A stretch of DNA of 64,000 nucleotides, taken from Alphaproteobacteria bacterium (lineage in GTDB: Bacteria; Pseudomonadota; Alphaproteobacteria; JAUHZY01). Below the pieces are notes generated by a model. That model made no database searches. It was not told where the DNA came from and was given only the letters and a program-made list of their open reading frames with translations. The stretch spans positions 248,001 to 312,000 of the forward strand of contig JAUHZY010000001.1 of the NCBI GenBank assembly GCA_030425825.1, in the 5' to 3' direction. Made by a program: the position numbers and the translations under genes. The stretch's first letter is position 1. Every line of letters starts with the position of its first letter. Positions 1 through 64,000 of this stretch are shown here, piece after piece.

Positions 1-330
1 AATGCACAAATGACGCAAGGCAATATCAATATCCCTTCGGATGTTGATAGGGTTGTGGATGCACTAGAAATTATTAGCGCAGGACTTGGTAAAATTATTC
101 TTTACTCGCGCGACGGTGTCAGTGAAGAAAATCGCCGAGAAGGGCAAAAAATCTTTGATTTTATCATTGAGAAATTCTCTACCTTTGAAGATGCAGAGCC
201 TTTTGCTGTGATGTATCAAAATGGCGAGCAGCTAGACTATTTTGTTGCAGAGTTTGCAAATCAAGGTGGTGATAAAACACAAGGCCAAAATATCAATGCA
301 TACGGTCAACAGCAAAAGACGGCTGCATAA
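1..330 (+). CDS. Unknown protein, probably 5'-truncated by the window edge
   Basis: The reading frame is open from the first base, with an internal ATG at position 10, so the true start may lie upstream. The visible part is a soluble, acidic protein of about 110 residues with no membrane segment or signal peptide, ending in a Gln/Asn-rich tail (QGQNINAYGQQQKTAA). I do not recognise a family. It is followed by about 130 bases without a gene before the next start, so it is probably its own unit or the last gene of one. Confidence 0.6.
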   Translation, partial: NAQMTQGNINIPSDVDRVVDALEIISAGLGKIILYSRDGVSEENRREGQKIFDFIIEKFSTFEDAEPFAVMYQNGEQLDYFVAEFANQGGDKTQGQNINAYGQQQKTAA

Positions 331-461
331 CAAACATGTTGGTATAGGATAAGATTAGGTATATTGTACCGTATTCTGTAAAATAACTTGACTTTTGTCT
401 CCTTACAGGATATTTTTGCGGAGCATTTAATAGGATGACTATAAAACGGAGGTACTAAATT

Positions 462-1445
462 ATGGCACAAAAAAATAAAAAAGGCGGTATTTGGGGCGTA
501 TTCACCTCAGCTTTTCTTTTGTCACTTGTCGCTGGCGGGCCTGCTACCTTGAACTCTTGTAATGAGGATGGCGAGTTTGCTCCAGAGCAGTTCACAGAGA
601 TATTTTCGTCTGTTCCTTTTTCAGCACCTTGCGACTCACAAACGATCAGAAACTACAAGCGCAATAATGTTCCAATGGTTTTTTCAGGAAATATTGCCGA
701 CAGTTTAACTAAAAACAATTTTGATTTTTCAGCTCTTAAAGTGTCAGTTAGTGAGGTGTTGACGATGCAAGATACAATCAAGGTTACAAGAAAGCTTGAT
801 GGTGTTTTTTGTGATGATATGGTTGATTCGACAGCTGCTAAGATAAATGCCGACACAACGCTGGCTAAAGCTTTGAACAAAGACAACTTTTCTAAGAATT
901 TTGGTGTTAATGATAGCTTGAATATGATGTTTTATAACAGCACTGATAGAATGCAACAAGAGGCAACGCCCAAGCAAATGGAAACTATCAAGATTGTTGT
1001 TATTCCATGGACAGGTAACCTTCTTACAGCGAAAGAAATAAAAGCTGGAAGTGATGGTATGCAGAAGCAGTTTGGTAAAGACTATGGCTTAGACCAATCT
1101 GGAAAAACATTTTATTACTCAATAACGAGCTTTACTCAGGTTTATCTGGGGCATGTGGCAAATGCTATGAATGGGAATAAAGAGTCTCAAAAAATAGTTA
1201 GGCAGATGACGCCAACAATTGTTGCTTTTGATAAGCATTTTACAAAGAATGCTCCTAAGTTTGCATTGAACGAAGTTTCTACAGGTCGTTTTCTTGATGA
1301 ACAAAAAACATTTTTAGCGAATGGTGATGATAAAGCACCTACAGCAGATAATAACAATAACTTTAAGGGCCAAAATGGTTATAACAAACATCTCTCTGCT
1401 GCGTATTCACGTGCTGCCGCAACAAAGATGAAGGCTTATGGCTAA
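462..1445 (+). CDS. Unknown protein with N-terminal membrane anchor or signal
   Basis: A 327-residue protein with a clear ribosome site (ACGGAGG) 8 bases upstream of ATG. Residues 1-8 are basic (MAQKNKKGG), followed by a hydrophobic stretch to about residue 27 (FTSAFLLSLVAGGPATL), then a Cys at about 33. This fits a signal peptide or single anchor, though the Cys context is not a good lipobox. The remainder is mixed alpha/beta by composition, with an Asn-rich region near residue 290. I recognise no family. Its stop codon overlaps that of the convergent dprE2-like gene by four bases. Confidence 0.65.
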   Translation: MAQKNKKGGIWGVFTSAFLLSLVAGGPATLNSCNEDGEFAPEQFTEIFSSVPFSAPCDSQTIRNYKRNNVPMVFSGNIADSLTKNNFDFSALKVSVSEVLTMQDTIKVTRKLDGVFCDDMVDSTAAKINADTTLAKALNKDNFSKNFGVNDSLNMMFYNSTDRMQQEATPKQMETIKIVVIPWTGNLLTAKEIKAGSDGMQKQFGKDYGLDQSGKTFYYSITSFTQVYLGHVANAMNGNKESQKIVRQMTPTIVAFDKHFTKNAPKFALNEVSTGRFLDEQKTFLANGDDKAPTADNNNNFKGQNGYNKHLSAAYSRAAATKMKAYG

Positions 1446-2191
1446 ATACTCATCTTTTTGAAGATGCGTTCGGGGATGGACTTAATGATGGTCATAATGC
1501 CCCACCAGAAGAAGGGAAAGTACATAACGTCTTTCCCTTTTTTTATGGCTTTGACAAACGCTGTTGCTGCTTCTTCAGGGCTTGCGACCAGGAACATGCC
1601 TGGATGCCCCCAGCTCATTGCTGTGTCCATAAAGCCAGGCTTGATCGTCATGACATGTGTGCCAAATTCATGTAGGCGGGCACGAAGACCGCTTAAGTAA
1701 GTGTTGAGCGCAGCTTTTGTTGATCCATAGATAAAGTTCTTTTTACGTCCGCGATCACCTGCCACGGATGACAGTGTTACGATAGAGCCGCCATCTTGCT
1801 GCTCAAAAATAGGGGTCAGTTTTGTATAAAGCGAAACAATACCAAGATAGTTTACGTTCACCGTTTGCTGGATAGCTTCGAAGTCGTGGTTCATTTGGTC
1901 TTGTGGTGGCATCACGGCAAAGCAGGCGAAAACATTCAAGCGACCCACCATAAACTCTTCAACAACTTGAATGAACAAGTCATGTTTTTCAAAATCTTGT
2001 GCATCAAAAAGAATAACGCGAACAGGAACGCCATAGCGAATCTCAATGTCATGCGCTGTGCGCTCTAAGTCATCTTTGTCACGACCTGCTAAAAGAATGC
2101 GTGCACCTTTTTTTGCTACTTCGCTTGCAAAAGAGCGTCCAATAGATGATGAGGCGCCAAGGATTAGCCATGTATCTTGCATCTTACTCAT
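1442..2191 (-). CDS. dprE2: Short-chain dehydrogenase, DprE2-like epimerase subunit
   Basis: A 249-residue classical SDR. The N-terminus has the nucleotide motif GASSSIG (about residues 12-18), SSVAGD carries the catalytic Ser, and YGSTKAA gives the YxxxK pair. A C-terminal hydrophobic segment (YFPFFWWGIMTII) suggests membrane association. It starts inside the stop of the DprE1-like oxidase with a 4-base overlap. In the known pathway DprE1 oxidises decaprenylphosphoryl-ribose to the 2-keto form and DprE2 reduces it to the arabinose epimer. The pairing, more than the SDR fold alone, supports the name; another sugar or lipid substrate is possible. Confidence 0.82.
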   Translation of the reverse strand: MSKMQDTWLILGASSSIGRSFASEVAKKGARILLAGRDKDDLERTAHDIEIRYGVPVRVILFDAQDFEKHDLFIQVVEEFMVGRLNVFACFAVMPPQDQMNHDFEAIQQTVNVNYLGIVSLYTKLTPIFEQQDGGSIVTLSSVAGDRGRKKNFIYGSTKAALNTYLSGLRARLHEFGTHVMTIKPGFMDTAMSWGHPGMFLVASPEEAATAFVKAIKKGKDVMYFPFFWWGIMTIIKSIPERIFKKMSI

Positions 2192-3519
2192 AATTCAATC
2201 CTCCGACTTAAAGAGGAAGAGAAAAGATTGATAATGTCATAGCTGTCTTTGGTGTTCATAAAGTCACGGTAGTTGGGATACATTTTCCTAAATGTTGCCG
2301 TGTCTAAAACATTGTCTTTTGCCAAGTAGATACGTCCGCCATGTGTGGCAACAATTTCATGAATGTTACGAATGACGTTTAGGGTGCGTGACGTGTTTGG
2401 AAAGTCAAGCGCCAGTGTTACGCCTTTCATTGGAAAGGAAAGGCGTCCTGCGCCTTCACTACCCATTGTTTTAATAACAGCAAGAGGGGACGATATTTTG
2501 GCTGTGTGGCAAGCGCCAAGGATACGTGTGATGCTAAGCTCTGCCGTTTTATCAGGCAGCACACATTGCATTTGGTAAAACCCTTTTTTACCATAAAGAC
2601 GGTTCCAGTTTTTCCAATTATCTAGCGGATAAAGGAACTTTTGCAACGGCACAAACTTATCTAGGCCTTTTTCAGGAATGCGGTGGTAATAGCGATTGTT
2701 AAAGATTTTTGTCGTTAGCCTGTTTATGGCAAATCCAGGAATAATTTTAGGAATTTTCTTAGGTTCAAGACGTTTGTATTCGATATTTGTGTCTGCAAAA
2801 TTGGCTTCTTCAAGGATGCCGCGACCTAGGTTTTTGCCTTTGGCAGTCATATCAATCCAACCAACCGAGAATTCATATTGTCCCCGTGCCTTGATAAGGC
2901 GGTCAATATAGTCTTTGATATTGTTCATGCGTTTATAGCGGACAAGCACAGCGTTTGTTGGCGCTTCTTTCATTTGAAAGTTAACAGCAGTAATGACGCC
3001 CGTAAGGCCCAGTCCAGCGATTGTTGCACGGAAAAGATCATTGTGCTTGCGCGCGCTGACGCGCATGATCTCTCCTTTTGAGTTCACCAGCTCAATCCAT
3101 TTGATATGATCACCAAAGCTGCCATCACGATCATGGTTTTTACCGTGGACATCATTTGTTACCGCACCGCCAATTGTTGCATATCCTGTGCCTGGTGTAA
3201 CAGGAGGCATCCAGTTTTTATCTAGGAATAGTTCGAATAACTCATTAAAGGTCACGCCAGGTTCGCACGTAATTTCACCGCTGCGTGGGTCAAAGTCGAG
3301 AATGCGGTTCATACGCTCCATCAAAAGGACATTGGCATCCTCGTTTAAGCACGCATCACCGTAAGATTTACAGGCACCAATTGCCAACAGATGGGTTTCA
3401 AGTTTTGCTGATTGTTCAACATAATTGATGACGTCACGCACACGTTCTGGTCGTCCTGCCTGAACCTCTGTCTCGGTTGTTGCACCCCAAGACGTGTATG
3501 CGATGTTCTTCCATTTCAT
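2188..3519 (-). CDS. dprE1: FAD-linked oxidase, DprE1-like decaprenylphosphoryl-ribose 2'-oxidase
   Basis: A 443-residue VAO-type flavoprotein. The PP-loop FAD region is at about residues 45-160 (AIGACKSYGDACLN, then GTGYATIGGAVTNDVHGKNH with the conserved His). The C-terminal half has the DprE1-type signatures LYGKKGFYQMQCVLPD and LSFPMKGVTLALDFP. It is translationally coupled to the SDR downstream. In the segment before DFP, where M. tuberculosis DprE1 has Cys387, this protein has Ala. By family knowledge it should make the 2-keto intermediate of decaprenylphosphoryl-arabinose. The start at MKWKNIAY gives the expected length. Confidence 0.85.
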   Translation of the reverse strand: MKWKNIAYTSWGATTETEVQAGRPERVRDVINYVEQSAKLETHLLAIGACKSYGDACLNEDANVLLMERMNRILDFDPRSGEITCEPGVTFNELFELFLDKNWMPPVTPGTGYATIGGAVTNDVHGKNHDRDGSFGDHIKWIELVNSKGEIMRVSARKHNDLFRATIAGLGLTGVITAVNFQMKEAPTNAVLVRYKRMNNIKDYIDRLIKARGQYEFSVGWIDMTAKGKNLGRGILEEANFADTNIEYKRLEPKKIPKIIPGFAINRLTTKIFNNRYYHRIPEKGLDKFVPLQKFLYPLDNWKNWNRLYGKKGFYQMQCVLPDKTAELSITRILGACHTAKISSPLAVIKTMGSEGAGRLSFPMKGVTLALDFPNTSRTLNVIRNIHEIVATHGGRIYLAKDNVLDTATFRKMYPNYRDFMNTKDSYDIINLFSSSLSRRIEL

Positions 3520-3588
3520 CTGTGTTCTGCCTTTTTTCTATGCTATATTAGACATGCTTGTTTGTTAAAATCAATGAGGAATAAGGTG

Positions 3589-3798
3589 ATGGACCAAAAC
3601 CATCTTATTGCAGGCCTAGAAAGGCAACTGAATGACCTGGCTGTTGATGTCAGGTATGTTATTGATCCTACGGGAGACCATTTTGTTGTGAAAGTTGATC
3701 ACCAACTGTTTGACGATGTCCAAGCACAGTTTCCTGCCTATAAAGGGTATGAGATTAAATACAAACCCGTTATAGATAAATCAATGAACCAAAGGTGA
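3589..3798 (+). CDS. Small unknown protein, convergent with ubiA
   Basis: A 69-residue ORF starting at an ATG with GAGG 9 bases upstream, divergent from dprE1. The sequence (MDQNHLIAGLERQLNDLAVD, then RYVIDPTGDHFVVKVDHQLF) looks like a real small alpha/beta protein, not a shadow. Its last 29 bases overlap the 3' end of the ubiA-like gene on the other strand. No family is recognised. A longer in-frame extension upstream runs through dprE1 and is unlikely to be translated. Confidence 0.5.
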   Translation: MDQNHLIAGLERQLNDLAVDVRYVIDPTGDHFVVKVDHQLFDDVQAQFPAYKGYEIKYKPVIDKSMNQR

Positions 3799-4642
3799 CG
3801 ATCCAACCGATAACCGTCAATACAATCGGTTTGTCAGATAATAAAATACGTGTAGGTGACCCTGAGTTTTCTTCGACATAGATCAGTTGAAGATAGCGCA
3901 AAATACCAAAAACAACAAAAGGAACAGTCAAGTATAGGTGTTCGGAATACTGGCGTAAAGGCGCGCTGTCATCAATCGTGAACATGAGGTATGCCATCAG
4001 CAGCGTTGTCAGAATAACAGGGATAACAACATCCAAAAATGCTTTATTGTAGCCACTTAGGCTTTTACGGTGTTTTGCATCTAGTTGCTGAACCAAGTCA
4101 TCACGGCGCTTTGCAAAAGCTAAAAACAAAGAGAGCAGACCTGTACAAATAAGGATCCATTTACTTGCTTGAATATCAATGACAGCAGCGCCGCCAAGAA
4201 TGCGCAAAATAAACCCTGCAGCAATACACATAACATCAATAATAGGGAGAGATTTAAGCTTGAGTGAGTAAAGTAAGTTTAAAACAAAATAAAGAACTAC
4301 CAGGCTAAGGAATTTTACTCCTAATGTAGAGGCGCCATAGATGCCAAGGGTAAGGAAAATCCCATGAAGAAAAAGAGCCGTTTGTGGCGTGATTGCTCCG
4401 CTGGGAAGGGGTCTTTTCTTCTTGCGTGGGTGGTTTTTGTCATTCTCACGATCAACATAATCATTGAAAATATAAATGCTGCTAGACATAAAAGAAAAGG
4501 TGAGTGCTGCCAGCGCAACTGTTGTCAGACTGGTCATACTTAGCAGAGTTGGTGTAAAAAATAATGGCGCAAAAACAAATGCGTTCTTTACCCAGTGATG
4601 TGGTCGTATCAGACGGATATAAGGAAGGATTTCGAGAGTCAT
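3770..4642 (-). CDS. UbiA-family prenyltransferase, decaprenyl-phosphate phosphoribosyltransferase-like
   Basis: A 290-residue polytopic membrane protein with about eight or nine hydrophobic segments. The aspartate motif NDYVDRENDKNHP (residues 60-73) is the NDxxDxxxD prenyl-diphosphate/Mg site, and KRRDD near residue 178 fits the second site. The opening LIRPHHWVKNAFVFAPLFF is typical of the branch that transfers phosphoribose from PRPP to decaprenyl phosphate (Rv3806c type), as opposed to quinone prenylation. Proximity to dprE1/dprE2 strengthens this. Its start overlaps the stop of the cytochrome b561 gene by four bases. Confidence 0.83.
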   Translation of the reverse strand: MTLEILPYIRLIRPHHWVKNAFVFAPLFFTPTLLSMTSLTTVALAALTFSFMSSSIYIFNDYVDRENDKNHPRKKKRPLPSGAITPQTALFLHGIFLTLGIYGASTLGVKFLSLVVLYFVLNLLYSLKLKSLPIIDVMCIAAGFILRILGGAAVIDIQASKWILICTGLLSLFLAFAKRRDDLVQQLDAKHRKSLSGYNKAFLDVVIPVILTTLLMAYLMFTIDDSAPLRQYSEHLYLTVPFVVFGILRYLQLIYVEENSGSPTRILLSDKPIVLTVIGWIVTFGSLIYL

Positions 4643-5196
4643 TTTTTATTCTTTATAAGTTTTCCTGGCAACATACGCTTTAATGTCTCATCTTTTAAAA
4701 CAAAGTGATGATACAAAGCACCCGCAATATGAAGCGCAAGGAGGCCTCCTAAAACAAAAATAGGAACAAAACCATGAATTGTATGGGCAATGCTGCCAAT
4801 TTCTTTGTTCTTACCTATCAGGTTAGGAAAGTTGAAGAGGCCATAAAAGCTGACAGGATATCCGCCGGCCATAGACATGACGTACCCACTTAAAGGGATG
4901 CCTATGATCATCACATAAAGTAAAATGTGCACAATGCGTGCGGCATGTTTTTGGGCGTTGTGATGGCCAAGTGTTTTAGGTGTTGTATTTTTTAATTTCC
5001 AGCGTAAGCGCAAGATGCCTAGAAAAAGAATAAGCATTCCTGTTGATTTGTGGATGCCGTAATAAGCAAACTTTCCTGGTGCGGGCTGTTCGTGCATCCA
5101 AAGGCCAAAAACAACCATGCCAATCATACCAAGGCCAATGACCCAGTGAAAGGTTTTTGCAGGCCAACCATATGCATTTTCTGTATTTTTCATCAT
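4639..5196 (-). CDS. Cytochrome b561 family membrane protein
   Basis: I place the start at the ATG that shares one base with the stop of mlaF (TGATG), giving 185 residues. There are four membrane segments with His residues placed as in bacterial CybB-like b561: KTFHWVIG in helix 1, YGIHKSTGM in helix 2, HAARIVHILLY in helix 3, and LALHIAGALYHHF in helix 4. These would hold two b-type hemes. The family shuttles electrons from quinol, for example to superoxide. Its position inside the mlaEF-ubiA operon has no obvious functional reason. Confidence 0.88.
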   Translation of the reverse strand: MMKNTENAYGWPAKTFHWVIGLGMIGMVVFGLWMHEQPAPGKFAYYGIHKSTGMLILFLGILRLRWKLKNTTPKTLGHHNAQKHAARIVHILLYVMIIGIPLSGYVMSMAGGYPVSFYGLFNFPNLIGKNKEIGSIAHTIHGFVPIFVLGGLLALHIAGALYHHFVLKDETLKRMLPGKLIKNKK

Positions 5197-5954
5197 CACT
5201 TCACCACCCATTTAATAGGACCTTTTGCGCGCCCATGAACAAACTGATCAACATATTCATTGCCAGATTTGTCGAGTTTTTTAACATTGTCTGTCCAAAT
5301 AAGTTTGCCTTCATAGAGCATTCCTGCACGATCACCAATTTTTTTTGCACTGGCCATGTCATGTGTAATGCTGATTGCTGTGGCGCCAATTTCTTTAACA
5401 CATTTTTTTATTAAGTCATTGATGACATCAGCCATAATTGGGTCTAGGCCGGTTGTTGGTTCATCAAAGAAAATAATTTCTGGGTTTGTTGCAATTGCAC
5501 GTGCAAGAGAAATACGTTTCTGCATGCCGCCTGACATTTCAGAAGGCATATGGTCTGCAATATCTTCGCCAAGGCCAACAGATTCTAGCTTCTCAATTGC
5601 AAGAATGCGTGCCTCGTCTTTATACATTTTATTGCCGTGAAGAAGACCAAATGCAACATTTTCCCAAATAGGAAGCGAGTCAAATAAAGCGCCTCCTTGA
5701 AACAGCATGCCAAACTTCTCGTAGGGACGTTCTTTTGTGTCAGAGACTTCTACGCCGTCTATTTTAATGCTGCCGTTGTCAGGCTGTATAAGGCCTAGAA
5801 TACATTTAAGCAAAACGGATTTCCCCGTACCACTGCCGCCGATAATGACAAAAGACTCACCTTTTTTAACGTCTAGATCCAAACCTGTCAGAACATGTTT
5901 TTTCCCAAAAGATTTTTTGAGGTTTTTAAGTTTAATTTTTGATGTTTTAGACAT
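5196..5954 (-). CDS. mlaF: ABC transporter ATPase, MlaF-like
   Basis: A 252-residue ATPase. Walker A is GGSGTGKSVL (about residues 38-47), the signature is MSGGMQKRISLARA, Walker B is IIFFDEPTTGLDP, and the switch His is in ISITHDMAS. The GMQKR signature and the FDEPTTGLDPI context are typical of MlaF/Ttg2A, which powers retrograde phospholipid transport between outer and inner membranes with MlaE and MlaD. The upstream gene is mlaE, 13 bases away. No mlaD is visible here, so the substrate-binding subunit must be elsewhere. Confidence 0.92.
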   Translation of the reverse strand: MSKTSKIKLKNLKKSFGKKHVLTGLDLDVKKGESFVIIGGSGTGKSVLLKCILGLIQPDNGSIKIDGVEVSDTKERPYEKFGMLFQGGALFDSLPIWENVAFGLLHGNKMYKDEARILAIEKLESVGLGEDIADHMPSEMSGGMQKRISLARAIATNPEIIFFDEPTTGLDPIMADVINDLIKKCVKEIGATAISITHDMASAKKIGDRAGMLYEGKLIWTDNVKKLDKSGNEYVDQFVHGRAKGPIKWVVK

Positions 5955-5967
5955 TTATGGTCCTTGT

Positions 5968-6756
5968 TTATTTTGTAAAAAACATCTCTGTGACGAGATA
6001 GTTAGAAATCAAAATCAGAATCGAGGCGGAAACAACAGAGTTAATAACGGCACGACCAACACCTTGTGCGCCACCTTTTGAATTAAAGCCATGATAACAA
6101 CCCATCAATGAAATCAAGAAGCCAAAAACAGCCGCTTTGACAAGTCCAGAAATAACATCAATAGGTTCCAAGAACTGAATTGTCGACTTGATATAATTTG
6201 TCGAATTAAAGTCAAGCGCATAAATGCTGACAAAATAGCCGCCCATGACGCCAATGATATCAGCAATCAAAACAAGAAATGGCATCATGATAATGCCTGC
6301 AACAAGACGTGGTGTAATAAGATAGCGTACAGGATTTACAGACAGTGTTGTTAGCGCATCAATTTGTTCTGTCACGCGCATTGTGCCGATTTCAGCAGCC
6401 ATTGATGATCCCACACGTCCTGCAACCATAAGGCCAGCGAGAACAGGGCCAAGTTCACGTGTCATTGATAAGACCACAACGGTTGCAACCGCACCTTCCG
6501 CAGAAAACCGTGAAAACCCTGTATAGCTTTGAAGCGCCAAAACCATACCAGAGAACAAAGCCGTCATCCCCACAACAGGGAGTGAAAAATACCCAATCTC
6601 AATCATTTGCTTGCGCAACATTTTGAAATAAATAGGGCGACTGAATGCGCCTTTAAGGCCTTGCCATGCAAAATAAGACGGACGACCAATAAACTCAAAA
6701 GTCCCTAAAACAGGACGCCCAAGTGCAGCAAGAAAAATAAAAAAAGGATTAGTCAT
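5968..6756 (-). CDS. mlaE: ABC transporter permease, MlaE-like
   Basis: A 262-residue permease of the MlaE/YrbE family. It has an amphipathic N-terminus and about five membrane segments, with the family core RELGPVLAGLMVAGRVGSSMAAEIGTM at about residues 102-128 (shown here only as a motif: RELGP...GR.GS..AAE.G.M). The segment GCYHGFNSKGGAQGVGRA near the C-terminus is also typical. It heads the minus-strand operon mlaE-mlaF-b561-ubiA and probably transports phospholipids at the inner membrane. Confidence 0.92.
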   Translation of the reverse strand: MTNPFFIFLAALGRPVLGTFEFIGRPSYFAWQGLKGAFSRPIYFKMLRKQMIEIGYFSLPVVGMTALFSGMVLALQSYTGFSRFSAEGAVATVVVLSMTRELGPVLAGLMVAGRVGSSMAAEIGTMRVTEQIDALTTLSVNPVRYLITPRLVAGIIMMPFLVLIADIIGVMGGYFVSIYALDFNSTNYIKSTIQFLEPIDVISGLVKAAVFGFLISLMGCYHGFNSKGGAQGVGRAVINSVVSASILILISNYLVTEMFFTK

Positions 6757-6880
6757 AATTATGTATTCTTCCCAAGTTCTGTTGCTGATTCTAGCAGGTT
6801 TCAGCCTAAAGTCATTAGAAGAATTGAGGATTTTTTTTTGTAACCTATGGTTATGTTTGTCATTTTTTTTATAAAATAAG

Positions 6881-6909
6881 TTGACAAAATGTATTCTTTG
6901 TGGAAAATT
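6881..6909 (+). promoter_or_regulatory. Candidate sigma-70 promoter for the 428-residue unknown gene
   Basis: A perfect TTGACA lies at 6881-6886, followed after 17 bases by AAAATT. It sits about 45 bases before the ATG at 6956, which has GGAGAGAG as its ribosome site. The -10 match is weak. Confidence 0.4.
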
Positions 6910-6955
6910 TAGGGAAATTATTATTTAAATATAACAAGATAGTCAGGAGAGAGAA

Positions 6956-8242
6956 ATGACAACTGCAACAAAAGAAGCATTGCGCAGAGAAGACAAAGTT
7001 GTTGATGGTAAAAAAGAACAGCATTTTTTTAATGCAAAAGGTGATCGTGTTGAAGAAAAAAAATATGATGGGCTAGGGAACCTTTCTATTTATACAAAAT
7101 ATGACCCACAAACTTTTCTAAAAATATACGAAGAGAAGTATCATTTAGGTACAAACCAGCTGGCATCAAAGACAGAATATGGTGATGACCTGGTTGTTGT
7201 TTACGAAGAGCATCATAAACAAGGTGCTAGGGATTCATACATCCAGCAATGGTACAACCCTGAAACGCGCCGTCCTCTTTTGGTGAAGTCTTATGAAAAG
7301 GGTAAAATTTCTCTTGAGGTTAAATATGCGGAACAGCCTTATCCAGAAGGTGGTAACCATGAAATTTCAAGAAAGAAGTTTGATTCACGTGGTGAGCTTC
7401 TAAACCATGAATGGGAAGATGAAAACGGTGTTCATCATGAGCATGACCACTCTAAGCCTGGCATAAGAGTGGAAAAAACTTTTGGTGAGTTTGGGCATAA
7501 AGCGCTTGTGGTTGAGCGCAGTAAACATGATTACAAAAAGGAGCTTTCACGCACAACTTACGGTCAATTCGGTCGTATTGATCACGTTGTTGAGCGCAAA
7601 GAAGCTTACAGCAATGCGGTTACGCGTGAAGAAATTTATGATCATTCCAGCGGACAAGTGACAGAGGTGTTATATCGTCAAGGTGGCGTTAAAATGACCG
7701 AAAGAACTTCTGACATCAATGGCAAAAATCTTGTTGCAGAAAGACAGTTTGATACGCAGGCACGTTTGGTTTCAGAGCGTGAACTATCATTCCAAGAAAA
7801 AGATGCCAGCTTTAAAGAATACAACCCTGCGACTGGGCAGCTTGTTAAGAGTATCCAGTATGATACAGATGCAGAAGGTGTTTTGATCACCAAAAGCTTA
7901 ACAAATATTCCAGGCACGACTTTGTATCTTTCAGTTGAGAACGCTGATGGCAAAATGAATAAGCAGGTACAGCGACTTGTCCACTTTGGCCGTAAAGATG
8001 GTGCTGTTCCTCAATTTAAAAAGGCAAGTGTTGTAAGGCAGGTTCAGTATGGGTCTGCTTTGAATAATATTGCAAAGTCTTTTGATAACCAGAACTTTCC
8101 TGGCCAATCACTTGACCGTGTGAATGTTAGCGGCGCGTCAAATGTCACAGTTGTTGGTGCTGATGAGCTGGGCAAGAAGGGTGTGAATGCTGGAAAAGAG
8201 GTTGCTCCTGGCATTGGGCACACTATTCAGAAAACAGCTTAA
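6956..8242 (+). CDS. Unknown protein with YD-like imperfect repeats
   Basis: A 428-residue hydrophilic protein without signal peptide or membrane segment. It is rich in short beta-type units of the form xxYDxxGxLxxxxxY (KKYDGLGNLSIYTKYDP, RKKFDSRGELLNHEWED, TTYGQFGRIDHVVERKE), resembling YD/MORN_2-like repeats of Rhs and wall-associated proteins, though too degenerate to assign. Residues about 180-245 contain two adjacent copies of a unit of about 30 residues (FGEFGHKALVVERS / YGQFGRIDHVVERK). It has its own promoter and strong ribosome site. Stop codons are shared with convergent alr. A second large protein at 15385 has a similar style. Confidence 0.6.
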   Translation: MTTATKEALRREDKVVDGKKEQHFFNAKGDRVEEKKYDGLGNLSIYTKYDPQTFLKIYEEKYHLGTNQLASKTEYGDDLVVVYEEHHKQGARDSYIQQWYNPETRRPLLVKSYEKGKISLEVKYAEQPYPEGGNHEISRKKFDSRGELLNHEWEDENGVHHEHDHSKPGIRVEKTFGEFGHKALVVERSKHDYKKELSRTTYGQFGRIDHVVERKEAYSNAVTREEIYDHSSGQVTEVLYRQGGVKMTERTSDINGKNLVAERQFDTQARLVSERELSFQEKDASFKEYNPATGQLVKSIQYDTDAEGVLITKSLTNIPGTTLYLSVENADGKMNKQVQRLVHFGRKDGAVPQFKKASVVRQVQYGSALNNIAKSFDNQNFPGQSLDRVNVSGASNVTVVGADELGKKGVNAGKEVAPGIGHTIQKTA

Positions 8243-9351
8243 CTATAAATGCGTTGTGCTCGCTGACTTATTGCGGTGAGCACTTCGTATGCGATTGTTT
8301 CTGCATTATTTGCAAAGTCATTTAAAGAATTATTTCTTCCGAAAACTTCGACGGCGCGACCCGGGTGAAGTAGGTTTTCTGGCACGTCTGTTACATCAAT
8401 TGTGGTTAAGTCCATTGATATTTTACCGATAACGGGACAGCGATGTTCGTTGATATACATAGCAGCCTTGTTGCTGGCGGACCTGAAATACCCATCTGCG
8501 TACCCACATGAAACGACGGCGACTTTCCTGGGGTTTTTTGTGGTGTAGCTTGCGGTGTAACCAACGCTTTCTTCGGGTTTTACATCACGAACCTGAAGGA
8601 TCTGTGCATAGAGCTCGACGACATCCTTTAGGTTTCTTTTGCTGTTTGGATGTGGGTTTACACCGTAGAGCGCGACACCAGCGCGCCCCATATCAAAGTG
8701 AAAATCAGGTGAGATGAGCATGCCGTCACTGGCGGTAAGGCTGGCTTTGGCCTTTGGAAGTTTTGCAAGGTGTTGCATGAAGCGTTCTTTTTGCTCTGTA
8801 TTCATAGGGTGGTTTTCTTGATCCGAACATGCAAGATGTGTCATCCAGTATTGCAGGTCAATATCTTCTAGGATTTTAGGGTTTTGAGATAAAAATCGAA
8901 TGTTTTTTTCATCTAGGCCTAGGCGGTTAAGACCCGTATCTAGATGGATATTACAAGGTAGTTTTTTGTCTAATTCTGTGCATAAATTCGCCCAAGTTTT
9001 CACCTGGTCATATGTGTTTAAGACAGGTGTTAATCGCCATTCATAAAAAATCTTTTCACTATATGGTGGCATGCCGTTGAGAACATAGATTTTATATTGA
9101 TGATCCGGAAGATGCGCTCGTAACTTCATTCCTTCATCAAGCGTTGCAACAAAAAAATGACAGCAGCCAATGCTTGCAAGGGATTGTGAAACTTGCTGTG
9201 CGCCAAGTCCGTACGCATTCGCTTTGACAACAGCTGCCAACTCTTCACCCATAAACTGCTTTTTCAAAAGCGTATAATTATGCTGAATCGCAGCAAGGTT
9301 GATCCGCAATTGTGTGGTTGTTGTCAGAGAGGGGAAAATGTTTTTACGCAT
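8239..9351 (-). CDS. alr: Alanine racemase
   Basis: A 370-residue PLP enzyme making D-alanine for peptidoglycan. The PLP lysine is in AAVVKANAYGLG (about residue 43), and the second catalytic base is the Tyr of VGYTASY near residue 262. DMGRAGVALYGVNP and GKISMDLTTIDVT are family signatures. It lies directly downstream of dnaB (17-base gap) on the same strand, the common alphaproteobacterial order. Full length. Confidence 0.96.
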   Translation of the reverse strand: MRKNIFPSLTTTTQLRINLAAIQHNYTLLKKQFMGEELAAVVKANAYGLGAQQVSQSLASIGCCHFFVATLDEGMKLRAHLPDHQYKIYVLNGMPPYSEKIFYEWRLTPVLNTYDQVKTWANLCTELDKKLPCNIHLDTGLNRLGLDEKNIRFLSQNPKILEDIDLQYWMTHLACSDQENHPMNTEQKERFMQHLAKLPKAKASLTASDGMLISPDFHFDMGRAGVALYGVNPHPNSKRNLKDVVELYAQILQVRDVKPEESVGYTASYTTKNPRKVAVVSCGYADGYFRSASNKAAMYINEHRCPVIGKISMDLTTIDVTDVPENLLHPGRAVEVFGRNNSLNDFANNAETIAYEVLTAISQRAQRIYS

Positions 9352-9368
9352 AAGGTATAGAATAGTCT

Positions 9369-10859
9369 CTACATCGCTTCGGGTAAATACTCTTCTTGCA
9401 TCAGGTTTGAGAAACGTGTTGTTGATCCATCAAATTGCAAAAGAACGCGTCCAATAGGTCCGTGACGTTGCTTGGCAACAATGACTTCAGCAATATTTTG
9501 AACTTCTTCAAAGCGCGTACGCCAGCGTTCATAGCGTTCGTTAAATTGATCTTCTTTTTCATTGGCATGACGGCTGGGTTCTTCGCGTGATAGATAGTAT
9601 TCTTCACGGAAGACAAACATCACGACATCGGCATCTTGCTCAATCGCACCAGATTCACGTAGATCGGCCAGCTGAGGGCGTTTGTTTTCGCGCTGTTCAA
9701 CGGCACGTGAAAGCTGCGAAAGGGCAATGACAGGGATGTCTAGTTCCTTGGCAATTGTCTTAAGACCACGTGTGATATTTGAAATTTCTTGCACGCGGTT
9801 TCCATCACGTACACCTTCGCCATGCATTAATTGTAAATAGTCAACGACCAGCATATCAAGGCCGTGCTGGCGTTTTAGCTTACGTGCGCGTGAGCGTAGT
9901 GTTGAGACAGTGATTGCGGGTGTGTCATCAATAAAGAAAGGTGTTGTTTCGATTTTTTGTGAAGTGACAACAATGTTATCAAATTGCTTTTGATTTAACT
10001 CACCGCGACGTATTTTTTCAGAAGTGATTTCAGTTTGTTCCGACAAAATACGTGTTGCAAGCTGCTCAGCTGACATCTCAAGCGAGAAGAACGCAACATG
10101 AAATGTTGCATCACCATTTTCTTCATCTTTTTTCGCTTGTGCCGCATTAAATGCAATATTTGTTGCAAGAGCTGTTTTCCCCATAGAGGGGCGACCAGCT
10201 AAAATAAGAAGATCGGAGCGATGTAGTCCACCAAGTAGTTTATCCATACGTTCTAAGCCTGTTGGAACGCCACTAAGTCCGCCTTGGCGCTTGTGTGCTG
10301 CCTCAGCAGTTTCAATAGACTCAGTCAGCGCTTGAGAAAATGTTTTAATGCCGCCTTCGGTCAGGCCACTTTCAGCAAGCGAGAATAGTTGTTCCTCAGC
10401 ACGCTCAATTTGTTTCGCAGCAGGGCTGTCAGGGTCATATCGATGCGCATCTCCGATAACATTGTCGCCTAGGTCGATAAGCTCGCGTCGTAGGTGCAAA
10501 TCATATATCAGGTTGCCGTAATCTTTAATGTCAACCACAGACGCTGCGGCTGCAGCTAGGTGTGCAAGGTAGGTTGTGCCACCAATATCTTCCAGTGATC
10601 CATCTTGCTCAAACAATGCTTTCATTGTAACTGGGTCAGCAATTTGACCGCGTTCAATCATTTTTTTTGCAGCTTGGTAAATGCGTCCATTTACAGGCGC
10701 AGCAAAATGTTCAGGCCTGAGAAAGTCAGCGACCCGATCGAAAAGTCTATTATTTTGAAGGATAGCACCAAGAAGACCAATCTCGGCTTCTTCGTTTTGT
10801 GGCGGAAGGCGTTTAGCGTCCGCGAGAGAGACCAAATCTGTCGAATCTGACGTTGTCAC
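9369..10859 (-). CDS. dnaB: Replicative DNA helicase
   Basis: A 496-residue hexameric helicase of the replisome. The N-terminal DnaG-interaction domain starts at PPQNEEAEIGLLGAIL. The RecA-like C-terminal domain has Walker A GRPSMGKTALA (about residue 222), Walker B MLVVDYLQLM, and ELDIPVIALSQLSRAVE. Length and motifs are normal, and no intein is present. The C-terminus shows a slightly long acidic linker (SRHANEKEDQFNERYERW), common in alphaproteobacteria. Confidence 0.97.
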   Translation of the reverse strand: MTTSDSTDLVSLADAKRLPPQNEEAEIGLLGAILQNNRLFDRVADFLRPEHFAAPVNGRIYQAAKKMIERGQIADPVTMKALFEQDGSLEDIGGTTYLAHLAAAAASVVDIKDYGNLIYDLHLRRELIDLGDNVIGDAHRYDPDSPAAKQIERAEEQLFSLAESGLTEGGIKTFSQALTESIETAEAAHKRQGGLSGVPTGLERMDKLLGGLHRSDLLILAGRPSMGKTALATNIAFNAAQAKKDEENGDATFHVAFFSLEMSAEQLATRILSEQTEITSEKIRRGELNQKQFDNIVVTSQKIETTPFFIDDTPAITVSTLRSRARKLKRQHGLDMLVVDYLQLMHGEGVRDGNRVQEISNITRGLKTIAKELDIPVIALSQLSRAVEQRENKRPQLADLRESGAIEQDADVVMFVFREEYYLSREEPSRHANEKEDQFNERYERWRTRFEEVQNIAEVIVAKQRHGPIGRVLLQFDGSTTRFSNLMQEEYLPEAM

Positions 10860-10925
10860 ACACGATCTCCGTTACAATGGCATTAATGAGGGGCGCTTTG
10901 TTGATTGCCCCTCATATGAATAGTA

Positions 10926-11552
10926 TTAAGCGTTTTCTGCTTTTTCTTCTGTTGCTTCTGTCGCAGGCGCTTCTTCTTCAGCTGTGTCGTTCGCAACAGC
11001 TTCAATAGGCGCTTCTTCTTCAGTGGCTTCAACAGTGCCAGCGAAAGGTACTTTTGCACCTTTTTTCTTTTCAGCTTCCATATCTTCACGTTGCTTCTTA
11101 GCTTCGTCTTCAGACTTAGCAACATTTGCCTCTAGAGTGACTGTTACTTCAGCGTGAAGAACAACTTTAAAAGCGAAGATACCAATTGTTTTGATGGGCT
11201 CGGCAATACGGACTTGTTGGCGTTCAATGCCATGTCCTTGCTTGTTTAGCTCATCAGCAAGATCACGAACAGAAACAGATCCATATAATTGTCCACTGTC
11301 ACCAGCTTGACGAATAACAACAAGCTCAGTGCCATCAATTTTTTCTGCAAGCTTTTCAGCTTCAGATTTTAATTCAGCATTCTTTTTCTCAAGCTCTTTT
11401 CTCTGACCTTCAAAGTGAGCAAGGTTTTCTTTTGTTGCGCGAAGAGCTTTGCCTTGTGGCAAAAGAAAGTTACGTGCAAATCCTGTCTTTACGTCAACAA
11501 CTTCACCCAATGTGCCAAGCTTTTCAACGCGTTCCATCAAAATGACTTCCAT
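10926..11552 (-). CDS. rplI: 50S ribosomal protein L9 with long acidic tail
   Basis: The L9 N-domain begins MEVILMERVEKLGTLGE and has the GFARNFLLPQGKA signature; the C-domain follows to about residue 150. The protein is 208 residues, about 60 more than E. coli L9 because of an Ala/Glu/Thr-rich tail (EATEEEAPIEAVA). Similar acidic tails are common in alphaproteobacterial L9. The gene lies 14 bases after the DUF2232 gene in the rpsF-rpsR-DUF2232-rplI block. Confidence 0.96.
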   Translation of the reverse strand: MEVILMERVEKLGTLGEVVDVKTGFARNFLLPQGKALRATKENLAHFEGQRKELEKKNAELKSEAEKLAEKIDGTELVVIRQAGDSGQLYGSVSVRDLADELNKQGHGIERQQVRIAEPIKTIGIFAFKVVLHAEVTVTLEANVAKSEDEAKKQREDMEAEKKKGAKVPFAGTVEATEEEAPIEAVANDTAEEEAPATEATEEKAENA

Positions 11553-11566
11553 TTTTTATCTCCTTA

Positions 11567-12526
11567 TTATTTCTTGTCTGTATATCTTAAGATATATTTT
11601 TTTACAACTTCGTCAGCTATGCCGTATAGCGTCACCAAAATTAATGGCCACCCGAAAAGGACCACCATTATATAGAAAACAACCAAGAACGCCAGTTGTT
11701 TGTTTGCAGAATCCATTTTTTTTCGGCAAAAGCGGTGTATGCCAGAGATTCCAACGAATATAAAAGGGATGATTGTAATTAAAACCATGTTTTTAAGTAG
11801 AAAACCAAACCCATAATTAGGAAGAAAGTGTAAAATAAGAGACCCCAGGAAGGTTCTTACAACCCAGTTTGGCAGAACAACTTTCTCATAAAGGCGTGGT
11901 GTTGTACGAAGGTTTTGTGTGAAGCGGATCAAAAGGCCTTGTGCTAATGCGGCATTAATCACGATCATGATCGACCAGCTCATTGCAACGAAGCCAGGGA
12001 AAATAGTAATAATTGATTTAGCAACCTCTTTGACAAGGTCTCCAGATGTTTGTGGGCTGCTTACGCTGTCGACAAGCTTGTATAAAACAGCTTCCAGGCC
12101 ACCTGGATTTTGACTGAAGAAATAGAGATAAACCAAACCAAACAAAACAAGCGTTGTCATCGTGAGGGATGAGAGCAAAAAGCCTAAAGGATAGTAATGT
12201 CTTGTATCGTCATCATCTACACGAGAAAGAAGAGCCTTGTAGCAAAGAAACGAGACCGGTAGGCCGAGAAAAACAAGAAAGCCACCTGCGCTGTTGAGTC
12301 CTGAAAAGGCAAGCGTGCAGAGCGCGCCGATAAGTGCACTGATCAAGCAAGAACGTGCGCCTTTAGAAAGGCCAATGAGAAAAAGAGGAAGAGAAGAAAG
12401 ATAGGCAAGTAAGATGGCCCCAATACTTGGAATAACAGCGGCAAAACTTAAAAATGCGCTGAGAAGGCCAGCTAGAAATAGAATGCCCCACGGCTTTAGA
12501 TCTTTTTTTGAGAGCTGTCTCAACAT
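11567..12526 (-). CDS. DUF2232 family membrane protein
   Basis: A 319-residue protein with about eight membrane helices and no known catalytic motif. Position between rpsR and rplI is the conserved alphaproteobacterial location of DUF2232, a family related to YybS. Function is unknown. The C-terminal basic segment CRKKMDSANKQ lies between the last two helices. The start MLRQLSKKDLKPWG follows rpsR by 30 bases. Confidence 0.8.
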   Translation of the reverse strand: MLRQLSKKDLKPWGILFLAGLLSAFLSFAAVIPSIGAILLAYLSSLPLFLIGLSKGARSCLISALIGALCTLAFSGLNSAGGFLVFLGLPVSFLCYKALLSRVDDDDTRHYYPLGFLLSSLTMTTLVLFGLVYLYFFSQNPGGLEAVLYKLVDSVSSPQTSGDLVKEVAKSIITIFPGFVAMSWSIMIVINAALAQGLLIRFTQNLRTTPRLYEKVVLPNWVVRTFLGSLILHFLPNYGFGFLLKNMVLITIIPFIFVGISGIHRFCRKKMDSANKQLAFLVVFYIMVVLFGWPLILVTLYGIADEVVKKYILRYTDKK

Positions 12527-12556
12527 GGCAAAACCTAAATAAGTGGGGCGAAAAAA

Positions 12557-12823
12557 CTATTCTTGAACGTAAGGCATAAGGGCCAAAAAGCGTGCGCGCT
12601 TCACAGCTTGTGCAAGCTCACGTTGCTTTTTGTTTGAAACACCCGTGATACGGCTTGGAATCATGCGACCTTTTTCAGTCACATAACGACGCAAAAGACG
12701 TGGGTTTTTGTAATCAATTTTCTTTGCTTTGCTGCCTGAAAATGGGCATGTTTTTTTGCGGAAGAAAACGGGGCGACGTGAAGACGGAATAACAATTTCC
12801 GCAGTGTTTTGTTGAGTTGTCAT
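12557..12823 (-). CDS. rpsR: 30S ribosomal protein S18
   Basis: An 88-residue protein with [28 protein letters not shown], and [23 protein letters not shown], all S18 signatures. It lies 12 bases after rpsF and binds S6 in the small-subunit platform. Confidence 0.97.
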
Positions 12824-12835
12824 TTTTGTATTCTC

Positions 12836-13198
12836 CTATCTTCTAGCAAATTTTTTGTTTTGGTATCCACCGTCGTCTCTGTCTTTCAATAAGGCAGAAG
12901 GCTCAGCGTCAAATGCATCAACCTTTAATGTCAGGTGACGTAACACATCGCTGTTCAATTTCATGATACGTTCCATTTCTTTGACAGCGTCAGATGGTGC
13001 ATCAATTTGAAGCAGGACATAGTGACCTTTTTTGTTTTTCTTGATTTCATAAGCCATTGTGCGAAGACCCCAAGGCTCAGTCTTAGCGATTGTGCCGCCA
13101 TTATCTGTGATGATTTTTGAAAATTCAGTTGTCAGACCTTCAACTTGAGAGTTCGAAAGATCTTGACGCGCAATAAAGATATGCTCGTATAAAGCCAT
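12836..13198 (-). CDS. rpsF: 30S ribosomal protein S6
   Basis: A 120-residue protein starting MALYEHIFIARQDLS, with WGLRTMAYEIKKNKKGHYVLL as the central strand-turn pattern (positions about 42-62) and a charged tail ending NKKFARR. It is the first gene of the operon rpsF-rpsR-DUF2232-rplI. The ribosome site AAAGGAA is part of a small hairpin (see separate entry). Confidence 0.97.
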   Translation of the reverse strand: MALYEHIFIARQDLSNSQVEGLTTEFSKIITDNGGTIAKTEPWGLRTMAYEIKKNKKGHYVLLQIDAPSDAVKEMERIMKLNSDVLRHLTLKVDAFDAEPSALLKDRDDGGYQNKKFARR

Positions 13199-13205
13199 TT
13201 TTCTA

Positions 13206-13260
13206 GTTCCTTTCGGTTTAGAAAGTCGGAAAAGCCCGCTCTCTAAGCCCTACAGTAAAA
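13206..13260 (-). promoter_or_regulatory. Candidate rpsF leader hairpin masking the ribosome site
   Basis: In the rpsF leader the bases CTTTC-TAAACC-GAAAG (13210-13225, read on the minus strand) can form a hairpin that takes in the AAAGGA ribosome site. Just upstream is a CCG trinucleotide. Many bacteria have an S6:S18-binding leader with a CCG bulge; the resemblance is partial and inferred. Confidence 0.3.
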
Positions 13261-13436
13261 GTTTGAAGGGCAAGGTTAATGTTAAAGAGGCCGCATTATA
13301 CATGTAATGAGTTTGAAAGCAATAGTTTTGTTTAAGATAAAAGGCATCTTCAGACGACTTCTGGTTGTGGTGCGGATTGATTTTTAAGGGAAAAAATGGT
13401 ATTATAGGGAGAAATCTTCAAAAATAGGAGTAAGAA

Positions 13437-15203
13437 TTGGGTAAGAAAAACGATAACTCTAAACGTAAAAAAAGAAAGCTTTTTAAAAAAGGTCTCTTTA
13501 AAGGGATTTTGAAAGGTGCACGAAAAAAGAAAGAAGAAACTGCTTCTGAAGAAATTGTTAGAAAAACGATTGTTACTCCTAGAGGTGAGGAGCCTCAAGA
13601 AAAACAAACCACGCTTGAGAGTCATTTAGATGAAAAACTGCCGATTATCACTCAAGAAGATAGTTCTTCTGTCTTAGATGAAGTGGAGCCGATTGAAATT
13701 GACGCTTCTGCAGAGCCTTATGAGGCTGCAACAGAAAAACCTATTCCCCAAAACCCAACACGTGAAGAAGACGATGATTTGTTAGAAGATCTGTCTTCTG
13801 AGCTTGAATCAGAGGCGGAACCTTTGATAGAGAAAGCCTTAGAGGTTGAAGATGCATCACAAAACCTACCGAATTTTGACTCTTCTTCAAAAAAAGGAAG
13901 CTATAAGCACGTCGTAAAACCATATACTGACTCTATCAGTGTTAAAACAGATTCAACGCAAATGTCGTGGGCGGAGGTAAGGGCAAAACAAAAAGAAAAT
14001 AATTTGCGCGAAAGTGATCAAGATAAGATCGTGGATTGGCATCGTCGTTATGCAGAATCCAATCCTGGGAACTACGCTATCGTAGACAAGAAGAGCTGTA
14101 CTTTAACAGTTTATAGCGCAGATGGTAGTAAGCTAGAAACCCTAGAAATTGCTCTTGGCAGTCAAGAAGGAGATGCTGTCACTAAAAGCTATAAAGATAA
14201 AGAAAACCCAGATAATAGACCAACGACTGGTGCGGGTGTTTATACGATTAAATCACAAGGTATTAATGACAAAGCAGATACAGAAGAGTACGGCGATAAT
14301 ATTTTTCTACTTGAAGATGAAAGGGGCATTGAGCAGGCAACAGCGCTACATCAAATACCGAACAGCTCACCAGATCGCCACTCTAAAATGTATGATGGAG
14401 ATCTAGAAAACAACAGGTTTTCTCATGGTTGTGTGAATTTTATGCCAGAAGACTTCGATAAAATGGAAGCACTTATGGGGCTAGGTGGAAAGGTTTATAT
14501 TCTGCCAGAAGACTCTAACAACTATTTTGTTGAGAAAAATGGGCAAATGAATTTGACGCAGCATGATTATACAGGTGATGTCTTAACAACGCCAAAATCA
14601 GACAAGATAAAACCAATCGAGATTGATGGGAATTACCTGAATCGTTCAAAAATTGCTAAAGCCTATGCTTCAGAGTTAGCGCGCCAGAAAGAGACAGTCA
14701 TAAAAATGTTAGGTATCGATAACGATACATATAACGATATTGCTAAAATGAGCATTGGTATCTTGTACCAAGAATCTGAGGTCGGTCGATCTGGTAAGTA
14801 TAAATTGAAAGAGACTTTTCAGTGGCTTGTTAATTTGGTAAAGGCCATTACGGGTCGTGATTCTGTAAACTCAAGAGGTCTAACACAGCTGAAAACAGAA
14901 GCCTATAATGATGAAGTTAAAGGGATGCTAGATAAGCTGGGTGTTACGCCAGATAATTTAACAGACCCTGCCAAAGCCGCGCCTGCAACGATGTTGATTT
15001 TGGGGTATATGTACAAAAATGAGCTTCCCGCTTTGAAAGAACACATGGAAGAGAATGGCTTGAAGGCAACTGATGCACTTCTTTATTTGTATCAAGGAAA
15101 AAGGTCAGAAATTACAAATGAGACGGCAACGCCTGATAAAAACCTTTACATTCAAAATGTAACCTCTTTTGCAAACAACTTCACACTTAAGCAAATGGAA
15201 TAA
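13437..15203 (+). CDS. YkuD-type L,D-transpeptidase fused to a lysozyme-like domain
   Basis: A 588-residue protein read from a TTG start with AGGAG 7 bases upstream; no ATG fits better. The N-terminus is very basic (GKKNDNSKRKKRKLFKKG), with a long acidic, probably disordered stretch to about residue 180. A YkuD domain spans about 205-355: GNYAIVDKKSCTLTVY, then HQIP, then FSHGCVNF with the catalytic SHGC. Residues about 420-540 look lysozyme/transglycosylase-like (ILYQESEVGRS, then SRGLTQLK). There is no signal peptide, which is odd for two wall-acting domains. It may use another export route or act on itself or prey; that is inference. Confidence 0.75.
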   Translation: MGKKNDNSKRKKRKLFKKGLFKGILKGARKKKEETASEEIVRKTIVTPRGEEPQEKQTTLESHLDEKLPIITQEDSSSVLDEVEPIEIDASAEPYEAATEKPIPQNPTREEDDDLLEDLSSELESEAEPLIEKALEVEDASQNLPNFDSSSKKGSYKHVVKPYTDSISVKTDSTQMSWAEVRAKQKENNLRESDQDKIVDWHRRYAESNPGNYAIVDKKSCTLTVYSADGSKLETLEIALGSQEGDAVTKSYKDKENPDNRPTTGAGVYTIKSQGINDKADTEEYGDNIFLLEDERGIEQATALHQIPNSSPDRHSKMYDGDLENNRFSHGCVNFMPEDFDKMEALMGLGGKVYILPEDSNNYFVEKNGQMNLTQHDYTGDVLTTPKSDKIKPIEIDGNYLNRSKIAKAYASELARQKETVIKMLGIDNDTYNDIAKMSIGILYQESEVGRSGKYKLKETFQWLVNLVKAITGRDSVNSRGLTQLKTEAYNDEVKGMLDKLGVTPDNLTDPAKAAPATMLILGYMYKNELPALKEHMEENGLKATDALLYLYQGKRSEITNETATPDKNLYIQNVTSFANNFTLKQME

Positions 15204-15384
15204 TAAATTTGCCTTTATTCACAAGGTCAGGCTGTTAGAACCATGGTTGTTTCTCAAGAGAGTTTGGCTTTGTTCACCTTATGAAAATCATATAATTTTA
15301 TCCTAATAGGAAAAACATTTGCAAAACCGATCTGTTTGTGATATCACTTTTTGCTAAATTTTTATCTAATGCGAGGATAAGTTA

Positions 15385-17088
15385 ATGACTGAAACAATGG
15401 CACAAAAAACAACAAGACCTGCAAAAAGAATGTCAGAAGAAAAGCATGCGGCTTTTCGTGAGAAATATTTTGATGGAAAAGTAAGTATTAATGAAGCAAC
15501 AAACACAAAAACAATACGTGTGTATTACGCAAGTGGTCGCTTGAAATCAGAAACTGTTGTGACGCCAGCAGATGGAAACGCTTATCATCCCGTTAAAAAA
15601 AGAAAATTCTTAAGTTGGACAAGTTACTCTAAGGAGGCATTGCCTGCGACATGTACTGTCACTGAGTATTTTGACACGAAGGTTTCAAGAAAAAAATCGG
15701 TTAATGTCTATGAAAATGATTCTGTTAATAGGCGCGAATGGGGTCTGGTTTCAGAGAAGGTTTATGGAGCTCACCGCGTTGGCTCTAAGAAAATACATGG
15801 CCCTATTTATAGTAAAGAATTTTATAAGGCAGGCTATGTTAAGAACTATGCTCATTATGGTGTGGACACTCAAGAAAAGGAAATTTATGTAAAGGCAGAA
15901 GGTAAGTTTGGAGAGCCAGAGTCGCTAAGTGTTGAAGGCAGTATGGAGTCTTTTTCTGGTTATGTTCCAGATGCTGCGCAGTCAAAAGCGTTAAGAGATG
16001 TTCTGTTGGAAAATGGTGAAAAGCTTACGTTAAGTTTGTTTAGTGGAAAAAAGAGTGGATTGACGGGGAAGCGTAAAGTTGATGTACATACGTTAGACCT
16101 TGTAAATAACGATTCAGATACGGTTGTGCGTCAAATCAAAGACATTCTTCTTGCGTCAGGCAATGAAGACTTTGTGAATTATTTTGATGAAAGTTTTTAC
16201 AAAGAAAGAAACTTTGACCACGGTCGTCCAAAAGAACCAAAAAAAGCGAAATCAGATCGCATCTCTTCTCTTGTTATGGTTGATGGCAGGCCCACATTTA
16301 ACTTTGCACGTAACGCGCAAAACAAAGATCAGATGGTTGCAGTTGAGCAGTTTTATCAGGAACCTGTTCAAATTAGGGTAGATAAAGACGATAATGTTGT
16401 TGATAGCGAGGAAAAGGGTGGTGTTTACCAAACACGCTATCAGCCTGAGAAGGTATTCAGGCTTGCTGATCCACAGCCGATGGCAGATCGTGACTCTTTT
16501 CTGATTGAAGGAAAGTTAAATGAAGGAAAGGTGCGCACCCTTTCTGACCGTGTTGAGTATTTTAGTAATAGTCGCCAACAGAAAACAAGAAAAGTTGAGT
16601 TTTTGGATAAGGGTGATGTCAGCCATACACTACATGTTAATAAGGCTGGCAAGGTTGACCAGGTTTCTTGGAAAAACTTAGGCTCAAAAGTGTTTGGAAA
16701 GTTGAAAAATATTTTTGGGTACCGTGATCGTAAAGGTAAGCTTACAAAGGAAAGTAAGCAGTTGAACGTTCACGATAGAGACGCCTATAAATTTAGCGTT
16801 AAGGTTCAAGGGCAATCTGTTGATGTTTATCATGGTGTAAATGGTGATATGAATGAGGTGCAGCCAAAAATTAATATACAGCTTGATAAGGGACAGCTTG
16901 CTTCTTTGAGTATTGCAGGCCGTGACGTTTTGAGGCAATTTGCTGGTTTGCAAGAAGGTGAAATTAACAATGACACGCTTCCTGATTTCTTAAATAAGCT
17001 TGTGAATCAAGTGAAAGAAAGCCAACACAAGGATGTGTTCTTAGCGCCAAATACTTTGTTGCGTGAAGAGCAAAAGGTTGTAGGATAA
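15385..17088 (+). CDS. Large unknown cytoplasmic-type protein
   Basis: A 567-residue, highly charged protein with no signal peptide or membrane helix. GAGGATAA precedes the ATG. Beta-rich units such as IRVYYASGRLKSETVV and YNS-type repeats recall the unknown protein at 6956, and both begin with a short Thr/Ala/Lys leader (MTETMAQKTTRPAK versus MTTATKEALRRED). A loose paralogous link is possible but I cannot prove it by eye. It lies between the L,D-transpeptidase gene and ffh, all on the plus strand, separated by about 180 bases. Confidence 0.6.
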   Translation: MTETMAQKTTRPAKRMSEEKHAAFREKYFDGKVSINEATNTKTIRVYYASGRLKSETVVTPADGNAYHPVKKRKFLSWTSYSKEALPATCTVTEYFDTKVSRKKSVNVYENDSVNRREWGLVSEKVYGAHRVGSKKIHGPIYSKEFYKAGYVKNYAHYGVDTQEKEIYVKAEGKFGEPESLSVEGSMESFSGYVPDAAQSKALRDVLLENGEKLTLSLFSGKKSGLTGKRKVDVHTLDLVNNDSDTVVRQIKDILLASGNEDFVNYFDESFYKERNFDHGRPKEPKKAKSDRISSLVMVDGRPTFNFARNAQNKDQMVAVEQFYQEPVQIRVDKDDNVVDSEEKGGVYQTRYQPEKVFRLADPQPMADRDSFLIEGKLNEGKVRTLSDRVEYFSNSRQQKTRKVEFLDKGDVSHTLHVNKAGKVDQVSWKNLGSKVFGKLKNIFGYRDRKGKLTKESKQLNVHDRDAYKFSVKVQGQSVDVYHGVNGDMNEVQPKINIQLDKGQLASLSIAGRDVLRQFAGLQEGEINNDTLPDFLNKLVNQVKESQHKDVFLAPNTLLREEQKVVG

Positions 17089-17091
17089 GGC

Positions 17092-17121
17092 TTGACAGCT
17101 TAAAGCTTTTTGAGCTAGGAT
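17092..17121 (+). promoter_or_regulatory. Promoter upstream of ffh
   Basis: TTGACA (17092-17097), 18 bases, then TAGGAT (17116-17121). It would give a leader of about 180 bases before ffh, containing the structures noted next. Confidence 0.6.
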
Positions 17122-17155
17122 CCGCCTTCATCCTTAAGGTTTAAGGAAAATAGAC

Positions 17156-17193
17156 AAAACACTGATCTGCGAGTTTCGCACGTCGGTGTTTTT
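17156..17193 (+). terminator. Terminator-like hairpin inside the ffh leader
   Basis: AAAACACTGATCTGCG pairs with CGCACGTCGGTGTTTT across a 5-base loop (13 Watson-Crick pairs, two G-U, one mismatch), followed by T residues. It lies about 30 bases after the expected transcription start, so it could attenuate ffh or end a short RNA. Confidence 0.5.
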
Positions 17194-17207
17194 GTCGTTT
17201 GTGTAGA

Positions 17208-17290
17208 GCGTTTGAGCGTTTTGCGCAGCCAAAGTCCGACTGGACGTCGCCGACAATTCGGCGCAAGCCCAGCGGCGTTTGAGCGTTTTA
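17208..17290 (+). repeat. Short direct repeat flanking a GC hairpin in the ffh leader
   Basis: The 15-base word GCGTTTGAGCGTTTT occurs near 17208 and again near 17275. Between them CGCCGA and TCGGCG can pair around a CAAT loop. The function is unknown; together with the upstream hairpin it makes this a structured leader. Confidence 0.45.
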
Positions 17291-17307
17291 TAAAGAAAGA
17301 GTTTTAA

Positions 17308-18762
17308 ATGTTTGAAACATTAAATGACAAATTAGGAAGTGTTTTTTCAAAGCTAGGCCGTAAAGGCGCTTTGAGTGAGCAAGACGTTACAGCCGCAATG
17401 CGTGAAATTCGTGTTGCATTACTTGAGGCTGATGTCGCACTTCCTGTTGTTAAAGACTTTGTCGAACAAGTTCGTGAAGAAGCCGTTGGTGAAAAGGTTC
17501 TTAAATCGATTAAGCCAGACCAACAAGTCGTTAAAATTGTTAATGACAAGCTGACAGAGTTACTTGGCGCTGAAAAAGCAGAATTGAACCTTAATGTAAC
17601 ACCACCTGCGGTTATTTTGATGGCAGGTCTTCAAGGGGTTGGTAAAACAACCACAACAGGGAAGCTGGCAAAATTTTTAAAGGACAAGCAGCGTAAAAAA
17701 GTAATGGTGGCTTCACTGGATGTTCAACGTCCTGCCGCCCAAGAACAACTAAAAATACTAGCTGAACAAGTTGGTGTCGAGAATTTACCAATCGTTGCAG
17801 GGCAACAGCCTGTACAAATTGCAAAGCGTGCGGTCGAAGCTGCAAGGTTGCAAGGCTTTGATGTTGTCATCCTTGATACGGCAGGGCGTTTGGCTTTGAA
17901 CGAAGAGTTGATGAACGAAGTCAAAGATGTGCGCGCCGCAACAAACCCTTCTGAAACGCTTCTTGTTACAGATGCGATGATGGGACAAGACGCTGTGCAA
18001 ACAGCAAAAGCCTTTCATGACGCTCTTGAACTGACAGGAATTGTGCTGACACGTGTCGATGGTGACGCGCGTGGCGGTGCTGCGTTGTCTATGAAAGTCG
18101 TAACAGGGTGTCCGATTAAATTTTCGGGAACAGGTGAGAAGCTAGATGCCTTAGAAGAATTTCATCCTGAGCGTATTGCAGGTCGTATTCTGGGTATGGG
18201 TGATGTGGTTGGCTTGGTTGAGCGTGCTTCCGAAGCCATTGACCAAGATGAAGCTGAAAAGCTTGCACAAAAAATGCAATCTGGCGAATTTGATATGAAC
18301 GACATGTTGGCACAATTTAAGCAAGTCAAAAAGCTCAGCGGTATGTCTGGCGGTTTGTCTGGTATCTTAGGGATGATTCCAGGGTTGCCTAATATGAATA
18401 AGGTCAAAGAACAAATGAAGGGTGCAAACTTAGATGACTCTGTTATCACGCGCCAAGAAGCTATTATTTTGTCGATGACACCGAAAGAGCGTGCAAAACC
18501 TGCTCTGTTAAAAGCAAAAAGAAAAGAGCGTGTTGCCAAAGGCTCTGGAACAAGTGTTCAAGATGTTAACAAGCTGCTGAAGCAATTTCAGCAAATGCAA
18601 ACAATGATGAAAAAAATGCGCAAGCTTGGCAAAAAAGGAATGATGCAGCAGATGCAAAACCTGATGCAGCAAGGGGGTGGAATGCCCCAAGGACCAATGG
18701 GCGGCGGTATGCCTGGAGGAATGCCTGGTGGCGGACTTCCTGGTGGATTTCCGTTCAAATAA
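17308..18762 (+). CDS. ffh: Signal recognition particle GTPase
   Basis: A 484-residue SRP54 homologue that binds signal sequences and SRP RNA and docks with FtsY. N domain: residues 1-90. G domain: GLQGVGKTTTTGKLA (about 108), DVQRPAAQEQL, DTAGR, and TRVDGDARGGAALS. M domain: from about 325, with GMIPGLPN and MTPKERAKP, ending in a Met/Gln/Gly-rich tail (MQNLMQQGGGMPQGPMGGG). The order ffh-rpsP follows, with 27 bases between the genes. Confidence 0.97.
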   Translation: MFETLNDKLGSVFSKLGRKGALSEQDVTAAMREIRVALLEADVALPVVKDFVEQVREEAVGEKVLKSIKPDQQVVKIVNDKLTELLGAEKAELNLNVTPPAVILMAGLQGVGKTTTTGKLAKFLKDKQRKKVMVASLDVQRPAAQEQLKILAEQVGVENLPIVAGQQPVQIAKRAVEAARLQGFDVVILDTAGRLALNEELMNEVKDVRAATNPSETLLVTDAMMGQDAVQTAKAFHDALELTGIVLTRVDGDARGGAALSMKVVTGCPIKFSGTGEKLDALEEFHPERIAGRILGMGDVVGLVERASEAIDQDEAEKLAQKMQSGEFDMNDMLAQFKQVKKLSGMSGGLSGILGMIPGLPNMNKVKEQMKGANLDDSVITRQEAIILSMTPKERAKPALLKAKRKERVAKGSGTSVQDVNKLLKQFQQMQTMMKKMRKLGKKGMMQQMQNLMQQGGGMPQGPMGGGMPGGMPGGGLPGGFPFK

Positions 18763-18789
18763 GAAAAAAGCAATAAAAGGAGATAAATT

Positions 18790-19296
18790 ATGGCTTTAAA
18801 AATTAGACTTTCTCGCGGTGGTGCGAAAAAACGTCCTTACTACAGAATCGTTGTAACGCAAGATACATCACCTCGTGATGGTAAATACATTGAACGTCTA
18901 GGTGCATACGACCCTATGCAACCAAAAGGTAGCGATGCGCGTCTGAAAATGGATATTGAGCGTATTGAATATTGGATGGGTCAAGGCGCACAGCCAACTG
19001 ATCGTATCAAGAAGTTTTTGGAAGCAGAAGGTAAGCTTGCAAAAACTGAGCGTAACAACCCTAATAAGGCAAAGCCAAAAGCTAAAGCACAAGAGCGTTT
19101 GAAAGAAAAAGCTGCAGAAGCTGAAGCAAAAGCAGAAGCTGCGAAGCAAGCTGAAGAAGAAGCAAAAGCCGCGGCAGAAGCGCCAGCTGAAGAAGCCGCA
19201 ACAGAAGAGGCGCCAGCTGCAGAAGCTGAGTCTGCTCCTGAGGAAGCGACGGAAGCTCCTGCTGAAGAAGAAAAGAAAGACGAAAGCGCAGCTTAG
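18790..19296 (+). CDS. rpsP: 30S ribosomal protein S16 with long Ala/Glu tail
   Basis: S16 core in residues 1-80: [35 protein letters not shown], and [18 protein letters not shown] further 85 residues are Ala/Glu/Lys-rich, likely helical or disordered ([20 protein letters not shown]). Extended S16 tails are common in alphaproteobacteria. AAGGAG lies 7 bases before the ATG. Confidence 0.96.
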
Positions 19297-19401
19297 TTTT
19301 TTTGTATATGTGTGCAAACGTCATGCGGGCTGTTGATTGGTGCTTAATTGTACTTTGGGCTTGGTGGCGTTTTGCGCTCGCGAAATAAAAGAGATTCTTA
19401 A

Positions 19402-19761
19402 ATGTCTAAAGAAATAAAACCAATCGTTTCAAAGGCAGAAACATTTGACCAGCTCGATATTAGGCTTGGTAAGGTTATAAGCGTTGATATTGAGTCAACT
19501 GCGCCAAAAAAATCGTATAAAATAAAAGTTGATTTCGGTAAATTCGGTGTGCGTACGACAGTCGGTCGCTTTACGCAACACACACCAGAAGAGATGATCG
19601 GGCAGCTTGTGATGGGTATTCTTAATTTAGGTGAGATGCAAATGGGTGATGTGACATCCGAATTCTTACTTCTAGGTGTCCAATATCCAAAAGCTGACAG
19701 CGGTGAGGCAACATTCATTTCACCCGCAGCAAATGCCAAAATTGGTGGGAAGTTATTTTAA
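19402..19761 (+). CDS. tRNA-binding (CsaA/EMAP-type OB-fold) protein
   Basis: A 119-residue OB-fold protein: FDQLDIRLGKVISVDI at residues 15-30 and a GIxNLGEMQMGDVTSEFLLL segment are the CsaA/Trbp111 pattern. Such proteins bind tRNA elbows, and CsaA has been linked to export chaperoning. Here it sits between rpsP and rimM, with only three bases to rimM, so it is probably co-transcribed with translation genes. Confidence 0.85.
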   Translation: MSKEIKPIVSKAETFDQLDIRLGKVISVDIESTAPKKSYKIKVDFGKFGVRTTVGRFTQHTPEEMIGQLVMGILNLGEMQMGDVTSEFLLLGVQYPKADSGEATFISPAANAKIGGKLF

Positions 19762-19764
19762 GGA

Positions 19765-20361
19765 ATGGGTAAAAAAAACGAAGATCAAGACCCACTGGTC
19801 CTTCTTGGGGAAATCACAACACCTTATGGTGTGAAGGGAGGCGTGAAGGTAAAAAGCTTTACAGCAAACCCTGATGACATTGTGACATACAGCCCACTTT
19901 ATTTTGATGATAACCGCACGGTTGAACGCAAACTGAAGCGTCTTAAGTCCAAAAATGAAATGGTGATGGTCATGATTGAAGATATTGATGATCGTAACAT
20001 TGTTGAAAAAATGCGAGGTACGAAGATATACACACTAAAATCATCTTTGCCACAACTAGAAGAAGAAGAATTTTATTATGAAGACCTGGTTGGCATGACA
20101 GTCATCATGGATGGTGTTAAGATTGGCGAAGTTATGGGTGTGAATAATTATGGTGCAGGAGATATTCTTGACATTCGCTTGGATGCCAAAGAAACTATCT
20201 CTATTCCTTTTACAAAGGAAATGGTGCCAACCATCTCTGTGACACAGGGCCAACTTACTGTTTCTCAAGAAATTAAAGCGTTTTACAATGAAAAAAAACC
20301 AAAAAAACCTTCCCAAAAAAAGAAAGCTAGAACAAAAACTAACAAAGAAACAGAAGCCTGA
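19765..20361 (+). CDS. rimM: Ribosome maturation factor RimM
   Basis: A 198-residue protein. GEITTPYGVKGGVKVKSFT is the N-terminal RimM barrel, and EEEFYYEDLVGMTV opens the PRC-barrel domain near residue 95, followed by NYGAGDILDI and IPFTKEMVPTIS. The C-terminus is a Lys-rich tail. It helps assemble the 30S head with S19. TrmD, the usual next gene, is absent; a small membrane ORF overlaps the tail instead. Confidence 0.94.
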   Translation: MGKKNEDQDPLVLLGEITTPYGVKGGVKVKSFTANPDDIVTYSPLYFDDNRTVERKLKRLKSKNEMVMVMIEDIDDRNIVEKMRGTKIYTLKSSLPQLEEEEFYYEDLVGMTVIMDGVKIGEVMGVNNYGAGDILDIRLDAKETISIPFTKEMVPTISVTQGQLTVSQEIKAFYNEKKPKKPSQKKKARTKTNKETEA

Positions 20362-20512
20362 AGAGGAAGAAGTTCTAGAAGAGCGTAGCGTTCGTTTTAC
20401 TAAGCAAAGCCTGCTTTACTTCACAGTTTTTTTGTTGCTGTTGGATGTTATTCTATATTTCATCTTCAAATACGGCCTTGACAGCTGTTATGGCATTTTT
20501 TGTTTGTTTTAG
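20288..20512 (+). CDS. Small membrane ORF overlapping the rimM tail
   Basis: A 74-residue ORF overlapping rimM by 74 bases in another frame. The first half is Lys/Glu-rich, partly forced by the rimM tail; the second half is a convincing membrane segment (LLYFTVFLLLLDVILYFIF) and continues past the rimM stop. There is no good ribosome site, so translation would be coupled or start later. A former rimM-fusion by frameshift is an alternative. Its stop is shared with the convergent secreted-repeat gene. Confidence 0.4.
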   Translation: MKKNQKNLPKKRKLEQKLTKKQKPEEEEVLEERSVRFTKQSLLYFTVFLLLLDVILYFIFKYGLDSCYGIFCLF

Positions 20513-20955
20513 CTGTTGCTTCTAACGGCCTGGAGCCAGAGCAGTGTTTTTGGCTCAATGCTCGTGATTGGCTCATGACTTGGTGTCGTTGAGGTTTTCT
20601 GAGAGGGTGTCATTATTTCGATTGAATTGATTTCAATGGGCGGTATTTCACGGATGAGCTTGTCCAGCTGCTGCACCTGTTTTCTTGCTTTTTCTTGTAG
20701 AAGATTTGTTGAGTCTTGTTTTGTTGAGTCTTTCTGAGGGGGCGTTATTATTTCGATTGAATTGATTTCAATGGGCGGTATTTCACGGATGAGCTTGTCC
20801 AGCTGCTGTATCTGCTTTCTTGCCTTTTCTTGTAGAAGGTCTGTTGTGTCTTGTTTTGTTGAGTCATTTTGAGCAGGCGTGTTTTGTGCGTGCGCTGTGA
20901 AAAAGAAAATAGTCGCAATGCTTGCGGTCAATAAACTTCTTTTTAAAAATGACAT
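20509..20955 (-). CDS. Secreted protein with two 45-residue tandem repeats
   Basis: A 148-residue protein with a clear signal peptide (MSFLKRSLLTASIATIFFFTAHA, cleavage after AHA at about residue 23). Residues 31-75 and 76-120 are near-identical 45-residue repeats (DSTKQDTTDLLQEKARKQIQ... and DSTKQDSTNLLQEKARKQVQ...). Each unit has a helix and a Pro/Ile-rich strand (REIPPIEINSIEI). No family is known to me. It is probably periplasmic or surface-exposed. Confidence 0.65.
   Translation of the reverse strand: MSFLKRSLLTASIATIFFFTAHAQNTPAQNDSTKQDTTDLLQEKARKQIQQLDKLIREIPPIEINSIEIITPPQKDSTKQDSTNLLQEKARKQVQQLDKLIREIPPIEINSIEIMTPSQKTSTTPSHEPITSIEPKTLLWLQAVRSNS
20596..20865 (-). repeat. Two tandem 135-bp coding repeats
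   Basis: The DNA unit repeats with a period of exactly 135 bases (for example TTTCGATTGA at 20616 and 20751). The copies are nearly identical, which implies recent duplication or ongoing homogenisation. Confidence 0.85.
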
Positions 20956-21059
20956 TGTTTATCCTCATACAGCTTTATTCTTCTTACTTTTATATACCAG
21001 TTTTCAGTAAGCAGAAAACAATAAAAGAAAAGTCGGTTTTTTATGCTCGTGCCCTTCAT

Positions 21060-22046
21060 TTACTTTAAAAGCATTTGAGCCATTGAGTAATATGCAGGAA
21101 TACCAAACACAATATTAAAGGGAAAGGTGATCGCCAGTGACATTGGAAGATAGATGGCGGCCTTTGCTTGTGGAAGTGCTAAACGCATTGCAGCTGGTAC
21201 TGCGATGTAAGAGGCGCTGGCACACAAAGTCGTAAAGAGTGTCGCTGTTCCAACGTCTAGTCCGATCAGCGTGCTGACAGCAAGGCCTCCAGCAGCACCA
21301 ATCAAAGGCATATATAATCCAAACAGAACCAGTTTGAATGTGAATTCCTTAAGATGATTAAGTTGTCGCGAAACCAAAAGACCCATGTCTAGTAAGAAGA
21401 GGGCCAGAATACCTTGGAAAGGTGTCACAAGAAACCCTCCAAGTTGATCCATGCCAGGTTCCCCAGTGATCCATCCAACCGCAAAAGCGCCAATTAAAAG
21501 AAGGATGGCACCGTTTGTAAAAATTTCTTTTGAGAGCGTTGGTGCAGCTTTTTCTGCCGCTTTGATTGTCTTTGGGTCGGCGCGGTGTGCGATAAAAAGA
21601 CCTGAAAGAATCGCAGGCGCTTCCATCAACGCAACAATCGCAACAATATATCCTGCATAGATAATACTGTTAGAGTTAAGGAAGTTTGTCGCTGTAACAA
21701 ATGTGACCATGCTGATAGAGCCATAATGTGCAGCCACTGCCGCAGCCGTTGGAGAATCTATTTTGGTGGTAAGCTTTAAAAGCTTATACCCGATAAAAGG
21801 TTGTATGAAACCAATCGCAAGACCTGCAAAGATTGTTGCAACGACGCTGGTATCAATAGAAGGGGTCTGTGCAATTGCAACACCACCTTTAAAGCCAATA
21901 GCCATCATCAAATATATTGAGAGATAGCGGCTGATGCTTTCTGGAACATCAAGATCAGATTTTAGAAATCCAGCAAATGCACCAAGTGCGAAAAACAAAA
22001 TTGCTGGAGAGAGAAGGTTTTGTGAAAAAAGACTTAATATGTCCAT
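21060..22046 (-). CDS. SbtA-family (Sbt_1) sodium-dependent bicarbonate-type transporter
   Basis: A 328-residue membrane protein with about ten helices arranged as two inverted halves. AIGFKGGVAIAQ near residue 50 and AVAAHYGSISMVTF near residue 105 are typical of Sbt_1 (former DUF897). Cyanobacterial members import bicarbonate with sodium; substrates of alphaproteobacterial members are largely untested. No carboxysome or carbon-fixation gene is nearby. It is a single-gene unit. Confidence 0.85.
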   Translation of the reverse strand: MDILSLFSQNLLSPAILFFALGAFAGFLKSDLDVPESISRYLSIYLMMAIGFKGGVAIAQTPSIDTSVVATIFAGLAIGFIQPFIGYKLLKLTTKIDSPTAAAVAAHYGSISMVTFVTATNFLNSNSIIYAGYIVAIVALMEAPAILSGLFIAHRADPKTIKAAEKAAPTLSKEIFTNGAILLLIGAFAVGWITGEPGMDQLGGFLVTPFQGILALFLLDMGLLVSRQLNHLKEFTFKLVLFGLYMPLIGAAGGLAVSTLIGLDVGTATLFTTLCASASYIAVPAAMRLALPQAKAAIYLPMSLAITFPFNIVFGIPAYYSMAQMLLK

Positions 22047-22302
22047 GGGTTGATGTTCCTTATTTTGAGAGCCATAGACCTAGATAGCTCTTTAATGCGT
22101 TTGTTTCAAGCCCAATACCAGAATTATTTTATATAGTATTGAAATAGTTGTTTAGATTAGCTTCAGAAAACCATGCAATAGGAGAATTCAATCACAAGAC
22201 TTGGTCGCATTAATCGTTTTCTTATTATTTTTGATCAGATTCGTTTTGTGTCTTCTCGTCGAAAAAAGTTATTTCAACTTAAGATTTTTTAGCCCTTTTC
22301 AC

Positions 22303-22330
22303 TTGCCCCTTAAGAATTTTTGTGTAGAAT
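22303..22330 (+). promoter_or_regulatory. Promoter of tRNA-Gln
   Basis: TTGCCC at 22303-22308, 16 bases, TAGAAT at 22325-22330, ending 18 bases before the mature tRNA. The rest of 22047-22302 holds no gene that I can see. Confidence 0.6.
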
Positions 22331-22348
22331 CGTGAATCTCGAACGTGT

Positions 22349-22423
22349 TGGGGTGTAGCCAAGCGGTAAGGCACCGGTTTTTGGTATCGGCATGCGCAGG
22401 TTCGAATCCTGCCACCCCAGCCA
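22349..22423 (+). tRNA. tRNA-Gln (anticodon TTG)
   Basis: A 75-base cloverleaf. Acceptor TGGGGTG pairs with CACCCCA; the anticodon arm is CCGGT-TTTTGGT-ATCGG with TTG in the loop, the T arm is CAGGTTCGAATCCTG, and CCA is encoded. Its 3' end is the integration site of the element that follows. Confidence 0.95.
22404..22417 (+). other. attL-like core in the tRNA-Gln T arm and acceptor
   Basis: GAATCCTGCCACCC here matches GACTCCTGCCACCC at 33267-33280 in 13 of 14 positions. The integrase gene starts about 170 bases downstream, the standard layout for P4-type islands. Confidence 0.6.
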
Positions 22424-22589
22424 TTATTTCATTTTATATCATCCAATATTATCCAAAAATACTAGCAAAACAAAGGCTTTTAGGGTTTTTCTTGTCCGCC
22501 CTTATCCGATGTTGTCCGTTGACATGTACCCATATATGCGGGTATAAATATGGGTATATTACAGTGCCTTAGAAAAATGTACCCGCAAT

Positions 22590-23777
22590 ATGAAGCTGAA
22601 TGACGTAAAATGTAAAAACGCTGTTGCAAAGGACAAGCGTTACAAACTAGCCGATGGGAATGGCTTGCACCTTGACGTTTGGCCCAATGGCCGTAAATAC
22701 TGGCGGTATCGTTACAGGTTCAATAATAAAGAAAAGATGTTAAGTTTTGGTGTGTACCCAGATGTGACGCTGGCCATGGCACGGGAAGAGCGTGAAAATG
22801 CTCGAAGGTTATTAAAGGACAACATCGACCCCTCACAACACAAGAAGAAGCAAAAGGTTCTAGCGCAGCAAAATGCAGAGAATACGTTTGAGGCTGTTGC
22901 TCGTGAGTGGTTTGAAAATCGTAAATCTCGTTGGAAGCCGCGTTATGCCGATGAAGTTATCAAGCGGCTCGAAGAAGATATTTTTCCACATCTCGGCAGT
23001 TTTCCTATCACAGAGATAGAACCACCTCTCTTGTTAGAAGTCATTCGCAAGATTGAGAGCAGGGGAGCCTTAGAGCTTTCAAAGCGACAACTACAAAAAT
23101 GCGGCGAGATATTCCGTTATGCGATTGCTGTTGGGAAAGGGGTTCGTGACCCGTCAAATGATATTAAGGAGGCTTTAAAGCCTTATAAGAAGGGTCACTT
23201 TGCGGCTTTGGATGTTGATGAGCTGCCCGACTTTATTGCCGCCATCGAGCGAAATGATGCGAGGCTTTACCAAAGTACCCGTAATGCGCTCAAGATTATG
23301 ATGCTGACCTTTGTCCGCACAAGTGAACTTATCAATGCCACGTGGGATGAAATCGACTTTGAGAATAAAAGATGGCTGATTCCAGCCGAGCGGATGAAAA
23401 TGGGTAAAGATCATATTGTACCATTGGCAGACCAAACAATAGAACTTCTGAAAGATCAAAAAATACAGGCGGGGCATTGGCCGCTTGTTTTTCCAAGCAA
23501 CGTAAAGCCGCAAAAACCAATCAGCAATAACACAATACTAGGGGCAATCAAACGTCTAGGCTATCAAGGGCGTATGACAGGGCATGGCTTCCGTGCGCTG
23601 GCTATGAGTGCCATTAAACAAGAGCTTGGATACAGACACGAAGTTGTTGACCGCCAGCTTGCTCACACACCAAAGAATAAAATAGACAAAGCTTACGATC
23701 GTGCGCAATTTCTGGATGAACGTACTGAAATGATGCAGAAATGGGCGGATTATTTAATAAAGATTGGGATGAAATGA
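22590..23777 (+). CDS. int: Tyrosine-type integrase, P4 family
   Basis: A 395-residue integrase with an N-terminal DUF4102 arm-binding domain (DVKCKNAVAKDKRYKLADGN) and a catalytic domain: R in TFVRTSELINATWDEIDF (about residue 243), H-x-x-R in MTGHGFRALAMS (about 330), H in QLAHTPKNKIDKAYDR, and the nucleophile Tyr in AYDRA. It would catalyse recombination at tRNA-Gln. Repeated GGGTA/TACCC words just upstream (22528-22585) may be arm sites and would tie integrase control to its own binding. Confidence 0.95.
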   Translation: MKLNDVKCKNAVAKDKRYKLADGNGLHLDVWPNGRKYWRYRYRFNNKEKMLSFGVYPDVTLAMAREERENARRLLKDNIDPSQHKKKQKVLAQQNAENTFEAVAREWFENRKSRWKPRYADEVIKRLEEDIFPHLGSFPITEIEPPLLLEVIRKIESRGALELSKRQLQKCGEIFRYAIAVGKGVRDPSNDIKEALKPYKKGHFAALDVDELPDFIAAIERNDARLYQSTRNALKIMMLTFVRTSELINATWDEIDFENKRWLIPAERMKMGKDHIVPLADQTIELLKDQKIQAGHWPLVFPSNVKPQKPISNNTILGAIKRLGYQGRMTGHGFRALAMSAIKQELGYRHEVVDRQLAHTPKNKIDKAYDRAQFLDERTEMMQKWADYLIKIGMK

Positions 23778-24703
23778 GAAAGAAAAAAACGCAAGTTGAC
23801 AACATAATAGATTATCTCGTGAACAAGAAATACCGCCGCCAATTGACTTTAGAAAAAAGTAAGAATGCTTCTCTGGGGAAAAAAGGAAGTGGTGAAATTG
23901 CTCTTGCAGCTATAACATATGAGATGTCACTTAAAAAAATGGATAAAAAAGAACTTGAGAGGCTATATAGTGAAGAGAAAGAAGCAGAAGAGTCTGACCA
24001 GTTTTTTAATCAAGCAAATGCAGAAGCTGATTTTGACTATTGGGGAAAAATGGCGAGCTGGTCTATTGACGAAGCAATTGCTTTGAGCTTTGGTAAAGAT
24101 CCTCGGGTTGTGAATGAAAAAAGCCTCAGCACAGTTTCATTTGATTTCTCATTCTGTAAGAAATATCGTGAGCTTCATGAATTGGCAAAGAGAGCAATTA
24201 AATGGAAAAAGCTCTTTTATGACGTTTTGCCAGGAGTGTTTATTGCTTGGACAAAAAATGCAGACATCCCATTTCCAGAAGAATTGGAGAGAAAAGTTAT
24301 TAAATATGGTGGTTATGTAGCTAATTGGCAGACAGCCCATGATGATTTGTTAGAAAAGTTTGAAGGTTTAGAGCAGGAACATGATTCTTTAAAAGAAGAA
24401 ACATTGGAATCAATGAAAAACTATCAAGTAAGAATAGGTAAGCTTATTTCTCATATTGAATCAATAAATGATTCCAGTGAGAAGGATTTAACTAAACCTC
24501 TTCATAAAAAAGAAAAAGACAGCTTGTTAAAGCTGTTGGCGGGTATGTTGATGACGGCTTATAATTCAAAAACTGTCAAGGCGTCAGAAGTACAAGCAGA
24601 CATAATGCGCTCTGCCGGTATAGAACTTAATGATGATACAATAAGAAAATATATCAAAGAAGCTATTCCGTTCATTTACGATGAAAATGAAGAAGGTAAA
24701 TAA
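23774..24703 (+). CDS. Uncharacterised mobile-element protein downstream of integrase
   Basis: I place the start at the ATG overlapping the integrase stop (ATGA), giving 309 residues. It is soluble with a central coiled coil (LLEKFEGLEQEHDSLKEETLES). The C-terminal domain (EKDSLLKLLAGMLMTAYNSK, then IELNDDTIRKYIKEA) recurs in proteins next to integrases in proteobacterial islands, in my recollection, without known function. It may help recombination or regulate the island. Confidence 0.65.
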   Translation: MRKKKTQVDNIIDYLVNKKYRRQLTLEKSKNASLGKKGSGEIALAAITYEMSLKKMDKKELERLYSEEKEAEESDQFFNQANAEADFDYWGKMASWSIDEAIALSFGKDPRVVNEKSLSTVSFDFSFCKKYRELHELAKRAIKWKKLFYDVLPGVFIAWTKNADIPFPEELERKVIKYGGYVANWQTAHDDLLEKFEGLEQEHDSLKEETLESMKNYQVRIGKLISHIESINDSSEKDLTKPLHKKEKDSLLKLLAGMLMTAYNSKTVKASEVQADIMRSAGIELNDDTIRKYIKEAIPFIYDENEEGK

Positions 24704-24820
24704 GAACCGATCAAAACATCACTTTCCCGAATTCGTCCCGAACAAAATTTGATCGTCCACAAGGCACAGCAATACAACATAGGATCGTTTCATACGTTAA
24801 CAAACATATGAGGTGATAAT

Positions 24821-25012
24821 ATGATGTATGTTCCTAAAACTGGTTTTTTACGTTTACCAGAAGTTTTAAAGCTTATACCTGTCAGCAAGTCCACGTGGTG
24901 GGCTGGTGTTAAGTCAGGACGTTTTCCTAAATCCGTCAAGCTTGGGCCACGCACAACTGCATGGCGCGCCGAAGATATTCAGGCATTAATTGATAAGCAT
25001 TCAGCCAAGTAA
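24821..25012 (+). CDS. alpA: AlpA-like regulator / excisionase
   Basis: A 63-residue winged-HTH protein: GFLRLPEVLKLIPVSKSTWW is the helix-turn-helix and GRFPKSVKLGPRTTAWRAED the wing, both signatures of the phage AlpA family. Such proteins activate integrase or act as excisionase. GAGGTGATAAT precedes the start. Confidence 0.9.
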   Translation: MMYVPKTGFLRLPEVLKLIPVSKSTWWAGVKSGRFPKSVKLGPRTTAWRAEDIQALIDKHSAK

Positions 25013-25021
25013 GGAAAGCTT

Positions 25022-25537
25022 ATGGGCAAGAAAGTTTATCCGCTTGGCAAGATCAAGAGGAAGTGGGCATATACAATTGATGAGATTTGTGACCTGTATG
25101 GTAACAGAAAGCTACACCCCCAAACTGTGCGAGGGTGGATCAAAAAAGGTTTGCCAACCATAGATAAGAAAAAACCAACACTGATCTTTGGGAGTGAGTT
25201 GCATCAATTTATCGGCACAATGAATGCATCAGGCAAGGTTAAAACAGAATTTCACGAAATGTTTTGTATGAAGTGCCAAGATGCCAGAAAACCTTACAAG
25301 AAAGAGATGCAAGTCGAACTGGATAGAGATTTTCTCCGTGCTAAGGCAATATGTAGTGAGTGTCTTTCGACCATGAACAAAAGCTACAAGAAAGATGATT
25401 ATACAAAGCTGAAACTTTTTTTCCGGACGGTTGCGGTTTTGGGATTATATGATTCCACAGCTTCCACCGTGAACACTCACTTAGGCCACACAGAAGCAGT
25501 CCCTGTAAATGAGTCCTTACAAATGGAGATGTTTTAA
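25022..25537 (+). CDS. HTH and zinc-ribbon protein of the island
   Basis: A 171-residue protein. The N-terminus (YTIDEICDLYGNRKLHPQTV, RGWIKKGLPTID) is a MerR/excisionase-like helix-turn-helix. The middle has two Cys pairs, CMKCQDARKPY and CSECLSTMNK, consistent with a zinc ribbon. It begins 9 bases after alpA and ends one base into the next recombinase gene, so the three form an operon. A DNA-binding partner of the recombinase is likely by inference. Confidence 0.7.
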   Translation: MGKKVYPLGKIKRKWAYTIDEICDLYGNRKLHPQTVRGWIKKGLPTIDKKKPTLIFGSELHQFIGTMNASGKVKTEFHEMFCMKCQDARKPYKKEMQVELDRDFLRAKAICSECLSTMNKSYKKDDYTKLKLFFRTVAVLGLYDSTASTVNTHLGHTEAVPVNESLQMEMF

Positions 25538-26541
25538 TGTCTTATGACTATAACAATGCCAATGAACGCATCAAATATGCCTATCGTGTTCATCTAAGGC
25601 GGGCTTGGAAGAAAGACCACAAGACCATTGATGCCGTGATGAAGCATATCCGCATTTTTGAAGAAAGAACGAAATTAGCAGACTTTAAGGACTATAAGCA
25701 CAACACAGCTGATAAATACATTTCTGACCTACAGAAAGAGGGGAAGAGCCTATCATTTATCCATGAAAACCTGAGAGGCTTGCGAGAGTTTTTAAAATGG
25801 CTGGAAAGGCAAAGAGGATACAGCAGTAAGATTGATTATAATCATATAGATTATTTGAGCCTTAGCCAGAATGAAATAAATACGGCAAAAGCCACCAATT
25901 ATCGTAGGTCATATAAGATAGAAGAAATTATCAAGATGGCACAGTCAATGCCGTCCAACACTTTGATTGATCGGCGCAATAAAGCAATGGTTTCGTTGCA
26001 AGTGCTTTGTGGGTTGCGGAATAGCGAGCTGAGAACGGTGAAAATAAAAAACTTAATAGAGGAAGACAATCATCGCTTTATCTACGTCAATCCAAAGGAT
26101 ATGGAGGTCAAGTTTGCAAAAACACGTGAGGCTAACTTTATGCCCTTACCGGATGATCTTGTTCAAAACGTCATAAGTTGGCGAGATTTTTTATTAGAAA
26201 GCGGCTTTGATCATAATGACCCTTTATTCCCACAAATTCCAAGCCATTTTGGGCAGCAAAGCCTGCTGCAAAGCAAATTGACACATGAGCCTATCAAGTC
26301 CGGTTCCACCATTTTAGCAGTTTTTAAAAAGTCAGCCGAGCGTGCGGGCTTGCCATATTACCCACCACACACTTTTAGGCACAGCATTGCAAAATTTGCT
26401 GCCAGTCAGTCGCCAGATTTTCTTAATGCCGTACGCCAATCCCTTGGGCATGAGTCGATTGACACTACCATGACATGTTACGGCAAAATCTCACCCATAG
26501 AGCAGAGGCAGCGGATTGCTAGTATTCAGTTGAGCGCATAA
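25537..26541 (+). CDS. Second tyrosine recombinase (XerC/D-like)
   Basis: A 334-residue recombinase with SAM-like N-terminal domain (ERTKLADFKDYKHNTADKYI) and catalytic residues: R in CGLRNSELRTV, H-x-x-R in PPHTFRHSIAKFAA, H in SLGHESIDTT, and Tyr in TCYGKISP. It differs clearly from the P4-type integrase at the left end. It may act on cargo modules inside the island or mark a nested element. Confidence 0.92.
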   Translation: MSYDYNNANERIKYAYRVHLRRAWKKDHKTIDAVMKHIRIFEERTKLADFKDYKHNTADKYISDLQKEGKSLSFIHENLRGLREFLKWLERQRGYSSKIDYNHIDYLSLSQNEINTAKATNYRRSYKIEEIIKMAQSMPSNTLIDRRNKAMVSLQVLCGLRNSELRTVKIKNLIEEDNHRFIYVNPKDMEVKFAKTREANFMPLPDDLVQNVISWRDFLLESGFDHNDPLFPQIPSHFGQQSLLQSKLTHEPIKSGSTILAVFKKSAERAGLPYYPPHTFRHSIAKFAASQSPDFLNAVRQSLGHESIDTTMTCYGKISPIEQRQRIASIQLSA

Positions 26542-26871
26542 TAGTTTATCTTTTATGTATTACACTACCTGTAAGGCGATGGGATCGAGTTGTTTGTAAT
26601 ATTCTCTTTCCAGAAAAAACCAATAACACCAGTGTATGCAGTGATAATGTTTGTAATCTGATGCAGATGTCATTGAAGTGTTTTTGACACCTCTACAACT
26701 TTTTTTCAAATATATACTATATCAGCGGAGGTGGTGGGGTTTTCTTTATTCATAAGCATTGCTTGGTTGTATTGGCGCCATTTACATTGTTGGCTGTACG
26801 ATGGCTTGTAGCTTTGAATTTGTCAATTTCAAACAATGTGAATATACTGCAACGAATTTAGGAGAGTTTTA
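26542..26871 (+). other. 330-base gap before the restriction operon; no gene seen
   Basis: No credible ORF. It is AT-rich with long T runs and TATACTATAT near 26712, a possible -10 region. TAGGAGAG precedes the mod start. It probably holds the promoter of the mod-res operon. Confidence 0.4.
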
Positions 26872-28563
26872 ATGCCGACACTAGACTTCAAAGGAAAACA
26901 GTTTGTTTATGCTCATCATTTGAGCGTGCCGTTTAAGCAGCTAGATATTGATGAAAAAAAATCTTTGCCTAAAGACGGTAAACCTTCACTGGATGATAAT
27001 CTGATTATTCATGGTGATAATCTGCATGCCCTAAAAGCCCTTTTGCCTAAATATGCTGGAAAGGTGAAGTGTATTTATATTGATCCGCCTTACAACACGG
27101 GCAATGAAGGATGGTGTTATAATGACAAAGTTAATGCGCCATTGATCAAAGAGTGGCTAAAAAAAGAGGCAAATCCAGTCGATAAAGAAGACTTGGAGCG
27201 TCATGACAAATGGCTGTGCATGATGTGGCCGCGCTTGCAGTTATTGCGGGAGCTGTTGAGTGATGACGGAGTGATTTTTGTCAGTATTGACGATAATGAG
27301 GTGCAAAATCTGAGATGTTTAATGGATGAGATATTTGATCAAAAGAATATGCTGGCCAATCTGGTTTGGAATTTAGGTACGGGAACAACTGCGGGTCATT
27401 TCACCCGTTCTCATGAGTACGTTCTTGCTTATGCAAAAAGAAAATCAAATTTGAGTAATTTCTTCTCTCCAGATGGAGGGAAGATCAGGCACGGCGCATT
27501 AAAGAGAATATCTAAGAAAAATCCAGCTTCGGTGATTAATTTTCCTGCTGGAGTAGAATTTGAAGGGGAGGATGCAGAGTTTTCGGGCATTATTGGAGGC
27601 AGTGAAATACAAACTATTTTAGATGAAAAGATGACTTTTAAGGGTGGAAAGCTAGAGCAGCCAGTCAATATTGAGGCTGGTTGGGCAATGAAAGACTTGA
27701 TTGTTAAATGGCTGAGGGGTGAAGATGTTGTAGATAGTAAGGGACAAAAGCTTGAAAAAATTTATTTTAATAAATCTGGTATTGTTTGTTATGAAAAAAG
27801 ACGAACCATTGTTAATCCCAAGACAGTTATTAGTGGTGTTGCGAACACTAAACATGGCTCATCAGAATTGTCAGAAATTCTTGATAAAAATGGGTTTGAT
27901 TATCCTAAACCTAGCAGCCTTGTTCAGTATTTAATTTATACCCTTACAGCCGATCATGAAGATGCTGTAATTTTGGACTCATTCGCTGGATCAGGAACTA
28001 CAGCTCACGCTGTTCTTGATCTTAACAAAAAAGATGGTGGTAATCGTAAATTCATCTTGGTGGAGTGTGAAGGTTATGCCAATGACATTACTGCCGAACG
28101 AGTGCGGCGTGTTATTAAGGGTGTGCCAGACGCTAAAGATGATGCCCTTAGAGAAGGACTTGGTGGGTCATTCACGTTTTGTGATTTAGGGCAGGAAATT
28201 AACATTGAGAACCTTCTTAAAGGTGAAAATCTACCAGAGCATGATGAGTTGGCACGGTATGCGTTTTATACCGCCACAGGTTTAACTCTGGATAATGTGT
28301 GGCAAGGAGCAGATTACTTCATCGGCGAAACTGAAAATTACCGTGTGCATTTGATTTATAAGCCTGATTTGCAATTCTTGCGCTCTGGCGACTCTGCTTT
28401 AAATATGCCGCTTGCCAAGTCAATATCGGCGGTACGAGACGGCACGGGTAAATCTGCACTGGTTTTTGCGACACATAAATTCATGGGACAAAAAGAGCTG
28501 ACGGATATGGGGATTACCTATTGCCAGTTGCCTTATGCAATTCACCGCGTCATGGGAGATTGA
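26872..28563 (+). CDS. mod: Type III restriction-modification methyltransferase (Mod)
   Basis: A 563-residue beta-class N6-adenine methyltransferase. Motif IV is DPPY in YIDPPYNTGNEG (about residue 65), followed by the variable target-recognition region (about 150-340). Motif I is FAGSGTTAHAVL (about 370), then KFILVECEGYANDITAERVRR. It methylates one strand of the target and specifies the site for Res. Downstream res begins 4 bases after the stop, so the two are co-translated. The specificity cannot be read from the sequence. Confidence 0.95.
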   Translation: MPTLDFKGKQFVYAHHLSVPFKQLDIDEKKSLPKDGKPSLDDNLIIHGDNLHALKALLPKYAGKVKCIYIDPPYNTGNEGWCYNDKVNAPLIKEWLKKEANPVDKEDLERHDKWLCMMWPRLQLLRELLSDDGVIFVSIDDNEVQNLRCLMDEIFDQKNMLANLVWNLGTGTTAGHFTRSHEYVLAYAKRKSNLSNFFSPDGGKIRHGALKRISKKNPASVINFPAGVEFEGEDAEFSGIIGGSEIQTILDEKMTFKGGKLEQPVNIEAGWAMKDLIVKWLRGEDVVDSKGQKLEKIYFNKSGIVCYEKRRTIVNPKTVISGVANTKHGSSELSEILDKNGFDYPKPSSLVQYLIYTLTADHEDAVILDSFAGSGTTAHAVLDLNKKDGGNRKFILVECEGYANDITAERVRRVIKGVPDAKDDALREGLGGSFTFCDLGQEINIENLLKGENLPEHDELARYAFYTATGLTLDNVWQGADYFIGETENYRVHLIYKPDLQFLRSGDSALNMPLAKSISAVRDGTGKSALVFATHKFMGQKELTDMGITYCQLPYAIHRVMGD

Positions 28564-28567
28564 ACGC

Positions 28568-31171
28568 ATGGAATTGAAAGACTATCAACGCCGTGTGATC
28601 GAACGTTATGATGATTATACACAAGCCCTATACGCCGAGCGACAGAAGGCAGAAAAGGCCCTCAAAGCCCTTGAAGAGGCAGGGGTAGACATTCCAGACG
28701 GCATAGGTGATTGGCCTAAGAACGCATGGAAAAAAAATGAGACCGTCTTGCCGCGTGTTAAAACCCAAATGGGCCTTAAAATTCCTGAATACGTACAACG
28801 TTATGATGCGAGAAAACGCTCGATTCCACATGTCTGTCTAAAAGTTCCAACGGGTGGGGGTAAAACTTTACTAGCAACAGAATGTGTTGGGCGTGTGCAG
28901 ACAGATTTTTTAAAACGCCAGACAGGACTGGTGCTTTGGGTTGTTCCAACTGTTCAAATCTATCGTCAAACATGGAAAGCGCTGGCCAATCGTGAGCATC
29001 CTTATCGCCAGACGTTGGAACGTGCCTCTGGCGGTCGTGTGAAGGTGCTGGAAAAGGATGATCCGTTTACCAAGTCAGACACTGAAAACTATTTATGTGT
29101 TATGTTGGTGCGGTTGGCCGCCACAAACCGCGCCAATAATAAGGATTTTTTAAAAATATTCCGAGATGCCGGAAAATACACTAGTTTTTTTCCTGAGCCT
29201 GATGATTTCACCGCCAATAATGATTTACTCAATGCTTATCCTGATCTTGAGACCAATGATTTGGGTGATGCAGGCGCGTTTGTAAGCGTTTCGGTTAAGC
29301 AAAGTCTTGTAAATACCTTGAAGATGTTACGCCCCGTTGTTGTGATTGATGAGGGCCATAAGGCTTACTCTGATAATACCCGTGACAGTTTAAATAACTT
29401 TAATCCGTCTTTTATCTTGGAACTGACCGCCACACCAAATTTCAAGCGGCATGTCAGCAATGTTTTGGTAGATGTGTCGGGCCTTGACCTGAAAGATGAA
29501 CAAATGATTAAGTTGCCGATCAATATTATCAATACAAAAAATGGTGATTGGCAAAATACTTTAACAATGGCACATGGTCGCCTGACAGAGTTGGCGAATA
29601 AGGCCCATGACTTGCAAGCAGAAGACGGACGCTATATCAGGCCAATTATGGTTGTGCGTGTTGAGCGTACAGGAAAAGACCAGCGCGACGGGCAGAAAAT
29701 TCATGCGCTAGATGCCCGAGATTATCTTATCGAGAGGCTTTCAGTCAAAGAAGAAGAGATACGCATAAAGTCATCGGAAAAAGATGAATTGGGCGACACA
29801 GACCTTTTTGATCCATTGTGTCCAGTCAAATACATCATCACTAAAGAGGCCTTGCAGGAAGGTTGGGATTGTTCTTTTGCCTATATCCTAGCCTTGCTTG
29901 ATAATACCACAGCCCGAACAGCCATGACACAAATGGTGGGTCGTGTTTTGCGTCAACCGGATGCTAGGTCAACCAGTATGGAAACTTTAAACCAATGTTA
30001 CGTCTTTTGCTATGATCAGGATGTCAGTGTAGCCGTTGATAATGTTCGCAAAGGTTTGGAAGAAGAGGGTATGACAGGGCTTTCCGAATTTGTGAAGGCA
30101 GAAGGCATGGGTGGCAATGCAGAGGGGCAAGGTGCAGAGTTGCGTTTGATTGCTCGTAGCGAAAAGTTTAAAGAGTTAAAAGTCTTCTTGCCAAAGGTCT
30201 TGCATAAAGAGGGTAAAGGCTGGCGTGATATAAATTATGACCGTGATATTCTAAGCCATATTCCTTGGCATGACCTGACTTTTGATATTGAACATTTTTT
30301 GGATGCTAAAGATGTACCCTTGACCACAGAAACAAGTGTCGACGTTGACTTGATCAATCAACAAGGCGAATTTGATCTAGTGACAAAAATACAAAGACAT
30401 GATGTTTGGGTTGAAAAGAAATTGGACTTGGCCTTTCTATCGCGTCCGCTGATGGATGTCATCCCCAACCCGTGGCAAGCCACACGTATATTGTTGAAAG
30501 CCATTGAAGACTTGAAAGGTAAGGAGCGAACCGAAGAGATGATTTATAATGGCCGATTGCATTTGCTAGATAGTATGAAACGTCATTTGAAGCATCGTGT
30601 GCATGAATGTTCGGAAGCTATATTTAGGAGCAAACTGAAAAGTGGTGATGTTGTTTTTCGACTTGTCACAAATGGCAATAAAGATTTGAACTTTCAAATT
30701 GCTCACGAGTTGAAGGTTATGGCGCGACAAAATGAACGTAAGTTGTTTAAAGAAAGCGGTGACAAGGTTGAGAATAGTCTTTTTGAAATGGTATTTGAAA
30801 AGGATTTGAACAATCTGGAAAAAGATTTTGCCTTGTATCTATCAGATAGTGAGGTCATTACGTGGTGGCACAGAATGGTTGCACGGCAAGATTACTCTTT
30901 GCAAGGGTGGCAAAGGAACAAGATTTATCCTGACTTTGTTGCATGTGCCAATAATGATCGCCTTCTGGTTTTGGAAACGAAAGGTCTTCAACTAAAGGGT
31001 AATGATGATACAGAATATAAAACACGCTTATTTGAGATGTTAACCCACTATCACAAAGAGGTCGTTGAGACAGGGGTCATCAGTCTTGCCTCTGATGATG
31101 AAAAACAAATTTCTTTACATATGTTGATGGAAGATGATTGGAAAGATAGAATTGCTGAAATACTTCATTAA
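28568..31171 (+). CDS. res: Type III restriction endonuclease subunit (Res)
   Basis: A start at the ATG in GAACGCATGGAATTG gives 867 residues. SF2 helicase motifs: Walker A PTGGGKTLLATE (about 105), DEGH in VVIDEGHKAYSD, LTATP, and QMVGRVLRQPD. The C-terminal nuclease has the PD-(D/E)xK pattern DFVACANN...VLETKG near residue 800. It translocates or diffuses on DNA with Mod and cuts when two unmodified sites meet. It appears intact, so the system may be active. Confidence 0.95.
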   Translation: MELKDYQRRVIERYDDYTQALYAERQKAEKALKALEEAGVDIPDGIGDWPKNAWKKNETVLPRVKTQMGLKIPEYVQRYDARKRSIPHVCLKVPTGGGKTLLATECVGRVQTDFLKRQTGLVLWVVPTVQIYRQTWKALANREHPYRQTLERASGGRVKVLEKDDPFTKSDTENYLCVMLVRLAATNRANNKDFLKIFRDAGKYTSFFPEPDDFTANNDLLNAYPDLETNDLGDAGAFVSVSVKQSLVNTLKMLRPVVVIDEGHKAYSDNTRDSLNNFNPSFILELTATPNFKRHVSNVLVDVSGLDLKDEQMIKLPINIINTKNGDWQNTLTMAHGRLTELANKAHDLQAEDGRYIRPIMVVRVERTGKDQRDGQKIHALDARDYLIERLSVKEEEIRIKSSEKDELGDTDLFDPLCPVKYIITKEALQEGWDCSFAYILALLDNTTARTAMTQMVGRVLRQPDARSTSMETLNQCYVFCYDQDVSVAVDNVRKGLEEEGMTGLSEFVKAEGMGGNAEGQGAELRLIARSEKFKELKVFLPKVLHKEGKGWRDINYDRDILSHIPWHDLTFDIEHFLDAKDVPLTTETSVDVDLINQQGEFDLVTKIQRHDVWVEKKLDLAFLSRPLMDVIPNPWQATRILLKAIEDLKGKERTEEMIYNGRLHLLDSMKRHLKHRVHECSEAIFRSKLKSGDVVFRLVTNGNKDLNFQIAHELKVMARQNERKLFKESGDKVENSLFEMVFEKDLNNLEKDFALYLSDSEVITWWHRMVARQDYSLQGWQRNKIYPDFVACANNDRLLVLETKGLQLKGNDDTEYKTRLFEMLTHYHKEVVETGVISLASDDEKQISLHMLMEDDWKDRIAEILH

Positions 31172-31230
31172 GATAATGGGGAGGGGTGCTTCAAAATGCA
31201 CATGAATACAAGAAGATAAGAGATGATAAT

Positions 31231-32154
31231 ATGACATTAAATCTTTCACAAACAGTGGCTGAGTTTTTAGAGAAAAATGCAGAGCAAAGATTTACCGCTA
31301 GGCAGATTGCAGAGTGGATATTTGCAACGTACCCAGACGAATGCCGTGAAAAGCAGAGCAGATCAACAGCAACCGTTAATCCCTTGGACAATGATTCAGC
31401 TGTTATTCAGCAGCTTGTTGCTGAGATCGGTTCACAGCGTCCTCGCCTGCAAAAGAAAAACCAAAATATCAAAACTACAGAGGGAAGACCGCGCAAATAT
31501 TATTACACGACACAAGAAGATATGGATGAGGTCAAAAATGCCGAAACAAAGGCTTCTGAACAAAAAGCTTATGTGAAAGAGCATGACCTTTACCCCCTTT
31601 TATCAGATTTTTTATGGTCAGAGTTGAATATTTATAGCAAGCGGATCGATGAGAAGCGTTCTCGTAACAGTCGTGGGCCTAATGGTAATCGTTGGCTTTA
31701 CCCTGACTTGGTGGGAATGGAAGATTTGAGTGCCGATTGGCATCAAGAGATAAAAGATTGTGTGAAGCAATATGCAGATAAAAAAACAAAACTTTGGTCC
31801 TTTGAAGTCAAGATTCTGATAAACCGTTCCAATGTTCGTGAGGTTTTCTTTCAAACGGTTAGTAATTCATCTTGGGCCAATTTTGGCTATCTTGTGGCCG
31901 GTGAAGTCGAGGGGGCAGATACCTTGAAAGAGTTAAGAATGCTGTCTGCTCTGCATGGTATTGGTTTTATCCGTTTGAATATAGATAACCCAGCGGAAAG
32001 CGAAATCATGATCCCGGCCAATGAGAAACAAGAGGTTGATTGGAATACAGCGAACCGCCTTGCCGAAGAAAACAGAGACTTTCTTGAATACGTGAAGTTA
32101 ATCAGGCATTTTTATCAAACAGGTGATGTGAAAGAGGGTGATTGGGATGTCTGA
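31231..32154 (+). CDS. HrgA-like (COG2958) protein with N-terminal HARE-HTH-type domain
   Basis: I prefer the ATG giving 307 residues (MTLNLSQTVAEFLEKNAEQR), as in the family. Residues 1-90 look like a HARE-type winged helix (FTARQIAEWIFATYPDECR, then GRPRKYYYT). The C-terminal part, from about 115, has LYPLLSDFLW, RWLYPDLVGMED, and LWSFEVKILINRS, a nuclease-like EVK pattern. COG2958/HrgA proteins are often next to restriction systems. It lies about 60 bases after res and overlaps the next gene by 8 bases. The role is unknown; an accessory nuclease or methylation sensor is inference. Confidence 0.7.
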   Translation: MTLNLSQTVAEFLEKNAEQRFTARQIAEWIFATYPDECREKQSRSTATVNPLDNDSAVIQQLVAEIGSQRPRLQKKNQNIKTTEGRPRKYYYTTQEDMDEVKNAETKASEQKAYVKEHDLYPLLSDFLWSELNIYSKRIDEKRSRNSRGPNGNRWLYPDLVGMEDLSADWHQEIKDCVKQYADKKTKLWSFEVKILINRSNVREVFFQTVSNSSWANFGYLVAGEVEGADTLKELRMLSALHGIGFIRLNIDNPAESEIMIPANEKQEVDWNTANRLAEENRDFLEYVKLIRHFYQTGDVKEGDWDV

Positions 32155-33175
32155 TGATAAAGAATATATTACCATGGGAGAGTTAGAAAAGAAGATCGAA
32201 GAGAAAAAACGGAAAACCAATGACCCTAAAAACATGGTCATGGTGAGAGGTGACCTTGGTGAAGTGGGGTGTGTTAAAGGTAATGCTGATGAGGAATTAA
32301 GACTTGATGGTGGGCATATTTCATTTCAAGGTCTAACATTCACCGGGAAGTTCAAAATAGATGTTGGGTCAGGAAGAATATCTTTTCTCGATTGCACATT
32401 TTCTAAGGTTGCCTTTGCCCAAGACTCTAATCTAAGAAGAACAGAGTTTAAGTCGTGCAATATGTACGACAGTGTTGTTTTTGATAATTGTAAACTTCAA
32501 TCTGCGAGATTTTATGGAAGAAGGGATAAGAATAGCCCTAATAATCTGACAAATATAAGTTTTGAGAAGTGTACGCTGCATTCAGCAAAATTTGTAAATC
32601 CAGAGAAGCCTGATGAGTTTGCTGAAAACCTTTCTACGAAGAGTTTTAAGAGTGCAGATCTAATGTCTTGTAATTTGCCATCCTATATGAATTTTGAGGC
32701 GTTGTTAAAGCGCCATGAGGACGCATCAAAAATTTGCAAAAATGTTCTGACCATTATGACATCATCTTTAGTTACAATATTACTTTCTATCGCAATTAAT
32801 TTTACATCTCAGCTGGCAGGCGAAGAGGGAAAAGCCACACTTAAATTATTTCTTTATGGCGATATTGATAATGCAGATGTATTCTTTGTTAGTGTCCTTT
32901 TCTATATGGTTTTCTTTTTTTTATACTTCATCAATACAGCGTCAATTGCCAAAGAGAAATATTTTGAGCTACCAGAGGTTTTTCCAGAAGGAACTGAAAG
33001 AATATCAGTGGTGTACCCTTGGATGTATAATTACTTTCTTGAGAAGGGGTATTGGTTTAAGTCACTCTTAGTGGGGGCAGTTTCTTTTGGTCTCCCGATT
33101 ATAACGATTGTTTTTTCTTTACTTGCATTAAAATGCCCAAATTACTTGAGACTGGCATTGAGTAATTTGTTTTAA
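32147..33175 (+). CDS. Pentapeptide-repeat membrane protein linked to the restriction operon
   Basis: A 342-residue protein. About residues 45-180 form degenerate pentapeptide repeats (ISFQGLTFTGKFKID, LRRTEFKSCNMYDSVVFDNC, ISFEKCTLHSAKF). The rest has three or four membrane helices (LTIMTSSLVTILLSIAINF, FFVSVLFYMVFFFLYFI, SLLVGAVSFGLPIITIVFS). Its start overlaps the HrgA-like gene, so it belongs to the operon. Pentapeptide proteins with membrane domains occur in defence loci; here it could be a back-up effector. That function is inferred. Confidence 0.75.
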   Translation: MSDDKEYITMGELEKKIEEKKRKTNDPKNMVMVRGDLGEVGCVKGNADEELRLDGGHISFQGLTFTGKFKIDVGSGRISFLDCTFSKVAFAQDSNLRRTEFKSCNMYDSVVFDNCKLQSARFYGRRDKNSPNNLTNISFEKCTLHSAKFVNPEKPDEFAENLSTKSFKSADLMSCNLPSYMNFEALLKRHEDASKICKNVLTIMTSSLVTILLSIAINFTSQLAGEEGKATLKLFLYGDIDNADVFFVSVLFYMVFFFLYFINTASIAKEKYFELPEVFPEGTERISVVYPWMYNYFLEKGYWFKSLLVGAVSFGLPIITIVFSLLALKCPNYLRLALSNLF

Positions 33176-33266
33176 ACGAAAATCGTTGTGCGGGTACATT
33201 TGTGGGTATAAAAATTAATTCACCTTTTAGCTTTTATTATATATCAATCTTTTAGTGTTTATTTAT

Positions 33267-33280
33267 GACTCCTGCCACCC
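33267..33280 (+). other. attR-like copy of the tRNA-Gln 3' end
   Basis: GACTCCTGCCACCC, 13 of 14 matching the tRNA copy at 22404. It lies about 90 bases past the last island gene. Confidence 0.55.
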
Positions 33281-33412
33281 AAAACAATCCCATAAAGTCT
33301 AAAAATTATAGTAAATACAACGGTTTCAAGCGTAATCTATCTGCTTGCGTCAAGTAAGGTCTGTTGACGTTTGGGGGTATTTTCTTATTTGTGGAAAGGA
33401 GATACCCTCAAA

Positions 33413-33550
33413 TTGAAACTTTCCGATATCAAATGTAAAAACGTTGTACCCACTGATAAGCCTTATAAACTGTCAGATGGGCAGGGCACGTATTTAGAGA
33501 TAAAACCAAAGGCAGAAAATATTGGCGCTTGCTAGTTTCCACAGTCTGAT
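33413..33550 (+). pseudogene. Frameshifted N-terminal remnant of a second P4-type integrase
   Basis: From a TTG, the frame reads LKLSDIKCKNVVPTDKPYKL then SDGQGTYLEIKPK, closely matching the N-terminus of the intact integrase at 22590 (MKLNDVKCKNAVAKDKRYKL). After KP the match moves to another frame (GRKYWRLLV, compare GRKYWRYRY) and then stops. A one-base frameshift and loss of everything after about 50 residues make it a dead fragment. It lies just past the attR-like copy, so an older related element used this site. Confidence 0.85.
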
Positions 33551-33791
33551 AGAGTCCAGAAACACTAGAAAAACCATTCAGCGTTGAAAGAAGAGGCGTC
33601 TCTAACAGGGCCTTTTGCAAATATTTTTCTAAATTGACGGGCTTATACCGTACAGCAATCACCCGCATTAAAAGAGGCAACACTCATCCAAAGCGTTTGG
33701 TATGCATCGAAATAAGTAGATGCCTTAAATGTCGATTTAGGTCAATGAGCATACGCATTTTATATGAGGACTTATTTTATCACTTTCTTAC
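33551..33791 (+). other. Gene-free stretch after the integrase remnant
   Basis: No convincing gene on either strand. It probably consists of decayed mobile DNA; a minus-strand ORF here is antisense to the remnant and lacks a recognisable domain. Confidence 0.35.
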
Positions 33792-33831
33792 TTGACACAG
33801 GCCTTTGTTGAGATTAATTATTAATTGTAGT

Positions 33832-33850
33832 GATAATAATTATTAATAAC
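33832..33850 (+). promoter_or_regulatory. Fur-like box upstream of hemP
   Basis: GATAATAATTATTAATAAC matches the classical 19-base Fur box GATAATGATAATCATTATC in 14 of 19 positions. TTGACA lies at 33792-33797. The centre AATAATTATT is a perfect palindrome. A very similar box occurs at 46972. It implies iron-dependent control of hemP and perhaps of the peroxiredoxin genes after it. Confidence 0.6.
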
Positions 33851-33861
33851 ATGGCTGATTG

Positions 33862-33984
33862 ATGATAAAACAAATTGAAGCAAAAGAGTTGTTTGACGGT
33901 GAATCAGTTGTTGTGATTGTTCATGGTGGCGAGCGTTATCAATTGCGTATCACAAAGAACGATAAGTTAATTTTAACAAAATAA
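33862..33984 (+). CDS. hemP: Hemin uptake protein HemP/HmuP
   Basis: A 40-residue protein (MIKQIEAKELFDGESVVVIV, then HGGERYQLRITKNDKLILTK). The HGGxxYxLRxTKxxKLILTK pattern is the HemP signature. HmuP is a small regulator/co-activator of heme-uptake genes in Bradyrhizobium. It starts 11 bases after the Fur-like box; the ribosome site is weak. No heme transporter is adjacent, which is unusual. Instead a peroxiredoxin gene follows 64 bases later. Confidence 0.88.
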   Translation: MIKQIEAKELFDGESVVVIVHGGERYQLRITKNDKLILTK

Positions 33985-34048
33985 ATCTAGCCAGCAAGCA
34001 ACGTTTAAGCGCAGCGAGCAAGCAAACTATGTAGATTAGGAGACTTCT

Positions 34049-34651
34049 ATGACGTTGCTTGTGGGTAAGACTGCGCCTGACTTTACATCTTTGGCGATTA
34101 TGCCAGATGACAGTTTTGAATCATCTTTCAACTTGACCAAGTATTTGAATGGTAAAATGGGCATTTTGTTCTTTTACGCGATGGACTTCTCTTACGTATG
34201 CCCAACAGAGCTGATTGCTATTGATAAGCGTGTTAATAGTTTTAAAGAGAGAAATGTTTTGCCTATAGCAATCAGTGTTGATTCTCATCTTTCGCATTTG
34301 CGTTGGAAAACAATCGCACCAGAGCGTGGTGGTATTGGCAAGGTTCAGTTTCCGCTGGTTTCTGACCTGACGCGACGTGTGTCACAAGGATATGACGTTC
34401 TTGTTAATGATTCTTTAAGCCTTCGCGCCACATTCCTTATCGATAAAATCGGCGTTGTTCGTCATCAATCTGTGAATGACCTGCCGATTGGTCGAAATAT
34501 AGATGAGATGCTGCGGACGATTGATGCGCTTCAACATCATGAAAAAACAGGTGAGGTTGCGCCAGCAGGGTGGGTTAAAGGTAAATCAGCCATGAAGCCA
34601 GACGAAGAAGGTGTTGAAAAATACTTGTCGCAATTTAAAACAGCTTTGTAG
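34049..34651 (+). CDS. Peroxiredoxin (AhpC/Prx1-type) lacking the resolving cysteine
   Basis: A 200-residue thioredoxin-fold peroxidase. The peroxidatic Cys is in FSYVCPTEL (about residue 51), with the Arg and the SVDSHLSHLRW loop as in 2-Cys enzymes. The C-terminal motif, normally GEVCPAGW, reads GEVAPAGW, so the resolving Cys is Ala; the family should then act as 1-Cys or use an outside thiol partner. AGGAGA precedes the start. It is followed 9 bases later by the Cys-repeat protein, which could supply thiols. That partnership is inferred. Confidence 0.9.
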   Translation: MTLLVGKTAPDFTSLAIMPDDSFESSFNLTKYLNGKMGILFFYAMDFSYVCPTELIAIDKRVNSFKERNVLPIAISVDSHLSHLRWKTIAPERGGIGKVQFPLVSDLTRRVSQGYDVLVNDSLSLRATFLIDKIGVVRHQSVNDLPIGRNIDEMLRTIDALQHHEKTGEVAPAGWVKGKSAMKPDEEGVEKYLSQFKTAL

Positions 34652-34660
34652 GAAACATTC

Positions 34661-37600
34661 ATGTCCGTACCAAAACTTACTTTTTTTAGTCAAGCAAAAG
34701 AAGTTCTGAACCACCTTTCTCCTGTTAAAAGAACAGATTCTTCTGATGAGGTTGAAATTCTTGGTGACAATAAATTTGGTAATTTCTTTTCAGAGAATAC
34801 CATCGACGAAAACTTTGGCAGCAGCGTCAAGCAAGCCTCTCAAAAGTCGGGTAATGGTGAAGGAGAGCTTGATGATGCGTCAAGCGATCAAGGTCAGCAG
34901 GACTTTGATCCACAATTCTTAGCACAGCTCGAGAATTTTGGCTTAGATGAAAATGGTGAAGAAGTTGATACGAAGCTGACTGTTAAGAAGCTACAAAATA
35001 TTGCTGAAGACAGCGCAGGGAAGTTTGTAGGTTTTCCGCCTGAAGTCGTTGATATGGAAAGCTTGCAAGATTATCTGAAAAAACTTGATGGGTTGGATGA
35101 AGATCGTCGTCTTGTTCAATTGATTATGATGTCTGGATTTTTACAGCAACAAGATCAGATGTCTAAAATGGTAGGCGCAAATCAACTGCTACAGTTCCAA
35201 CAACTTATGCAAACACTTATGATGATGATGATTCATCAAAGCGATCAAAAAATGGAAGATATTTTAGATCATATTTTGAAAAGTGATAACTTGAACAAGC
35301 TGCAAGATATCATGCAGCAATTATCACAAAATAACCCGCAATTTGATGAAATGTTGCAGCGCATGTTGCAATTGGTGACGCAGAACATGAATCCAGATGA
35401 CCTTCAGAAAATGCAGCAAATCTTTGATCAGTTGGCGCAAAAACTTTCTTTGCAGCCTATCGATCTTTTGAATTTGCAGAACTTAGAGCTGTATGGTGAG
35501 CATAATATTTTCATGGATCCGTCATTGCTGACAAATAATACAGAACAAAGCAATACAGTTGAGGGTGTGGACTGGCACTTTTTACTTATGCTTCAGCAAG
35601 GTTTGATGCAAACATCTGAGCTGATGCAAACAGATGAGTTGATGCAGCGATCTTTCCAACAAACGGCAGAGGCGCTTAACCATTTGCGCCAAATCGATAT
35701 GGCAAATATGGTGCAACAAGATCAAGTAAGCCTTAATTTAAATAACTTTGATCAATTACAGCAGGTTCTCAAAGACCTAATCCAAAACAATAATGACCCT
35801 CAAAAAGTTAATGAAATCCTGCAAGACATGATGAAAAACACATCAGTTGTCGAGGATATGATGACCTCGATTGATATGATGAGACAAGCGCTTCCAGAGG
35901 CTTTTGATTCTTCCTTAACAGTTGAAGGTTTAATGGTAAAGAGTGTTGATCAAGCGTTGGAAAATACGATTCAAACACTTGATCAAACACACGAGCTTGT
36001 GTTGAAGTTTGAGACAATGGGTAGGCCCACCTTAGAGAGTGTTGACCCCACGGTTGTTGTGTTAAATGCCGTTAATAACCTCAGAAATCAAACCATTGAT
36101 GTTGCAGCATCTGACAAGTCTGCAGCGCAAAAAATGGACATGATAGAGAAAATAGGGCGACGTTTAGATAAGCTGGCAGGAAAAGAAGATTTAAAGGTCG
36201 AAGTGGCAAAGCTTCTTGAAATTGCGGCTGATAAGATTGTTTTGGTTGATATTCAACCCAAAGAGGCGAATCCTGAGCTTTACACAAAAGACATCCTCAA
36301 GGTGGCGACACCAACAGTTGAAGAGTTAAAGCAACAGGTTCTTGCAAATTATCAGCCTGAAGACGCACAAGTACTTACGCAATCATTTAACCCAATTCAG
36401 CAAGAAATGAGATCACTGACAAGTGTTGAAAATGTGACTGTTCATATTAATGCACAAGCTGATTTGATAGCAGCATCAACAAATGAAGGCTTTAAGCTTG
36501 ACCAACTTACCTTAACTGGAGGCGCTAATATTATAGAAATGGCAACGGCATTAGAGCATGTTTCACAGTTTGCACAAGGCTCAACACAAAAAATGCCTAC
36601 AGAAACAGCAAAGGAAAGCTTTAATCAAGCAAAGAATAATAATACGCATCAGGAAGGTGCAAAAGTTATTCAGCTTGATGCGTTTATTGAAGCACGTCCA
36701 ACGGTTGACCCTGTAGTTTCGAGTGCGCTTTCTCCAACATTGCAAACAAGTACAATTGAGTTGGGAGAGACAAAGATTTCAATTACAACGCCAACACTTC
36801 AAGCACAGACAGAACAATCTTCTAAGCCTATTATGTCAGCTTCTGAAAAGCTGGCAGCGACACTTGCAAAAACAAGTCAGACAAATGAAGTTTCAACTGT
36901 CAAAACAGTCGAGCAAGTCACGCAAAACACTCAAAGAAGCACCGATACCACAAAAATGGCAAGTGTTACAGCAGCTGATATTGCCGCCGCAACGGTGGAA
37001 GCTGGTGCGAAAGAAGTCATAGAAATAGCGATGGAAGAATCAACCGAACAACAAAAATTTGAAAATGAACAGAAAGTTGAAAATACTAATACAGGAACGA
37101 CAAACTATATCATTACCCCTGACGTTCAAACTCAAATAAATGAGATTGCACAAGAGCAGCAGAATGCGCCTCAAAAAGAGGATGTAACAAGTAAGAATGT
37201 TGCTGAAGAAACCCATGAAGAGCTCAATGAAATATTGAAGCAAGTTGGCGTTGAAGCGCCGAGTGAAGATGCCGAATATAAAGAACCTCAAAAAGAAGTC
37301 GTTCTTCAAGACAAGATGTGTGAAGGCTGCTCCGGCTGTGGAACGGCAAGTGCGAAATGTGGTCAAGCGGCTGCATCTGAAGAGCAGATGGCTGGGCTTG
37401 ATGATGGTGAATTAGATGACTTGCTGGGTGGTGATTATCAAGAAGTCGAAACTGAGATAGATCTCCAAGACAAGATGTGTGAAGGCTGTGCTGGATGTGG
37501 TACGGCAAGTGCGAAATGTGGTCAAGCAGCTGCTTCTGAAGAGCAGATGGCTGGACTTGATGATGGTGACTTAAGTGGTTTGTTGGATGAAGACTATCAA

Positions 37601-37936
37601 GAAACCCAACCAGAAACAGAAATGGAGGATAAGATGTGTAATGGATGTGCCGGCTGTGGAACGGCAAGTGCGAAATGTGGTCAAGCAGCTGCTTCTGAGA
37701 CGCAAATGGCTGGACTGAACGATCAAGACTTAGACGCTTTGCTTAATTATAACGCCGTTGAGACACAGGCAGAAAGTTTGGTGGCGTCGCCTGCTTACGA
37801 AGACGTTCATTCGCAATCAGTTATCAATCATGAGAACGAAGGAGTTCAAGTGGAAGGGATAGGAGAACTTGCAGTTGAGGGAGCTGCAATGGAACATTCT
37901 TCTTCTCGCGTTAATGTGCATCAAAAACAATATTAA
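34661..37936 (+). CDS. 1091-residue Gln/Met-rich protein with three Cys-rich repeats
   Basis: A very long soluble protein starting 9 bases after the peroxiredoxin gene. Residues about 150-320 are Gln/Met-rich and helical (LLQFQQLMQTLMMMMIHQSD), the middle is long amphipathic helix and Ala/Thr/Glu-rich linker. The C-terminus (about residues 880-1045) has three copies of a 53-residue unit, each with KMC(E/N)GC(S/A)GCGTASAKCGQ followed by an acidic Asp/Leu stretch. Each unit has four Cys as C-x2-C-x2-C-x6-C, suited to metal, Fe-S or thiol chemistry. No signal peptide. I recognise no family. Confidence 0.75.
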   Translation: MSVPKLTFFSQAKEVLNHLSPVKRTDSSDEVEILGDNKFGNFFSENTIDENFGSSVKQASQKSGNGEGELDDASSDQGQQDFDPQFLAQLENFGLDENGEEVDTKLTVKKLQNIAEDSAGKFVGFPPEVVDMESLQDYLKKLDGLDEDRRLVQLIMMSGFLQQQDQMSKMVGANQLLQFQQLMQTLMMMMIHQSDQKMEDILDHILKSDNLNKLQDIMQQLSQNNPQFDEMLQRMLQLVTQNMNPDDLQKMQQIFDQLAQKLSLQPIDLLNLQNLELYGEHNIFMDPSLLTNNTEQSNTVEGVDWHFLLMLQQGLMQTSELMQTDELMQRSFQQTAEALNHLRQIDMANMVQQDQVSLNLNNFDQLQQVLKDLIQNNNDPQKVNEILQDMMKNTSVVEDMMTSIDMMRQALPEAFDSSLTVEGLMVKSVDQALENTIQTLDQTHELVLKFETMGRPTLESVDPTVVVLNAVNNLRNQTIDVAASDKSAAQKMDMIEKIGRRLDKLAGKEDLKVEVAKLLEIAADKIVLVDIQPKEANPELYTKDILKVATPTVEELKQQVLANYQPEDAQVLTQSFNPIQQEMRSLTSVENVTVHINAQADLIAASTNEGFKLDQLTLTGGANIIEMATALEHVSQFAQGSTQKMPTETAKESFNQAKNNNTHQEGAKVIQLDAFIEARPTVDPVVSSALSPTLQTSTIELGETKISITTPTLQAQTEQSSKPIMSASEKLAATLAKTSQTNEVSTVKTVEQVTQNTQRSTDTTKMASVTAADIAAATVEAGAKEVIEIAMEESTEQQKFENEQKVENTNTGTTNYIITPDVQTQINEIAQEQQNAPQKEDVTSKNVAEETHEELNEILKQVGVEAPSEDAEYKEPQKEVVLQDKMCEGCSGCGTASAKCGQAAASEEQMAGLDDGELDDLLGGDYQEVETEIDLQDKMCEGCAGCGTASAKCGQAAASEEQMAGLDDGDLSGLLDEDYQETQPETEMEDKMCNGCAGCGTASAKCGQAAASETQMAGLNDQDLDALLNYNAVETQAESLVASPAYEDVHSQSVINHENEGVQVEGIGELAVEGAAMEHSSSRVNVHQKQY
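37310..37786 (+). repeat. Three 159-bp coding repeats encoding Cys-rich units
   Basis: The units start at 37310, 37469 and 37628, an exact 159-base period (53 codons). The Cys motif is near-identical in all three, while the acidic part is more variable. Confidence 0.85.
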
Positions 37937-37946
37937 GGAGAAAACA

Positions 37947-38666
37947 ATGATCACAAGTGCAGTAAATAATAATGGTCGATCTATAGAATGCGTTTTAAAT
38001 ACTAACTTACTTCCAGGGCAATCCTATTTCTTGCCCAAAAATGTCCACCAGTCCCCTTTTGCAAAGGTTGCGTATCAGAAATTTGATAACTTGGACTCTG
38101 TTTTGATTAATGGTCCTAAAATTAAATTAACTGCCAAAAGCGGTGCCTTTTTCAATGATCATGACCTTCATTTACTACAGGAAACGATCAAAAGCCATGC
38201 TCAGGCGGGATTAAAGTTTGTCGATAGAGAGCAGATGGAAGTGAAGAAAAAAGAACTTCTCCCCAATGAATTAAACAATGATGGAGGTAAGGGGGCTGGT
38301 GTATTTGGTCAATTGCTAGAGCATGTTAATAAAGCATTTATGTATGTTATCAATTTACCAAATTCAAATATCAAGCTACATAATAGTCGATTGGAGAAGC
38401 TTGATGATATTATTGAGATTCACGGATTTAACTTCCCACAGCGGACTGTGTTTGCTGAATTAAAAGGATCGGCTTGTGGTGGTTGTGCTGCTTCCCCTGA
38501 CAGCTTGAAGGATGTTGAAGGAAGCATCAGAAATGCAAATAATCAGTATAGCCAGCTTGTTCAGCAAGTTGTTCCTGTTAAAAAAGAAGGCGATAAGGTC
38601 TTTGTGATTGCTGACTATTTACCCCTAACCAAATATAAAGAAATTCTTGCATCAAGAGACAGTTAA
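37947..38666 (+). CDS. Unknown protein with a single CGGC motif
   Basis: A start at the ATG following AAGGAG (5 to 7 bases) gives 239 residues, 10 bases after the Cys-repeat gene. It is soluble. Around residue 195 it has GSACGGCAASPDSL, echoing the GCxGCGTAS of the neighbour. Other parts (LPGQSYFLPKNVHQSPFAKV, GFNFPQRTVFAELKG) are not recognised. Shared CxxC style and tight spacing suggest that peroxiredoxin, Cys-repeat protein and this protein work together. Confidence 0.7.
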   Translation: MITSAVNNNGRSIECVLNTNLLPGQSYFLPKNVHQSPFAKVAYQKFDNLDSVLINGPKIKLTAKSGAFFNDHDLHLLQETIKSHAQAGLKFVDREQMEVKKKELLPNELNNDGGKGAGVFGQLLEHVNKAFMYVINLPNSNIKLHNSRLEKLDDIIEIHGFNFPQRTVFAELKGSACGGCAASPDSLKDVEGSIRNANNQYSQLVQQVVPVKKEGDKVFVIADYLPLTKYKEILASRDS

Positions 38667-38818
38667 AGCCTAGCCTGCTTCTTCATTGCGTTGGGTTTGG
38701 CGTTGGATGAGTTGTGGTTACTTAGCTTAAGTTTTAATGTGTTGCGTGTATGTGCAGAAACGATATCGTAAAAAAGGTTAATATTATAAATCCGGCGACA
38801 TTAGCAAGGTAATTATAT

Positions 38819-39448
38819 TTAGCAAATAAAAACAGGATTTTTGACTTTGGTTAAGGTCTCAGTGTCTTGAGACTTTTTCCAGATATTAAGAACTTGTTCG
38901 CGGTAAAGTTGGCTAAGATAACGGCTTTCGATTGCCACAGCCCGATGGTTTTCACCAGGTTTTTGGGCCCAAAATAACATAGCAATATGGTTGCCATAAA
39001 CATAGGAAGGAATTGGACGAAATAAGTGGTCAGGCATCAAGCGATACTCAACATCTTTCCAGTAAATCCCTTCGTCACCGCGCGCCATTAAGCGCTCTTT
39101 AATTCCAAAGTTGTGACGCTTTCTAATAAAGTGTCGTGTTTCATTTTCAGCATAGTCGTAGTATTTTTGTTCTTCAACGCCAGTAATAATAACATCAGTA
39201 CCATGCTTTTTCGCTGCATGATAAACTGTGTCTAGAAACGTACCAACACAATCCTCGCCACCAAAGAATTCCATATGATTAATGGCTTTAGGAAGGGGGA
39301 CGATTGAGGTGTTGTCACAATCGCTCTTTAACCCTGTAAAGGCAGAAAAAATAGCCAATGGGTTTTGCATCAAAAAGTTATCAATTTTAGATATAGAACG
39401 ATCTTCTGATGAATTTTCTTTTGTATTAAAGTGAATAGTTTTCCGCAT
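38819..39448 (-). CDS. Protein with a TrmB/PLD-like sensor C-terminal segment, no DNA-binding domain
   Basis: A 209-residue protein. The C-terminal part (SYVYGNHIAMLFWAQKPGEN, HRAVAIESRYLSQLYREQVL, NIWKKSQ) fits the beta-hairpin plus helix at the end of TrmB-type regulators, where a PLD-like fold senses ligands. The middle (FFGGEDCVGTFLDTVYHAAK) also fits such a fold. The N-terminus lacks a winged helix, so if the link is right it is a sensor without DNA-binding domain. Function unknown; the assignment is by pattern only. It is convergent with the CGGC protein. Confidence 0.5.
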   Translation of the reverse strand: MRKTIHFNTKENSSEDRSISKIDNFLMQNPLAIFSAFTGLKSDCDNTSIVPLPKAINHMEFFGGEDCVGTFLDTVYHAAKKHGTDVIITGVEEQKYYDYAENETRHFIRKRHNFGIKERLMARGDEGIYWKDVEYRLMPDHLFRPIPSYVYGNHIAMLFWAQKPGENHRAVAIESRYLSQLYREQVLNIWKKSQDTETLTKVKNPVFIC

Positions 39449-39507
39449 TCTTACACCTCATGTTGTTTCCAAACTGTACACTTGTATTGATGAAAGTCAA
39501 ATAATTA

Positions 39508-39536
39508 TTGACAGATTAGCCGTTAATGAGTAACAA
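39508..39536 (+). promoter_or_regulatory. Promoter candidate upstream of the NitT/TauT-type ABC operon
   Basis: TTGACA at 39508-39513, 17 bases, TAACAA at 39531-39536. The ATG is at 39709 with AAGGAGAT upstream, leaving a leader of about 165 bases. Confidence 0.5.
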
Positions 39537-39708
39537 TTTGGCTCCTTTATATCTATTAACGATAAGATTACCCACTGCTTTTAGCGGGCGGGCACGTTTT
39601 CATTTTTTTCAAATATTTTAATGAGATATTGCCGCAAACACGTAGACGCGTTCATATGTTTGTGTCAAGATTTCACCAGAATTTAAAAGGATTTAAGGAG
39701 ATATAGAT

Positions 39709-40692
39709 ATGAGATTTTTTACAGCATTAACAGTTTTATTGGTGGCGTTGGCGCTTGCTGCTCCTGCGCAGGCACTGACAAAGGTCAGGGCTGGTCACTT
39801 AGTGGCTTTAGATATGGCCCCTTTGTTTGTTGGAAAAGAGAGTGGTTGTTTTGAAAAAAATGGCCTAGATGTTGAGACAGTGTTTTTTAATAATCCTGGT
39901 GATAATAACGCAGCACTAGCAGGTGGCGATATTGATTTCTCGACAAACCCTTTCACTTTACCTTTTTTTGCAGCTAATAGCGGCGTGCCAATTCGTGTCA
40001 TCTCATCTGCTGGAGGGTGGGGCGTTATTGAGGTAGTAGCACAGGGTAAGCATAACTTACATTCCATTGCTGATTTAAAAAAACATGCAAGATCACACTC
40101 TGAAAAACTTAAGGTTGGTACGTTACAGGGTGATACGCTGGAATTAATTTTGACGCGTTCCTTTGCGCAAAACGATATGAAGCCTGAAGAAGTTGATATG
40201 ATCTACTTCAATGACTTGCTGGCAATGGTAGATGCATTTCGTGCAGGTAAAATTGATGTGTTGAGTTTTATTAAGCCTTATACGACTGACTTGGTTGTGC
40301 AAAGCGGTGCAACGGTTTTGACTGACAATACAAAAGTTTGGTCAGCACATACCCCGAATACTGTTGTAAGTGTTCTCGACAAGACCTTGCAGAGCAATCC
40401 TGAGATTGTTGAAGGTTATTTAAAAGGCATGCAGTGTGCGGCAAAAATTATTAACGATAACCCTAAAGAGGCGATAGCACTTTTAAGCAGAGGCACGACT
40501 TATTATCGAACACCTGAGGCTTCTCTTTTGGCGGCTTTCAAATCTGCTCCAGAACCAATTTCTTTTACGCCAGACTTAAATGCGGTTCAATCTGTTGTCG
40601 ATGAGTTGACTTCGCTTGGTTATATTAAGCCTGGTGTAAAGGCGGTTGATATTTTCCGCCTTGATATCATAAAAAGGCTGGAGAAAAAGTGA
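39709..40692 (+). CDS. ABC transporter substrate-binding protein, NMT1/THI5-like
   Basis: A 327-residue periplasmic protein with a signal peptide (MRFFTALTVLLVALALAAPAQA, cleaved after AQA). The mature part has the NMT1/SsuA pattern: VGKESGCFEKNGLDVETVFF, then GDNNAALAGGDIDF. The family binds sulfonates, nitrate, thiamine precursors or similar small compounds. The ligand is not decided by the sequence. It heads a three-gene operon with TGATG and ATGA overlaps. Confidence 0.9.
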   Translation: MRFFTALTVLLVALALAAPAQALTKVRAGHLVALDMAPLFVGKESGCFEKNGLDVETVFFNNPGDNNAALAGGDIDFSTNPFTLPFFAANSGVPIRVISSAGGWGVIEVVAQGKHNLHSIADLKKHARSHSEKLKVGTLQGDTLELILTRSFAQNDMKPEEVDMIYFNDLLAMVDAFRAGKIDVLSFIKPYTTDLVVQSGATVLTDNTKVWSAHTPNTVVSVLDKTLQSNPEIVEGYLKGMQCAAKIINDNPKEAIALLSRGTTYYRTPEASLLAAFKSAPEPISFTPDLNAVQSVVDELTSLGYIKPGVKAVDIFRLDIIKRLEKK

Positions 40693-41477
40693 TGAAAAAC
40701 AATCACAAATGGCAGTCTGCGATTGTAGGAAGTCTTTCTCTCTTGCTGCTGCTGGTTGTTTGGGAGGTGCTGGGGCGTCAAACAGGAGCACCTCTTGCTT
40801 CTGTCCTGCCGCCGCCTTCTATTTTTCTATCATCTATCATTGAAAATAACTTTCAAGTTGGCTTGGGATCACAATCCGTTACAGTGGATCAAGCAATTAT
40901 CTCTTCTTTGTTGCGTGTTTTTGGTGGCATGATGATTGCTTTTTTTCTAGCGTTGGCAACTGGAGCTTTGCTCAGTCTGTCAAAAATCGCAAGCTGGGCA
41001 ACTTTGCCAGTTCTACATTTGTTTGCTCCGATCGCGCCAATTGCCTGGGTGCCGCTTGGAATCGTCGTTTTTGGCATTAATAATATCACCGCAATTTTTA
41101 TTGTATTTATGGGCGTTTATTTTATTTTGACCCTTGCGACTTTGGCAGAGATAAAGCGGGTTCCTGCTGAATATTTAGTGCTGGCACAAAACATGGGAGC
41201 AACACCTCTTCAGCAATGGACCAGGGTTATTTTTCCAGCCATTTTGCCAGGTGTTTTTACGTTGCTCAGAATTAATTTTGTGGCTGCTTGGATGGCTGTG
41301 CTTGTTGCAGAAATGGTGGGGCTGCGAGATGGTATCGGTGCAATTATTATGATGGGACGTAATCTATTTAACAGTGAGCTGATTATGTTTGGTATTCTTT
41401 TGATCGGTGTATGTGGTGCGCTTGTAGATCGGGTTCTTAGATGGATTCAACATCGCTTTTTATGGTGGGCATCATGA
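40692..41477 (+). CDS. ABC transporter permease, NitT/TauT type
   Basis: I start at the ATG sharing its A with the stop of the binding-protein gene (261 residues). There are six membrane segments and the EAA loop (EYLVLAQNMGATPLQQWTRV, then PAILPG). The C-terminus contacts the membrane end WWAS. It forms the channel of the importer. Confidence 0.92.
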   Translation: MKNNHKWQSAIVGSLSLLLLLVVWEVLGRQTGAPLASVLPPPSIFLSSIIENNFQVGLGSQSVTVDQAIISSLLRVFGGMMIAFFLALATGALLSLSKIASWATLPVLHLFAPIAPIAWVPLGIVVFGINNITAIFIVFMGVYFILTLATLAEIKRVPAEYLVLAQNMGATPLQQWTRVIFPAILPGVFTLLRINFVAAWMAVLVAEMVGLRDGIGAIIMMGRNLFNSELIMFGILLIGVCGALVDRVLRWIQHRFLWWAS

Positions 41478-42214
41478 GTTTTTTAGACCTACAAGATATT
41501 ACGTTAAGCTTCCAAGAAAATGAACGACTTTTCAGTCCGATTCGTAAATTTAATATGTCTATTAAAAAGGGCGAGTTCGTCTGTCTTTTAGGGCGTTCTG
41601 GAATTGGTAAAACCTGCATTTTGAAGGCTATTGGAGGGTTTTTGCCGGCTGATAAAGGGAAAGTGTTGTTGGAAGGAAAGCCAGTTGGGACGCCTTCCCC
41701 TGAAATTATGATGGTGTTTCAGGAAAGTCATCTTTATCCATGGTTGACTGTTGAAGAAAATATAAAATTTGGTTTGAGGCTGCGACAGAAGGATTCAGTA
41801 GAAATAATGGGTGAGGTGTCTCCCTTATTAGATATTACTGGTTTAGAGATGGCAGCGCATAAATATCCACATGAGCTATCCGGTGGAATGAAGCAACGCA
41901 CAGCTATCGCACGCGCGCTGGCATTAAATCCGCGTCTGTTATTGTTGGATGAGCCATTTTCAGCCTTGGATGTCACGATTAGGGCGCAGTTACAAGACTT
42001 TATCCAAGATCTGTGGAAAAAGCTTCAGATGACAATCGTTATGGTAACCCATGATATCGAGTCAGCTATTTTGACAGGCAGTCGCTGTATCGTTATTGGG
42101 GAAGGTGGCAGTATTATGGAAGATGTAAAAACAACAAGTGATAAATTGAAAGACCGCTATGATCCTGCTTTCGGTAAAATGGTTCGTCGCCTTGAAGGCG
42201 CGTTAGAATTATAA
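41474..42214 (+). CDS. ABC transporter ATPase, NitT/TauT type
   Basis: Starting at the ATGA overlap with the permease (MSFLDLQDITLSF) gives 246 residues. Walker A GRSGIGKTCIL, Q-loop VFQESHLYPWLTV, signature LSGGMKQRTAIARAL, Walker B LLLLDEPFSALD, and H-loop VTHDIESA. The YPWLTVEEN segment is typical of SsuB/TauB/NrtD ATPases. Confidence 0.94.
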   Translation: MSFLDLQDITLSFQENERLFSPIRKFNMSIKKGEFVCLLGRSGIGKTCILKAIGGFLPADKGKVLLEGKPVGTPSPEIMMVFQESHLYPWLTVEENIKFGLRLRQKDSVEIMGEVSPLLDITGLEMAAHKYPHELSGGMKQRTAIARALALNPRLLLLDEPFSALDVTIRAQLQDFIQDLWKKLQMTIVMVTHDIESAILTGSRCIVIGEGGSIMEDVKTTSDKLKDRYDPAFGKMVRRLEGALEL

Positions 42215-42236
42215 GAATAGCTCTATATTTCTAGTT

Positions 42237-44051
42237 TTATTGCGCTTGCAGCCAAGCTTCTTCTGCTGCATCGACTTTTTCTTGAGCAGCAGCATGTTTT
42301 TTTGCGAGGGTGGCCATTAGGTCAGGGGTGTTAATCGCTTTTTCTGTGGCCATTTCTTGTTCAAGAGCTTCTTTTTCCTTTGTCCATTTATCGAAATCTT
42401 TTTCTAGTTTTGCGATATTATTGCCTTTAGGTTTCTTTTTTTCTTTCTTTTCTTTTTTGCCTTTTTTGGCGTCGGACCGTTCTTTGCGACGTTGATCAAT
42501 GACCAAGCGGCGATAGGCTTCTAAGTCATCGTTATAAGGGGTGACGCCACCATCTTTAACAAGAAGAAGTTGATCAGCAACAGACTCCACAAGATGCGGG
42601 TCATGGCTTACGAGAATAACACAACCTTCATATCCATTAAGAGCTTGGATCAATGCTGCACGCGCATCAATGTCAAGGTGGTTTGTTGGCTCATCAAGCA
42701 ACATAATATGTGGGGCATCATAGCTCATCAGGCAGAAGAGTAAGCGGGCTTTTTCACCACCTGAAAGCTCAGCGATTTTTGTATCTGATTTTGCTTTATC
42801 AAAGCCAAATTTACCGAGCTGTGCGCGCACTTTGTGCTCTGGTATGTTCGACAAAGCACGGTGTAATACTTCGTACGCTGTTGAGTCTGTATCCAGCTCG
42901 TCAGATTGATGCTGTGCGAAATAACCAATACGCAGTTTTCCACTGCGTCCCACATTGCCACGCATAGGCTTAAGGTGACCAGAAATAAGCTTCACCAGAG
43001 TTGATTTACCATTTCCATTCGCTCCCAAAAGAGCAATACGATCATCACTGGCAATACTTAAGTTTACATTTTTCAGAACAGGTTGGCCTTCAGTATAGCC
43101 AATGTCAGTGTGATCAATTGTGATGATTGGATCGCCAATTTCTTCGGGTTGTGGAAATTCAAAGCTTGTTGCGCGCTCTGTGATAAGTGCGTCAACCATA
43201 TCCATGCGCTCAATTGCTTTGAGGCGGCTTTGGGCTTGTTTGGCTTTACTGGCTTTGGCGCCAAAGCGATCAACAAATGCCATCATCTTCTTTTTATGTG
43301 CTTGCTGTTTGTCGTATAAAGCTTGGTGTCCCATGCGCTTTTGAGCGTATGTTTCTTCGAATTGATCATAGTTTCCTGTATATAGTGTCAGTTTCAACTG
43401 GTCTAAGTGCATAATATGTGTCGCTGTTTTATTCAGTGTTTCACGATCATGGCTGATCAGCAGAAATGTGTGCGGATATTGCGCAAGAAAGCTTTCTAGC
43501 CAAATAATTGCTTCAAAATCTAGGTGGTTCGTTGGTTCATCAAGCAGGAGCAAGTCTGGTTTTTGAAAAAGGGCTGCTGCCAAGGCAACACGCATTCGCC
43601 ATCCACCAGAAAAGTCACTGATTGGCAGAGATTGTTGCTCTACATCAAACCCTAAGCCTGATAAAATAATAGAGGCGCGTGAAGGTGCTTCATAGGCTCC
43701 AATATCAATGAGGCGCGTATAAATATCTGAAACACGCTCTGGGTCAGTCGCTGTTTCTGCTTCCTCTAATAAGCTTGCGCGTTCTGTATCTGCCGCAAGC
43801 ACAATGTCTAATAGACTTGTGTCATCATCAGGTAAATCTTGTCGCACCATACCCATTTTGGTGTTTGACGCCATTGTAATTTCACCACTATCCAGGTTCA
43901 GTTCTTCAGCGATTAGCTTGAAGAGAGTAGACTTTCCCGTTCCATTAGGGCCAACAAGGCCAACATGGTGTCCTGTAGGGATTGAAAGCGTCACATCATC
44001 AATCAATGTTCGGCCTGCAATACGGTATGTGATGTTTTTAAATTCAAGCAT
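42237..44051 (-). CDS. ABC-F family ATPase
   Basis: I prefer the start MLEFKNITYRIAGRTL, giving 604 residues. Two ABC domains: first GPNGTGKSTLFKLI, FSGGWRMRVALAAALF, LLLLDEPTNHLDF; second GANGNGKSTLVKLI, LSGGEKARLLFCLM, MLLDEPTNHLDI. The linker between them (about 240-310) carries SKAKQAQSRLKAIERMD. A Lys/Glu coiled coil ends the protein. ABC-F proteins act on the ribosome (translation or antibiotic protection); this one resembles the Uup/YheS group. No membrane domain. Confidence 0.92.
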   Translation of the reverse strand: MLEFKNITYRIAGRTLIDDVTLSIPTGHHVGLVGPNGTGKSTLFKLIAEELNLDSGEITMASNTKMGMVRQDLPDDDTSLLDIVLAADTERASLLEEAETATDPERVSDIYTRLIDIGAYEAPSRASIILSGLGFDVEQQSLPISDFSGGWRMRVALAAALFQKPDLLLLDEPTNHLDFEAIIWLESFLAQYPHTFLLISHDRETLNKTATHIMHLDQLKLTLYTGNYDQFEETYAQKRMGHQALYDKQQAHKKKMMAFVDRFGAKASKAKQAQSRLKAIERMDMVDALITERATSFEFPQPEEIGDPIITIDHTDIGYTEGQPVLKNVNLSIASDDRIALLGANGNGKSTLVKLISGHLKPMRGNVGRSGKLRIGYFAQHQSDELDTDSTAYEVLHRALSNIPEHKVRAQLGKFGFDKAKSDTKIAELSGGEKARLLFCLMSYDAPHIMLLDEPTNHLDIDARAALIQALNGYEGCVILVSHDPHLVESVADQLLLVKDGGVTPYNDDLEAYRRLVIDQRRKERSDAKKGKKEKKEKKKPKGNNIAKLEKDFDKWTKEKEALEQEMATEKAINTPDLMATLAKKHAAAQEKVDAAEEAWLQAQ

Positions 44052-44128
44052 TTTTAACCCTAATAAAAGATTTAGAGAGTGTTGTAACACAGGCTTTTGT
44101 TTTTGGGTTAAATAAAAATATGAAATTA

Positions 44129-44701
44129 TTACTTGCTTAGAGCTGCTTTTAGTTTCTTCACATTATCAGCCGTCGCTTCTCCGCTAGTACGCCAGAGAAT
44201 TTTCCCTGATTCATCTGTAATCAGGACATAGATTGTTGAGGTTTTCATATTCATTTTTTTTAGAAAGGTATCCCGTTTTGTATAAACTGTGATGGTGCGT
44301 TCACGTGCCACAGGGTCTGGGATGCCCATGCGCATGCCATTGTTGATCCATCCACGATATAGCCCACCCAACTCATAAATAAGCGGAACCTCATAAAAGC
44401 GAACATCTTTTCGCTCTTCTATAATTTTGTCAGCAATAGGGATCCATGTATTGACCATTTCTTGTTGTTCGCGCTGGAAAGCAACTGCAACAATATTAAG
44501 CTTTCCTTTAAAGCTTTGTGGAATTTGTCTTTCATTCCCAAGAAGGTCAATGCCTGTTAAGTGAGGGAAGTGGCCTTTTTTCACATGGATAGGCGAGTTT
44601 TCGCCCATACCAATGCATCCCGCAAGAAGAAAGCAGAAAATACCAATCAAGAAGAGTTTTTTTGTTTTATTTTTGAATGCCAAAATGTTTCGCCGTATCA
44701 A
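44129..44701 (-). CDS. Atp10-like thioredoxin-fold lipoprotein
   Basis: A 190-residue protein with a lipoprotein signal: basic N-terminus, hydrophobic LFLIGIFCFLLAGC, lipobox LAGC (Cys about residue 28). The rest matches the Atp10/AhpC-TSA pattern: GIDLLGNERQIPQSFKGK, YEVPLIYELGG, NGMRMGIPDPVARERTITVY, TIYVLITDESGKILWR. It has no CxxC. Mitochondrial Atp10 helps assemble the ATP synthase; the bacterial role is unknown. It overlaps the end of the PstS-like gene by 35 bases, so the two are linked. Confidence 0.7.
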   Translation of the reverse strand: MIRRNILAFKNKTKKLFLIGIFCFLLAGCIGMGENSPIHVKKGHFPHLTGIDLLGNERQIPQSFKGKLNIVAVAFQREQQEMVNTWIPIADKIIEERKDVRFYEVPLIYELGGLYRGWINNGMRMGIPDPVARERTITVYTKRDTFLKKMNMKTSTIYVLITDESGKILWRTSGEATADNVKKLKAALSK

Positions 44702-45416
44702 TAAGTTTTTGTTCAGAGGGAGTTGGGTTTCCTTTTGTCACAAGAATCAAAGGTTGTTTTATTTCCTTGTCTGTTTTGAGTTTTGTAATAGATTCGTCAA
44801 GTAGTGCATTTGTCATAAAGCCCAGTGCATGAGGAATTTGCGCGACCATTTTTTTGACAAGACGGCCATTGGGAACATCTTTTGTTTTTGCTTTGATACG
44901 ATTACCTGAAAGAAGTTTTTTTTCAAGTGTTGTACGCATTCCACCACCTGTATATTCACTGACGATCATAATAGGCCGCTTCCCGCCACCAAGTTCAGAC
45001 CATTTTGTGATTTCACCGTTGAAAATTTTTGTAAGCTGGTCAAAGGTAAGAGACGTTATTTTGTTCGAGGGGTGTGTTACAAAAACAAGCTCGCCAACGC
45101 CAACTTGATGCCCAACAAGGCGTGATGCGTCAGGGTCGGTCATTTTTTTACGCATACTTTCCATAGAAGACGAGATCATTCCCATGTCAGCTTCGCCAGA
45201 GAGTAAATCTTTGATGCCACGGCTTGAGCCGTTTGCTTTGATGTTCAATGTGGTGCCAGATTTTGTTTCTATTTTGCTTTTATGTAAATCAAATAAGTTT
45301 GCTGTTACCGTTGTTGATCCGTGCAGTCGAATCATTTCTGCTTGTGCAGAAAAGCATAAGAAAAACGCAAAAAAGATACTGATAATAATAGAAGACTTAT
45401 TCATTTTTTTCCTCAC
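44667..45416 (-). CDS. PstS-like phosphate-type substrate-binding protein
   Basis: A 249-residue periplasmic binding protein with signal peptide (SSIIISIFFAFFLCFSAQA). MIRLHGSTTV is the N-terminal oxyanion site of PstS-like proteins, ANGSSRGIKDLLSGEADMGM and YTGGGMRTTLEKKLLSGN the others. It is shorter than E. coli PstS, as in the PBP_like family. No pstCAB is nearby. It lies downstream of an OprO/P-like porin, consistent with an oxyanion uptake or sensing role. Confidence 0.83.
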   Translation of the reverse strand: MRKKMNKSSIIISIFFAFFLCFSAQAEMIRLHGSTTVTANLFDLHKSKIETKSGTTLNIKANGSSRGIKDLLSGEADMGMISSSMESMRKKMTDPDASRLVGHQVGVGELVFVTHPSNKITSLTFDQLTKIFNGEITKWSELGGGKRPIMIVSEYTGGGMRTTLEKKLLSGNRIKAKTKDVPNGRLVKKMVAQIPHALGFMTNALLDESITKLKTDKEIKQPLILVTKGNPTPSEQKLIDTAKHFGIQK

Positions 45417-45467
45417 AAAAAAGGGTTTAGCAGCATTATGTCGCCAAACCCTTTCTTATTTCAAGAA

Positions 45468-46664
45468 TTAAAAGTTAACTTGTGCGCGCAAAAGAACAAC
45501 ATTTGCATCATCGTCTGCAACGACTGCATTTGTGTCTGTGTCGCCCATAACATAGTTCAACATAAGGCGTGTATTTGCCGTTGTATGCCAGTTAACACCT
45601 AGTGTGACATTTTCCATCTCACCACCTGTTACTGCTGTGCCATCTGTTAAGTTTAGATTGCTATAGCGTGCAGCCACTTCCCATGCGCCCCATGTGCCTT
45701 TATCAAGGTCGAAGTTCTCATTCAATTTGATCTGACCAAATTTACCTGATTTCGCAATATATTTACGTGATTCGCCTGTTAGAAAGTAAGAGGCTTGGGC
45801 ATAATAGCCATCAAACTCTAGATCTGATCCACTTGTGCGGCTGACATCGGTCATCATGTATTCACCTTGTACAGAAAGTGGACCCATAACAGCAGCAAGT
45901 TCAAGTCCTGTTACTGCGATATCATCAACGTTTGCAATTGTTCCTGTGCTGACAGATTTTGCATCCTGAAGGCTGTTCTCAAACTTGCCAGAAAAAGATG
46001 CTGTGTCAGAAGCTGCATCAGGTGATGTTAATGAGTAAGACGCACCAAGGTGAAGAGTGTTTTCTTTGTTTGCTATTGGTGCATAACTTACGCGTGCAAG
46101 ATATCTTTTTGTTTCATCATCGCTACTTGTTGCGCTGGCGTCATCATTGAAAAACCCAACATGCCAAGAGTAGTTCTTTCCACCGTTATAAAGTGCAACG
46201 CCGAGAATCTCATCTTCGATAAAGGCAGATGTTGGTGCAGAGCGTTCTAGAAACGTGATGTAGTTTGCACTTGTAATGTTTTCTAAACCTTGTTGAGGCT
46301 TGTGGTGTCCAATCTTGATATTAAAGGCTTTAAGGCCAGAATACGCAATGTAGGCATCTTTTAGGTTTGTATCTTCTTTCCCAAAGTCCATTTGAAACTT
46401 ATATGCCCAGTTTTTCGAGACGTTTCCTTTAAATCCAAGGCGCGCACGACGCATATTCATGCCATCCGGATGATCAACTTTATCGTCATCAAAAAAGCCA
46501 GTATCAACATGTAGGCGTCCGAAAGGTTGGAATGAAAAGTCGCCCATTTCAAACTTTGGCGCTGGATTCATTGTAAACTTAGCCTCTGGTGATTTGGCTT
46601 CTGCAGCTGCTGTCGCTGAAAATAAAAGCCCTGCTGTGACAACGGATGTTAAAAGTTTTTTCAT
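45468..46664 (-). CDS. Phosphate-selective porin, OprO/OprP family
   Basis: A 398-residue outer-membrane barrel with signal peptide (KKLLTSVVTAGLLFSATAAAEA). FSFQPFGRLHVDTGFFDDD and MRRARLGFKGNVSKNWAYKF are typical of OprO/P; alternating strands follow and the C-terminus ends VVLLRAQVNF with a terminal Phe, as required for barrel assembly. GGAGAA precedes the start. It belongs to the minus-strand group with PstS-like and Atp10-like genes. Confidence 0.88.
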   Translation of the reverse strand: MKKLLTSVVTAGLLFSATAAAEAKSPEAKFTMNPAPKFEMGDFSFQPFGRLHVDTGFFDDDKVDHPDGMNMRRARLGFKGNVSKNWAYKFQMDFGKEDTNLKDAYIAYSGLKAFNIKIGHHKPQQGLENITSANYITFLERSAPTSAFIEDEILGVALYNGGKNYSWHVGFFNDDASATSSDDETKRYLARVSYAPIANKENTLHLGASYSLTSPDAASDTASFSGKFENSLQDAKSVSTGTIANVDDIAVTGLELAAVMGPLSVQGEYMMTDVSRTSGSDLEFDGYYAQASYFLTGESRKYIAKSGKFGQIKLNENFDLDKGTWGAWEVAARYSNLNLTDGTAVTGGEMENVTLGVNWHTTANTRLMLNYVMGDTDTNAVVADDDANVVLLRAQVNF

Positions 46665-46719
46665 AATATTCTCCTGACTTTTAAATGAATAAAAAACGAT
46701 AAATATATATTAATATAGG

Positions 46720-46845
46720 TTAAATGAAGTTCGATACAAGCTTTGCTGCGAAAACAATGCCAATTAAGCGATAACTCCATACAAGTTTTGATGAAAAATT
46801 GAAAACGGGATCTTGATAAGTGTTGCATTCGTTCTTTTGAACCAT
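46720..46845 (-). CDS. Small membrane ORF upstream of the porin
   Basis: A 41-residue ORF (MVQKNECNTYQDPVFNFSSK, then LVWSYRLIGIVFAAKLVSNF plus a final I) with an excellent ribosome site GGAGG five bases before its ATG. The last 20 residues form a membrane helix. It ends 55 bases before the porin start on the same strand, so it may be the first gene of that operon. No family known to me. Confidence 0.5.
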   Translation of the reverse strand: MVQKNECNTYQDPVFNFSSKLVWSYRLIGIVFAAKLVSNFI

Positions 46846-46971
46846 GTGTCCCTCCATTTTAAGTGACAGTGTCATTTTAATGCAGTTCGTGCCCTGTGTT
46901 GAAAGAAAAACAAGAAGGAGAGAGTTTTTGTAAATAAAATGTGACTTTTTTGCTTGACCTGGCCCACCAAT

Positions 46972-46990
46972 GATATTAATAATTATTATT
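46972..46990 (-). promoter_or_regulatory. Second Fur-like box
   Basis: Read on the minus strand it is AATAATAATTATTAATATC, 14 of 19 matching the Fur consensus, with the core ATAATAATTATTAATA also present upstream of hemP. It lies about 125 bases upstream of the small ORF on the minus strand. On the plus strand TTGACC (46954-46959) lies just before it, so the box could also cover a plus-strand promoter. Confidence 0.55.
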
Positions 46991-47115
46991 AACTAAGGGG
47001 TCTTGAACTCTTACATAGATCGTTAAGACCAGTTTGGCTTTCTTTTGTCTGCAATCTCTCTCCTCACACAGAAAAAGAAGGCCAAACTTTAACGCTGGCT
47101 GTTTTTGTAAGCGTA
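46991..47115 (+). ncRNA. Candidate iron-regulated small RNA with pyrimidine loop
   Basis: A 16-base stem (47031-47046 with 47073-47088; all pairs but one Watson-Crick, that one G-U) encloses a 26-base loop containing CTCTCTCCTC, an anti-Shine-Dalgarno-like word. TTGACC and the Fur-like box lie upstream; GGCTGTTTTTG around 47097-47107 could help termination. No ORF is present. Alphaproteobacterial small RNAs with CU-rich loops are known. Alternatively the stem is a terminator of the trhO transcript from the other side. Confidence 0.4.
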
Positions 47116-47150
47116 AGAATTCCAGTAAATTATTCTAGATGTTTTATTCT

Positions 47151-48023
47151 TTATCTGCAGCTGCGGCAGAGCAAGACAGCTTCTGTGTCTTCAGGGTTGT
47201 GCGGATGGTACTTCATTTCGTCTGTTGTCATTTCGGTGTCACATTCAGCGCATTTGATTGCAACAGGTTCTAATTTGTCAGTAACACATGACCTGTCATC
47301 AAACACAAAGCAGTCACCTTTCCATGAGTGGTCTTCGCCTTGCTTGTCTTCAAGATATTGTAAGATTCCACCTTCCAGATGGTAAACATTTTCAAAGCCC
47401 ATATGCTTTAAGAGGGATGTTGATTTCTCACAGCGAATGCCACCTGTGCAAAACATGGCTACTTTTTTGTTTTTCTTTGGGTCTAGGTTTTCTGCAACCC
47501 ACTCAGGCAGATCACGAAAGTACTTTGTGTTTGGATTGATTGCATTTTCAAATGTACCAACCGCATATTCATAAAAGTTACGTGTATCAATCACGGCGAC
47601 ATCAGGGTCATGAATCAGATCATCCCATTGGTCGCTTTTAACATAAGTACCAACTTGTTCGTTCGGGTCTAGACCATCTACCTTTAAGGCAACGATTTCT
47701 TTTTTGAGACGTACCTTCATTTTTTGGAAGGGATAATCACCTTGTACAAACGATTCTTTGTATGTCATGTCTTTAAAGCGAGGGTCAGCATTAAAGTAAT
47801 CATATAATGCATTAATGCTTGTGCGAGACCCAGATGTTGTCGAATTAATGCCTTCGCGTGCCAGCAGGATTGTTCCCTTAAGGTCATGTGCATTACAAAA
47901 CGCCAGCAGTTTTTCTCTTATCTCTTCATAGTCAGGAAGATCAACAAAGCGATAAAAAGTCGTGACAACAATTGCATTGTCGCTATGCTGGGGAAGACTG
48001 TTTTCGATGTTTTGCGTTTGCAT
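47151..48023 (-). CDS. trhO: tRNA uridine-34 hydroxylase TrhO (rhodanese-like, UPF0176)
   Basis: A 290-residue protein. The N-terminal ferredoxin-like part has YRFVDLPDYEEIREKLL and GTILLAREGINSTTSGS; the rhodanese domain (about 125-220) has VIDTRNFYEYAVGTFENAIN and the active Cys in FCTGGIRCEKS. A C-terminal Cys-rich tail (CAECDTEM..., LLCRSC) is an added zinc-like site. TrhO makes 5-hydroxyuridine at tRNA position 34. Confidence 0.92.
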   Translation of the reverse strand: MQTQNIENSLPQHSDNAIVVTTFYRFVDLPDYEEIREKLLAFCNAHDLKGTILLAREGINSTTSGSRTSINALYDYFNADPRFKDMTYKESFVQGDYPFQKMKVRLKKEIVALKVDGLDPNEQVGTYVKSDQWDDLIHDPDVAVIDTRNFYEYAVGTFENAINPNTKYFRDLPEWVAENLDPKKNKKVAMFCTGGIRCEKSTSLLKHMGFENVYHLEGGILQYLEDKQGEDHSWKGDCFVFDDRSCVTDKLEPVAIKCAECDTEMTTDEMKYHPHNPEDTEAVLLCRSCR

Positions 48024-48065
48024 TATACTAATCCCGTAAATTTAGAAGGGGCATTATACAGGTAA

Positions 48066-49022
48066 ATGGCTGATAAAATCAATCATCCTTTTGAGCTGAA
48101 ATGGGATTCTTTAAACGAAGAAGAATGGCAGAGCTATTTATCCCAAGTCAAAATCACAAACTACTTGGCTGACTGGGCTTATGGTGAGGCACTTTCTGAA
48201 GAAGGTTTGTATGGTCCAAAACGTGGTGTTGTTTTGAAAAATGGAGCAGTTGTTGCTTTGATTCCTGCGTCGTATCGCTCGTATCTTCGAGACCTTTTTT
48301 CAATGACAAAGATTTTTCGTGCACCACTTTGGGTACGTCAGTTATCACAACTTGATCAAGCTGCTGTATATGCTCTGTTACGCCAAGAGTTTAAAAAATC
48401 AATACGACACCGTTTGATGTTTATGCCAGAATTGCCGCTGACAAAGAAAAATATACAGTTCTTGCGCGCGATGGGGTTTTATCGTGTGATGACAGGGTAC
48501 AGTTCTATTTTGATTGACTTGACGTTGTCTCAAGAGCAGTTGCGGAAAAATATGAAAGGCAATTGGCGTCGCGATTTACAAAAAGCAGAAAAGCTGGGTT
48601 TAAACGTCAAAGAGATTAACCCACAAACCAAAGAGTTTCATTCGATTTTAGATGATTATAAGCATTTTAAAAAACAAAAAAAGTTCTCAGGGCCGTCGGC
48701 AAGTTTTATTCGTGAAATGTGTGCGCATATGGCTGGTCGCGTTCTGTGTATTCAAGCCTATGACAAAGGGCATGTTGTGGCTTCAACAATCACCGTTATT
48801 CATGGCAACACGGCAACATATCTTGTCGGCGTTGTGACAGATGAAGGGCGTGCTGTCAAAGCAAACAACCTCTTGCTTTGGAAAAATGTAGAAGCACTTC
48901 AGAGGCTTGGCTTGAAAAAGTTTGACCTTGGAGGGGTTAATCTGTCCGGTGCGTTGGGCGTGACACGCTTCAAAGAAGGTCTCTCAAAAAAGAAGTACAG
49001 TTTATCAGGCATTTACGTCTGA
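48066..49022 (+). CDS. FemAB/GNAT-like acyltransferase
   Basis: A 318-residue protein with two GNAT-type halves typical of FemAB-like enzymes. The second half has LRKNMKGNWRRDLQKAEKLG (about 160-180), YDKGHVVASTITVIHGNTAT, and YLVGVVTDEGR...NNLLLWKNVEALQRLG, then FDLGGVN. The family includes peptidoglycan bridge-forming and other aminoacyl or acyl transferases. The substrate is unknown. It is divergent from trhO. Confidence 0.8.
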   Translation: MADKINHPFELKWDSLNEEEWQSYLSQVKITNYLADWAYGEALSEEGLYGPKRGVVLKNGAVVALIPASYRSYLRDLFSMTKIFRAPLWVRQLSQLDQAAVYALLRQEFKKSIRHRLMFMPELPLTKKNIQFLRAMGFYRVMTGYSSILIDLTLSQEQLRKNMKGNWRRDLQKAEKLGLNVKEINPQTKEFHSILDDYKHFKKQKKFSGPSASFIREMCAHMAGRVLCIQAYDKGHVVASTITVIHGNTATYLVGVVTDEGRAVKANNLLLWKNVEALQRLGLKKFDLGGVNLSGALGVTRFKEGLSKKKYSLSGIYV

Positions 49023-49127
49023 TTTGTCAACAATTTCTCTTTTTCCGAGTGTTTTGTGTTGCTTCATATGCTGTAATCATCTATACAGTGCGTAAAATAT
49101 AAACATAGGCATAAAAGAGGAAAAAAG

Positions 49128-51848
49128 ATGAGTTGGGACCGCCAATTTCGTCTTCCTGAACTTGTAGAAGCATTGAAAGATGCTTTGATAGGTAAAAAGG
49201 TTGAGGTGAAAAGCCGAGGTAAAAATAAAAAGCTAGGCGCGTTTTTTGAGAAGCAGCTTCGCCTTCTTTTTCTTGCGCGCACACTTGGTGAAGATCCAAC
49301 AACAATTATCCGCAGAAAAAAAATCATTGAACGGGTTAAACAGGTTGGTGATCAGTTCAAAATTAAAGAGCAGCATGTAAGTCAATCTGTTGGACACTAT
49401 AGGCGTCTTTCAATCACACATCAAACACAGAAAAACCTTCGCAAACTTGCTAAGCATATGGGGGAGAATGTCTATCTTGCTGGGGCGAATCCAAATATCA
49501 GGTTTGCTTTTAAAAAATATCAAGATGCCATTCCTCAGAATATGCCAATTATTCTGGGGAAGGGGGACTTGCACGCTGCTCATGAGTTTTTCAGCCAGTA
49601 TTTAAATCGCTATAAGGCTTCTCAACAAGCACAATTAAACCTTCCCCCTTTGGTGCTTATTGACCGCGATGGGTATTGGCAGCCTTTCTTGGATCTTTTA
49701 GGGTTAAGCGTCAATGATCACGATGAAAGGGCCAATGCTTATGTTGTTTCTTCACCTAGAGCAGCAGAACAAATCGCCAACCAATATAATAATAGTTTAA
49801 AGCTTGTTCGCCCGAAACAAAAACCGCAAATGCCAAATGTGCCCAAAGGATCAGTGATTTTCTTTTGCACAACGAATCCAGAGAAATTGGAACAAAACCA
49901 ACGTATTTTCAGCCATCATAATGCGGATATTAAATTCTTATCTATCGACCATCTTGTTGATGTCATGCCAGACATTGATGAAATTAATAAAAACTACTCT
50001 GGTAATGCTGAATTAAAGCTCCAATTTATTTTAGATTATTTTATTGATAATCAAGAGCTTGTTGTGGGGGTTTGTGAGCATTACAAAATTACGCCAGCGC
50101 AGCTCTTTTTTGTATCAGAAGATCAGGGCGGATACTTTGAAGATGAACGTATCATGATGCATGAAGTCTTCCAAGACGCAAGGCACCTGATGATTGATCA
50201 TACCTCTTTCCATCCAGGTCCAGAATTAAAGCCCGTCATAGATGCATTGAATGGACACAAAGAGTTCATTGCAAAAATCAAAAAGTCAATTCAATCCATA
50301 GAGCAATCTGGTGAAACGGTTAATAAAGTATTTCAACAAACAAGTATTTTTATGTTTTCTTCTGTTGAGCGAGGGGCGCCCATTTTATCGATGACAGGAT
50401 ATACCGAGTGTTCTTTTCATGACGAGTTTCCAATTCCTAAAACAGGAAAAGTTTATTTTAAAGACTTTTTGTCGCCAAATAAATCAACACGCACAATTTC
50501 TGAGCTTGAGATCGCAGCAGAGAAGCATCCAAATACTAAAAAGCATACGAAATACCTTTGTGAACAAAGTCACAATGCAAGGGCAATAAAAACTTTTATG
50601 CAGTATTGTAGTGTGCCAACAATGCAAAAAAGTGTTGAGAGAGTGACAAGTCAAGACTTTACGGTCGGTCTTGTTGCTGCAGATGCAGCAAAGCTAATGC
50701 AAAACTTCCCAGGTATTATTGAGCAATTAAATGAATCTGGTATTCATATAAACGTTTTCGATGGCAATTTAGACAATGCAACGTCTTTGTTCGACTTCAT
50801 GAAAACAGTCGACCAGGTAACAATTTTACCAAGTATTGAGGTGGATGATGCGAAGCCTTCTTTGTATAAGGCTATTTTGGCAGCTTCAATTCTAGTGGGC
50901 GTCCAAATTCAGGATGAGTCGATGAAAGGTAAAAACTTGACCTTTGTAGAAGGCTATGAAAATGGTTGGCAGTTTTTTCATCAGGATATGGTTGACCACC
51001 TGCATGCAAACACATTTCTTTTGCCACAAAAAACGAGATATTTGTACGACCAGGTTGATGTGGAAAGTTATTTAGATCATATCCAAAAAATAAAAATGCA
51101 ATATGTCCCGCCATATCTTCGGTCTATAGCGACTCCTGCATTTGATTTGTCTTATGACACATCGCGGGCGGCGTTTATCGCAGGTTCTGCAACAACCGAA
51201 GCTTTGGGTTTCCAAAAAACAGCGAGCGCACTTGCCTACAAACTGGCAATGTCAGGACATTTCGATATTATTCTGAATGGCGCAGGTGGGAAAGGTGCTA
51301 TGGGCCCCATGGTTGAAGGGGTGCGTCAAGCACAAAAAGAAGGTGCCAAGATTGATATTCATGGTATTACGACCCCACAACTTGCTAAAAAAGAGCAATG
51401 TGATTACGCACTCTATAATGATCAAGTGCACTTGGTAGACAATATCGAAGTGCGTGAAGAGAAGTTAACACAACCAAAGTTTCATTACATCGTTGATGGG
51501 GGTATGGGAACTGTGAAAGAAGCGTTGAAATCTGCAAAGTCAGACAGCTATACCGTTATTGTGAATACGGAGCTTAATATGGAGACTTATAAAGGCGGTA
51601 CTTACAGCCCGATCATTAACGCGCTGAAGCTAAAAGGGATGGAGAGTGTCTTTGTTGTTGATAGTGTTGATAGCGCTGTCGAGTTGACCGATAGGTTAAA
51701 GAATCAAGAGGCCAAAATTAAAAGGCTTGAGCAAGGCAACCTTAAGCCTGCTAAACCTACAGACGATCTTTCTGATGCCTTTAAGCTGCCTGTCAGTGAG
51801 CAGGACAATACGCCAAAAGCACCAAATCAGCAAAAATCACGGAATTAA
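49128..51848 (+). CDS. Fusion protein: degenerate LOG-like, Ham1-like, LOG-like domains
   Basis: A 906-residue protein. After a helical N-terminus, residues about 113-225 look like a LOG nucleotide-hydrolase domain without the full catalytic motif: ILGKGDLHAAHEF in place of PGGxGTxxE, then LVLIDRDGYWQPFLDLL and VVSSPRAAEQIANQ. From about 243 a Ham1/ITPase-like domain begins: VIFFCTTNPEKLEQNQRIF fits the TxNxxKxxE motif, then ILDYF and FFVSEDQGGYF. From about 680 a second LOG-like domain: NGAGGKGAMGPMVEGVRQA and VDGGMGTVKEAL, close to the catalytic motif. It could clean up or sense nucleotides. The C-terminal tail is disordered. Confidence 0.65.
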   Translation: MSWDRQFRLPELVEALKDALIGKKVEVKSRGKNKKLGAFFEKQLRLLFLARTLGEDPTTIIRRKKIIERVKQVGDQFKIKEQHVSQSVGHYRRLSITHQTQKNLRKLAKHMGENVYLAGANPNIRFAFKKYQDAIPQNMPIILGKGDLHAAHEFFSQYLNRYKASQQAQLNLPPLVLIDRDGYWQPFLDLLGLSVNDHDERANAYVVSSPRAAEQIANQYNNSLKLVRPKQKPQMPNVPKGSVIFFCTTNPEKLEQNQRIFSHHNADIKFLSIDHLVDVMPDIDEINKNYSGNAELKLQFILDYFIDNQELVVGVCEHYKITPAQLFFVSEDQGGYFEDERIMMHEVFQDARHLMIDHTSFHPGPELKPVIDALNGHKEFIAKIKKSIQSIEQSGETVNKVFQQTSIFMFSSVERGAPILSMTGYTECSFHDEFPIPKTGKVYFKDFLSPNKSTRTISELEIAAEKHPNTKKHTKYLCEQSHNARAIKTFMQYCSVPTMQKSVERVTSQDFTVGLVAADAAKLMQNFPGIIEQLNESGIHINVFDGNLDNATSLFDFMKTVDQVTILPSIEVDDAKPSLYKAILAASILVGVQIQDESMKGKNLTFVEGYENGWQFFHQDMVDHLHANTFLLPQKTRYLYDQVDVESYLDHIQKIKMQYVPPYLRSIATPAFDLSYDTSRAAFIAGSATTEALGFQKTASALAYKLAMSGHFDIILNGAGGKGAMGPMVEGVRQAQKEGAKIDIHGITTPQLAKKEQCDYALYNDQVHLVDNIEVREEKLTQPKFHYIVDGGMGTVKEALKSAKSDSYTVIVNTELNMETYKGGTYSPIINALKLKGMESVFVVDSVDSAVELTDRLKNQEAKIKRLEQGNLKPAKPTDDLSDAFKLPVSEQDNTPKAPNQQKSRN

Positions 51849-53233
51849 TAGTCTTCTACCGGAACCTGACTCATATCAAGCTGTTCCAGAAGTTGATTTT
51901 TAAGACGTTTAAGGCCATCTTCATCTGATGATTCACAGCGTGCAACGATTGCAGCTTGTGTGTTTGAGGCGCGCAGTAGCCACCAGCCATCATCTGTCAT
52001 GACACGCACACCATCAACATCGTTGAAGTTTGCATCTGATGCTTTCAGGCGTTTCTTGACTTCATCAACAATAGCAAATTTACGTTCTTCTTCACAATCA
52101 AAGCGTAGCTCTGGTGTGTTGATCATTGTTGGGAGCTCATCAAACATTTCATCCAAAGTTTTGTCAGATGAAATAAGAATGTTAATCAGGCGAATCGCAG
52201 CATAAAGTGCATCATCAAATCCATAATAATCATCTGCAAAGAAAATGTGTCCACTCATCTCGCCGGCCAACTTTGCACCTGTTTCTTGCATTTTTGTTTT
52301 AATCAAAGAATGGCCTGTTTTCCACATGATTGGATCGCCACCATATTTGCGAACTTCATCGAACAAGATTTGGCTGGCTTTTACATCTGCAATGATCGCA
52401 GCACTTGGGTGATTTTTCAGGACATCTTTGGCGAGGATAGCAAGTAATTGATCTCCCCATAAAATACGACCTTTATTATCAACAACACCAATACGATCAG
52501 CATCTCCATCAAATGCAATGCCAACATCACACTTATATTTTGCAACATAGTTTTGTATATCAACAAGATTTTCAGCAACTGTTGGGTCAGGGTGATGATT
52601 TGGGAAGGTGCCATCTACATCGTCGTACAACATAAAATGATCGCCAGGAATACGTTGTGTTAGTTCATGGATAACATGCCCCGCAATCCCATTCCCGCAA
52701 TCCCATGCAACTTTCAAGTCTTTCTCAAGCTTGAGGTTCTCAGTAATGCGATCAATGTAATCTTTAACAATGTTTTTTGATGTGACAGTTCCTTCGCCTT
52801 CTAGGAAGTTTTCTTCTTCGATAATGCCGCCAAGCTCAAGGATTTGCTTGCCGAAAAGCGACTTTTTACCAAGCATCATTTTAAAGCCATTATAATCAGG
52901 GGGGTTATGCGACCCTGTAATCATAATGCCGCCATCCAAATCTAAATGAAAAACAGAAAAATACAGCATCGGCGTTGGGCTAAGGCCTAGCTTTACAACG
53001 TTGATGCCTGCTTTGTTCAAACCTTCGATCAGGGCCGCTTCAATTTTAGGAGAAGAAAGGCGTCCATCACGACCAACGGCAATTGTATGATCTTTCTTCT
53101 TATAGTGGCGTCTTAGCATCGAGCCATAAGCTTGTCCGATCCATGTGGCTTCTTTCTCTGAAAGCGTTTTGCCAATGACACCGCGGATATCATATTCGCG
53201 TAAAATAGAAGGGTGAAAGCGTGTGATAATCAT
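51845..53233 (-). CDS. algC: Phosphomannomutase/phosphoglucomutase, AlgC-like
   Basis: A 462-residue alpha-D-phosphohexomutase. The phosphoserine loop is MITGSHNPPDYNGFK (about residue 105), Mg loop FDGDADRIG, sugar loop GEMSGH, and phosphate loop RASNTQAAIVARCES. It interconverts mannose or glucose 6- and 1-phosphates. It overlaps ugd by four bases, so together they feed nucleotide-sugar synthesis for surface polysaccharide. Confidence 0.93.
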   Translation of the reverse strand: MIITRFHPSILREYDIRGVIGKTLSEKEATWIGQAYGSMLRRHYKKKDHTIAVGRDGRLSSPKIEAALIEGLNKAGINVVKLGLSPTPMLYFSVFHLDLDGGIMITGSHNPPDYNGFKMMLGKKSLFGKQILELGGIIEEENFLEGEGTVTSKNIVKDYIDRITENLKLEKDLKVAWDCGNGIAGHVIHELTQRIPGDHFMLYDDVDGTFPNHHPDPTVAENLVDIQNYVAKYKCDVGIAFDGDADRIGVVDNKGRILWGDQLLAILAKDVLKNHPSAAIIADVKASQILFDEVRKYGGDPIMWKTGHSLIKTKMQETGAKLAGEMSGHIFFADDYYGFDDALYAAIRLINILISSDKTLDEMFDELPTMINTPELRFDCEEERKFAIVDEVKKRLKASDANFNDVDGVRVMTDDGWWLLRASNTQAAIVARCESSDEDGLKRLKNQLLEQLDMSQVPVEDY

Positions 53234-54537
53234 GAAGGTCTCCCGACGGAATGATAGTCAAATCCGTGCTCTTTCATTTCATGTGGTTTATAAATATTTC
53301 TTAGGTCAATGACCAGGGGTGATTTTAACTTATTTTTCAGTTCAGTCAAATCGAGTGCGCGAAACCTGTTCCACTCAGTCAGTAGAACAAGCGCATCTGC
53401 GCCTTCTGCTGCAAGATACGAGTTTTCACAGTACGTAATATCATCCAAGTGTTTTTTCGCCTCATTCATGGCTTCAGGATCAAAGGCACGAATTTCCGCG
53501 CCAGCTTTTTGAAGAGCAGGAACAATGTCCAGAGATGGGCTGTCACGCATGTCATCCGTATTTGCTTTGAATGCCAGTCCAAGGACGGCAATTGTTTTAC
53601 CTTTAATGTCACCGCCACAAGCCTTGATAATTTTATCTGCCATGTTTTTTTTACGTGCGGCGTTGCTGTCAATGACCGACTCAACAATTGTGATCGGAGA
53701 TCCAGCGTCACCAGCTGTTTTTGCCAGTGCTAAAGTATCTTTTGGAAAGCATGATCCACCATATCCAGGACCAGGGTGTAGAAATTTTGGTCCGATACGG
53801 TTGTCGCTGCCCATGCCTTTGGCAATGTCTTGAACATTTGCGCCCAGTTTTTCACACAGATCAGCCATTTCATTAATAAAGCCAATTTTCACAGCCAGGA
53901 ATGCGTTAGACGCGTATTTAATTAACTCACTTGAACGAATTGTTGTAAAAATAAGAGGGGCTTCACGAAGGTTTAGCGGGCGGTAAAGATCTTGCATAAC
54001 CTTTTTTGCGCGTTCGCTTTCAACGCCAACGACAACACGGTTCGGGCGCATAAAGTCTTCGATCGCAGATCCTTCACGTAAAAACTCAGGATTAGAAGCA
54101 ACGTCAAATTCAAGATCAGCGCGTTTATCACGGATAATCTTATAAACAGCTTCGCTGGTTCCAACAGGTACGGTTGATTTTGTTGTAATCACCGCATAGT
54201 GATCTAGGTGCTCGGCCACTTCTTCGGCAACGCCGTAAACATATTTCATGTCGGCATGACCGTCTTCAGGGCGTGGAGGCGTGCCAACAGCAATGAAAAC
54301 AACTTCGGCATCTGAAATGCCTTCTTTGAGAGAGGTCGTGAATTTCAAGCGACCTTGTTGTGCGTTGTCTATAACCATTTCTTCAAGGCCAGGTTCGTAA
54401 ATAGGGATTTTACCATTGTTTAGGCCATCAATTTTCGAGATGTCTTGGTCAATGCACGTCACGTGGTGTCCAAATTCAGAAAAACATGTTCCCGTCACAA
54501 GCCCCACATAGCCCGTTCCTACAATCGCAATCTTCAT
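53230..54537 (-). CDS. ugd: UDP-glucose 6-dehydrogenase
   Basis: A 435-residue enzyme oxidising UDP-glucose to UDP-glucuronate. Rossmann start MKIAIVGTGYVGLVTGTCFS, catalytic Cys in GYGGSCFPKDTLAL (about 260), and GLAFKANTDDMRDSPSL near the C-terminal domain. It is first in the ugd-algC pair. Confidence 0.95.
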   Translation of the reverse strand: MKIAIVGTGYVGLVTGTCFSEFGHHVTCIDQDISKIDGLNNGKIPIYEPGLEEMVIDNAQQGRLKFTTSLKEGISDAEVVFIAVGTPPRPEDGHADMKYVYGVAEEVAEHLDHYAVITTKSTVPVGTSEAVYKIIRDKRADLEFDVASNPEFLREGSAIEDFMRPNRVVVGVESERAKKVMQDLYRPLNLREAPLIFTTIRSSELIKYASNAFLAVKIGFINEMADLCEKLGANVQDIAKGMGSDNRIGPKFLHPGPGYGGSCFPKDTLALAKTAGDAGSPITIVESVIDSNAARKKNMADKIIKACGGDIKGKTIAVLGLAFKANTDDMRDSPSLDIVPALQKAGAEIRAFDPEAMNEAKKHLDDITYCENSYLAAEGADALVLLTEWNRFRALDLTELKNKLKSPLVIDLRNIYKPHEMKEHGFDYHSVGRPS

Positions 54538-54680
54538 GAAAAATCTTCCTTAAAGTTCATAGTAGGCGATGAGTTTACTTGAAAAGGTAAGGGTGGGGCA
54601 AGAGGGAATATTTGACTTATTTTTTGTTGACAGAAACATGTATGAAGTATCTAATAAAGAGAAATAATTGACAGGCAAAA

Positions 54681-55046
54681 ATGGCACTTAATAGTTTAAA
54701 AAAACTTACTGATAAGTATCTTCAAGGGTATGTTGATTTGCTGCTTGAGGACTCAGCTCAGACGGCTGCAGCTCATCTTCGCATGAGGCGTAAGACGGAA
54801 AAAAGTTTTTCTGATGAAGCGGTTTATAAAGACCTTAGAGATAATTATACAGGGAACCTCGTCGGGTCTCCTGGAGATAGTTTTTTATATGCATGTCAGG
54901 AAATTCTCAGAAATGATTATCATAAAGAATATCTCCTTAAGAAAATTGAAGCTGTGGAGAAGGCTGGTAAGGCGTATTTCCATCCAGACAGTTCAGGTGA
55001 GGCAGTGTTGTTAACAAAGAAAGATGTCTTAGCAGGCCGGTGGTAG
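54681..55046 (+). CDS. Small unknown protein
   Basis: A 121-residue mostly helical protein (LKKLTDKYLQGYVDLLLEDS, then HLRMRRKTEKSF) without signal or membrane segment. The C-terminus has EAVLLTKKDVLAGRW. I know no family. It is divergent from ugd and ends one base before the FAH gene on the other strand. The ribosome site is weak. Confidence 0.55.
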   Translation: MALNSLKKLTDKYLQGYVDLLLEDSAQTAAAHLRMRRKTEKSFSDEAVYKDLRDNYTGNLVGSPGDSFLYACQEILRNDYHKEYLLKKIEAVEKAGKAYFHPDSSGEAVLLTKKDVLAGRW

Positions 55047-55047
55047 T

Positions 55048-55875
55048 TTATCTTACTACTTGACGCATTTCACCGATTTCTTCAATACCCATTTCAACAA
55101 TATCACCTGGTTTAAGGAAAATGGGTGGTGTGCGGGCGAAGCCGACACCTGCTGGTGTTCCTGTCGCGATAACATCCCCTGGCACAAGGCGCATGAATTG
55201 GCTGATGTAAGAGACCAAGAATGGTACTTTGAAAATCATGTTTGATGTGTGGCCATCTTGCATAAGTTCACCATTTACTTTGGTCCACAGTTTGAGGTTG
55301 TGCGGATCAGGGATCACATCCTTAGTAACCAGGTAGGGCCCAAGAGGGGCAAAAGTATCTGCGCTTTTGCCTTTAATCCATTGTCCTTTGCGGTTCTTTT
55401 GAAAGTCGCGTTCCGAGACATCATTTATGATTGAATAACCACCAACATAGTCCATGGCTTCATCTTCGCTGACATATTTTGCTTCACGGCCAATGATAAC
55501 GGCCAGTTCAACTTCCCAGTCTGTTGCGGTAGATCCTGGTGGCAAGATAATATCATCATAGGGGCCGCTTAAGGCTGTTGCTGCTTTTGAAAAAAGGATA
55601 GGTTCAGAGGGCGCTTTGACGCCTTGTTCATCCGCGTGATCTTGATAATTTAGTCCAACGCAAATAATTTTACCGACTTCGGTCACAGGATTAGAAACAC
55701 GCACTTTTTCTTTCAGAGGCTCAAGAGGCTCAACGTCAATCGGCAAAGTCAAAAGACCTTCAAGGGTTTTTGGTGTGATATCCTCAACCAGTGTGCTGAT
55801 TTGATGAACTTTATTATTGTCACCAAGGATGCCTGGCTTGCCTTGTCCTTTGTCTCCGTAGCGAATAAGTCTCAT
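55048..55875 (-). CDS. Fumarylacetoacetate hydrolase family protein
   Basis: A 275-residue enzyme of the FAH superfamily. KIICVGLNYQDHADEQGVKA (about 67-86), the metal-binding E-x-E in DWEVELAVIIG, and TGTPAGVGFARTPPIFLKPG are signatures. Members hydrolyse or decarboxylate beta-diketo acids such as acylpyruvates or ureidoglycolate-like compounds. The exact substrate cannot be given. Confidence 0.92.
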   Translation of the reverse strand: MRLIRYGDKGQGKPGILGDNNKVHQISTLVEDITPKTLEGLLTLPIDVEPLEPLKEKVRVSNPVTEVGKIICVGLNYQDHADEQGVKAPSEPILFSKAATALSGPYDDIILPPGSTATDWEVELAVIIGREAKYVSEDEAMDYVGGYSIINDVSERDFQKNRKGQWIKGKSADTFAPLGPYLVTKDVIPDPHNLKLWTKVNGELMQDGHTSNMIFKVPFLVSYISQFMRLVPGDVIATGTPAGVGFARTPPIFLKPGDIVEMGIEEIGEMRQVVR

Positions 55876-55946
55876 GTAATAAACTCCTCTTAGTCTTTTG
55901 GGTTCGCAATCTATCTATTGTCCATATATTGGAGTATAATAGAGAG

Positions 55947-56552
55947 ATGATAAATGATGATACACTTTCCGCATATGAGCGTGCCCAACTTAAATGGGGT
56001 ATGTCCTCTATTTTTACGTCAAAGGTTAAGTCCGAGCAAGGAGATACCGACATTCACACACGTGTCGTTGCGATTGGTGTGGGCGTAATCCGACAGCCTG
56101 ATATGGAGCACCCTGGTATTTTAGAAATCGTGGCGCGTGAAATTATTGATAAGCCGACAGAGTGTTATTTTCATGCGATTGTTGACCTCAGCGATCCTGG
56201 TGACGAGCTGGCTCGCTTAACGCCTAGTTTCCCAGATGTCGCGCCTTTTTTAACGGAGTTTATTGGCAGTTCGCCAATCGTTATTTTTGACGATGAGAAA
56301 GAGCGTACATTGCTGGATGCGCATTTGATTCTTTGTGGTTTTCCGCCTTTTGCAGATGAAATGGTTTTTGGTGTTGATGCCTGGGTGAATCGACATATGG
56401 AAGAAGAAGACATCGACTTTGAGGGCTTTGTGTCGAGTTTTATTATTGATATTGAAAGTAACAAGTCTGTCTTGACAGGAACACGCCAGTACGTAGACCT
56501 TCTCAGTTCTATCTTCATGGAAATCAGACGTCAGGAAGAAGAGAACGCCTAG
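55947..56552 (+). CDS. DnaQ-like fold protein without exonuclease residues
   Basis: A start at the ATG gives 201 residues. Order and spacing follow the DnaQ exonuclease: GILEIVAREIIDKPTECYFH (compare IIEIGAVEV...NNFH in epsilon), then PSFPDVAPFLTEFIGSSPIV and a helix TLLDAHLILCG. The catalytic Asp-Thr-Glu is missing (the first strand reads VVAIGVGVI), and the His-Asn-x-x-Phe-Asp site is IFDDEKERTLLD. It is probably inactive as a nuclease. The assignment is by pattern alone. Its stop is shared with the convergent gene. Confidence 0.55.
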   Translation: MINDDTLSAYERAQLKWGMSSIFTSKVKSEQGDTDIHTRVVAIGVGVIRQPDMEHPGILEIVAREIIDKPTECYFHAIVDLSDPGDELARLTPSFPDVAPFLTEFIGSSPIVIFDDEKERTLLDAHLILCGFPPFADEMVFGVDAWVNRHMEEEDIDFEGFVSSFIIDIESNKSVLTGTRQYVDLLSSIFMEIRRQEEENA

Positions 56553-56941
56553 CGGTTATACGCTTTTGATGTGCCTGATGTCGTAGTTTGTCCCATTTTC
56601 TTTCCAGTCTGTTCAGCTTCTCGCCATATTTTTTCATGTTCATTTGACGTTTTCGCAGGTGTTATGTCGTATTTCTGCTGTTGCGGATTTGTATTTGCGC
56701 GGCCACTAGGTATCGGTGATGATGACTTTTTGTCGTAAGAGAATAAGATTGCAAACCCAACAACAAGGCCTGCCAGTAACGTTGTACGAATATTGTCCCA
56801 GTTGATGTTTTTTTTCCTTTTGTGTAGCGTGTGTACTTTCTCAACAGCAGCATTTTTGGGAGACGTTTGATTCGAAAAATAGTTCCAGTGTGCGGGGCGC
56901 TTGTATTGTTTTCTCTCTGATAAAACGACCGTTTTTGTCAT
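56549..56941 (-). CDS. Unknown single-pass membrane protein
   Basis: A start at MTKTVVLSERKQ, with GAGG 4 to 7 bases before, gives 130 residues; a longer ORF upstream lacks such a site. A basic region (VHTLHKRKKNINW) is followed by one membrane helix (TTLLAGLVVGFAILFSY, about residues 65-82) and a polar Ser/Thr/Gln-rich tail. No family known. Confidence 0.55.
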   Translation of the reverse strand: MTKTVVLSERKQYKRPAHWNYFSNQTSPKNAAVEKVHTLHKRKKNINWDNIRTTLLAGLVVGFAILFSYDKKSSSPIPSGRANTNPQQQKYDITPAKTSNEHEKIWREAEQTGKKMGQTTTSGTSKAYNR

Positions 56942-57028
56942 GACATCCTCTAATAAAATTTCCTTTGCCGAGAATATATTGACAAATGTCAACAGTGTCA
57001 AACTGTTTTGGCACTTTTAAAAACGTTT

Positions 57029-57526
57029 TTATGCATTTAATACGTTTTCAACTAAAACGGTTGCTGTTGCCTGTGCGGCGAGGCCTTCGCTGCGACCTGT
57101 GAAGCCGAGCATTTCTGTTGTCGTAGCTTTGATGTTGATGCGTGAGGCTTCGATGCCTGTGATACGTGCGAGTGTTTTAATCATACCGTCACGGTGCGTT
57201 GCAATGCGAGGTGCTTGGCAAATAATTGTGATATCAATATTTGTAATGATACCACCTGCTTTTTTAACTTCATCAACTGCTTTTTTGAGGAATGTTTCCG
57301 AAGGTTCGGCGCGCCAGCGTTCATCATCACAAGGGAAGTGAATACCAATATCTCCAGCACCCACAGCACCAAAAAGCGCGTCACATACAGCATGCATAGG
57401 GGCGTCAGCATCGCTGTGACCTTTTAAGCCGTGTGTGTGTGGAATTTTAACACCGCAGAGCCAAACATGATCACCTTCGCAAAACTGATGAACATCGAAG
57501 CCAAGTCCTGTACGTATATCAATCAT
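57029..57526 (-). CDS. ispF: 2-C-methyl-D-erythritol 2,4-cyclodiphosphate synthase
   Basis: A 165-residue enzyme of the non-mevalonate isoprenoid pathway. GLGFDVHQF (metal DxH), LKGHSDADAPMHAVCDAL, GDIGIHFP, and INIKATTTEMLGFTGR are all standard. It overlaps ispD by four bases; many alphaproteobacteria fuse the two, here they are separate. Confidence 0.96.
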   Translation of the reverse strand: MIDIRTGLGFDVHQFCEGDHVWLCGVKIPHTHGLKGHSDADAPMHAVCDALFGAVGAGDIGIHFPCDDERWRAEPSETFLKKAVDEVKKAGGIITNIDITIICQAPRIATHRDGMIKTLARITGIEASRINIKATTTEMLGFTGRSEGLAAQATATVLVENVLNA

Positions 57527-58203
57527 TTTTTTTGTCCTTTTAAAATTTGTATGGCAACATTCATGTCGCTTTGACGCGTGATTTTGATGTTGTCACGGTG
57601 TCCTTCAATGGCTTTGACGGGCAGACCCATTTCTTGAAAAAGGGATGTATCATCTGTCGCGTCTTTATCAATGTTTTGAAGGTGCGCATTCAGAATTTCT
57701 GTGAAATGAAAGTTTTGAGGTGTTTGGATCGCATGTGCATTTGTACGGTCAATAGGGTCTGACAAGAATCCATGTTCAACACGTTTCATTGTGTCAGGAA
57801 TGGCATAAACAGGGACAGAAGCACTATGCTTTGTAAGGCTTTCAATGCTTGCTGTAATAATGTCTGTAGTTACAAATGGGCGTGCAGCGTCATGAATCAA
57901 CACATAATCTGGATCGATTTCTTTCAATGCTTCAAGGCCATTTCTGACCGAGTCTTGTCGTCTGTCGCCGCCGTTTACAGGAGAAAGGATTTTGGTATGT
58001 TGAGGGGCATGTTGTGTGTAAAGATTGTGAGCTTCTGGATGAATAACAGCAAGAACATGGTCAACGCCTGGGTGTTGACAAAACACATCCATTGTCCGCG
58101 CCAGAATCGACTGTCCCTCCAGGTTTAGATACTGCTTTGGCATATCACCACCAAACCGTGTTCCCATACCACCAGCCATGATTAAGGCAATTGTTTTTGT
58201 CAT
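57523..58203 (-). CDS. ispD: 2-C-methyl-D-erythritol 4-phosphate cytidylyltransferase
   Basis: A start at MTKTIALIMAGG gives 226 residues and avoids overlap with the divergent dehydrogenase gene. ALIMAGGMGTRFGGDMPKQY is the nucleotide-binding loop, VLIHDAARPFVT the metal site, and RTNAHAIQTPQNF a family motif. It converts MEP to CDP-ME, upstream of IspF in the pathway. Confidence 0.95.
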   Translation of the reverse strand: MTKTIALIMAGGMGTRFGGDMPKQYLNLEGQSILARTMDVFCQHPGVDHVLAVIHPEAHNLYTQHAPQHTKILSPVNGGDRRQDSVRNGLEALKEIDPDYVLIHDAARPFVTTDIITASIESLTKHSASVPVYAIPDTMKRVEHGFLSDPIDRTNAHAIQTPQNFHFTEILNAHLQNIDKDATDDTSLFQEMGLPVKAIEGHRDNIKITRQSDMNVAIQILKGQKK

Positions 58204-58244
58204 AAAGCTTTGATACTTTCTTACATCATACAGAGGATCAAACA

Positions 58245-59189
58245 ATGAAAATAGTCATACTGGATAGCTATACCACAGATCAAGGGGATTTGTCATACTG
58301 GGATGAGTTTAAGGCGCTAGGCGCTGTAGAAATCTATCCGCGGACAAGTGTGGATGAGGTTGTTGAAAGATGTGTGGATGCGGATGCTGTGTTGACCAAT
58401 AAGGTTGTTTTGAATGAAGGCGTCCTAGAAAACTTACCAAAGTTGAAGTATATAGGTGTCTTGGCAACTGGCGTAAATGTCATTGACTTGGACGCAGCGA
58501 AAGCAAAAGGTGTGGTCGTGACAAATGTGCCAGGCTATTCCACTGATTCGGTCGCGCAGTCTGTATTCGCGTATTTGCTGGCGCTTTATAATCGTGTGAA
58601 CGAGCATGATGCTGCTGTGAAAGCAGGGAAATGGCATGGTGATTTTTGCTTTTTTACACATGATTTACACGCATTATCAGGAAAGACATTTGCCATTGTC
58701 GGTATGGGGGCAATTGGTAAAAAAGTACGTGATATTGCAGAGATATTTGGGATGCGCGTGCTGGATGTGCAATTGCCGTGGCGACCCAAGAAAGAGGGTG
58801 CTGTTGCGCTGGATGAAGCTTTGTCACAGGCCGACATCATCAGCTTGCATTGCCCGTTGACGGCTGAAACAAATCACCTTGTTGATGCTGATTTCTTGCG
58901 ACAGTGTCGGCCAAATGCGATCTTAATCAATACAGGGCGCGGTCCTTTGATTGACGAAGATGCCCTGGTAAATGCTTTGGATAAAGGTCAAATCGCACAT
59001 GCTTGTTTAGACGTTGCCAGTATTGAACCACCAATGCAAGCACAGCAAAAACTGATCATGCATGAAAAAGTTTTACAAACACCACATGTCGCATGGGGAA
59101 CAGTCGAAGCAAAAAAACGCTTGGTCCGCATTGCCTTTGATAACCTACAAGCCCACACAAAAGGACGTGAAGAAAACAGGGTGGCTTAA
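58245..59189 (+). CDS. D-2-hydroxyacid dehydrogenase, HprA (glycerate dehydrogenase)-like
   Basis: A 314-residue NAD-dependent enzyme. Rossmann loop [14 protein letters not shown] (about 150-165), catalytic Arg in [12 protein letters not shown], Glu in VASIEPPMQ, and His in QTPHVAWGT. The N-terminal [20 protein letters not shown] matches glycerate/hydroxypyruvate dehydrogenases. AGAGG precedes the start. Confidence 0.9.
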
Positions 59190-59265
59190 CGAGATTTTAT
59201 TTTGGCCTCTCCTTGACACATGCCTAAAAATAAGGCAAAAATGTGCGTTCGTTTTGATGAGAGAT

Positions 59266-60267
59266 ATGATGTTAAAGCCTATTAAAATTGGTCCTGTTGA
59301 GGTTGAAAATCCTGTTATTCTGGCGCCTATGTCGGGGGTAACAGATTTGCCGTTCCGCCGTTTGGTCAAAGAGAGCGGGTCGGGGATTGTGGTCTCGGAG
59401 ATGATTGCGTCGGATGCAATGATTTATGAAAACCGTAAAACTTTGATGATGGCGAGTAATACGCCAGAGGAATTCCCAATGGCTGTACAATTGGCAGGAT
59501 GTGATCCTGCGAAAATGGCAGAAGCAGCGAAGCTGAATGAAGATGGTGGCGCAGCGATTATCGATATTAATTTTGGATGTCCTGTGAAAAAAGTAGTTAA
59601 CGGTCATGCAGGGTCTGCCATGATGCGAGATGAAGTACATGCTGCAAAAGTTTTGGAAGCAACTGTAAAAGCTGTGAAATTACCTGTGACGTTGAAGATG
59701 CGTATGGGATGGGATGATAACAGTTTAAACGCACCAAATCTGGCGCGTATCGCGCAGGAGTGTGGGATTCAAATGGTCACTGTTCATGGGCGCACACGTT
59801 GCCAGTTTTATAAGGGCGTTGCAGATTGGGAATTTATTCAAAGCGTCAAAGATGCGGTCAGTATACCTGTCATCGCAAATGGGGATATTACCACCCTAGA
59901 AAAAGCAAAAAAGTGCTTGGAACAGTCGGGCGCTGATGGCATAATGGTCGGCCGAGGCTGTTATGGTCGCCCATGGTTTATCAATCAAATCATGCATTTC
60001 TTTAAGACTGGGGAAGAACTTCCCGATCCAGAATTGACCGTGCAAAAAGCAACAGTTTTAAAACATTATGAAAGTATGATGAGCCATTACGGCAGTGACA
60101 CTGGCGTAAAAGTGGCGCGAAAACATTTAGGCTGGTATTCAAAAGGCCTTCATGGATCGACAGATTTTCGTGCTGAGGTTAATCGTATGCAAGACCCCAA
60201 TGAAATCATGCATTTTGTGGCTGATTTTTTTGACAGTGTTATTGAAGCAAAAGAATTGTTGAATTGA
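59266..60267 (+). CDS. dusB: tRNA-dihydrouridine synthase B
   Basis: The preferred start ([16 protein letters not shown]) gives 333 residues; a longer frame upstream overlaps the previous gene. FMN-binding start [17 protein letters not shown], catalytic Cys in [19 protein letters not shown], then [11 protein letters not shown] and [10 protein letters not shown]. It reduces uridines in the tRNA D-loop. In alphaproteobacteria the next genes are usually ntrB-ntrC; here it is a Fis-like gene. Confidence 0.95.
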
Positions 60268-60287
60268 GTTTTAAGGAGAAGAGTTTC

Positions 60288-60563
60288 ATGAGTCCCGTAT
60301 TAACAACAGAGATATTAGATAATAAACAAGCTTTGGGGCTTTCTGACATGGTTCGACAACAATTAAAGGGATATTTTCTAGGTCTAGATGGTCAGCTTCC
60401 TGCGCCAGGCCTATACAAACGTGTCATGCGTGAAATTGAAAAACCGCTTATTACAATGACATTGCAAGCAACAAACGGTAATCAGAAACACGCCGCAGAA
60501 ATCCTTGGGATGAACCGCAATACCCTGAAGAAAAAAATGGATGATTTGGGCGTCGCTGCTTAG
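60288..60563 (+). CDS. Fis-family DNA-binding protein
   Basis: A start at the ATG with AAGGAG 10 bases upstream gives 91 residues, close to E. coli Fis (98). The C-terminal HTH is TLQATNGNQKHAAEILGMNR, then NTLKKKMDDLGV, the Fis/NtrC helix-turn-helix. The N-terminal part, LSDMVRQQLKGYFLGLDGQL, is like the matching part of alphaproteobacterial NtrC. It follows dusB by 20 bases, as fis does in enterobacteria. It likely binds DNA as a dimer; target genes are unknown. Confidence 0.88.
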   Translation: MSPVLTTEILDNKQALGLSDMVRQQLKGYFLGLDGQLPAPGLYKRVMREIEKPLITMTLQATNGNQKHAAEILGMNRNTLKKKMDDLGVAA

Positions 60564-60609
60564 GTTAAATCCTCAATATTTATAAAAATAAAAACCATCA
60601 GGGAAATTT

Positions 60610-61326
60610 ATGGGTCAATCTTCTGTTCAAAAACACGAAGCCAAACAAAATTATATACGTGGACAAGATGGCGATATTGACGCGCATTTTCGTTTTATAG
60701 GTTGTATTCTGGCCGAAGCTTTGCCACTTGATTCCAGTGTTTTTACACTTCATTTAGATTCTGAAACTGTGCAGTTTTCGCGCTTGGATGCGCGGCATGA
60801 AATGATAGAGCTGGCCAATAAGAAAAATTATGCTCCTGCACAAAGCTTTCTTGGTGATGGATATCTATACGCAAAATATGGACTGCCTTTTAGCCAGGAA
60901 AGAAGTGATTACTATTTTGATCAAGCAATTAAACAAGAGCATGTTGGCGCTGCACTTGGGAAAGCGGATGTCATCATTAGAGACCATTGGTATGAAGGGT
61001 TTTCCCCAGGGCGCGCTGTGCATCTTTTAGAACCATTTATGAAAAAAGTGGGCATCATGAATTTAATTCAAAAATCACGCTATTTTTTATTGTTAGGGCA
61101 CGGTTATAAGGGGCAAAATAAATTTGGGATTGCCAAAGAGTCTTATCAAAGGTCACAAGCAGCATTTCGTCGTCGTGGTAAGGGCGAAATGGTCGATAAG
61201 CTTGGGGTTTTGATAGAAGGCCTAGAGAGTGAGCTGCAGTACCAAGGAGGATTTTTCAGAACAAAGCATGGCCCTGGAAAACCTCTGGACGGCACTGTTC
61301 TACATAATAAAAGTAAAGAGCTTTAA
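60610..61326 (+). CDS. Unknown protein with Sel1/TPR-like helices
   Basis: A 238-residue soluble protein. Residues about 60-190 contain helix pairs of Sel1/TPR character (MIELANKKNYAPAQSFLGDG, FSQERSDYYFDQAIKQEHVG, FGIAKESYQRSQAAFRRR). The N-terminus is unusual (MGQSSVQKHEAKQN). No further assignment. Its stop codon is shared with convergent rpoH. Confidence 0.6.
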   Translation: MGQSSVQKHEAKQNYIRGQDGDIDAHFRFIGCILAEALPLDSSVFTLHLDSETVQFSRLDARHEMIELANKKNYAPAQSFLGDGYLYAKYGLPFSQERSDYYFDQAIKQEHVGAALGKADVIIRDHWYEGFSPGRAVHLLEPFMKKVGIMNLIQKSRYFLLLGHGYKGQNKFGIAKESYQRSQAAFRRRGKGEMVDKLGVLIEGLESELQYQGGFFRTKHGPGKPLDGTVLHNKSKEL

Positions 61327-62276
61327 GCTGCGGGTAGAGCCTCTGCCTTGGCAAGGTAACCGCTTTCTTCAGCAAGCGTCATCATGGCTGCTTGCAGTTT
61401 CTCAAAAGCACGTTTCTCGATTTGACGGACACGCTCACGTGAAATGTCAAAGCGCACTGAAAGCTCTTCCAGTGTTTGTGGATTTTCCGTTAACTTGCGT
61501 TCAACCAAAATAATTTGCTCACGTTCATTCAGAGCACTCATCGCATCCCCTAAAAGAACGCGTCTTTTATCAAGGTCATCTGTTTCAGCAAGTTCTGTTT
61601 CTTGTGATTCATTATCATCTTTGAGCCAGTCAATCCACTCACCATCACCGTCTTGGTCATTGCTGACAGGGGCGTTTAGTGAATGATCATGGCCGCCCAA
61701 GCGCTGATCCATATTGATGACTTCTTGCTCCGAAACATCAAGCTCTCTGGCGATGTCTTCGATTTGCTCAGGCGTTAAGTTGCCTTCATCAATTTCTTGC
61801 ATTCTGTTTTTTAGCTTACGAAGATTAAAAAACAGTTTTTTCTGTGCTGCAGTTGTTCCCATTTTAACCAGGGACCATGAATGCAAAACATATTCTTGAA
61901 TAGAGGCTTTGATCCACCACATCGCATATGTTGCTAGGCGAAATCCTTTTTCAGGCTTAAAGCGCTTTACCGCTTGCATCAGGCCAACATTTCCTTCTGA
62001 AATAAGGTCATTAACAGGCAGGCCATACCCACGATACCCCATCGCAATCTTTGCAACCAAACGCAGGTGAGATGTTACCAAGTGATGTGCTGCTTCAACA
62101 TCACCATCTTCAGTCCATTTTTTAGCGTAATTAAATTCTTCTTCATGCGTCAAAATAGGGTATTTACGGATTTCTTGTAGGTAACGGTTTAGGTCACCCT
62201 CAACAATTAAATGTCCCGCAGATCCGCGTGACGTTTTTTTAGTTAAAGCCGTAGATGTACCAGTAGATTGAGTCAT
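61323..62276 (-). CDS. rpoH: RNA polymerase sigma factor RpoH (heat-shock)
   Basis: A 317-residue sigma-70 family factor. Region 1.2/2.1 LNRYLQEIRKYPILTHEEEF, region 2 HLVTSHLRLVAKIAMGYRGY and GLMQAVKRFKPEKGFRLATY, region 2.4 MWWIKASIQEYVLHSWSLVK, the RpoH box FFNLRKLKNRMQ, and region 4 RERVRQIEKRAFEKLQ. It directs chaperone and protease genes. GGAGG lies 6 bases upstream of the start. A short hairpin CCCAT-ACAGTG-ATGGG (62294-62309) lies just upstream of that. Confidence 0.95.
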   Translation of the reverse strand: MTQSTGTSTALTKKTSRGSAGHLIVEGDLNRYLQEIRKYPILTHEEEFNYAKKWTEDGDVEAAHHLVTSHLRLVAKIAMGYRGYGLPVNDLISEGNVGLMQAVKRFKPEKGFRLATYAMWWIKASIQEYVLHSWSLVKMGTTAAQKKLFFNLRKLKNRMQEIDEGNLTPEQIEDIARELDVSEQEVINMDQRLGGHDHSLNAPVSNDQDGDGEWIDWLKDDNESQETELAETDDLDKRRVLLGDAMSALNEREQIILVERKLTENPQTLEELSVRFDISRERVRQIEKRAFEKLQAAMMTLAEESGYLAKAEALPAA

Positions 62277-62418
62277 GTTCTATCCTCCAAAATCCCATAC
62301 AGTGATGGGGAATCTATCTTAACTAAGTTACCTAAAAAAACAATCTTTAAAACTTAAAATAAATATAGGTATTATGATGGCAAATTGCAATACCCTAGTA
62401 AAATAGTTGGGTATTTTT

Positions 62419-63834
62419 TTAATTTCTTTGGAACGATCTGTCATAAGCTTGCGCCGCCTGACGTGCATTTGAAAAGTTTTTATTCAATTCGCCCGCCCAT
62501 TTCATTATCATCATTTGACGATTGGATTCATTAGGATTCTGATTGATCTTTTGAATAGGTGATGCATCACCTATTTTAACACTTTCTTGTGCGTTAAATG
62601 AGAGGTTAGTTGTTAGGGAGGTTGGTGAGCTCACTAATTGCTTTCTCTTCGCGCTAATGATTTTTTTCTCTTTAGCAATAATGTGTTTGAAAACAATTTT
62701 TTCATCACCGTCAATCAAACTTTGTGCAAGCTTTGTAGCCTTTTTAATGGCATTTCCGTGCAGTCCTTCAAGTGTTAAGGTCTGTGTTTCAGACACATCT
62801 CTTGTATTATAGTGTGCGCCAGATTGTGTGGCCTGGGACGCATCTACGATCTCTGGTGTTTTTTCTCCTTGTTTAAGCCGTATAAAAAAACTACCCCAAA
62901 ACCTTACAAAAGAAGTGCGGCTTCCATTTCTCTTGACGGTGACTTTTTGATTGTATTGTTTGTCTTTTCCTTGTTTTCCGTAATCTATAACAAGTGCTTC
63001 ACCGGGATGAAATATTTTCCTGTAAAGGGCAAACCCCCAATGTGCATTTTGAGCAGCTTCTTCAGTTTTCTTGATGTCATTTGATGATGCTTTCCAATGC
63101 TGTTTAATTATTTCTTCTCCTTCTCTTGCTTTATGAACAATATCACCTTCAATATATTCAAAATTGTCTTTTGTCTTTCTTATAAACTCTTCTAAGGCCG
63201 CAAATGTATTGATGTTTTTGATGCTTTCAGGTTCTTCTAAGCCTTGTTGTTTTCTGACTTTTTTTAATAAATGTTTTATGAAAGATTTTTCACCATCAAG
63301 AGTAAATGACTCGATTCTTTTTCTAGCTTTGTGGCATTCATCCTTATGAGTTCCTTCAATTAAAGTAACTCCAGTCTTTGTAAGGTTTCTCATGCCTGAA
63401 AAATCTGCATTTTCTAACAGAACAATCCCTTGGTTCGTTGCATGATTTTTTGTATCAATATCAAACATATAAAAGAAATTTTCTGTAATGTGTGAAAAGC
63501 AGGTTTTTAAACCACTATTTACTTGGAATAATGTTAAGTCAAAATATCCGGATTCTTGTTCTTCACCATAATAAGTGACAGCACCTTTTGAACTTATGTT
63601 GTGTTGAATAAGAAAAGTGCCAGTCTCTATGTTTTTTACGTTCTCTGAGATTTTTTTTGTGTCGTTTCCATTTCTTTTCCATTTTTGGCTAGTGATTGAT
63701 TCCCCATCATTTTGTACAACGTCTATATGTTGAGGGTAGTATTGGAAGCTAATGGATAGTTTTTGTTGAGGAGTAAGGTGTTTTACATACTCTTCAAGAC
63801 TTTTATAATCAGAAAATTCTCTTATATCTCTCAT
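62419..63834 (-). CDS. Internally duplicated protein of unknown function
   Basis: A 471-residue soluble protein made of two related halves. The first (about 10-205) has SLEEYVKHLT, QKWKRNGNDTKKISENVKN, TGTFLIQHNISSKGAVTYYG, and ESFTLDGEKSFIKHLLKKV. The second (about 215-405) has ALEEFIRKTK, QHWKASSNDIKKTEEAAQN, WGFALYRKIFHPGEALVIDY, and SLIDGDEKIVFKHIIAK. The spacing is similar. A disordered tail follows. No signal or membrane segment. I recognise no family. Confidence 0.7.
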   Translation of the reverse strand: MRDIREFSDYKSLEEYVKHLTPQQKLSISFQYYPQHIDVVQNDGESITSQKWKRNGNDTKKISENVKNIETGTFLIQHNISSKGAVTYYGEEQESGYFDLTLFQVNSGLKTCFSHITENFFYMFDIDTKNHATNQGIVLLENADFSGMRNLTKTGVTLIEGTHKDECHKARKRIESFTLDGEKSFIKHLLKKVRKQQGLEEPESIKNINTFAALEEFIRKTKDNFEYIEGDIVHKAREGEEIIKQHWKASSNDIKKTEEAAQNAHWGFALYRKIFHPGEALVIDYGKQGKDKQYNQKVTVKRNGSRTSFVRFWGSFFIRLKQGEKTPEIVDASQATQSGAHYNTRDVSETQTLTLEGLHGNAIKKATKLAQSLIDGDEKIVFKHIIAKEKKIISAKRKQLVSSPTSLTTNLSFNAQESVKIGDASPIQKINQNPNESNRQMMIMKWAGELNKNFSNARQAAQAYDRSFQRN

Positions 63835-63948
63835 TCTTTGTGCCTTCTTTTTTTCTTAATTCTAGCCTTTAATTCCAATTTGTCAACAATTGATCCTTTC
63901 GGAAACTTACAAGGTTGTTTTTTAATCGTTTTTTATTGGAAAAACCCC

Positions 63949-63977
63949 TTGCGAGGGGGGAGGGAACATGCTATAAG
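63949..63977 (+). promoter_or_regulatory. Strong stable-RNA-type promoter at the window end
   Basis: TTGCGA (63949-63954), 17 bases, TATAAG (63972-63977), with a G-rich spacer and GACCGCTCCCC downstream. Alphaproteobacterial rRNA and tRNA promoters look like this. The gene it serves is beyond the window. Confidence 0.6.
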
Positions 63978-64000
63978 ACCGCTCCCCTCAATGTTGTGGG

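Follow-up and report, generated by a model that had tools for sequence, protein, structure and literature searches.

A four-module alphaproteobacterial protein that joins a Ham1/ITPase-like domain to LOG-like domains

LOG phosphoribohydrolases (PF03641, TIGR00730; structures 5its/5zbl for CgLOG and 5zbk for PaLOG) are single-domain proteins of about 190 amino acids. They dimerise, and the pocket forms where the two subunits meet; in C. glutamicum LOG, Arg99 and Glu122 have been proposed as the catalytic residues, the GG-GT loop binds phosphate, and Glu125 and Trp129 come from the partner subunit (PMC4979012). The PpnN (YgdH) nucleosidase holds the LOG catalytic core within a larger protein, and the Ham1/RdgB/ITPA family (PF01725, TIGR00042), which includes the ITPases, consists of pyrophosphatases for non-canonical NTPs. 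In the sources that we searched, the ITPase pyrophosphatase step and the LOG phosphoribohydrolase step were found in separate enzymes only. The main survey of SLOG proteins is reportedly that of Burroughs et al. 2015. Our search of the open-access literature found no paper combining the Ham1/ITPase and LOG families, in agreement with the original prediction, which knew of no described protein of this kind, and an earlier mention elsewhere is possible.

The window analysed here, a stretch of 64,000 nucleotides from an alphaproteobacterial contig, encodes a protein that joins the two families in one chain. The fusion gene (49128..51848, on the + strand, as are all of its features given below) is a single unbroken open reading frame of 906 amino acids that runs from an ATG at 49128 to a TAA ending at 51848, with a Shine–Dalgarno-like AGAGG (49116..49120) 7 nt 5′ of the ATG. 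Its codon-usage score of -3.92 lies within the range of the neighbouring genes (-3.81 to -3.95), with scores of -4.56 and -4.77 in the two other frames. A FemAB/GNAT-type gene lies upstream on the same strand, separated by a gap of about 105 nt, and the 3′ end abuts a convergent phosphomannomutase gene. The reading frame, its translation, its codon usage and the presence of homologues in many genomes identify 49128-51848 as a genuine gene encoding a four-module protein, and the identical domain order in many genomes rules out an assembly chimera or accidental fusion. Elsewhere in the window, an open reading frame of 1091 amino acids (34661-37936) without any Pfam match lies a few kilobases from a ResIII gene resembling a type III restriction subunit (28535-31171), and 28535-37936 is a possible defence region.

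Profile comparison and an AlphaFold2 model show that the protein consists of four modules: a half LOG-like domain, a Ham1/ITPase domain, a degenerate LOG-like domain and a LOG domain whose catalytic residues are retained. The original prediction had described a LOG/Ham1/LOG triple-domain protein; the order stands, and an extra degenerate LOG-like domain at residues ~508-662 brings the number of modules to four. In Pfam, Ham1p_like (PF01725) matched residues 244-306 at 23.3 bits, above its gathering cut-off of 22.5 (28.6 bits when the Ham1 segment was scored alone), and Lysine_decarbox (LOG, PF03641) matched residues 725-801 at 25.6 bits, against a gathering cut-off of 27 that homologues clearly exceed (for example, with 50 and 67.5 bits). 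Weak Pfam and NCBIfam matches to Stevor, PduT and similar models fell below their cut-offs and were discarded. Profile–profile comparison (hhalign) of segments of the family alignment with canonical LOG and Ham1 alignments from related genomes gave 96.6% for residues 90-235 against LOG, covering the C-terminal half of LOG only, 97.4-97.6% (E ~1e-11) for residues 238-505 against full-length Ham1, 96.4% for residues 470-668 against the C-terminal half of LOG and 99.8% for residues 668-870 against LOG. Cross-controls with mismatched pairings of segment and family all gave less than 1%.

Module 1 (residues ~95-222; 49410..49793) is a half-size degenerate LOG-like domain in which the catalytic loop is replaced by GKGDLHAAHEF (~144-154), and it is absent from about a third of the homologues; when its profile was compared with PDB sequences, the five best matches were all LOG structures (best, 5wq3, E 4.5e-4). 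Module 2 (residues ~240-503; 49845..50636) is Ham1/ITPase-like by Pfam, hhalign and Foldseek. Module 3 (residues ~508-662; 50649..51113), a degenerate LOG-like domain that retains a helix with SxxVxxQ (Q593 in 31 of 33 aligned sequences), also matched the N-terminal half of a Verrucomicrobial tandem-LOG protein (hhalign, 98.9%). Module 4 (residues ~668-868; 51129..51731) is the LOG domain with catalytic residues, found by both hhalign and Foldseek. The GGxGTxxE loop is lost in modules 1 and 3, and degeneration is limited to these two.

The AlphaFold2 model, built from a 32-row alignment, has a mean pLDDT of 82.5 and a pTM of 0.85. A Foldseek search of the PDB with this single model returned crystal structures of LOG proteins as well as of ITPases, all at a probability of 1.00, the matches being assigned to domains through the profile results and alignment lengths, not through printed residue ranges. 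The LOG match was to 5zbk, a LOG–AMP complex (E 6.2e-7, TM 0.74 on the target), and indicates a Rossmann-type LOG fold; the ITPase matches were to human ITPA (4f95, E 1.1e-6), Coxiella HAM1 (3tqu) and E. coli RdgB (1k7k). An ITPase-like fold for the middle region, as originally predicted, is thus borne out, as is a LOG-like fold for the C-terminal outer part. A fold search with the N-terminal part alone returned nothing significant, so its identification as a LOG-derived half domain rests on sequence profiles. Of the two LOG folds expected, the first is indeed degenerate and the last nearly intact, the N-terminal one corresponding only to the C-terminal half of the LOG fold.

Conservation was assessed mainly in an alignment of 33 rows, one of them the window protein, with around 20% identity; four sequences that are incomplete or highly divergent (L009, L065, L070 and L072) were kept out of it but are included in the earlier 32-row alignment. 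In the Ham1-like module, the T-x-N-x-x-K motif (T248, N250 and K253; 49869..49886) has K253 in 33/33 rows, T or S at position 248 in 33/33 and N250 in 12/33. E285, N293 and K297 of the motif E285...GN293AxxK297 (49980..50018) are each found in 33/33 rows, as is D332 (50121..50123), which aligns to the second D of the RdgB ADDSG motif. The counts in the 32-row alignment are K253 31/31, E285 32/32, N293 30/32, K297 32/32, D332 32/32 and E366 30/32. Conserved residues of the RdgB from the same genome line up with E285, with the N..K pair and with D332, and in the RdgB/ITPA family the counterparts of K253, E285, N293, K297 and D332 are metal- or phosphate-binding and catalytic-type residues. The motifs named in the original prediction are present (T248-x-N250-x-x-K253, D790-GGMGTVKE798 and the degenerate loop of module 1); its longer TxNxxKxxE reading holds for TxNxxK but not for a KxxE directly after K253, the ITPase-type glutamate being E285. 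Together, profiles, structure model and residue conservation rule out a chance likeness of short motifs.

The fusion protein shares with Ham1/RdgB/ITPA proteins a common fold and the TxNxxK, E, NAxxK and D residues, whereas it differs from them in its large inserts, in a family-specific PGxE (363-366; 50214..50225; E366 in 33/33 rows) in place of PGxYSAR, and in the ITPase base-recognition motif SHR, which is not kept and where most family members have [HY]-S-x-x-A. It scored 12.3 bits against the RdgB equivalog TIGR00042, far below the cut-off of 145. The original prediction had suggested that such a protein may serve in nucleotide damage cleaning or in a nucleotide second-messenger pathway. 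The changed motifs bear on the first of these, in which the protein would be an ordinary house-cleaning enzyme that clears purine NTPs after their deamination or modification (ITP, XTP) and then breaks down IMP or XMP. The Ham1 fold with its catalytic-type residues would suit that role, as would the deaminase neighbours of relatives described below, but the changed SHR site speaks against the usual cleaning of ITP and XTP, as does a separate canonical RdgB (218 bits) in the same genome, and we regard such a role as quite improbable. Since that genome has both this RdgB and a canonical LOG gene elsewhere, the fusion protein is not their replacement.

Module 4 shares with LOG phosphoribohydrolases the fold, the GGxGTxxE loop and the catalytic Arg and Glu. 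A GAGGKGAMG loop (718-726; 51279..51305) is the counterpart of GGGxxGLMG, with G718 in 33/33 rows and M725 in 31/33. The proposed catalytic residues Arg99 and Glu122 of the C. glutamicum enzyme (PMC4979012) have as their equivalents R776 (51453..51455; 33/33) and E798, the latter lying in DGGMGTVKE (790-798; 51495..51521), the counterpart of PGGxGTxxE. E756, G792, G794 and E798 are invariant (33/33 each) and T795 is found in 30/33 rows, whereas the leading proline of PGGxGTxxE is D790 in the window protein; the 32-row alignment gave E756 31/31, R776 31/32, and G792, G794 and E798 31/31. The window protein had no match to TIGR00730 (cut-off 96.35 bits), against which the best full-length homologue scanned reached 75 bits.

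Where LOG phosphoribohydrolases pair two single-domain subunits, the fusion protein has one competent-looking and two degenerate LOG domains in a single chain. Judged by their distance from the conserved Glu and Gln, the positions of Glu125 and Trp129 would fall on S587 and G591 in module 3, so that these prenyl-pocket residues have no counterparts at the corresponding places and a prenyl-adenine pocket is unlikely; the alignment thus does not place the protein among cytokinin-activating LOG enzymes. A free protein of about 355 amino acids (L080-L152, mostly Verrucomicrobia) has a degenerate N-terminal half and an intact C-terminal half. It corresponds to modules 3 and 4 without the Ham1 domain and without the N-terminal module, and is a natural pseudo-dimer whose existence fits a tandem pseudo-dimer in the fusion protein.

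Loss of the SHR arginine means that the Ham1 half might bind a nucleotide without hydrolysing it. If so, the protein could be a regulated nucleosidase in which catalysis falls to the C-terminal LOG domain alone and the Ham1-like and LOG-like modules are allosteric nucleotide (NTP or alarmone) sensors, comparable to PpnN under (p)ppGpp; the replacement of PGxYSAR by PGxE and the presence of PpnN structures among the Foldseek matches are in keeping with this. Unlike the fusion protein, PpnN has no Ham1 domain, and homologues score far under the PpnN equivalog cut-off (NF038390, 450 bits; no match for the window protein, and 26.8 bits for the best family member scanned). The occurrence of K253, E285, N293, K297 and D332 in all 33 diverged rows would be unexpected for a pure binding domain, and these residues argue for an active NTP-to-base enzyme over a pure sensor. 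A regulated nucleosidase therefore seems to us unlikely.

Both sets of active-site residues are conserved, and the simplest account of two invariant active sites on a fast-changing chain is that both work. We propose that the protein is a bifunctional nucleotide-dismantling enzyme that would convert a particular NTP to PPi, ribose-5-phosphate and a free base, and we put the chances of this reading at about even. The Ham1-like domain would first strip pyrophosphate from the NTP to give NMP and PPi, and the C-terminal LOG domain, coupled to it in the same chain, would then cut the N-glycosidic bond of the NMP to release the base and ribose-5-phosphate. Module 4 would pair with the degenerate module 3 inside the chain to form a pseudo-dimer, module 3 appearing well placed as the partner subunit of the LOG pocket, and modules 1 and 3, both derived from LOG, would serve as non-catalytic partners in completing or shaping the active site. 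With the SHR motif and the cytokinin pocket lost, the substrate is probably neither ITP or XTP nor a cytokinin nucleotide. The divergence of the window protein, its LOG score just under the cut-off, the substitution of D790 for proline, the loss of the SHR arginine and the lack of the Micavibrio deaminase in the window genome count against a two-step enzyme.

The family comprises more than 30 homologues, spread over several lineages of Alphaproteobacteria and found mainly in another order of the class, the Micavibrio order. A contig scan with the single window sequence gave no match and other single-sequence searches gave few relatives; the large Micavibrio-order family was reached by searching outward from one homologue. 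A profile of Ham1 plus module 3 matched in 36 of 142 Micavibrio-order genomes; three of these hits are short and probably represent ordinary RdgB proteins, and with two genomes added from another search the total is about 35. Six further full-length members (L011, L115, L116, L133, L145 and L149) come from other alphaproteobacterial lineages. The window protein is one of the family's most divergent members, and because of its long branch the tree gives it no firm placement.

In the Micavibrio order, lpd adjoins the fusion gene on its downstream side in 21 loci, and some loci have a 2-oxoacid dehydrogenase acyltransferase (sucB-like) gene upstream. In 21 of the 35 genomes of this order that carry the fusion gene, spread over 13 genera, a cytidine/deoxycytidylate-type deaminase gene is located no more than about 3.5 kb away from it; in several of the others the fusion gene is at a contig end. 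The deaminase, of about 320 amino acids (L060:6390-7361 and relatives), has invariant HAE and PCxxC motifs. It is commoner overall than the fusion gene, occurring in 97 of the 142 genomes, and because these genomes share ancestry, the count represents one conserved neighbourhood and not independent events. In a second clade (L011, L115, L145 and L149), the immediate upstream neighbour in 4/4 loci is miaA, named by eye, which encodes tRNA dimethylallyltransferase. In the window genome, neither the lpd/deaminase nor the miaA arrangement is present, and the Micavibrio deaminase has no close copy there. The neighbouring genes suggest a pathway, not a substrate, and in the Micavibrio relatives that pathway would probably include the neighbouring deaminase.

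Several other genes were seen beside members of the family. A second, small deaminase is near the fusion gene in 6 loci, and a PfkB-like kinase, named by eye, in 4. In genome G032, a 437-amino-acid protein with two LOG domains (L009:1613-2923, - strand; Pfam LOG, E 1.3e-45) lies directly upstream of the homologue. Near the G135 homologue is a 1575-amino-acid reading frame (L012:1794-6521, - strand) with, by eye, metallo-beta-lactamase/RNase J-like and exonuclease-like parts, and a 727-amino-acid exoribonuclease-like gene (L012:6999-9182, + strand) lies directly upstream of the fusion gene there.

Fast sequence change around fixed active sites, together with patchy presence in about 35 of 142 Micavibrio-order genomes, might also be expected of a nucleotide-targeting conflict protein, for defence or prey-killing, that depletes an NTP pool once activated, akin to SLOG conflict systems; SLOG domains are mentioned in papers on Thoeris (PMC7272460). 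PADLOC gave no match to a known anti-phage system. The phages, plasmids and viral contigs searched held no family member, which tells against a phage or plasmid origin. These absences speak against a conflict protein, and the genes occupy fixed chromosomal sites (with lpd as the downstream neighbour in 21 loci and miaA as the upstream neighbour in 4/4) rather than mobile defence islands, leaving this reading only a slight probability in our judgement. A viral fold search returned HAM1-containing and LOG viral proteins, with none of those listed named as having both.

Each domain of the fusion protein is of a known kind; what is new is that they are combined, that degenerate partners are built into the chain and that the specificity motifs have changed. 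The fusion itself, the preservation of both active sites while the rest of the chain changes almost freely, and the altered base-recognition parts point to an unrecognised nucleotide substrate for the proposed two-step enzyme. In its fullest form, which we hold tentatively and think somewhat likelier to be wrong than right, the proposal is that one polypeptide would convert a specific non-ITP NTP to free base, ribose-5-phosphate and PPi, with two inactive domains of LOG origin serving as its internal partner subunits and, in the Micavibrio order, a dedicated deaminase, and would represent a route of nucleotide clearing or salvage not known before. The Micavibrio order includes bacteria that feed on other bacteria, and the link to this order raises the question of how such cells handle unusual nucleotides, whether their own or derived from prey.
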